Source of the DNA: Pseudomonadota bacterium
GTDB taxonomy: Bacteria; Pseudomonadota; Gammaproteobacteria; Burkholderiales; Burkholderiaceae_D
DNA length: 32,313 nt
NCBI GenBank assembly: GCA_030272785.1
Contig: JARXKM010000023.1
Span: forward strand, 1 to 32,313
Direction of reading: 5' to 3'
This document shows positions 1 through 32,313 of this stretch, piece after piece. A program made the position numbers and the translations under genes. The notes under the pieces were generated by a model. That model saw nothing but the letters and a program-made list of their open reading frames with translations. It had not been told where the DNA came from and made no database searches. The stretch's first letter is position 1. The number at the start of each line of letters is the position of its first letter.

Positions 1-512
1 ACGAACGGCGACGAGGCCGACAGCGCGATGAAGTGCGGCACGTAGCGCGACAGCGAGTGCAGCAGGAACAGCGCGTCGTCGCCCGAGCTGCAGCCGATGT
101 GCACGTGCTGGCCGAAGATGGTGAACTGCTTGGCCAGGTAGCCGTACAGCGACGACAGTTCCTGGAAGCGCGGCTTGGGATAGATCTTCTGCTGCGACCA
201 GTGCTGGAACGGGTGGGTGCCGCCGCCGCCGATGCCGATGTTGAGCGTGTCGGCAGCCGCCACCAGCAGCTTGCGGATCTCGTGCAGTTCGGCCAGCAGC
301 GGCACGTGGCTGGTCTGCACGCTCGAATTAATCTCGATCATGCTCTCGGTGATTTCCGGCGTGACGTTGCCGGGGAAGGGCTTGCGCGAGAGCAGGTGCA
401 GCAGGTCGGGGCTGGCGGCGGTCAGGTCGAAGTCCGACAGGCTCACCAGCTGCAGCTCGAGTTCGACGCCGAAGGTGAGCGACTGCGATGTGGCAAACGG
501 TTCAAGCGCCAT
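1..512 (-). CDS. ybdK: YbdK-type carboxylate-amine ligase (glutamate-cysteine ligase 2 family), partial
   Basis: The gene runs off the left edge, so only the N-terminal ~170 residues are visible; it is absent from the ORF track for that reason. Read on the minus strand it begins [20 protein letters not shown], and the GVELEL strand followed by a conserved [11 protein letters not shown] stretch and FGQHVHIG is typical of the YbdK/COG2170 branch of ATP-dependent carboxylate-amine ligases. Members of this family have weak gamma-glutamylcysteine synthetase activity; the natural substrate is usually unknown. The ATG at 512-510 overlaps the 3' end of the upstream antiporter gene by 11 bases, so the two are probably translated from one message. 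The product should be cytoplasmic. The family call is confident; the actual reaction is not. Confidence 0.88.
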
Positions 513-1692
513 GTTGCTGCTCCGCCGTTTCGCGCGCCCAGACCAGCGCGCGCTGCAAGATGATGGGACCGAACAGTTCGAGCAGCAGGCTGACCGCGGC
601 CAGCGAGCGCGCCGCGTCGGCCACCGGCAGGCCGGCCTGGCGCGCGTGTTCGAGCAGCAGGATGACGAAGATCGACAGCGGCGCCAGCCCCAGGCCGGTC
701 AGCGCGCCCTTGCGCCACGAGATGCCCGACAGGTGCGCGAAGGCGGTCACGCCGAGCGTCTTGGTGAGCAGGCGCGCCGCCACCAGCGCCAGTGCCAGCA
801 GGCCGCCGCCCTGCACATGGCGCCAGTCGAGCGTCGAGCCGGCGAACACGAACAGCAGCACCGCCAGCAGCTCGCCGAGCGCGCCGAAGTTGCGCTGCGC
901 CTGGCCAAAGGCGACGCGGCGATGGCGCGCGGTCAGGCCGAACGCCAGCGCGGCGACCACCGGCGAGAGGTGGAACGTGTAGGTGACCGCCACCAGCAAA
1001 ATGACCGACAGCGCGAAGGCGACGGTGGCGTCCTGCGCCAGGTTGCCGAGCGCGCGCAGCACGCCCGGCACCACCACCCCGGCGACGGCGCCGGCGACGG
1101 CCGACAGCGCCAGCAGCACCAGGCTGTTGAGGGTGGCGTCGGCCAGGTCTTCGGAGGCGCGGAACATCGAGAAACCGACCAGCAGGTTGAAGGCGAACAC
1201 CGCCAGCACGCAATTGAGCGCCGCCAGGTGCATCACCCGTTCGGTGACCTGGCCGGAGCTGCGCTGCTCGTTGATGACGCGCACCACCGTGGCCGGCGAG
1301 GTCGCCATCGACAGCGCCGCCAGCATCAGTGCGCTCATTTGCGCGCTGCCGAAGAAGCTCGCCACCAAGTAGGCGGCGCCGAAGGTGGCGCCGGCTTCGA
1401 CCAGGCCGGTCACGCCGATCCACGGATTGCTGCGCAGCCAGCGCAGGTTGATGCGGTAGCCCAGTTCGAACAGCATCAGGCCGAAGGCGACGTCGGCCAT
1501 CACCAGCACCGGGCCGCCCTCGGGCACCGGCAGCACGCCGACCTGGCCGCTGGCCAGCATGAAGCCGACCAGGCCGTAGAAGCTGACGCGCGGCAGGCCG
1601 GTCCAGCGATTGCCGAATTCGCCCGTCAGCCAGGCCAGGGCAACGGCGAACGGCCAGGCGAGGCTGGTGAGGATCGACAGCAAGTCGGGCAT
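502..1692 (-). CDS. CPA2-type cation:proton antiporter (Na_H_Exchanger family)
   Basis: A 396-residue inner-membrane protein made almost entirely of hydrophobic segments (roughly 12), matching the Na+/H+ exchanger domain and lacking the C-terminal TrkA-N/RCK regulatory domain found in the longer KefB/KefC proteins. The ORF track reports a 997-residue frame because it stays open far upstream; the true start is [11 protein letters not shown] at 1692, preceded by an AAGGA ribosome-binding site (GAAGGACACCC before ATG). Segments such as [15 protein letters not shown] fit the unwound TM region of CPA2 transporters. An oddity is that the region where relatives usually carry an acidic pair or DD/ND reads [10 protein letters not shown], so ion coupling may be unusual. 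It overlaps the following YbdK-type ligase by 11 bases. Transport of Na+ or K+ against H+ is inferred from the family only. Confidence 0.88.
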
Positions 1693-1887
1693 GTGGGTGT
1701 CCTTCAAAGCTGGGCTGGAGAGGCGATGATACAAGAGCGCGGCGGCGCCGCCGGTTCGTTTGGCGTGCGCACCGTCATGCCCGTTTGCTGAGGCGGCGCA
1801 TGCCGGCGCCGCGCAAGTCCGGCGAACATGATGACAAGTCGTTAAGTGCAAATCTATCAATAACCTGCAAGACTTCCGGTCGACGCC

Positions 1888-4467
1888 ATGGCAAGCACAA
1901 CTTTCTCCTGGATCCACCTGACCGATTTTCACTATGGCCTGGACGGCCAGGACACCCTGTGGCCGAACCTGCGCAAGCCCTTCTTCGACGATCTTGCCGA
2001 GATGCATAAGCGCACCGGGCCGTGGCAGGTGGTCTTCTTTACCGGCGACCTGGTGCAGCAAGGCCGTGCGCAGGAGTTCGCAGCGATGCAGCGCGAGGTG
2101 CTCGACCGGCTGTGGCGCAAATTGCACGAGCTCGGCTCCGGCGACGCGGTCCTGCTGGCGGTGCCCGGCAACCATGACCTGGTGCGTCCCGATCCGGCGC
2201 CCGATGACCCGGCGCGCGACAAGTTGCTCGAGAAAGAGCGCTTCGCCGAGGTGGCGGCCCGGTTCTGGGGCAAGCCAGACGGTGGCTACCGGCGCGTCGT
2301 CAATACCGCGTTCGCCGCCTACAGCGACTGGTGGGGCAGCGCATCGCAGCGTCCGCGCTCGCTGCAGAACGGCATCTTGCCCGGCGATTTCGCCTGCACG
2401 CTCGACTGCGGCGACCATGCGGTCGGTATCGTCGGTCTCAATACCGCGTTTTTCCAGCTCGCCAGCGGCGACTATCAAGGCAAGCTCGAATGGGATGCGC
2501 GCCAAATGCATGCCGTGTGCGGCACGGCCACTGACGACTGGGTCGAGCGGCACGCGGTGTGCATGCTGTTGACCCATCATGGGCCGGACTGGCTGAGCGA
2601 AGCGGCGCGCCGCCATGGCGACAGCGAGATTCTCCCGGCGGGCCAGTTCGCGCTGCACCTGTACGGCCACGCGCACACGGCCAGCTTTCAGCAGCGTCGC
2701 AGCATCGGCGAGCCGGACGCGGTGCGCCTGTGCCAGTCGCGTTCCGTGTTCGGCATGGAATGGTGCGGCGACCCGCCCGTCGTCACCCGCCAGCATGGTT
2801 ACGCGATCGGACGGATTGCCTTTGACGACGGCCAGGCCAGCCTGCGGCTGTGGCCGCGCGTGGCGACCGACCAGCCGAGGGGAATGGGCTGGCGCTACAT
2901 TGCCGACGGGCCCAGCGGGCCGCTCGACAGCGACGGCGGCACCCGGGCCGAGCGCGTCGCGTGGCGCGGTGCGCCGGCGCCGGGCGTGGCCGGAGAACGG
3001 GCGGCGCACTCGTTGCTGCCGTCGCGCCGCCCGTTCTTCGGCCGCAGCCGGGAGTTGCAGGACATCGCCGCCTGCCTGCTGCCGGACTACACCGGCTGGG
3101 GTGTGCTGCTCGACGGCCCCGGCGGCTTCGGCAAGACCTCGCTGGCGCTCGAGGCGGCGCATGCGGCGCCGGCCGCGCTGTATCCGCTCAAGCTGTTCAT
3201 CACCGCCAAGTCGAGCCGGCTCGGCGCCGACGGCGTGCACCCGGTCGACGATCACCGGGTGGCCGACTATTTCGCCATGCTCACCGAGATCGGCCACGCG
3301 CTCGGGCTCGACAAGATCGACAGCGTGCCGCAGGAGCTGCGCGCGCGCCAGGTGCGCCACGCGCTGGCGGCGCAGCGCGTGCTGCTGGTGCTCGACAACC
3401 TCGAGTCGTTCAGCCGCGAGGAGCGGCACCGCGTCTACGACCTGCTCGACTTCCTGCCGTCCGGCTGCCGCGCCATCGTCACCAGCCGCGGCCACGACGA
3501 GCGCGCCGCGCCCACCTTACGGCTCGACAAGCTCGATGTCGATGCCGCCCGCCGCCTGCTCGAAAAACTCGGCGAGCGGATGCGCGCGATCGCCCGCCTG
3601 AGCGACGCCGAGCACCACACGCTGTACGTCGAGACCGGCGGCAATCCCTTGCTGCTGACCTGGGTGGCGGCCCAGCTCGGGCGTACCCACGGCAGCGCGT
3701 ACAGCGTGGCGGCGGCCGTGTCGCGCCTGCACGCGGCGTATCGCAAGCAACGCTCGAACGCGCACAACGATCCGCTCGAATTCGTCTTCGGCGCCTTGCT
3801 CGACAGCTGCAGCCGCAGCGAAACGGCGGTGCTGGCGTCGCTGTGCCATTTCAGCGAACCGGCGCCGCTGGCCTGCCTGCTGCCGATTGCCAACATGCAC
3901 GACAGCGCCGTGCGCGGCGCACTCGACGACTTGCGCGAGCGCGCCGTGCTGATCGAGGACGACGCCCATGGCCGCTGGTCGCTGCCGCCCTTGTGCTCGC
4001 GCTTCCTGCGCCACCGGCGTCGCGCCGCCGTCAGCGCGGCCGGCGGGCGGCTGCAACAGCATGCCTGCCGGCTGGCCACCCACGCCAACCGCGGCGACGG
4101 CTATGCCGAACTGGAGGGCGCCTGGCCGTTGATCGCGGCAGCCTTGCCGCTGCTCATCGAGGGCGGCAACGCGCGCCTGCAGCAGCTGTGCAAGGAACTG
4201 TATCCGTTTCTCGATTTCAGCCGGCGCTGGCATCGGCTGCTCTCGTTGAGCCAGGCGGCCGAACGCAAGGCGCTGTCGGCGGGCGACCTCGACAGCGCCG
4301 GCTGGCGCGCCTACGATGCCGGCCGGGTGCATGCGCTGCAAGGCGATGGCGATGCGGCGCAAGCGTGCCATGCGCGCTGCCTCGCTCACTGGGGCGCGGC
4401 GACCAATGCGCGTCAGGCGGCGGCGCTGGTGCGCCTTGCCCAACCGCCGCTTGTCGCGCAGGGGTGA
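1888..4467 (+). CDS. Calcineurin-like metallophosphoesterase fused to a STAND NTPase
   Basis: 859 residues, probably cytoplasmic (no signal peptide or membrane segment). Residues ~5-300 form a metallophosphoesterase with all metal-site motifs: D13-x-H15, TGD (D54), GNHD (94-97), THH (230-231) and GHAH (260-263). After a linker, GRSREL (385) opens a STAND/NB-ARC-like NTPase with P-loop GPGGFGKTS (410-418), Walker B LLVLDNLES (D503), a TSR sensor (532-534) and the GGNPLLL motif (584 on) typical of the helical lid. A winged-helix-like region follows, and the last ~100 residues hold about one TPR-like hairpin, a short sensor region for a STAND protein. It stands alone on its strand between an antiporter and a VWA gene. 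Known STAND proteins are signalling or antiphage switches; an oligomerisation-activated phosphoesterase or nuclease effector is inference. The start has only a weak ribosome-binding site. Confidence 0.85.
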   Translation: MASTTFSWIHLTDFHYGLDGQDTLWPNLRKPFFDDLAEMHKRTGPWQVVFFTGDLVQQGRAQEFAAMQREVLDRLWRKLHELGSGDAVLLAVPGNHDLVRPDPAPDDPARDKLLEKERFAEVAARFWGKPDGGYRRVVNTAFAAYSDWWGSASQRPRSLQNGILPGDFACTLDCGDHAVGIVGLNTAFFQLASGDYQGKLEWDARQMHAVCGTATDDWVERHAVCMLLTHHGPDWLSEAARRHGDSEILPAGQFALHLYGHAHTASFQQRRSIGEPDAVRLCQSRSVFGMEWCGDPPVVTRQHGYAIGRIAFDDGQASLRLWPRVATDQPRGMGWRYIADGPSGPLDSDGGTRAERVAWRGAPAPGVAGERAAHSLLPSRRPFFGRSRELQDIAACLLPDYTGWGVLLDGPGGFGKTSLALEAAHAAPAALYPLKLFITAKSSRLGADGVHPVDDHRVADYFAMLTEIGHALGLDKIDSVPQELRARQVRHALAAQRVLLVLDNLESFSREERHRVYDLLDFLPSGCRAIVTSRGHDERAAPTLRLDKLDVDAARRLLEKLGERMRAIARLSDAEHHTLYVETGGNPLLLTWVAAQLGRTHGSAYSVAAAVSRLHAAYRKQRSNAHNDPLEFVFGALLDSCSRSETAVLASLCHFSEPAPLACLLPIANMHDSAVRGALDDLRERAVLIEDDAHGRWSLPPLCSRFLRHRRRAAVSAAGGRLQQHACRLATHANRGDGYAELEGAWPLIAAALPLLIEGGNARLQQLCKELYPFLDFSRRWHRLLSLSQAAERKALSAGDLDSAGWRAYDAGRVHALQGDGDAAQACHARCLAHWGAATNARQAAALVRLAQPPLVAQG

Positions 4468-4517
4468 GCGTTGTCAGATGAATGCCGGCACGCGCAAAGG
4501 GCGGCGCCGAACGGTGG

Positions 4518-5687
4518 CTACTTGCTCAGCAGCCGCATGCCGCGTTCGAGCCCGTCGATGGTGAGCGGGAACATGCGGTTGTTCATGATCTGCTTGATCA
4601 CCGAGATCGACTGGCGGTATTGCCACACGCCTTCCGGCTCCGGATTGAGCCAGACGAATTTCGGGAACTGGTGGCAGAAGCGCGCAAGCCATTCGGCGCC
4701 CGCCTCCTCGTTGTTGTACTCGACCGAGCCGCCCGGCTGCAGCACTTCGTACGGGCTCATGGTGGCGTCGCCGACGAAAATGAGCTTGGTGTCGGCCGGG
4801 TACTTGCGCAGGATGTCCCAGGTCGGGAAGCGCTCGGCGTTGCGGCGCCGGTTGTTCTTCCACAGGTAGTCGTAGACGCAGTTGTGGAAGTAGAAGAACT
4901 CCATGTTCTTGAACTCGGTCTTGGCCGCCGAAAACAGCTCCTCGGTGCGGGCGATATGGTCGTCCATGCTGCCGCCGACGTCGAGCAGCATCAGCACCTT
5001 GATCTTGTTCTTGCGCTCGGGCTGCATCTTGATGTCGAGGTAGCCGGCATTGCTGGCGGTGGCGCGGATGGTGGCGTCGAGCGCCAGTTCGTCCTCGGCG
5101 CCCTCGCGGGCGAACTTGCGCAGGCGCCGCAGCGCCACCTTGATGTTGCGCGTGCCCAGTTCGCGCTCGGCGTCGTAGTCCTTGTAGGCGCGCTGCTCCC
5201 ACACCTTGACGGCGGTGCGGTTGCCGCCGGCGCCGCCGATGCGGATGCCTTCCGGGTTGGTGCCGCCGTTGCCGAACGGCGAGGTGCCGCCGCTGCCGAT
5301 CCACTTGCTGCCGCCCTCGTGACGTTCCTTTTGCTCCTTCAGCAGTTCATTCAAGCGGTCCATCAGCTTGTCGTAGCCGAATTTTTCCAGCGCCGCCTTC
5401 TGCTCGGGCGTCAGCTCGCGTTCCATCCGCTTGATCAGCCAGTCGAGCGGGATCGCGCTGTTGGCCTCGAAAGCGCCGTTGATGCCCTTGAAGTAGTGGC
5501 CGAAGGCGCGGTCGAATTTGTCGAAATGGGCCTCGTCCTTGACCATCACCAGCCGCGCCAGGAAGTAGAAGTCGTCCATCGACTGGCCGATCAGGTTCTT
5601 TTCCATCGCCTCGAGCAGGGTCAGGAATTCCTTGATCGTCACCGGGATCTTGGCGTCCTTGAGCGTGAAGAAGAAGTCGATCAGCAT
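4518..5687 (-). CDS. VWA domain-containing protein (CoxE-like), MoxR partner
   Basis: A 389-residue cytoplasmic protein with an N-terminal helical region and a C-terminal von Willebrand factor A domain starting near residue 225. The metal-binding MIDAS loop reads LLDVGGSMDD (D236, G238, S240), so the first serine of the usual DxSxS is glycine; the later FVGDATMSPYE segment supplies the third loop. This is the COG3552/CoxE-like type that pairs with a MoxR AAA+ ATPase, here encoded two genes upstream. MoxR/VWA pairs are thought to act as chaperones that insert metals or assemble complexes; the client here is not known. The ATG lies one base after the stop of the acetyltransferase gene (TGA-c-ATG), so translation is probably coupled. 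Confidence 0.9.
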   Translation of the reverse strand: MLIDFFFTLKDAKIPVTIKEFLTLLEAMEKNLIGQSMDDFYFLARLVMVKDEAHFDKFDRAFGHYFKGINGAFEANSAIPLDWLIKRMERELTPEQKAALEKFGYDKLMDRLNELLKEQKERHEGGSKWIGSGGTSPFGNGGTNPEGIRIGGAGGNRTAVKVWEQRAYKDYDAERELGTRNIKVALRRLRKFAREGAEDELALDATIRATASNAGYLDIKMQPERKNKIKVLMLLDVGGSMDDHIARTEELFSAAKTEFKNMEFFYFHNCVYDYLWKNNRRRNAERFPTWDILRKYPADTKLIFVGDATMSPYEVLQPGGSVEYNNEEAGAEWLARFCHQFPKFVWLNPEPEGVWQYRQSISVIKQIMNNRMFPLTIDGLERGMRLLSK

Positions 5688-5688
5688 G

Positions 5689-6279
5689 TCAGGCGCCCGC
5701 GTGCAGCTGCAGGCGGTCGTGCAGCGCCGATTCGATGCCGGCCCATTCGCCGCGCAGGATGCTGTAGATGACGGTGTCGCGCACGCTGCCGTCGCGCCGC
5801 GCGCCGTGGTGGCGGATCACGCCGTCCTTGTGCGCGCCGAGCCGTTCGATGGCCGCCTGCGAGGCGTGATTGAGGTTGTCGGTGCGCAGGCCGACCACCG
5901 CGCAGCCGAGCGTGTTGAAGGCGTGCGCCAGCAGCATCAGCTTGCAGCTGGTGTTGACGCCGCTGCGCTGGCGGCTCTTGGCGTACCAGGTGTGGCCGAT
6001 CTCGACGCGGTCGATGTCGGCGGCGATGTCGTGGTAGCTGGTGGTGCCCATCACGGCGCCGCTGGCGGCGTCGATGACGGCGAAGGCGAGCCGGTTCGGC
6101 ATCGCCAGCGCGGTGGCGATGTACTCGTCGACCTGCTGCGGCCCCGGCACCCAGGTCACGCGCAGGGTCCAGATCTGGCCGTCTTCGGCGGCGGCGCGCA
6201 GGCCGTCGGCGTGGCGGGGCGACAGCGGCTCGAGGCGCACGCCGTTGAATGCAAGGCTGACCGGTTCGACGTGAATCAT
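5689..6279 (-). CDS. GNAT family N-acetyltransferase (RimJ/RimL-like)
   Basis: 196 residues starting MIHVEPVSLAFNGVRLEPL. The fold of the RimJ/RimL-type GNAT family is visible: an N-terminal LEPLSPRHADGL segment, the AFAVIDAASGAVMGTTSYHDI strands, a VEIGHTWYAKSRQRSGVNT region in the acetyl-CoA-binding position, and a C-terminal ERLGAHKDGVIRHH segment seen in many GNATs. It should transfer acetyl from acetyl-CoA to an amine on a small molecule or protein, in the cytoplasm; the substrate cannot be told. It sits between the MoxR gene (8-base gap) and the VWA gene (1-base gap), so it is part of the same transcript. The ORF track shows a 380-residue frame because it is open upstream; the start used here follows the MoxR stop. 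Confidence 0.88.
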   Translation of the reverse strand: MIHVEPVSLAFNGVRLEPLSPRHADGLRAAAEDGQIWTLRVTWVPGPQQVDEYIATALAMPNRLAFAVIDAASGAVMGTTSYHDIAADIDRVEIGHTWYAKSRQRSGVNTSCKLMLLAHAFNTLGCAVVGLRTDNLNHASQAAIERLGAHKDGVIRHHGARRDGSVRDTVIYSILRGEWAGIESALHDRLQLHAGA

Positions 6280-6287
6280 CCGGCGTC

Positions 6288-7154
6288 CTAGCGGTTGGTG
6301 CGCGACATGTAGACCAGCCGTTCGAACAGGTGCACGTCCTGTTCGTTCTTGAGCAGCGCGCCGTGCAGCGGCGGCACCACGGTCTTGCTGTCCTTGCTGC
6401 GCAGCGCCTCCGGGCCGATGTCCTCGGCCAGCAGCAGCTTGAGCCAGTCGAGGAACTCCGACGTCGACGGCTTCTTCTTCAGGCCCGGCACCTCGCGCAC
6501 CTCGTAGAAGCTTTGCAGCGCCTGCGCCAGCAGATCCTGCTTCAGGGTCGGGTAGTGCACCTTGACGATCTGCTCCATCGTGTCCTTGTCGGGGAACTTG
6601 ATGTAGTGGAAGAAGCAGCGGCGCAGGAAGGCGTCCGGCAGCTCTTTTTCGTTGTTGGAGGTGATGATCACCAGCGGCCGGTGCACCGCGCTGACCATTT
6701 CGCGCGTCTCGTAGACGTAGAATTCCATGCGGTCCAGTTCGCGCAGCAGGTCGTTCGGGAACTCGATGTCGGCCTTGTCGATCTCGTCGATCAGCAGCAC
6801 CACCGGCTCGGGCGCGGTGAACGCCTGCCACAGCACGCCCTTGACGATGTAATTGTGGATGTCGCGCACGCGCTCGTCACCGAGCTGCGAATCGCGCAGG
6901 CGCGAGACGGCGTCGTATTCGTACAGGCCCTGCTGCGCCTTGGTGGTCGACTTGATGTGCCACTGCATCAGCGGCATGTCGAGCGCGGCCGCCACTTCCT
7001 CGGCCAGCATGGTCTTGCCGGTGCCCGGCTCGCCCTTGATCAGCAGCGGACGCTGCAAGGTGAGGGCGGCGTTGACCGCCAGTTTCAGGTCCGCGGTGGC
7101 GACATAGCTGTCGGAACCCGCAAAGCGGGGTGCCGGTTGGTGAGATGCATGCAT
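6288..7154 (-). CDS. MoxR family AAA+ ATPase
   Basis: About 288 residues when started at MHASHQPAPRF (7154); the ORF track start at 7220 adds 22 residues that lie in the promoter region and look non-conserved. Walker A is GEPGTGKTM (41-49), Walker B LLIDEIDKAD, sensor 1 IITSNNEKELPDAFLRRC with an arginine-finger pattern. This is the classic MoxR/COG0714 profile. It is the first gene of a three-gene operon with a GNAT and a VWA protein, which it probably remodels or loads onto a client. The start codon is uncertain because no strong ribosome-binding site is visible. It is divergent from the cytochrome pair. Confidence 0.9.
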   Translation of the reverse strand: MHASHQPAPRFAGSDSYVATADLKLAVNAALTLQRPLLIKGEPGTGKTMLAEEVAAALDMPLMQWHIKSTTKAQQGLYEYDAVSRLRDSQLGDERVRDIHNYIVKGVLWQAFTAPEPVVLLIDEIDKADIEFPNDLLRELDRMEFYVYETREMVSAVHRPLVIITSNNEKELPDAFLRRCFFHYIKFPDKDTMEQIVKVHYPTLKQDLLAQALQSFYEVREVPGLKKKPSTSEFLDWLKLLLAEDIGPEALRSKDSKTVVPPLHGALLKNEQDVHLFERLVYMSRTNR

Positions 7155-7227
7155 GGGATGTTGGCCGAGAATGGAATTGGTTCGAGTATAAGCGAAGTGC
7201 GGCGCGGCGGCAGGCGCCACCGAGAAT

Positions 7228-7257
7228 CTGGACTGCGACCCGGTCTTGGGTTAAAAT
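7228..7257 (+). promoter_or_regulatory. Possible sigma-70 promoter for the cytochrome pair
   Basis: CTGGAC at 7228 and TAAAAT at 7252 are separated by 18 bases and lie about 70 bases before the first cytochrome ATG. The -10 is good and the -35 is weak. The assignment rests on these matches alone. Confidence 0.35.
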
Positions 7258-7325
7258 CGCAGGTTGATAGTGCAAATTGTAACTATTGCGCGGCCGGATC
7301 CGATTACCACCTTACCATTGCAACC

Positions 7326-7664
7326 ATGAAAAAAATCTTCGCACTTCTCGTGCTCGCCGGCATTTTCAATGTCGCCGCAGCGGCGGACATCGTTGGAAAC
7401 CCCAAGGCCGCAGCTGCCAAGGTGGAAATGTGTATCGGCTGCCACGGCATTCCCGGTTACAAGGCCTCGTTCCCGGAAGTGTACCGGGTACCGATGATCG
7501 GTGGCCAGTCGGCCAAGTACATCGAAAGTGCGCTGACGGCCTACAAGAAGGGTGACCGCAAGCATCCGACCATGCACGGCATTGCCGCCAGCTTGTCCGA
7601 CCAGGACATCGCCGACGTCGCCGCGTACTATGCGCAGCAGCCTTCCAACACCGCGCCGAAATAA
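7326..7664 (+). CDS. Small periplasmic class I c-type cytochrome
   Basis: 112 residues: a signal peptide (MKKIFALLVLAGIFNVAAAA) with cleavage near residue 19-20, one haem-binding CIGCH (36-40), and a methionine in PTMHG as the likely sixth ligand. The spacing fits a mono-haem c4/c553-like cytochrome. It would carry electrons in the periplasm. It is followed after 10 bases by a second cytochrome with the same layout (AYKKGDR / AYKRGDG, LSDQDIAD / LSDKDIAD), so the two arose by duplication and are co-transcribed. The gene is divergent from the MoxR operon. Confidence 0.93.
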   Translation: MKKIFALLVLAGIFNVAAAADIVGNPKAAAAKVEMCIGCHGIPGYKASFPEVYRVPMIGGQSAKYIESALTAYKKGDRKHPTMHGIAASLSDQDIADVAAYYAQQPSNTAPK

Positions 7665-7674
7665 GGACAGCCCC

Positions 7675-8019
7675 ATGAAAAAACTGATCACCGGCCTGTT
7701 CGTAGGCGTCGTCTCCCTCAACGCGTTCGCCGGCGGCAGTGTCGCCAGCGGCGAAGCACTGGTCAAGAAATACAGCTGCGCGGCCTGCCACGGCGCCGAC
7801 TTCAACAAGCCGGTCGACCCGAGCTACCCGAAGCTGGCTGGCCAGCCGGCCGACTACATCGCCCACGCGCTGACCGCCTACAAGCGCGGCGACGGCGCCA
7901 ACGGCCGCAACAACCCGATCATGGGCGGCCAGGTCAAGCCGCTGTCGGACAAGGACATCGCCGACATCGGCGCCTATCTGGCCAGCCTGCCCACGACGCT
8001 GGTGGTCGGCCACCGCTGA
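7675..8019 (+). CDS. Second small periplasmic class I c-type cytochrome
   Basis: 114 residues with a signal peptide (MKKLITGLFVGVVSLNAFA), haem site CAACH (35-39) and axial methionine candidate in NPIMGG. The ribosome-binding site AAGGACAG lies in the 10-base gap after the upstream cytochrome. The two mono-haem proteins together resemble the two halves of a dihaem cytochrome c4, though here they are separate chains. A strong intrinsic terminator follows at 8052. The redox partner is not indicated by the neighbours. Confidence 0.93.
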   Translation: MKKLITGLFVGVVSLNAFAGGSVASGEALVKKYSCAACHGADFNKPVDPSYPKLAGQPADYIAHALTAYKRGDGANGRNNPIMGGQVKPLSDKDIADIGAYLASLPTTLVVGHR

Positions 8020-8051
8020 TCGACGCCGTCCGCGGACGGTGCCACCAAGAC

Positions 8052-8096
8052 ATCCTTTCAGCCGGCGCGCGTCGCCGGTGCGAAAGGATTTTTTTC
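8052..8096 (+). terminator. Intrinsic terminator after the cytochrome pair
   Basis: ATCCTTTC ... GAAAGGAT forms an outer stem around an inner GCCGGCG/CGCCGGT stem, followed by a run of seven T. It lies 33 bases after the second cytochrome stop codon. Confidence 0.85.
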
Positions 8097-8106
8097 GTCT
8101 GAACAT

Positions 8107-8208
8107 AAAAAACCGGGACAGACCCGGTTTCCGCCGTAGAAAAAACCGGGACAGACCCGGTTTTCGCCGTAGCGGCTGCCTTGTAAAAACCGGGTCTGTC
8201 CCGGTTTT
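8107..8208. repeat. Three copies of the AACCGGG-acaga-CCCGGTT palindromic repeat
   Basis: Copies lie at about 8110-8130, 8142-8164 and 8186-8208. The first two are direct repeats sharing the trailing CGCCGTAG (unit ~33 bases); the third is inverted (loop tctgt instead of acaga). Each is a 7-base-pair GC-rich stem flanked by A and T runs, so each resembles an intrinsic terminator readable from either strand. They sit between the convergent cytochrome and DUF1841 genes. The same element recurs four times at 22101-22348. Confidence 0.9.
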
Positions 8209-8236
8209 CTGCGGTTTCTGCGCCGAGCAGGACAGG

Positions 8237-8656
8237 CTAGCGCTTGCGCACGCACTCGACGTAGGCGTCGGCGTCCGGCGGCACGCCGTCGCGCTGCGAA
8301 TTCCAGATCATCTCGCCGAGGCATTCCATGATCCGGTGGTGCGCCTCGTGCTGGCCGACGCGGCCGGTGAGCGCATTGATGGCGTCGCGGATGCCGCGCG
8401 GCTGGTCGACCGAGACCTGCTCGGAAATCGACAGGTGCATCGACAGGTGCAGGAAGGGATTGGTCCTGCCGCCTTCGACGGCATAGTCGCGCGCCAGCGC
8501 GGCGTCGACGTCGGCCAGCTCGGCGTCGTACTCGGGATGGCCGGCGATCCAGTCGCCCGCGATCGCTTCCATCGGGCTGAGGATGTCGCCGGCGCGCTGC
8601 TTGCGGAACACGTCGCAAAAGAAACGGCGGACGTCGTCGGAGGACGGTGTGAACAT
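8237..8656 (-). CDS. DUF1841 family protein
   Basis: About 139 residues when started at MFTPSSDDVRRFF (8656). The family start is normally MFxPSxxxVRxFF, so the ORF track's extra 11 residues (start at 8689) are probably not translated, although neither start has a clear ribosome-binding site. The conserved core NPFLHLSMHLSISEQ and the QHEAHHRIMECLGEMIW segment identify DUF1841, a cytoplasmic family of betaproteobacteria and relatives with no established function. Several conserved histidines suggest metal binding, which is only inference. The gene ends beside the palindromic repeat cluster. Confidence 0.87.
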   Translation of the reverse strand: MFTPSSDDVRRFFCDVFRKQRAGDILSPMEAIAGDWIAGHPEYDAELADVDAALARDYAVEGGRTNPFLHLSMHLSISEQVSVDQPRGIRDAINALTGRVGQHEAHHRIMECLGEMIWNSQRDGVPPDADAYVECVRKR

Positions 8657-8786
8657 GGTCGGCAAAGGTGTCGGGGCTGAAGCCGCCATTGTAGCCGCTA
8701 CGCGCGCGCCAGGCCGAACCGGGCGCGCACAGGCCGCCGCGCGCCGCGCGCGGCGCGGCAGCGGTCAGTCAATCAGGCGGCGCAGC

Positions 8787-9782
8787 TCACAGCGGCGCCG
8801 CACGGACCGCTGGCTTGCGCTTCGGGAATACCTCGCCGCCCAGGTAGGAAATGTAGAAGCGGCGCTGGCTCATGGCGATCAGCACGCGGTGCGCGCGCAG
8901 GAAATCGGCGCCGATCAGCACCTCGGGCGTGCGGTAGCTAACGCCTTGCGGCGGATTGTCGCGCATGCCGATGTGCGCGTGTTTGATCGTTTCGCTGCCG
9001 ATCGCGAAGCTGTCTACCTCGACCTGCCAGGTGTCGATGCGGGCGTCGCCGATGCCCGTCGAGCTGCCGCGTCGTTCGACGTTGGCGTCGCCTACCTTGA
9101 TGCCGGCCCGTTCGGCGGCGGCGCGGGTCATCGAGGTGAAGTTGGCGCCGGTGTCGATGATTGCCTCCATCTTGGTGCCGTTGATCTCGATGATCAGGCG
9201 CGGGTCGAGATGGCCCGTTTCGGTGCCGCCGAAGCCGATCTCCATCGCATCGGCGCTCCAGTAGGCCAGGTAGGTGTCGGCACAGTCCTTAGCGCGGTAA
9301 AACTTGAGCTTGTGCTCGGCAAGCGAAATCTCGAGGTCGGCCTGCAGCAGGAAATTGGCGCCCAGGATGCCGTCGAAGCCGGGCGGCTTGCCCATATTGC
9401 CCAGCACCGCCATCGTGGTCTTGCCGCTGTGCGCGTCGCCGACCGCGATGTCGTCGATCCTGGCGACGTAATTGACCGAGGTGCCGCTGATGCCCTGCGA
9501 ATAGGCGCCGTTCTGATGCAGCGGCACGTTGTACTTGTCGGCCCACGCCTTGACCAGCTTGCTCGACGCGGCGCCGGTGTCGGCCAGCAGGACCGCCGGA
9601 TTGCCGTTGATCGTGCCGTCGACGGTGGGCTGCCAGACGTCGCCGCTGCCGCGCAGTTGCAGGGTCGCCACCGGCACGTAGTGACAGGCCGGTGCCTCGG
9701 CGGCATGGCCGAAGGCGCATGGCAGCGCCAGCAGCAGAAGGGACAGGGGGCGCAGCGCGCCTTTGTGCATGGTCATGGTCAT
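8787..9782 (-). CDS. Secreted double retropepsin-like aspartic protease
   Basis: 331 residues from the first of three closely spaced ATGs (MTMTMHKG; 9782, 9776, 9770). A signal peptide (ALRPLSLLLLALPCAFGHAA) targets it to the periplasm or beyond. Two clan AA aspartic-protease lobes are visible: the first with LLADTGAAS (D68) and a FDGILGANFL flap/partner strand, the second with AIIDTGANF (D210) and VLIGADFLRAHRV. Each lobe has its own DTG and hydrophobic-hydrophobic-Gly motif, so the pair could fold together like a pepsin in one chain. It ends YISYLGGEVF plus a short basic tail. It is a close paralogue of the gene 80 bases upstream. Substrate unknown; family call fairly sure, activity inferred. 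Confidence 0.85.
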   Translation of the reverse strand: MTMTMHKGALRPLSLLLLALPCAFGHAAEAPACHYVPVATLQLRGSGDVWQPTVDGTINGNPAVLLADTGAASSKLVKAWADKYNVPLHQNGAYSQGISGTSVNYVARIDDIAVGDAHSGKTTMAVLGNMGKPPGFDGILGANFLLQADLEISLAEHKLKFYRAKDCADTYLAYWSADAMEIGFGGTETGHLDPRLIIEINGTKMEAIIDTGANFTSMTRAAAERAGIKVGDANVERRGSSTGIGDARIDTWQVEVDSFAIGSETIKHAHIGMRDNPPQGVSYRTPEVLIGADFLRAHRVLIAMSQRRFYISYLGGEVFPKRKPAVRAAPL

Positions 9783-9862
9783 AGTCGTCGCAGTACGGTG
9801 GGAGGAAACGGCATGCCGGGGCTGTCTGGCCCGGGGGCGATGTTGGGTGAGGCCGGCGCCGT

Positions 9863-11406
9863 TCATGGCGCCGGTGCGCGCGGGCAGTCGCGCCGGCGCG
9901 CCGCCGTCAGCGCCTTCGCGGCGCTCCGGTCGCCCTGCGCACCAGCCAGTTCGGCGACGAACAGCTGGGCCTCGCAGTCTTGCGCGGCAGCCTGTGCCGG
10001 CGCGCCGGCGGCCAGCGCCCGCAGGCGCGCGGCGTCGATGCGGCCGAGGTAGAAGTCGGCCACCGGCACCGGCCAGCGGCGCTCGCGGTCGCCCTCGAAG
10101 CGCAGCGCCAGCTGGCGCGCCGCGCCGGCGCCGTCGCCTGCCTGCAGCTGGGCCAGGTACAGGTACAAGGGCAGGCGCGGATCGTCGCGGTGCTGCGCGG
10201 CGGCGCGGCTGAACACGCCGGCCGACTCGCGCGCCTGGCCGTCATGCAGCAAGGTCGCGCCGACCTGGATGCTGGCGCCGGCATGGCCGTGCTGCGTCGC
10301 CTTCTGCAGCCAGGCGGCGGCCGGCGCGGCGGCGGCCGGCACGCCGCTGCCGCTGCGGTAGACATTCGCCAGCGCATATTCTGCCTCCGGATTGCCGGCG
10401 TCGGCCTCGCGCTGCAGCCACGGCGCGATGCCGGTGGCGCCGCGCGTAAACACGTCGCCGCCGAGGTAGGAAATGTAGAGGCGATTCTGGCTCATCGCAA
10501 ACAGCACCCGGTGGGCGCGCAGGAAATCGGTGCCCAGCAGGACGTCGGCGTGCAGGCGCCCGGTTTCCGGCGTGGCCGCGATGCGCAGCTCGGCGTCGCG
10601 GATCGTCTCGCTGCCGATCGTCAGCGTCTTGAACACCGCGCGCCATTGTGCCAGCCGTTCGGCGCCGATGCCGACCGCGTCGCGTGTCTTGATGGTGCCG
10701 GGGCTATCGATGTCGATGCCGGCCTTGCGCGCGGCGCCGACGAACACGAAGCTGCCGGAGGCGCCGCTGTCGATGATGGCGTCGAGCTTGACGCCGTTCA
10801 GTTCGACCGTGAAGGTCTGGTTGCGGCTGTCGCCGAAGCTGCCCGTCAGCGGCACCTCGTAGGCATCCTGGGACCAGTAGGCGAGAAAGCTGTCCTTGCA
10901 GTTGTGCGGCCGGAAGAAGCGCAGCTGCTTGTCCGCCAGCGCGATTTCGACGTCGGCCTGGAACAGGAAGTCGGCGCCGACGATGGCGTCGAACGGCGGC
11001 GTCATGCCGGTCTCGCCGATCACCCGCACGGTACGCTTGCCGCTGTGGATCGCGCGACCGCGAAGTCGTGGATGCGGACGTCGTACACGCGGCTGGCGCC
11101 GCCGATGCCGTTGACGCGCGCGCCGGTCATGTGCAGCGCCAGGTCGAGCCGCTCGGCGGCGCCGCGCGTCAGATAGGTGGCGTGCGAGCCGGTGTCGATC
11201 AGCATCGGCGCCGGCAGGCCGTTGATGGCGCCGTCGACCGCCGGATGGAACGCCGCGCCGAGGTAGCGCAGCGGCAGTTCCGCCAGATTGACGTACTGGC
11301 ATTTGAGCGGCGCCTCGTCGGCGCGGGCGGCGCCCGCAACGAGGACCAGGGCGATGGCGAAGAGAACGGCCAGCGGCAGGGCGCGGCGGAGACGGAAAAT
11401 GGACAT
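9863..11406 (-). pseudogene. Frameshifted paralogue: double retropepsin-like protease with C-terminal Sel1-like repeats
   Basis: Two reading frames together make one protein. The N-terminal part (ATG at 11406, MSIFRLRRALPLAV signal peptide, lobe 1 with MLIDTGSHATYL) runs in one frame to about 11056 and then hits a stop at 11020. The rest (IHSGKRTVRVIGETG, FDAIVGADFLF, lobe 2 with AIIDSGASGSF, then YISYLGGDVF and Sel1-like helical repeats such as AEYALANVYRSGSG) continues in the -1 frame to 9863. Aligning with the downstream paralogue (AVGDAHSGK) shows that one C (plus strand) is missing after about 11055; restoring it gives AVGAIHSGK. Either a real inactivating deletion, a sequencing error, or less likely a recoded site. 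Apart from this, the protein is complete, about 513 residues. Confidence 0.8.
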
Positions 11407-11448
11407 GCGCGATTCTAGCGCAGCAAATTGCGCAAGAATGAACATTGA

Positions 11449-11484
11449 TAAAAAAAAGATGGCCGGCGCATGCGGCCGGCCATC
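11449..11484 (-). terminator. Intrinsic terminator after rppH
   Basis: On the minus strand GATGGCCGG and CCGGCCATC form a 9-base-pair stem followed by eight T. It lies just after the rppH stop codon. Confidence 0.88.
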
Positions 11485-11492
11485 GGGTGCGG

Positions 11493-12101
11493 CTATTCCT
11501 TCACCGGCGCCAGCGCCAGCTGCGGCTCGGCCACGCAGTCCGGTTCGGCGGCGCTCGCGCGCGGTGCGTGCGGCTGGCGCAGGTAGCGGGCGGTGTGGCG
11601 CCGCTCGTGGGTGTGCGCGCCGCCGGCCGGCCAGGTCAGGAAGCGCGACAGCTCCTGCAAGGCGCGCTGGTAGACGTCGCGCTTGAACTCGATCACCACG
11701 TCGAGCGGCACCCAGTATTCGTGCCAGCGCCAGGCGTCGAATTCGGGATGGTCGGTCAGGCGCAGGTTGACGTCGTTGTCGCGCGCGACCATCCGCAGCA
11801 GGAACCAGATCTGCTTCTGGCCACGGTAATGCCCGCGAATTTCACGCTTGATGAAATGATCGGGCACCTCATAGCGCAGCCAGTCGCGGGTGCGACCGAC
11901 GATCTTGACGTGCTCCTGGCGCAAGCCGATTTCTTCCTCCAGCTCGCGGTACATCGCCTGCTCCGGCGTCTCGCCGTACTTGATTCCCCCTTGCGGGAAC
12001 TGCCACGAGTGCTCGCGCACCCGCTTGCCCCACCACACCTCGTTCTGGGCGTTTAGCAGGATGATGCCGACGTTGGGCCGAAACCCTTCACGGTCGAGCA
12101 T
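11493..12101 (-). CDS. rppH: RNA pyrophosphohydrolase RppH (NudH)
   Basis: 202 residues. The Nudix box is intact at residues 38-60 (GGIKYGETP, then RELEEEIGL), matching GX5EX7REUXEEXGU, and the protein opens [17 protein letters not shown] as is standard for RppH. It removes pyrophosphate from 5'-triphosphate or NpN-capped mRNA ends in the cytoplasm and so starts RNase E-dependent decay. The C-terminal ~40 residues after the WPAGG segment are a low-complexity tail typical of betaproteobacterial forms. It is divergent from proS with ~200 bases between them, an arrangement common in Burkholderiales. Confidence 0.96.
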
Positions 12102-12304
12102 AAGTGCACCTCGAATACTTTCTGCCAGCGTCTGCTTCTTATATTTTTACCTACAAATCCGGGCCCCCACCAGGTTTTCGACGGGCGAAAACGGCGGGAA
12201 CCGCTTAATCGGACCCATTTGCACAAAGAGTGGACGCATCGGCCGGCTAATCCTTTAAAATTAGGTTGATTATAACTCTCTCTTTTTAAAAAGAATTCAC
12301 CGAT

Positions 12305-14038
12305 ATGCGTGCCTCCCGATTTTTTATTTCAACTCAAAAAGAAGCGCCGTCCGACGCCGAGATCGTCAGCCACCAGCTGATGATGCGCGCCGGGATGATC
12401 AAGCGCCTCGGTTCCGGCATCTACACCTACATGCCGACCGGCCTGCGTGTCATCCGCAAGGTCGAAGCGATCATTCGCGACGAGATGAACAAGGCGGGCG
12501 CGATCGAACTGCTGATGCCGCTGGTGCAGCCGGCCGAACTGTGGCAGGAGACCGGCCGCTGGGACAAGATGGGCCCGGAGCTGATGCGCGTGAAGGACCG
12601 CCATGGCCGCGAGTACGCGATCCAGCCGACGTCGGAGGAAGTGATCACCGACGTGGTGCGCACCGAGATCAAGTCGTACCGCCAGCTGCCGCTCAACTTC
12701 TACCATATCCAGACCAAGTTCCGCGACGAGCGCCGGCCCCGTTTCGGCCTGATGCGCGGGCGCGAATTCACCATGAAGGACGCCTACTCGTTCGACCGCG
12801 ACCTGGCCGGCATGCAGGCCTCGTACAAGGTCATGTTCGACGCCTACGGCGCCATCTTCACCCGCTTCGGGCTGCGCTTTCGCGCCGTGGCGGCCGACAA
12901 CGGCGCCATCGGCGGCACCGGCTCGCATGAATTCCACGTCATCGCCAGCACCGGCGAAGACGCGCTGGTGTACTGCCCGACGTCCGACTTCGCCGCCAAC
13001 ATGGAAGCGGCCGAAGCGATGCCGATCGCCGCCAGCCGCCCGGCGCCCGCCCAGGCGCTGACCAAAGCGTCGACCCCCGGCACCGTCAAGTGCGAGCAGG
13101 TCGCCGCCTTGCTGGGGCTGCACCTCGCGCAGACCGTCAAGACGATCGCGCTGACGGTCGAAAAAGCGGTCGACGGCAAGCAAGTGAAGGAAAACTGGAT
13201 GCTGCTGCTGCGCGGCGACCATGAACTGAACGAGGTCAAAGTGGCCAAAGTGGCCGGCCTGGCGGGTCACCGTTTCGCCACCGAAGCGGAGATCCTCGAC
13301 TGCTACGGCAGCATTCCCGGCTACCTGGGGCCGATCGGCTGCAAGCTGCCGGTCACGGTGGTGGCCGACCGCACGGTGGCCAACATGGCCGATTTCGTTT
13401 GCGGCGCCAATCAACCGGACTTCCACTACACGGGCGCCAACTGGGGCCGCGACATCGCCGAGCCGCTGGTGGCCGACCTGCGCAACGTCGTCGAAGGCGA
13501 TGCCTCGCCGGACGGCAAGGGCGTGCTGGCGATCGAGCGCGGCATCGAGGTGGGCCACGTGTTCCAGCTCGGCACCGCCTACTCGGCCAGCATGAAGGCC
13601 ACCTTCCTCGACGAGAACGGCAAGCCGGCGCCGCTGCAGATGGGCTGCTACGGCATCGGCGTCACCCGCATCCTGGGCGCGGCGATCGAGCAGAACTTCG
13701 ACGACAAGGGCATCATCTGGCCGACCGCGATCGCGCCGTTCGAAGTGGTGCTGTGCCCGATGGGGATGGACCGCAGCGAGATGGTCAAGGCACAGGTCGA
13801 ATCGCTGTACGCCGACCTGCAGGCGGCCGGCGTCGACGTCATCGTCGACGACCGCGGCCTGCGTCCGGGCGCCATGTTCGCCGACTGGGAGCTGATCGGC
13901 GTGCCGCACCGCGTGGTGATCGGCGAGCGCGGCCTGAAGGAAGGCAACCTCGAATACCAGGGCCGGCGCGACGCCGAGGCGACCGCCGTGCCGGTGGCCG
14001 GCATGGTCGACTTCATCAAGGGCGCGCTGCGACAGTGA
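12305..14038 (+). CDS. proS: Prolyl-tRNA synthetase
   Basis: 577 residues, the full length of the bacterial-type class II enzyme. It starts [20 protein letters not shown], has motif 2 around [24 protein letters not shown], the INS editing domain inserted in the middle (about residues 235-385, which removes mischarged Ala-tRNAPro), motif 3 near [13 protein letters not shown], and a C-terminal anticodon-binding domain. It charges tRNAPro with proline in the cytoplasm. A TATAAC at 12271 could be part of the promoter, but no good -35 is seen. The 203-base space before it is otherwise without recognised features. Its last bases overlap the start of the next gene. Confidence 0.98.
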
Positions 14039-14676
14039 ACCGTGCAGCGCGCGTCGTGAGGTGGCTGGGCCGGGCGCTGCTGGCGGCCGGCCTGGCCGCC
14101 GCGGCCGCCGCGCAGGCCGGCAACCAGAAGGAAGAGGCGCTGGCCGATTCGGTGCGGCTGGCGCTGGCGAACGCGATCAAGGATGCGCGCCCGCCGCAGC
14201 CGGTGTTTCGCGACGAGGCGGCGCGCCAGCGCTACGGCGTGTGGCTGGCCGAGATGTCCGAGCGGCTCAGGCGCAAGCTGCCGGACGCGCAGTCGCGCAG
14301 CGAATTTCTCGCCACCGCCTGGTACGAGGCCACCCGCGCCGGGCTCGACCCGGCTATGGTGCTCGGGCTCATCCAGGTCGAGTCGGCCTACCGCAAGTAC
14401 GCCGTGTCGATGGTGGGCGCGCGCGGCTACATGCAAGTGATGCCGTTCTGGACCGGCGTGATCGGCGACAGCGACCGCCGGAAGCTGTTCAATATGCAGA
14501 CCAACCTGCGCTACGGCTGCGCCATCCTGCGCATGTACATCGACATGGAGCAGGGCAGCCTGTACCTGGCGCTGGGCCGCTACAACGGCAGCCGCGGCCG
14601 GCCCGAGTACCCGAACGCGGTGCTGGCGGCGTGGAAGAAGTGGGAGTTGGCGCCGGCGGCGGGCGGCACGCACTGA
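14035..14676 (+). CDS. Lytic transglycosylase (SLT domain)
   Basis: 213 residues starting with GTG at 14035, which overlaps the proS stop (GTGA), so the two genes are translationally coupled. The ORF track shows a longer frame only because it is open through proS. An N-terminal hydrophobic segment ([20 protein letters not shown]) acts as signal peptide. The SLT domain has the catalytic glutamate in [10 protein letters not shown] and the conserved [12 protein letters not shown] and LGRYNGSRG segments. It cleaves the MurNAc-GlcNAc bond in the periplasm, leaving 1,6-anhydro-MurNAc ends; the ampD gene 13 kb away acts later in the same recycling route. proS plus this gene is a conserved pair in betaproteobacteria. 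Confidence 0.92.
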
Positions 14677-14699
14677 TCGCGCTACTGCCGGCTCAGCAT

Positions 14700-14775
14700 G
14701 GATCCCCGCGTTCGCGAGGATGACGGTATTTTGGCTATCGACAGTAAATACGCCGTCCTGGCGCAAGCGGGGACC
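14700..14775. repeat. Imperfect inverted repeat of the dispersed 'GGATCCCCGCG..GGATGACG' type
   Basis: The arm at 14700-14726 and the arm at 14753-14775 are imperfect reverse complements (CCCCGCGTTCGCG versus CGCAAGCGGGG). Its translated shadow VILANAGIH is typical of the short palindromic repeats found scattered in many betaproteobacterial genomes. It follows the lytic transglycosylase gene. Confidence 0.6.
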
Positions 14776-14847
14776 GGTGTTGAGATTGCAGGGAACCTAC
14801 GACGATTAATTTCCAATATATTAATTAACTCGATTACACGCATAAAC

Positions 14848-14881
14848 AAAAAGCCCCGGTGGCGACACCGGGGCTTTTTTT
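14848..14881. terminator. Bidirectional intrinsic terminator
   Basis: AAAAAGCCCCGGT-ggcg-ACACCGGGGCTTTTTTT: a long GC stem with A on one side and T on the other, between the convergent lytic transglycosylase and SWIB genes. Confidence 0.93.
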
Positions 14882-14908
14882 CAATTCGGCCGGAAAGCCA
14901 AGTCGATA

Positions 14909-15310
14909 TTATTTCAGATGATCGGAAATGAGTTTGGTCATTTCGAACATGGAAACCTGGGCTTTGCCGCCGAAAACAGCTTTGAGCTTGTCGTCGGCAT
15001 TGATCATGCGGCGGTTAGCGGCATCTTGCAGGTCCAGCTTCTTGATATAGTCCCACACTTTTTTGGTGACTTCGGTGCGTGGCAGCGGTGCTGCGCCAAC
15101 CACTGCGGCCAAGGTATCGGACGGCGTCATCGCCTTCATGAAGGCGGCATTCGGCTTGCGGGGTGCTGCTGGTGCTTTCACGGCGGCTGCTTTTGGCGCC
15201 GCGGCCTTTGCTGGAGCTGCTTTCTTTGCTGCCGGCTTTGCCGCTGCTGCTGGCTTGGCGGCCGCTTTCTTTGCTGGAGCTGCTGCTGGGGTTTTTTTGG
15301 CTGTTGCCAT
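14909..15310 (-). CDS. SWIB/MDM2 domain protein with Lys/Ala/Pro-rich N-terminal tail
   Basis: 133 residues from ATG 15310, which has an excellent AAGGAGG site seven bases upstream; the ORF track's start is a TTG two codons earlier and is not needed. Residues ~1-55 are a histone H1-like tail of AAKKA/AAKPA repeats, very basic and disordered. Residues ~58-133 form a SWIB domain (PRTEVTKKVWDYIKK, NRRMINADDKLKAVFGG, SMFEMTKLISDHLK). SWIB domains occur in eukaryotic SWI/SNF complexes and in some bacteria, where a DNA- or nucleoid-associated role has been proposed. The tail suggests DNA binding; this is inference. It is preceded by an AT-richer promoter region with a 14-base palindrome at 15338. 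Confidence 0.9.
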   Translation of the reverse strand: MATAKKTPAAAPAKKAAAKPAAAAKPAAKKAAPAKAAAPKAAAVKAPAAPRKPNAAFMKAMTPSDTLAAVVGAAPLPRTEVTKKVWDYIKKLDLQDAANRRMINADDKLKAVFGGKAQVSMFEMTKLISDHLK

Positions 15311-15337
15311 CTTCAAGCCTCCTTAACGAAACATGGG

Positions 15338-15351
15338 AAATTGCGCAATTT
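15338..15351. promoter_or_regulatory. Perfect 14-base palindrome upstream of the SWIB gene
   Basis: AAATTGCGCAATTT is its own reverse complement and lies 27 bases before the SWIB start codon, where a repressor could act. No regulator can be named. Confidence 0.3.
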
Positions 15352-15475
15352 ATCGCACGGCTTATATTGGTGGGGTTTTACTGTTGTTGCAAGTCTTTTT
15401 CGCGATTTTTCACTCTATTGGCGGCGAAATAAGCCGTTACCGCCGCGCCCGGGCGCCGCAGGGGGAAAAACCGAT

Positions 15476-15512
15476 AAAAAAAGCCGGCCGCAAACTGTTT
15501 CGCGGGCCGGCT
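15476..15512 (-). terminator. Intrinsic terminator after ffh
   Basis: On the minus strand AGCCGGCCCGC and GCGGCCGGCT make a strong stem with loop gaaacagttt, followed by seven T. It lies about 40 bases after the ffh stop. Confidence 0.88.
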
Positions 15513-15550
15513 GCCGGTTGCGCCGCGCGTGCGCACGGCTGCGCGGAAAT

Positions 15551-16918
15551 TTAGCGCATGCCCGGCATCATGCCTTTCATCCCGCGCATCATCTTCATCA
15601 TGCCGCCGCCCTTGAGCTTTTTCATCATGCTTTGCATCTGCTCGAACTGGGTCAGCATGCGGTTCACTTCCTGCACCTGCACGCCGGCGCCGGCGGCGAT
15701 GCGGCGCTTGCGGGTCGCCTTGATCAGCTCCGGCTTGGCGCGCTCACCCGGCGTCATCGAGTCTATCATGCCGACCATGCGGCGCACCTGCTTGTCGGCC
15801 TGGTCCATGTTGCCGCCGGCGGCGGCTTGCTGGAACTGGGCCGGCAGCTTGTCGACCAGGCTGGCCATGCCGCCCATTTTCTTCATCTGGGAAAGTTGCG
15901 ACTTGAAGTCGTTCATGTCGAACTTGCCGCCGACCTTGAGCTTGTTGGCCAGGTCGGCCGCCGCCTTGCTGTCGACGCCCTTGCGCGCTTCCTCGACCAG
16001 CGCGAGGATGTCGCCCATGCCGAGGATGCGGTTGGCCATGCGCTGGGCGTCGAACGCCTCGAGGCCGTCGAGCTTTTCGGACACGCCGGCGAACTTGATC
16101 GGCTTGCCGGTGATGTGGCGCACCGACAGCGCGGCGCCGCCGCGTGAGTCGCCGTCGAGCTTGGTGAGCACGATGCCGGTCAGCGGCAGCGCGTCGTTGA
16201 AGGCCTTGGCGGTGTTGATCGCATCCTGGCCGAGCATGGCGTCGACCACGAACAGCGTCTCGATCGGCTTGACGGCCGCGTGCACGGCGCTGATCTCGGC
16301 CATCATCGCCGCGTCGATGCCGAGCCGGCCGGCGGTGTCGATGATGAGCACGTCGTGGTAATGCTTCTTGGCCCAGTCGAGCGCGGCGAGCGCGATGTCG
16401 ACCGGCTTGTCGGTGGCCGACGACGGGAAGAAATCGGCGCCGACCTGCTTGGTGACCGATTCGAGCTGGGCGATCGCGGCCGGACGGTAGACGTCGGCCG
16501 AGACGGTCAGCACTTTTTTCTTCTTCTGTTCGCGCAGGTACTTGGCCAGTTTGCCGACGGTGGTGGTCTTGCCGACGCCTTGCAGGCCGGCCATCAGGAT
16601 GATCGCCGGCGGCTGCTGCGCGAAGCTCAGCTGCGACGCCTCGGGGCCGAGGTCGGCGCCCATCAGCGCGGCCAGCTCGCGCTGCACCACGCCGACCAGC
16701 GCCTGGCCGGGGCTGAGCGAGCCGATCACTTCCGCGCCGAGCGCCTTTTCCTTGACGCGGCCGATGAATTCGCGCACCGCGGGCAGCGCCACGTCCGCTT
16801 CGAGCAGCGCCAGGCGCACTTCGCGCAGCATCTCGGCGGTGTTGGTTTCGGTCAGACGCGCCTCACCGCGCATGGTCTTGACGACCTTGGCAAGGCGTTG
16901 GGTTAAGTTATCGAGCAT
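15551..16918 (-). CDS. ffh: Signal recognition particle protein Ffh (SRP54)
   Basis: 455 residues, normal length. The N domain begins MLDNLTQRLAKVVKTMRG; the G domain has the P-loop GLQGVGKTTTVGKLA, DTAGR and TKLDGDSRGG motifs; the C-terminal M domain is methionine-rich (MQSMMKKLKGGGMMKMMRGM) and binds signal peptides and 4.5S RNA. With 4.5S RNA and FtsY it targets membrane proteins to the Sec translocon. The gene stands alone with its own terminator. In many proteobacteria its divergent neighbour is ypjD; here that gene is 5.5 kb away. Confidence 0.98.
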   Translation of the reverse strand: MLDNLTQRLAKVVKTMRGEARLTETNTAEMLREVRLALLEADVALPAVREFIGRVKEKALGAEVIGSLSPGQALVGVVQRELAALMGADLGPEASQLSFAQQPPAIILMAGLQGVGKTTTVGKLAKYLREQKKKKVLTVSADVYRPAAIAQLESVTKQVGADFFPSSATDKPVDIALAALDWAKKHYHDVLIIDTAGRLGIDAAMMAEISAVHAAVKPIETLFVVDAMLGQDAINTAKAFNDALPLTGIVLTKLDGDSRGGAALSVRHITGKPIKFAGVSEKLDGLEAFDAQRMANRILGMGDILALVEEARKGVDSKAAADLANKLKVGGKFDMNDFKSQLSQMKKMGGMASLVDKLPAQFQQAAAGGNMDQADKQVRRMVGMIDSMTPGERAKPELIKATRKRRIAAGAGVQVQEVNRMLTQFEQMQSMMKKLKGGGMMKMMRGMKGMMPGMR

Positions 16919-17031
16919 GGCGAACCTGGATCAAGACGTGGACAAGCCCGGCGCAGCGCCGGACGGTGACCCGCATTTTACCTCATCGCCGTTGGTGCGC
17001 CCGCCGCTTCCTGCTACCATCGCCACTGAGT

Positions 17032-17052
17032 TGTCATGCATGTTGCATGACA
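17032..17052. promoter_or_regulatory. Perfect inverted repeat TGTCATGCA-tgt-TGCATGACA
   Basis: A 9-base inverted repeat with a 3-base centre, in the 179-base space between divergent ffh and the solute-binding protein gene. It has the look of a dimeric repressor site, or of a small hairpin in the leader of the gene at 17098. Confidence 0.4.
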
Positions 17053-17097
17053 TGCAATCGGCGCGCGGCCGTCAGGGTCGCTGTCGAAGGACCGGCG

Positions 17098-17838
17098 ATG
17101 AGACCTTGTTTGTTAGCGCTGTTGTTCTGGCTAGCCATTCCGGCCGGCGCCGCCACCGTGCGCATGGCGTTCGGCGACAACCTGCCGCCGTATATATTAG
17201 TGGACAGCAGTGCGGGCATCGAGGTCGATATCGTGCGCGAGGCGCTGGCCTACCGCGGCCACGTGCTCGAGCCGGTATTTACGCCGATGGGACGGATCCC
17301 GCTGATGTTTATCGGCGCCAAGGTCGATGCGATCATGATGGACGTCGGCCAGGACATGACGGCCGCCGGCGGTTTCTACGGCGAGCCGCCGGTACTGTAT
17401 GACAATGTGCTGTTTACCTTGGCGGCGCGCCACTTGCAGCTCAGGCGCCCCGGCGACCTCGACAAGTTGTTCGTCATGTCCTTCGTCGGCGCCGCCATCC
17501 GCTATCCCGACTGGCTCGGCAGGCACCAGCGCACGCCGCTCTATGTCGAGCGCAACAACCAGGCGGTCCAGCCGCGCCTGCTGGCGCTGGGACGCTACGA
17601 CGCCGTCGTCAGCGACCGCACCATCTTCGCCTACTATGCGCGCCAGCAGGAACGGGCCGACCCGCGCTTCCGCATGCCGGCGGTCGACGAGCACCAGTTG
17701 CCGCCGGCCGATCCACGCGCCTACCGCCCGGTGTTCAACGACGCCACGGTGCGCGACGATTTCAACGCCGGCCTGGCCTGGCTGCGCAAGAGCGGCCGCT
17801 ACGCCGCGATCTACCAGCGCTACCTGAGCGGCGAGTAG
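17098..17838 (+). CDS. Solitary periplasmic solute-binding protein (SBP_bac_3-like)
   Basis: 246 residues starting MRPCLLALLFWLAIPAGAA, a clear signal peptide, with GAAGGA upstream of the ATG; the ORF track's longer frame begins in the leader. The mature protein opens TVRMAFGDNLPPYIL and contains GIEVDIVREAL, the hallmark of the amino-acid-type solute-binding fold, and ends with GLAWLRKSGRYAAIYQRYL, also typical. No permease or ATPase of that transporter class is adjacent, which is common for the many orphan copies in Oxalobacteraceae. It may bind an amino acid or act as a sensory binding protein; ligand unknown. Confidence 0.85.
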   Translation: MRPCLLALLFWLAIPAGAATVRMAFGDNLPPYILVDSSAGIEVDIVREALAYRGHVLEPVFTPMGRIPLMFIGAKVDAIMMDVGQDMTAAGGFYGEPPVLYDNVLFTLAARHLQLRRPGDLDKLFVMSFVGAAIRYPDWLGRHQRTPLYVERNNQAVQPRLLALGRYDAVVSDRTIFAYYARQQERADPRFRMPAVDEHQLPPADPRAYRPVFNDATVRDDFNAGLAWLRKSGRYAAIYQRYLSGE

Positions 17839-17955
17839 GGCTGCCGCGGCGGCCTGGCGGCGCGCGCTATTTGACACTTCTTGCATAGCAGTATAGCCTT
17901 TCCAGCAAGCCACTTTTGTGCACCGGTGGCGCTCGTGACAGACAAGGTAGGCGCG

Positions 17956-19437
17956 ATGGCAACATACTGGACGATACTGGCCGTGGCGGGCGCCTGCCTG
18001 GCGGCGCCGGCCCAAGCGGCGGACCAGGCGGCGGATCAGGCGGCGGACCAGGCGGCGCCCACCGCGACGACGACGCTGGCCGCGGCGGCGCAGGCGCTGG
18101 CCGACCAGGTGTTCGCGCGCTGGGACGGACGATCGCCCGGCTGCGTCGTCGGCGTCGCCGAGCACGGCAAGCCGCTGCTGACCGGCGCCTACGGCATGGC
18201 CGACCTCGAGCACGGCGTGCGCAACGGCGCCGACACCATCTTCGAGGCCGGCTCGGTGTCGAAGCAGTTCACCGCCGCCGCCATCGCGCTGCTGGCGCGC
18301 GACGGCAAGCTCGCGCTCGACGATCCGGTCCGCAAATACATCCCCGAACTGCCCGACTACGGCGCCGCACTGACCATCCGCCACATGCTCGCCCACACCA
18401 GCGGGCTGCGCGACTGGGGCGCGGTGGCCGAGATCGGCGGCGCGCCGCGCGGCACGCACGTCTACACCAACGCCGACGTGCTGGGCATCGTCGGGCGCCA
18501 GAGCGCGCTCAATTTCGCGCCCGGCACGCGCTGGTCGTACAGCAACACCGGCTACAGCCTGGCCGCCATCATCGTCGAACGGGTCAGCGGCCAGCCGTTC
18601 GCCGCCTTCACCCGCGCGCGCCTGTTCGCACCGCTCGGCATGACCAGCACCTCGTGGCGCGACGACTACAGCCGCATCCTGGAGCGGCGCGCCATCGCCT
18701 ACGACAAGCGGGCCGACGGCTACCACACCGACATGCCGTTCGAGAACGTGGTCGGCAACGGCGGCCTGCTCACTACCGTCGGCGACCTGCTCAAGTGGAA
18801 CGAGAACATCGAGCATCCGCGCGTCGGCGATGCCGCGTTCTGGCGCGCCGCGCAAACGCCCGGCACGCTGGCCGACGGCAGCGCCCACCACTACGGCCTG
18901 GGCCTGTCGATCCTGCATGCCGAGCACGAGCCGATGGTGACCCACGGCGGCGCCACCGCCGGCTACCGCAGTGTGCTGAGCCGCTATCCGCGCCGCCAGT
19001 TGTCGGTCGCGGTGCTGTGCAATGCCGGCGACGCCCACCCTGGCGCCGACGCCGCGTTGCTGGTGCGGCGCTTGCTCGAGACGCGCCCGGCCATGGCGGC
19101 GCTGGCCGACGCGCCGCGTCCGCCGGGCGGCGTGCCGGCGGTGCGCGCGTCGGCCCGCACGATCGCCGAGGTGCCGCTGGCCGAACTGGCCGGCACCTAC
19201 GTCAGCGCCGACGCCGACGCCCGCTACGTGGTGACCGAACAAGACGGCGTCCTGGTGGTGCGGGCGCGTTACGGCGCACCGACGACGCTCACGCGCGTCG
19301 CCGGCGACCGCTTCTTCCACGGCGGCGCCGGCGTGGTGTTCCTGCGCGACGCGCAGCAGCGCGTGAGCGGCCTGAGCGTGGCGATCGACCGCGCCTGGGA
19401 CGTGCGCTTCGCGCGTCAGCCCGGGCGGACCGATTGA
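17956..19437 (+). CDS. Serine hydrolase of the beta-lactamase/class C PBP family
   Basis: 493 residues from ATG 17956 (AAGGTAGG upstream), with signal peptide MATYWTILAVAGACLAAPAQA, so periplasmic. The active site is complete: S100-V-S-K103, Y195-S-N and H330-G-G. This profile fits class C beta-lactamase-like hydrolases (esterases, D-aminopeptidases, DD-peptidases); real beta-lactamase activity cannot be assumed. The C-terminal ~110 residues form a separate beta-rich domain of the kind seen in D-aminopeptidase-like members. After the signal peptide there is a threefold AADQ repeat encoded by a 12-base tandem repeat. The gene is followed 53 bases later by the ABC transporter genes. Confidence 0.92.
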   Translation: MATYWTILAVAGACLAAPAQAADQAADQAADQAAPTATTTLAAAAQALADQVFARWDGRSPGCVVGVAEHGKPLLTGAYGMADLEHGVRNGADTIFEAGSVSKQFTAAAIALLARDGKLALDDPVRKYIPELPDYGAALTIRHMLAHTSGLRDWGAVAEIGGAPRGTHVYTNADVLGIVGRQSALNFAPGTRWSYSNTGYSLAAIIVERVSGQPFAAFTRARLFAPLGMTSTSWRDDYSRILERRAIAYDKRADGYHTDMPFENVVGNGGLLTTVGDLLKWNENIEHPRVGDAAFWRAAQTPGTLADGSAHHYGLGLSILHAEHEPMVTHGGATAGYRSVLSRYPRRQLSVAVLCNAGDAHPGADAALLVRRLLETRPAMAALADAPRPPGGVPAVRASARTIAEVPLAELAGTYVSADADARYVVTEQDGVLVVRARYGAPTTLTRVAGDRFFHGGAGVVFLRDAQQRVSGLSVAIDRAWDVRFARQPGRTD

Positions 19438-19490
19438 ATGCATAATGGTAAGTACATCGAACAACAACCATCCCATCGACGGAGACACGC

Positions 19491-20465
19491 ATGACAAACA
19501 CAATGATCTGCAAGACCATCGCCATCGCGGCCATGCTGGTGGCCGGCGGCGCCCAGGCACAGGAAGTGGTGCGCCTCGGTAACCTCAAGTTCGCCCACTA
19601 CGGCGCCGTCTCGTACATCAAGGAAATCGCGCCGAAATGCGGCATCAAGGTCGAGGAGAAGATCTTCGCCAAGGGCCTCGACGTGATGCAGGCGATCATC
19701 GCCGGCGAACTCGATGTCGGCACCACCGCCTCCGAGGCCGCCATTTCCGGCCGCGCATCCGGCGCGCCGATCTTTGTCGTGGCCGGCTTTGCCAAGGGCG
19801 GCGCGCGGCTGGTGGCGCGGCCCGAACTGGGCATCAAGACGGTCAAGGACCTCAAGGGCCACAAGGTCGGCGTGACGCGCGGCGCGATCCAGGAAGTGCT
19901 GTTGATGGCCGAGCTGCAAAAGCATGGCCTGAGCGCCGACAGCGCGCCTGGCAAGGACGTGCAGCTGATCTACCTGTCGTACCCCGACCTGAACGCCGCG
20001 CTGCTGGGCAAGAACATCGACGCCATGATGCAGTCCGAGCCGCAGTCGTCGCAGGCGATCAACAAGAATTTCGGCGTCGAGGTGATCAAGCCGTACGACA
20101 CGCCGATCGGCGAGCCGGTGCGCACCATGGTGATGACGGAGAAGTTCTACAAGGAGAAGCGGCCGCTGGCGGAAAAATTCATGAAGTGCTTCGTCGAGGC
20201 GACCAAGAGCTTCATCGACAACAAGGCGCTGGCCGAGAAGTATGTGCGCGAAACGGTATTCAAGGGCCAGATCACGGCCGACGACTTCAACGACGCGATC
20301 GGCAATTCCTCGTACTCGTATGACATCACGCCCGAGCACATCCAGATCACCACCGACATCATGGTCAAGACCGGGGTCGGCAAGATGGCCAAGCCGCCGG
20401 TGGCCAAGGACTGGGTCAAGACCGACCTGCTCGACGCCGCCAAGAAGAGCCTGAATGTCAAGTAA
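19491..20465 (+). CDS. NitT/TauT-type ABC transporter, substrate-binding protein
   Basis: 324 residues with signal peptide MTNTMICKTIAIAAMLVAGGAQA and a GGAGA site before the ATG. The pattern VRLGNLKFAHYGAVSYIKEI, then LDVMQAIIAGELDVGTTAS and ARPELGIKTVKDLKGHKVGVTRG, is that of the NMT1/SsuA-type binding proteins for nitrate, sulfonates, taurine, pyrimidines and similar solutes. It delivers its ligand in the periplasm to the permease encoded next, whose start overlaps this gene by 11 bases. The ligand cannot be read from the sequence, and no catabolic gene adjoins the operon to hint at it. Confidence 0.92.
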   Translation: MTNTMICKTIAIAAMLVAGGAQAQEVVRLGNLKFAHYGAVSYIKEIAPKCGIKVEEKIFAKGLDVMQAIIAGELDVGTTASEAAISGRASGAPIFVVAGFAKGGARLVARPELGIKTVKDLKGHKVGVTRGAIQEVLLMAELQKHGLSADSAPGKDVQLIYLSYPDLNAALLGKNIDAMMQSEPQSSQAINKNFGVEVIKPYDTPIGEPVRTMVMTEKFYKEKRPLAEKFMKCFVEATKSFIDNKALAEKYVRETVFKGQITADDFNDAIGNSSYSYDITPEHIQITTDIMVKTGVGKMAKPPVAKDWVKTDLLDAAKKSLNVK

Positions 20466-21297
20466 GTCAAATAAGGCGCGCCTGACAAGCCGGCGCTGGC
20501 AGGAGTTCGGCGTCGGGCTGGTGGTGCCGGCGGCCGTCATCGCGCTGTGGCAGTTCGTCACCAGCATGGGCTGGGTCAATCCGCAGGTGCTGCCGTCGCC
20601 GCTGGCGGTGGTCGAGAAGTGGATCGCCTACCTGCTGCCGATGCAGCCGTATGCCGGCGGCAGCCGGCTGGCCTGGCTGGTGTCGGGCGAATTGATCATC
20701 GATTCGCTCGGCTCGATGTACCGGGTGCTGGTCGGCTTCGCCATCGGCGCCGGCCTGGCCTTGCCGATGGGCCTGGCGATGGGGGCGAGCGCGCGCGTGT
20801 ACGCCTGGTTCAACCCGCTGTTCCAGCTGCTGCGGCCGATTCCGCCGATCGCCTACATCCCGCTGTCGATCCTGTGGTTCGGGCTGGGCAATCCGCCGGC
20901 GGTGTTCCTGATCGCGCTCGGCGCCTTCTTCCCGGTGCTGATGAACACCATCGCCGGCGTGCGCCAGGTCGACAGCATCTACCTGCGCGCCGCCCGCAAC
21001 CTGGGCGCCAACCAGCGCACCATGTTCCTGCGCGTGATCCTGCCGGCCGCGGTGCCGTACATCCTGGCCGGGGTGCGGATCGGCATCGGCACCGCCTTCA
21101 TCGTGGTGATCGTGTCGGAAATGATTGCCGTCAACAACGGGCTTGGCTTTCGCATCCTCGAGGCGCGCGAATATTTTTGGTCCGACAAGATCATCGCCGG
21201 CATGATCACCATCGGCCTGTGGGGCCTGGCGATCGACGTCGGCATGAACCGCCTGAACAACCATCTGCTGCGCTGGCACCGCGGCCTGGAAAGCTGA
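20455..21297 (+). CDS. NitT/TauT-type ABC transporter, permease
   Basis: 280 residues, about six membrane segments. The EAA loop is seen as YLRAARNLGANQRTMFLRVILPAAVPYI, the contact site for the ATPase. The N-terminal portion VLPSPLAVVEKW and the later ARPI-like RPIPPIAYIPLSILWFGLG segment are standard for SsuC/TauC permeases. Start ATG 20455 lies inside the end of the upstream gene (ATGTCAAGTAA), giving an 11-base overlap and probable coupling; the ATPase gene begins one base after its stop. Confidence 0.94.
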   Translation: MSSKSNKARLTSRRWQEFGVGLVVPAAVIALWQFVTSMGWVNPQVLPSPLAVVEKWIAYLLPMQPYAGGSRLAWLVSGELIIDSLGSMYRVLVGFAIGAGLALPMGLAMGASARVYAWFNPLFQLLRPIPPIAYIPLSILWFGLGNPPAVFLIALGAFFPVLMNTIAGVRQVDSIYLRAARNLGANQRTMFLRVILPAAVPYILAGVRIGIGTAFIVVIVSEMIAVNNGLGFRILEAREYFWSDKIIAGMITIGLWGLAIDVGMNRLNNHLLRWHRGLES

Positions 21298-21298
21298 C

Positions 21299-22096
<798 letters not shown>

Positions 22097-22100
22097 TCCC

Positions 22101-22125
22101 AAAAACCGGGACAGACCCGGTTTTT
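22101..22125 (+). terminator. Palindromic repeat acting as probable terminator of the ABC operon
   Basis: AAAAACCGGG-acaga-CCCGGTTTTT begins five bases after the ATPase stop codon: a 10-base-pair stem with a T run. It is one copy of the repeat family also present at 8107-8208. Confidence 0.6.
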
Positions 22126-22400
22126 GGCATTGCCACGGGCTGATAATTGCCTCAATACCGGGTCTGTCCCGGTTTAGCGCGCAACGCCCTTTGGCGCGAA
22201 CTGGGCCAGCGATGATGGAAGAGCAGCAGCGCCACCGCAGCGACGACTGCGCATGGCCGCGGTCGACTGATCCCGAAACCGGGACAGACCCGGTTTTCGG
22301 CATTGCCACGAGACGATGTTTGCCTCAATACCGGGTCTGTCCCGGTTTGGCGCGGTCCGGCGATCACTCCCGGCGGCGACTATGGTGTAAACTCGCGTCC

Positions 22401-23204
22401 ATGCAGACTTATTTCTTCTTTGCCGCCGCGCTGTTGTACGCCGGGTGCGCCTTGCTTCCGATCCGGCAGGGCGCGCTGATCGCGTCCGTCACCGCCTTCG
22501 CCTGGCTGTTGCACGGCGCCGCGCTTTGGGGCGACATGCGCGCCCCCGGCGGGCTGCGGGTCGGCTTCGCCATCATGCTGTCGGCCGCGCTGTGGGTGTC
22601 GGTGCTGGCGTACTGGTTCGAGAACCGCAATTTCGCGCTCGACGGCCTGCGCCGCCTGGTGATGCCGTGCGCCGCCGCCGCCGCGGTGCTGCCGGCGCTG
22701 TTTCCGGGCAGCGTGTTCCAGCTGCAGGGCCAGTCGCCCGCCTTCGGCTGGCACATCGCCGTCGCCATCCTCGCCTACAGCACCTTGACCATCGCCGCCT
22801 TCCACGCGGTGCTGATGGCGCTGCAGGAGTCGCGCCTGCATACGCGCAGCCCGGCGGCCGGCTGGCTCGGCGGCGCGCTCGACCAGCTGCCCGCCTTGCT
22901 GACGATGGAAAAACTGCTGTTTCGCCTGATCGGCATCGGCTTCGTGTTGCTCAGCCTGACCGTGTTGTCGGGCATCGTGTTTTCCGAGCAGCTGTTCGGC
23001 GCCGTCCTCAAGTGGGACCACAAGACCGTCTTCGCGCTGCTGTCGTGGATACTGTTCGCCGCCTTGCTGGCCGGGCGGCGCTGGCGCGGCTGGCGCGGCA
23101 AGACTGCCTTGCGCTTCACCCTGGCCGGCTTCGCCACCCTGGTGCTGGCCTATGTCGGCAGCCGCTTCGTGCTCGAAGTGGTGCTGCACCGGGCGCTCGC
23201 ATGA
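22401..23204 (+). CDS. ypjD: YpjD/CcsA-like cytochrome c assembly family inner-membrane protein
   Basis: 267 residues with about eight membrane segments. The start MQTYFFFAAALLYAG follows TATGGTGTAAACT, a plausible -10 region; the longer ORF-track frame starts inside the duplicated repeat. The core FGWHIAVAILAYSTLTIAAFHAVL and the WDHKTVFALLSWILFAALL region match the cytochrome c assembly (CcsA/CcmC-like) family, HemX/YpjD branch. Relatives with haem handling carry conserved histidines as here, but the role of YpjD proteins is not settled (E. coli YpjD is linked to divalent-metal tolerance). It overlaps the next gene by four bases (ATGA). Confidence 0.88.
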   Translation: MQTYFFFAAALLYAGCALLPIRQGALIASVTAFAWLLHGAALWGDMRAPGGLRVGFAIMLSAALWVSVLAYWFENRNFALDGLRRLVMPCAAAAAVLPALFPGSVFQLQGQSPAFGWHIAVAILAYSTLTIAAFHAVLMALQESRLHTRSPAAGWLGGALDQLPALLTMEKLLFRLIGIGFVLLSLTVLSGIVFSEQLFGAVLKWDHKTVFALLSWILFAALLAGRRWRGWRGKTALRFTLAGFATLVLAYVGSRFVLEVVLHRALA

Positions 23205-23443
23205 GCCGCCTGCTGTTCTGGCTGGCGCTGGCGGTGCTGGTGGTGATGGCCGTGCGCAGCAAGCTGCGCGGCGCCGGCTCCGGGCCGGCGGCGCCGTCGC
23301 GCCGCGCGCCGCCCGAGCCGCCGGCGATCGAAACGATGACCAGCTGCGCCCACTGCGGGCTGTACTTCCCGGCCTCGGAGGCGGTGCGCGCCGACGGCCT
23401 GGACTACTGCAGTCCGGCCCACGTCCGGCTGCCGGCGAAATAA
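23201..23443 (+). CDS. PP0621-like small protein with membrane anchor and CxxC knuckle
   Basis: 80 residues: an N-terminal membrane segment (LLFWLALAVLVVMAV), a short Pro/Arg-rich linker, and a C-terminal SCAHCG ... DYCSPAH module with three cysteines and histidines that should bind one zinc ion. This is the small protein usually encoded between ypjD and the pilS-like kinase in betaproteobacteria. It overlaps ypjD by four bases and is six bases from the kinase, so it belongs to one operon. It is not in the ORF track as a separate start. Function unknown. Confidence 0.85.
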   Translation: MSRLLFWLALAVLVVMAVRSKLRGAGSGPAAPSRRAPPEPPAIETMTSCAHCGLYFPASEAVRADGLDYCSPAHVRLPAK

Positions 23444-23449
23444 GCGCCG

Positions 23450-25147
23450 ATGGCCCGCTGGCAAGCGCTGTCGGCCGAATCGCGCGAGACCTTCTGGCGC
23501 TCGCTGCAGACGCTCAACGCCACCCGCGTCGCCATCGCGCTGGTGCTGCTGCTGTACCTGAGCGTGGGCAGCCGCGCCGCGCCGCCGGTCAGCGCGCAGC
23601 TGTACGCGATCGCCTGCATCGCCTACCTGGCCGCGGCGATGCTGTTCGGCAGCCTGACGATCTACTGGCGGCGCCGCTTCCTGCTGCAGCTGGGCGCCCA
23701 GATTGCCTTCGACCTCGGCGTCATTACGCTGCTCTACCTGAGCGCCGGCGGCGCCCGCAGCGGCCTGGCGATCCTCTACCTGTTCCCGCTGGCCGGCGCG
23801 GCGATCCTGGCGCCGCTGCTGCTGGCGCTGTTTTCGGCCGCGCTGGTGTCGCTGCTGCTGATCGGCGAGAGCGCCTGGCAGGTGGTCATCGAAGGCCGCG
23901 ATACCCCGCTGGTGCAGTCCGGCCTGTACGGCGCGGCATTTTTCGCCACCGTGCTGCTGGTGTCGCGGCTGGCCGGCAAACTGATCGGCCAGGAAGAGCT
24001 GGCCGCGCGGCGCGGCGCCGACCTCAAGATCCAGCAGGCGATCAACCGCATCGTGATGGCTGACGTCGGCGACGGCATCCTGGTGGTCGGCGCCGACGGC
24101 CACGTTTTCACCAGCAATCCGGCGGCTCAGCGCATGCTGGCGCTGGCCGGCGAGGGCGTCGACTTCCGCCTCGCCGGGCTCGCCGCGCTGGCGCCGATCG
24201 CCCAGGCCTTCGATGCCTGGCTGGCGCTGCCGCCCGAGCGCGCCGCGGCCGACGGCCAGGGCGCGTTCGTCACCGTCAAGCCGGACCAGGACGGCGCCGG
24301 CGGCGGCGACAGCGCGCCGGTACTGCGCAGCATGCGGCCCGACCTGGCGGCGCACCTGAAGCTGCGCTTTGCCCGCGTCGACACCGCCGACCACGCCACC
24401 GGCCGCTGTGTGATCTTCCTGCAGGACGTGACGGCGATCGAAAACCAGGCGCAGCAACTGAAGCTGGCGTCGATGGGCCGGCTCACCGCCAGCATCGCCC
24501 ACGAGGTGCGCAACCCGCTGTCGGCGATCGGCCACGCCACCTCGCTGCTGGCCGAGGACCTGGCCGAGCCGTCGCACGCGCGCCTGCTCAAGATCGTCGC
24601 CGACAACGTGGCGCGGGTGAACCGCATGGTCGAAGACATCCTGCAGCTGTCGCGCAAGGTGCAGCCGCACGCCGAGCCGCTGCCGCTGGCCGGCTTCCTC
24701 ACCGAGATCCGCGGCGAGTTCCAGGAGACCCACGCGCTGGCCGCCGACATGATCGCGCTCGCCGGCAGCGACTGCGCGCCGGTGCGCTTCGACGCGCTGC
24801 ACCTGCGCGAGGTGGTGGTCAACCTGCTCACCAACGCGATCCGCTACGCCAGCGGCACGCCCGGCTCGATCCGGCTGTTCGTCGCCAGCGACAGCCCCGG
24901 CCGCATCGAGCTGCACGTGCAGGACGACGGCCCCGGCATCACGCCCGAAGTGCGCGCCCACCTGTTCGAGCCGTTCTACACCACCTCCAGCAAGGGCACC
25001 GGCCTGGGCCTGTACCTGGCGCGCGAGCTGTGCCTCAACAACGAGGCCATGCTCGACTACGAATACCGGGTCGACGCCGGCGCCTTCGGCATGCGCCAGG
25101 CCAGCGGCCGGTTTGTCATCACCTTCGCGCAGCCACTGACCCTGTAA
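23450..25147 (+). CDS. pilS: PilS-like membrane sensor histidine kinase
   Basis: 565 residues. Six membrane segments occupy residues ~25-180, followed by a PAS-like region (~195-330, ADVGDGILVVGADGHVFTSNP), then the kinase core: H-box SIAHEVRNPL with phospho-acceptor H351, N-box LLTNAIRYA, G1 DDGPGI and G2 GTGLGLYLA. The architecture matches PilS, which with PilR and sigma-54 controls type IV pilin genes. It is the third gene of the ypjD operon. Its usual partner, a sigma-54 regulator, is present but 1.2 kb further on, separated by a divergent DoxX/MarR pair. The stimulus and target are inferred only from the family. Confidence 0.9.
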   Translation: MARWQALSAESRETFWRSLQTLNATRVAIALVLLLYLSVGSRAAPPVSAQLYAIACIAYLAAAMLFGSLTIYWRRRFLLQLGAQIAFDLGVITLLYLSAGGARSGLAILYLFPLAGAAILAPLLLALFSAALVSLLLIGESAWQVVIEGRDTPLVQSGLYGAAFFATVLLVSRLAGKLIGQEELAARRGADLKIQQAINRIVMADVGDGILVVGADGHVFTSNPAAQRMLALAGEGVDFRLAGLAALAPIAQAFDAWLALPPERAAADGQGAFVTVKPDQDGAGGGDSAPVLRSMRPDLAAHLKLRFARVDTADHATGRCVIFLQDVTAIENQAQQLKLASMGRLTASIAHEVRNPLSAIGHATSLLAEDLAEPSHARLLKIVADNVARVNRMVEDILQLSRKVQPHAEPLPLAGFLTEIRGEFQETHALAADMIALAGSDCAPVRFDALHLREVVVNLLTNAIRYASGTPGSIRLFVASDSPGRIELHVQDDGPGITPEVRAHLFEPFYTTSSKGTGLGLYLARELCLNNEAMLDYEYRVDAGAFGMRQASGRFVITFAQPLTL

Positions 25148-25256
25148 GCAGGACCGTAATGTTCGGCGTGGCCAGAGGCGCGCTCTGGTCCGGCGTCGCC
25201 GCCACGATCACGGATGGCCGCAGCGCCAGCCGGTGGTTCACCAGTTCCAGTCGCCT

Positions 25257-25649
25257 TCATGCCGCCGCGCGGGCGGGCCGCAGCGCGCACGCGCCATCGC
25301 CGCCGAGCGCATGCGCGAGCGAGGCGACGATCAGGAACGCGGGATACTCCCAGCCGCCGCCGTTTGCCGAGAAAACCCAGCCGTTGGCCACATGTACGCT
25401 GGCGGCGCCGATCAGCACCGGGATGAGGGCAAGCGACGCCACCCGGCCGTGCCAGCCGAGCAGGATCATGGTGCCTCCCGCCAGTTCGGCGGCGACCACC
25501 GGATAGACGGCATGCGGCGGAAACCCATGGGCTACGAAGAACTGGTCGGCGCCGGGCAGGGTGAATACGAAGATCTTGAGCAGCGCGTGGGCGCACCACA
25601 TGACGCCGAGGGCGGTGCGCAGGAGGGTGAAGGCATAGGCGGATTGCAT
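25257..25649 (-). CDS. DoxX family membrane protein
   Basis: 130 residues from MQSAYAFTLLRTALG (AAAGGA upstream); the ORF track's longer start reads through the operator region. Four hydrophobic segments and the pattern MWCAHALLKIFVFTLPGADQFF, FPPHAVYPVVAAELAGGTMILLG, and a GWVFSANGGGWEYPAFLI end identify the DoxX family, inner-membrane proteins often linked to thiol or oxidative stress and detoxification. It is divergent from a MarR regulator, with TTGCA-rich operators between, so it is likely the regulator's target. It is convergent with the kinase gene. Confidence 0.9.
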   Translation of the reverse strand: MQSAYAFTLLRTALGVMWCAHALLKIFVFTLPGADQFFVAHGFPPHAVYPVVAAELAGGTMILLGWHGRVASLALIPVLIGAASVHVANGWVFSANGGGWEYPAFLIVASLAHALGGDGACALRPARAAA

Positions 25650-25672
25650 GGTGTCGTCCTTTCGAAATTGTC

Positions 25673-25725
25673 GTTGCAATTGCAACCAAATCGAATTGTA
25701 CTTGCATGTAATTGCATTTGCAACT
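25673..25725. promoter_or_regulatory. Operator region between DoxX and MarR genes
   Basis: A perfect 14-base palindrome GTTGCAATTGCAAC (25673-25686) and a related imperfect site ATTGCATTTGCAAC (25711-25724), with a further TTGCA at 25703. Repeated TTGCAA half-sites in an 88-base divergent promoter region are what a MarR dimer would bind to control both genes. Confidence 0.65.
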
Positions 25726-25737
25726 AAAATTCGCGGC

Positions 25738-26184
25738 ATGACAACCCAGGCAAATCAGCAATCCGCGTGGCCGCTGCTGCTCACCGGGCACGCGCTCCTC
25801 ACCGGCAACATTGAGCGCAGGCTAGCCGAAGCCGGCCTGCCGCCGCTTGCGTGGTACGACGTGCTGTGGACGCTCGAGCGCGCGCCGCGGCACCGGCTGC
25901 GCATGCACGAACTGGCCGACGGCGTCGTCCTCACCCGCAGCAATCTCACCCGCCTGGTCGACCGTCTGCAGGCGGCCGGCCTGCTGCGCCGCGAGCCCGA
26001 CCCGGACGACAAACGCGGCGCCTACGCCGCGCTCGAACCGGCCGGGCTGGCGCTGCGCAAGAAGATGTGGGCGGCATATTCGGCCGCGATCCACGAGTTG
26101 TTCGACGCCCACCTGGACGACGATGAACAGCGCGCGCTGGCCGCCGCGTTACGCAAGGTGATCCTGGCCGCGCGCGCCGGCTGA
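25738..26184 (+). CDS. MarR family transcriptional regulator
   Basis: 148 residues starting MTTQANQQSAW at 25738; the ORF-track start lies in the operator. The winged-helix core is clear: LAWYDVLWTLERAP, RMHELADGVVLTRSNLTRLVDRLQAAGLLRREPDPDDKRGAYAALEPAG, the last part being the wing with the conserved DxRG-type DDKRG. It is a cytoplasmic dimeric repressor, probably of itself and the divergent DoxX gene, released by a ligand or by oxidation. The visible sequence has no cysteine, which favours a ligand. It is one half of the cassette that separates the kinase from its regulator. Confidence 0.93.
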   Translation: MTTQANQQSAWPLLLTGHALLTGNIERRLAEAGLPPLAWYDVLWTLERAPRHRLRMHELADGVVLTRSNLTRLVDRLQAAGLLRREPDPDDKRGAYAALEPAGLALRKKMWAAYSAAIHELFDAHLDDDEQRALAAALRKVILAARAG

Positions 26185-26203
26185 CGGCACGCCCAGCCCT
26201 CTT

Positions 26204-26242
26204 CAGCCGGACCGCAGCCGGACCGCAGCCGGACCGCAGCCC
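26204..26242. repeat. 11-base tandem repeat (CAGCCGGACCG), about 3.6 copies
   Basis: Three perfect copies and a partial one lie between the MarR stop codon and the short ORF at 26269. No function is evident. Confidence 0.85.
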
Positions 26243-26268
26243 GTCGCGATGGTGTAGACTTGGCGCCT

Positions 26269-26393
26269 ATGCAAACCTCTCTTTTCTTTGTCGCTGCGCC
26301 CGATCGGCGCGGCCTTGCGCGACCCGGTGCCGCCAGGTCTGCGGCAGTCGCGCCGGCAAGCGCGCCGCTTGGCGTGGCGAGACCGGCCGCATC

Positions 26394-26397
<4 letters not shown>
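26269..26397 (+). CDS. Possible 42-residue leader ORF resembling the start of YpjD
   Basis: Too short for the ORF track. It starts MQTSLFFVAAPDRRG and its TGA overlaps the ATG of the PilR-like gene (ATGA), the arrangement of translational coupling; the regulator itself lacks a good ribosome-binding site. The first ten residues (MQTSLFFVAA) resemble YpjD (MQTYFFFAAA), and the DNA before the ATG (GATGGTGTAGACT) resembles the ypjD promoter region (TATGGTGTAAACT). It may be a decayed partial copy of ypjD that now brings a promoter and start to the regulator. After residue ~10 the resemblance fades and the composition turns Ala/Arg/Pro-rich. Whether a peptide is made is unknown. Confidence 0.4.
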
Positions 26398-27814
<1,417 letters not shown>

Positions 27815-27815
<1 letters not shown>

Positions 27816-28477
27816 TGGCGGCGCTGACGCGCGCTGCCATCGGCGCCGACGGCTGGTGCGGCCAGGCGCTGCGCTACGACTCGCCCAACTGCGACGCCAG
27901 GCCGGCCGGCGCCCAGGTCGAGCTGCTGGTGGTGCACAACATCAGCCTGCCGGCCGGGCGCTTCGGCGGCCCGCACATCGCCGACCTGTTTACCAACCGC
28001 GTCGATTTCGCCGCCGACCCCTCGTTCGCCGACCTGCGCGGCCTGACCGTCTCGGCCCACTTCCTGGTGCGCCGCGACGGCGCCGTGCTGCAGTTCGTCT
28101 CGTGCGAACAGCGCGCCTGGCATGCCGGCGTGTCGCGCTTCGGCGGCCGCGAACAATGCAACGATTTTTCGGTCGGCGTGGAAATGGAAGGCTCGGATTT
28201 TGTTGCATTTTCGCCAGCGCAATATGAATCGCTGGCCGCGCTGACGCTGGCGCTGGCGGCGCGCTATCCGCTGGCCGCGGTGCAGGGGCACGAACACGTC
28301 GCGCCTGGCCGGAAAACCGATCCCGGACCGTACTTTGACTGGGAAATGCTGGCAAACCGGCTCAGCGAGGCGGCCGCCCGGCTGCCTCATAACAGTGCAG
28401 TGTTAGTGACCGCTCACCGTCTGGTCGGCGTGGTTTCCGCGCTGAAAAATGTCAATCCCTTGCACCAAAAAAAATAG
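27815..28477 (+). CDS. ampD: 1,6-anhydro-N-acetylmuramyl-L-alanine amidase AmpD
   Basis: 220 residues starting at the ATG that shares its A with the pilR stop. Zinc ligands H41 (VVHNISL), H159 and D169 (HEHVAPGRKTDPG) and the VGVEMEG glutamate are all present, matching the amidase_2 fold. It removes the peptide from anhydro-MurNAc peptides in the cytoplasm during cell-wall recycling; in bacteria with an AmpR/AmpC system its loss raises beta-lactamase. No signal peptide, consistent with AmpD rather than AmiD. The C-terminal ~30 residues (NSAVLVTAHRLVGVV...) extend past the usual end and may be non-essential. The ORF-track frame starts far upstream through pilR and should be ignored. Confidence 0.94.
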
Positions 28478-28511
28478 CAAATATTTAGTCCCCAATGGTG
28501 TCCGAAATGTA

Positions 28512-28540
28512 TTGCGTGTGCTTAGTTCAGGTACTACAAT
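28512..28540 (+). promoter_or_regulatory. Sigma-70 promoter of nrdA
   Basis: TTGCGT (28512-28517), 17-base spacer, TACAAT (28535-28540). Both hexamers are good matches and the start point would fall near 28547, leaving a leader of about 250 bases before the nrdA start at 28799. Confidence 0.75.
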
Positions 28541-28546
28541 TAGTCT
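28531..28546. promoter_or_regulatory. NrdR box 1
   Basis: GTACTACAATTAGTCT has the palindromic ACTA-N4-TAGT core of NrdR boxes (consensus acaCwAtATaTwGtgt) and overlaps the -10 of the nrdA promoter. Confidence 0.75.
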
Positions 28547-28560
28547 CACTTCAGCGCTCA

Positions 28561-28576
28561 TGACTAGATGTAGTGG
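28561..28576. promoter_or_regulatory. NrdR box 2
   Basis: TGACTAGATGTAGTGG, core ACTAGATGTAGT, begins 30 bases after box 1, about three helical turns, the paired spacing expected for cooperative NrdR binding. Confidence 0.78.
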
Positions 28577-28798
28577 TGCCGAAGGGTTCACCCCCGGCAC
28601 AGTTTCACCCCCGCCCAGCACGCCTGGAACGGTTTTAACGCAGCGTAATCCACCCATGTTTCCACGTCGTTTGCCCACAGGCTGCAACGGTGGTGGGGTA
28701 TTTTTTGCTTTTTTTATTAGTTGACGGACCCGCCCACCCGGCGGTCCACTTGATAACAATGGCAGCAGCACGACTGCATGCCGCCCCTGGGAGCCTCA
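28577..28798 (+). other. Long nrdA leader, structured, no gene seen
   Basis: This ~220-base stretch between the promoter and nrdA holds no convincing ORF. It contains a CCCAC/GTGGG hairpin (28674-28697) followed by ATTTTTTGCTTTTTTT, which looks like a weak terminator or attenuator, and then a stronger GGACC(C)GCC/GGCGGTCC hairpin (28726-28747) ahead of the GGGAG ribosome-binding site. No known riboswitch pattern was recognised. Confidence 0.45.
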
Positions 28799-31732
28799 AT
28801 GCAAACATCACAAGACATGTCTACCAATCCTCTGCACGTCACCCCAGGCTTGACGGCTCCCGCGGCGGCCGGCAGCGCCGCCGAGCTCGCATCGCACGGC
28901 GACTACCGCATCATCCGCCGCAACGGCGCCGTCGTCGCCTTCGAGCCGTCGAAGATCGCCATCGCCGTCACCAAGGCGTTTCTGGCCGTCACCGGCGGGC
29001 AGGGCGCCGCCTCGGCGCGCGTGCGCGACCTGGTCGAGCAGCTCACCGCCAGCGTGGTCGCCGCGCTGGTGCGCCGCCACCCGGGCGGCGGCACCTTCCA
29101 TATCGAAGACGTGCAGGACCAGGTGGAATTGTCGCTGATGCGCTCGGGCGAGCACGACGTCGCGCGCGCCTACGTGCTGTACCGCGCCAAGCACATGGAA
29201 GTGCGCCGCCTGGCCAAGGAAGCCCAGGGCGGCTCCGCCAGCCTGGCTGCGCCACTGCTGCACGTGACCGAGAACGGCGAGCGCCGTGCACTGGACATGA
29301 ACCAGGTCCGTGACCTGATCAACGCGGCCTGCGTCGGCCTCGAAAAACACGTCGACGCCGACGCCATCCTGGCCGAGACGGTGCGCAACCTGTACGACGG
29401 CGTGCCGGTCGAAGAGCTGCACAAGTCCGCCATCCTGGCGGCGCGCGCGCTGATGGAAAAAGACCCGGCCTATTCGCAGGTGACGGCGCGCATCCTGCTG
29501 CACACGATCCGCAAGGAAGTGTTCGGCCAGGAAGTGCCGCAGGCGAAAGCGGCGGCTCACTATGTCGAGTACTTCCCGCAGTACATCGCCAAGGGCATCG
29601 CCAGCGAGCTGCTCGATCCGGTGCTGGCCACCTACGACCTGGCCAAGCTGGCCCGCGCGCTGGTCGCCGACCGCGACCTGCAGTTCGGCTACATCGGCCT
29701 GCAGACGCTGTACGACCGCTACTTCCTGCACGTGCGCGATGTGCGCATCGAGATGCCGCAGGCGTTCTACATGCGCGTCGCGATGGGCCTGTCGCTGCGC
29801 GAGGAAAACCGCGAAGCGCGCGCCATCGAGTTCTACCACCTGCTGTCGTCGTTCGACTTCATGAGCTCGACCCCGACCCTGTTTAACGCCGGCACCCTGC
29901 GCTCGCAGCTGTCGTCGTGCTACCTGACGACCGTCTCGGACGACCTCGAAGGCATTTTCGACGCCATCAAGGAAAACGCGCTGCTGGCCAAGTTCGCCGG
30001 CGGCCTGGGCAACGACTGGACCCCGGTGCGCGCGCTCGGCGCCCACATCAAGGGCACCAACGGCAAGTCGCAAGGCGTGGTGCCGTTCCTCAAAGTGGTC
30101 AACGACACCGCCGTCGCGGTCAACCAGGGCGGCAAGCGCAAGGGCGCGGTCTGCGCCTACCTGGAAACCTGGCACATGGACATCGAGGAATTCCTCGACC
30201 TGCGCAAGAACACCGGCGACGACCGCCGCCGCACCCACGACATGAACACCGCCAACTGGATCCCGGACATGTTCATGAAGCGCGTGATGGAAAAGGGCGA
30301 GTGGACCTTGTTTACGCCGTCGGAGACGCCGGACCTGCACGACAAGGTCGGCAAGGCCTTCGAGGCGGCCTACCTCGGCTACGAAGCGCAAGCGGCGGCC
30401 GGTGAACTGCGCGTGTTCAAAAAGATCGCCGCGCTCGACCTGTGGCGCAAGATGCTGTCGATGCTGTTCGAAACGGGCCACCCGTGGATCACCTTCAAGG
30501 ATCCGTGCAACATCCGTTCGCCGCAGTCGCACGTCGGCGTCGTCCACAGCTCGAACCTGTGCACCGAGATCACCTTGAACACCAGCGCCGATGAAATCGC
30601 CGTCTGCAACCTCGGTTCGGTGAACATGCCGGCGCACATGAAAGAGGGCAAGCTCGACAAAGTCAAGCTGCAGAAAACCGTGCGCACCGCGATGCGCATG
30701 CTCGACAACGTCATCGATATCAATTACTACGCCGTCGAAAAGGCCCGCAACTCCAACCTGCGCCACCGTCCGGTCGGCATGGGCATCATGGGCTTCCAGG
30801 ACTGCCTGCACATGATGCGCGTGCCGTTCGCCTCGAACGAAGCGGTCGAATTCGCCGACCGCTCGATGGAAGCGGTGTGCTACTACGCCTACCTGGCCTC
30901 GACCGAACTGGCCGAAGAGCGCGGCCGCTACGAATCGTACGAAGGTTCGCTGTGGTCGCGCGGCATCTTGCCGCAAGATTCGGTGGCGTTGCTCGCTGAA
31001 GAGCGCGGCGGCTACCTGGAAGTCGATGCGTCGTCGGCGATGGACTGGACCCCGGTGCGCGAGCGCATCAAGCAGTTCGGCATGCGCAATTCGAACTGCG
31101 TGGCGATCGCGCCGACCGCGACGATCTCGAACATCATCGGCGTGTCGGCCTGCATCGAGCCGACCTTCCAGAACCTGTACGTGAAGTCGAACCTGTCGGG
31201 CGAATTCACCGAGATCAATTCCTACCTGGTGCGCGACCTCAAGGCGCGCGACCTGTGGGACGAAGTGATGATCGCCGACCTGAAGTACTTCGACGGCTCG
31301 CTGACCAAGATCGACCGCATCCCGCAAGACCTGCGCGATCTCTACGCCACCGCCTTCGAAGTGTCGCCAAGCTGGCTGGTGGAGGCCGCATCGCGCCGCC
31401 AGAAGTGGATCGACCAGGCGCAGTCGCTCAACATCTACATGGCCGGCGCGTCGGGCAAGAAGCTCGACGAGACGTACAAGCTGGCCTGGCTGCGCGGCCT
31501 CAAGACCACTTACTACCTGCGCACCATCGCGGCGACCCACATGGAGAAGTCGACTTCGAAGACCGGCGCGCTGAACGCGGTGTCGGTGGACGGCGGCATG
31601 TCGGCCAGCGCACAGAGCGCGGCGGCCGATGTGGCGGCGGCGGCAGTGGTGGCGGCGGCCGAAGCGGACGGCGCGGCGTGCTACCTGCGTCCGGGCGACG
31701 ACGGCTTCGAGGAATGCGAAGCCTGTCAATAA
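28799..31732 (+). CDS. nrdA: Class I ribonucleotide reductase, alpha subunit NrdA
   Basis: 977 residues when started at MQTSQDMSTNP (28799), which has GGGAG upstream; the ORF-track start seven codons earlier lacks one. An ATP-cone regulatory domain is at ~35-130 (YRIIRRNGAVVAFEPSKIAIAVTKAF). Catalytic cysteines are C374 (SSCYLTT), C588 (SSNLCTEI, the radical site) and the following AVCNLGS; the C-terminal CEACQ tail carries the pair that takes electrons from thioredoxin or glutaredoxin. It reduces ribonucleoside diphosphates to deoxy forms with NrdB. Expression is probably repressed by NrdR. The Ala-rich stretch before the C-terminus ([20 protein letters not shown]) is a flexible linker. Confidence 0.97.
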   Translation: MQTSQDMSTNPLHVTPGLTAPAAAGSAAELASHGDYRIIRRNGAVVAFEPSKIAIAVTKAFLAVTGGQGAASARVRDLVEQLTASVVAALVRRHPGGGTFHIEDVQDQVELSLMRSGEHDVARAYVLYRAKHMEVRRLAKEAQGGSASLAAPLLHVTENGERRALDMNQVRDLINAACVGLEKHVDADAILAETVRNLYDGVPVEELHKSAILAARALMEKDPAYSQVTARILLHTIRKEVFGQEVPQAKAAAHYVEYFPQYIAKGIASELLDPVLATYDLAKLARALVADRDLQFGYIGLQTLYDRYFLHVRDVRIEMPQAFYMRVAMGLSLREENREARAIEFYHLLSSFDFMSSTPTLFNAGTLRSQLSSCYLTTVSDDLEGIFDAIKENALLAKFAGGLGNDWTPVRALGAHIKGTNGKSQGVVPFLKVVNDTAVAVNQGGKRKGAVCAYLETWHMDIEEFLDLRKNTGDDRRRTHDMNTANWIPDMFMKRVMEKGEWTLFTPSETPDLHDKVGKAFEAAYLGYEAQAAAGELRVFKKIAALDLWRKMLSMLFETGHPWITFKDPCNIRSPQSHVGVVHSSNLCTEITLNTSADEIAVCNLGSVNMPAHMKEGKLDKVKLQKTVRTAMRMLDNVIDINYYAVEKARNSNLRHRPVGMGIMGFQDCLHMMRVPFASNEAVEFADRSMEAVCYYAYLASTELAEERGRYESYEGSLWSRGILPQDSVALLAEERGGYLEVDASSAMDWTPVRERIKQFGMRNSNCVAIAPTATISNIIGVSACIEPTFQNLYVKSNLSGEFTEINSYLVRDLKARDLWDEVMIADLKYFDGSLTKIDRIPQDLRDLYATAFEVSPSWLVEAASRRQKWIDQAQSLNIYMAGASGKKLDETYKLAWLRGLKTTYYLRTIAATHMEKSTSKTGALNAVSVDGGMSASAQSAAADVAAAAVVAAAEADGAACYLRPGDDGFEECEACQ

Positions 31733-31740
31733 ACAAGCGT

Positions 31741-31780
31741 CGGGTCTGGGGGGCTGACCCGTGGGTCAGACCCCGGTTTT
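31741..31780 (+). repeat. GGGTCTG...CAGACCC hairpin repeat between nrdA and nrdB
   Basis: CGGGTCTGGGGGGCTGACCC followed by GTGGGTCAGACCCCGGTTTT. It can fold as CTGAC/GTCAG or as an outer GGGTCT/AGACCC stem, ending in a T run. It resembles the dispersed GGGTCTGACCC-type palindromes of Oxalobacteraceae, and could attenuate transcription into nrdB. Confidence 0.65.
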
Positions 31781-31874
31781 GCTCTCGGCATATTCGCCGC
31801 GAAACGACTAGAATTTGAAGCATGCGCTGCATCGCGGCGCGTGAACGACACACCATCAAGAAGGAAACATCATC

Positions 31875-32313
31875 ATGTTGTCATGGGACGAAGACACCTC
31901 CACCGCGCCAGCGGCCAGCCTGCCGCACGGTAGCGCCGACCCGGCAGCCGAAGCGCCGGCCGATGCCGCGCTGGTTGCCAAGCGCGTCAACGCGGACGAC
32001 AAACGCATCATCAACGGCAAGACCGACGTCAACCAGCTGGTCCCGTTCAAGTACAAATGGGCGTGGGACAAATACCTGGCCGGCTGCGCGAACCACTGGA
32101 TGCCGCAAGAGGTCAACATGCAGCGCGACATCGAATTGTGGAAAAATCCCAACGGTTTGACCGAGGACGAGCGTCGCCTGGTGAAAAGAAATTTGGGCTT
32201 CTTCGTGACCGCCGATTCGCTCGCCGCCAACAACATCGTGCTCGGCACTTATCGCCATATCACGGCGCCGGAATGCCGCCAATACCTGCTGCGCCAGGCC
32301 TTCGAAGAGGCGA
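31875..32313 (+). CDS. nrdB: Class I ribonucleotide reductase, beta subunit NrdB, partial
   Basis: The gene runs off the right edge, with 146 residues visible, so it is absent from the ORF track in the correct frame. It starts [15 protein letters not shown] with AAGAAGGAAAC upstream. After an Ala-rich N-terminal tail come [37 protein letters not shown] and [16 protein letters not shown], all standard for NrdB, including the first iron-binding region around HWMPQEVNM. It holds the di-iron tyrosyl radical cofactor used by NrdA. It lies 142 bases after nrdA, separated by the hairpin repeat. Confidence 0.95.

Follow-up and report, generated by a model that had tools for sequence, protein, structure and literature searches.

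Aspartic proteases of the pepsin type are bilobal monomers with one catalytic aspartate per lobe, and retropepsins are homodimers (PMC12239564). Breaks of the reading frame within otherwise coding genes are in many cases errors (PMC1852416, PMC11017572), and in M. smegmatis, 28 of the 73 interrupted genes tested proved to be so (PMC1852416). In the GeneTack survey, frameshifted genes were clustered by conserved position and direction of the shift, and motifs in the nearby sequence served to call recoding (PMC3711429).

The window analyzed here is the whole stretch of 32,313 nucleotides of contig JARXKM010000023.1, from a draft assembly (GCA_030272785.1) of a Massilia-like Pseudomonadota bacterium. 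Its minus strand carries two overlapping frames that make up one protein, with the N half at 11406-11056 and the C half at about 11047-9863. The parts of the gene are as follows, with G004 denoting the finished, one-contig genome among the four congeners of the draft (G001 to G004).

11056-11406, minus strand: N-terminal half, comprising the signal peptide (MSIFRLRRALPLAVLFAIALVLVAGAARA) and the beginning of lobe 1 with the catalytic DTG at 11196-11188 (frame and translation; PF13650, 1.3e-10; orthologue start)
11047-11056, minus strand: site at which the frame changes by one base (break in the tblastn alignment with the intact G004 orthologue; codon-signal changepoint at 11054)
11020-11023, minus strand: TGA at 11022-11020 that ends the N frame prematurely and overlaps a C-frame GTG as GTGA (sequence)
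10444-11047, minus strand: protease part of the C-terminal half, comprising the remainder of lobe 1 with its hhG motif, and lobe 2 with the catalytic DSG at 10771-10763 (frame; PF13975, 6.5e-10; paralogue alignment)
9863-10443, minus strand: Sel1/TPR-like C-terminal tail and stop codon (weak, below-cutoff profile matches; family profile against solved structures)

The N frame runs from the ATG at 11406 to its TGA, and the C frame stays open for hundreds of codons upstream of the junction, and its listed start (11302) falls within the N half, where this frame is not the coding one. Codon-usage scores were trained on the undisputed genes of the window and amount to 0.58 per codon for the N half and 0.48 for the C half, compared with 0.34 to 0.80 for known genes of the window, and they fall to -1.25 for the N frame beyond the junction and to -1.27 for the C frame ahead of it. 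A reference-free maximum-segment scan places the changepoint at 11054. In tblastn against the intact G004 orthologue, the alignment ends at 11056 and restarts at 11047, leaving 8 nucleotides where 9 are expected. The frame break is thus confirmed and is no chance effect; codon signal, scan, and tblastn agree with the first-pass annotation, which had described a one-base frameshift dividing a protein between two frames and had given its start (11406) and end (9863) correctly.

The break is absent from every relative seen, both in the family genomes and among the loci found in a search of GTDB contigs. Matches with an E value of at most 1e-30 are present in 33 of 246 family genomes, the draft included, and all of those outside the draft lie in a stop-free open frame. 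Both halves share one frame in the family relatives that were fetched, as found by blastp of the halves against stop-to-stop frames. The GTDB contig search yielded 64 loci, mostly from Massilia and other Oxalobacteraceae and some from Alphaproteobacteria, and 59 of these hold both halves in one frame (87 frames); a few frames carry a single half, and from the table of matches, most of these look like diverged relatives or cuts at contig ends. G004 carries an intact gene of about 509 amino acids, whose identity to the C piece is 64%, and the gene order around it is that of the window (proS, rppH, protease, DUF1841-like gene, and cytochromes c). Relatives have one intact gene; two separate genes in orthologues, which the first-pass annotation had named as a finding that would refute it, were looked for and not found. 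The frame is disrupted here and intact in the orthologues, as in a pseudogene.

The intact product would be an exported aspartic protease whose two retropepsin-type lobes are predicted to pair up in a pepsin-like fold, followed by a Sel1/TPR-like tail. The earlier label "double aspartic protease" is better replaced by one bilobal protease. The N and C pieces were searched against Pfam separately and gave 42.2 bits to PF13650 (cutoff, 24.3) and 39.9 bits to PF13975 (cutoff, 28.2), respectively; a short paralogue next to the gene scores 90.7 bits over two stretches. Each lobe has a D[TS]G motif and a hydrophobic-hydrophobic-Gly (hhG) motif, and D[TS]G is found in 38 of 41 aligned relatives at motif 1 and likewise in 38 of 41 at motif 2. 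The few relatives without it have NTG, NLG, or DTA at motif 1 and STG, GSG, or NTG at motif 2, and they may be inactive homologs or misaligned. In a profile search of solved structures, the lobes match Ddi1, 9IY9, retroviral proteases, and a Rickettsia retropepsin, and the tail matches Sel1-repeat proteins and NlpI; the tail's Sel1 match in Pfam is weak and lies below the cutoff, and TPR-type matches to NlpI and ExoR are below the cutoff as well. An AlphaFold2 model built from 41 sequences, for the intact paralogue only, shows two lobes (pLDDT, 85.8; pTM, 0.81), and its best solved match is 9IY9 (E value, 1.1e-13), followed by renin and plasmepsins with TM scores of about 0.5.

Within lobe 1, the break falls after the DTG and ahead of the hhG motif. 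The export signal and one aspartate remain on the N piece, which has no complete lobe, and the second aspartate is on the C piece, which has no export signal. Each lobe would give one catalytic aspartate, and because the break lies inside lobe 1, neither piece should form an active site, and both are expected to be inactive.

The gene lies in an interval bounded by two conserved genes, the left one a Nudix gene named rppH-like from its sequence, and the right one a gene that resembles DUF1841. The features around the gene are as follows.

11493-12101, minus strand: rppH-like Nudix gene, conserved and bordering the variable interval on the left
11458-11484, minus strand: intrinsic terminator after rppH, separating it from the protease genes
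8787-9866, minus strand: intact short paralogue with two lobes and no tail (frame, translation, and alignment)
8237-8689, minus strand: conserved gene of 150 amino acids, the right border of the variable interval

The strong terminator after rppH points to a separate transcription unit for the proteases. The ATG at 9866, which begins the longest ORF of the short paralogue, overlaps the stop of the frameshifted gene upstream. It is probably not the real start, which would be the internal MTMTMHKG, near which the signal peptide begins, as it does in the orthologue of the short paralogue; residues 1 to 25 of the paralogue model have a pLDDT below 50. The paralogue aligns with the long gene over the two protease lobes only, and nothing in it corresponds to the last approximately 190 residues of the long gene (about 10443-9866), which corrects the first-pass statement that the two match along their full length.

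Between rppH and the DUF1841-like gene (8690-11492 in the window), tandem-retropepsin genes have been gained and lost within one genus, making this interval a hot spot of such change. No protease lies between the two border genes in G002 and G003, where they are 182 and 130 bp apart, respectively; G001 has the short paralogue only, and its sequence is found in the record of Massilia eurypsychrophila JCM 30074; G004 has the long gene only, and the window has long and short genes in tandem. Tandem protease copies are also present elsewhere in the family. Since the content of the interval varies within the genus from empty to short, long, or both, the gene is dispensable, and a real loss from such a variable gene cassette, which the first-pass annotation had not noted, is plausible.

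Repeats were observed elsewhere in the window. An imperfect tandem duplication of about 175 nucleotides, about 91% identical, at 22006-22354 on the plus strand takes in the 3' end of an ABC-transporter ATPase gene (21299-22096) and a 22-nucleotide inverted-repeat element. This element, AAAACCGGGTCTGTCCCGGTTTT, is a REP-like or terminator-like interspersed repeat with seven copies in the window, which lie in two clusters (8107-8216 and 22103-22348) and in both orientations; none are expected from shuffled sequences.

We favor, with a probability of roughly 0.53, the reading that the gene is truly inactivated by a recent mutation. According to this reading, a single-base frameshift inside lobe 1 would have disrupted one gene, which otherwise encodes an exported bilobal protease ending in a Sel1/TPR-like tail, and the cell would have tolerated the loss, given a dispensable locus and the intact paralogue in tandem beside it. 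The leaning toward a true recent event is due to the break being in a dispensable gene of a draft that is not riddled with indels. The draft and G004 were compared over 103 orthologue pairs (106 kb), and the one frameshift detected is in this gene; the reverse test detected none. Over the parts surveyed (draft, 566 kb; G004, 1.22 Mb), frame transitions occur at 7.1 per Mb in the draft versus 7.4 in the finished genome, and of the four in the draft, only the present one has no ATG nearby; there is thus no general excess of frameshifts in the surveyed part of the draft. The counts over orthologue pairs come from codon-usage-filtered genes, on which the survey was redone; the first survey, over all ORFs, had given 11 apparent breaks in both directions, and those inspected looked like antisense frames or gene boundaries.

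That the organism's gene is intact and one base was lost from the draft by a sequencing or assembly error is a serious alternative, to which we give somewhat less than an even chance. The assembly is a draft of 5.40 Mb in 520 contigs with 82.8% completeness, and published error rates for breaks of this kind are high (PMC1852416, PMC11017572), which adds to the case. The event is of a single base, no second lesion was found in the gene, and both halves evolve as intact genes do: the ratio of N to C identity is 0.94, versus 0.88 ± 0.13 between intact pairs, so that neither half shows extra decay, and no signs of relaxed selection were found (NG86 rates against G004 are distorted by a GC3 of 0.92 and served only for comparing the two halves). 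The conservation of both halves, which the first-pass annotation had also noted, is upheld, and no second lesion attests to real decay. Against an error stand the absence of any homopolymer (three bases or longer) from the break site and the frame statistics given above; if errors fall at random, it would be mere luck that the lone break hit a dispensable gene. The GC-rich GCGCG context, which had been taken to favor an error, is a weak argument, given the site without a homopolymer and the assembly without an excess of frame breaks.

In the population, the short CG-repeat (GTCGCGCGAT) where the gene is broken might slip both ways, so that some cells make the exported protease and others do not (phase variation), with the intact tandem paralogue as a backup, but we consider this very improbable. 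Still less credit can be given to a programmed -1 ribosomal frameshift yielding the full-length protease. Both halves are conserved and the required shift is -1, but no relative seen shares the frame transition, the paralogue and the closest orthologue are each encoded in a single frame, and a direct reading of the sequence from 11080 to 11020 contains no slippery heptamer of the form X XXY YYZ. The conservation and the motif near the site used in the GeneTack survey are both lacking here, and -1 recoding was rejected on these grounds. Of the three options left by the first-pass annotation, a recent event and an assembly error stand, and recoding falls away. Two separate functional genes, the second translated by reinitiation at the GTG of GTGA (11023-11020), are equally hard to credit: the 4-base overlap is typical of coupled genes, but this GTG is merely an ordinary conserved Val codon of the intact protein, also GTG at the equivalent place in G004, no relative carries two genes, and the product of such reinitiation, possible in principle, would have neither the signal peptide nor the first catalytic aspartate and only half of lobe 1.

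If the inactivation by a recent mutation is real, the locus is one more case of the Oxalobacteraceae tandem protease family losing members independently. If the break is an error, the locus is to be annotated as interrupted and not as two proteins. In both cases, it should not be listed as a recoding candidate.

Literature searches on the 9IY9 structure and on tandem retropepsins returned no paper on the present protease family. The protein resembles tandem retropepsin-type proteases (PF13650 Asp_protease_2 and PF13975 gag-asp_proteas) in having the aspartyl-protease profile, D[TS]G, and hhG in both lobes. The nearest solved example is 9IY9, a putative endopeptidase of Bacteroides fragilis and the best structural match of the paralogue model, although identity is 16% and the TM score about 0.5, and the long gene here adds a Sel1/TPR-like tail and is frameshifted in this copy. 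Pepsin family A1, including renin and plasmepsin II, is composed of bilobal monomers with one aspartate per lobe, as is proposed here, and the predicted fold of the paralogue matches it; in contrast, identity is 12 to 15%, and the protein here is bacterial, has a TPR-like tail, and is nearer in sequence to retropepsin and Ddi1 profiles. The secreted retropepsin-like RloA peptidases of Pseudomonas are also exported, bacterial, and present in several copies, which are redundant in their case, but RloA is a dimer of one-lobe chains (PMC12239564); membership in the RloA/RimB retropepsins was rejected, since the Pfam matches here are to other families and two lobes lie in one chain. As for the break itself, the locus agrees with described interrupted coding sequences (PMC1852416, PMC11017572), in which a one-base break in an otherwise intact gene is due to mutation or error, and nothing notable sets it apart from them. 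It is an ordinary case of a broken gene from a known protease family, or a sequencing error, and not a special decoding signal.
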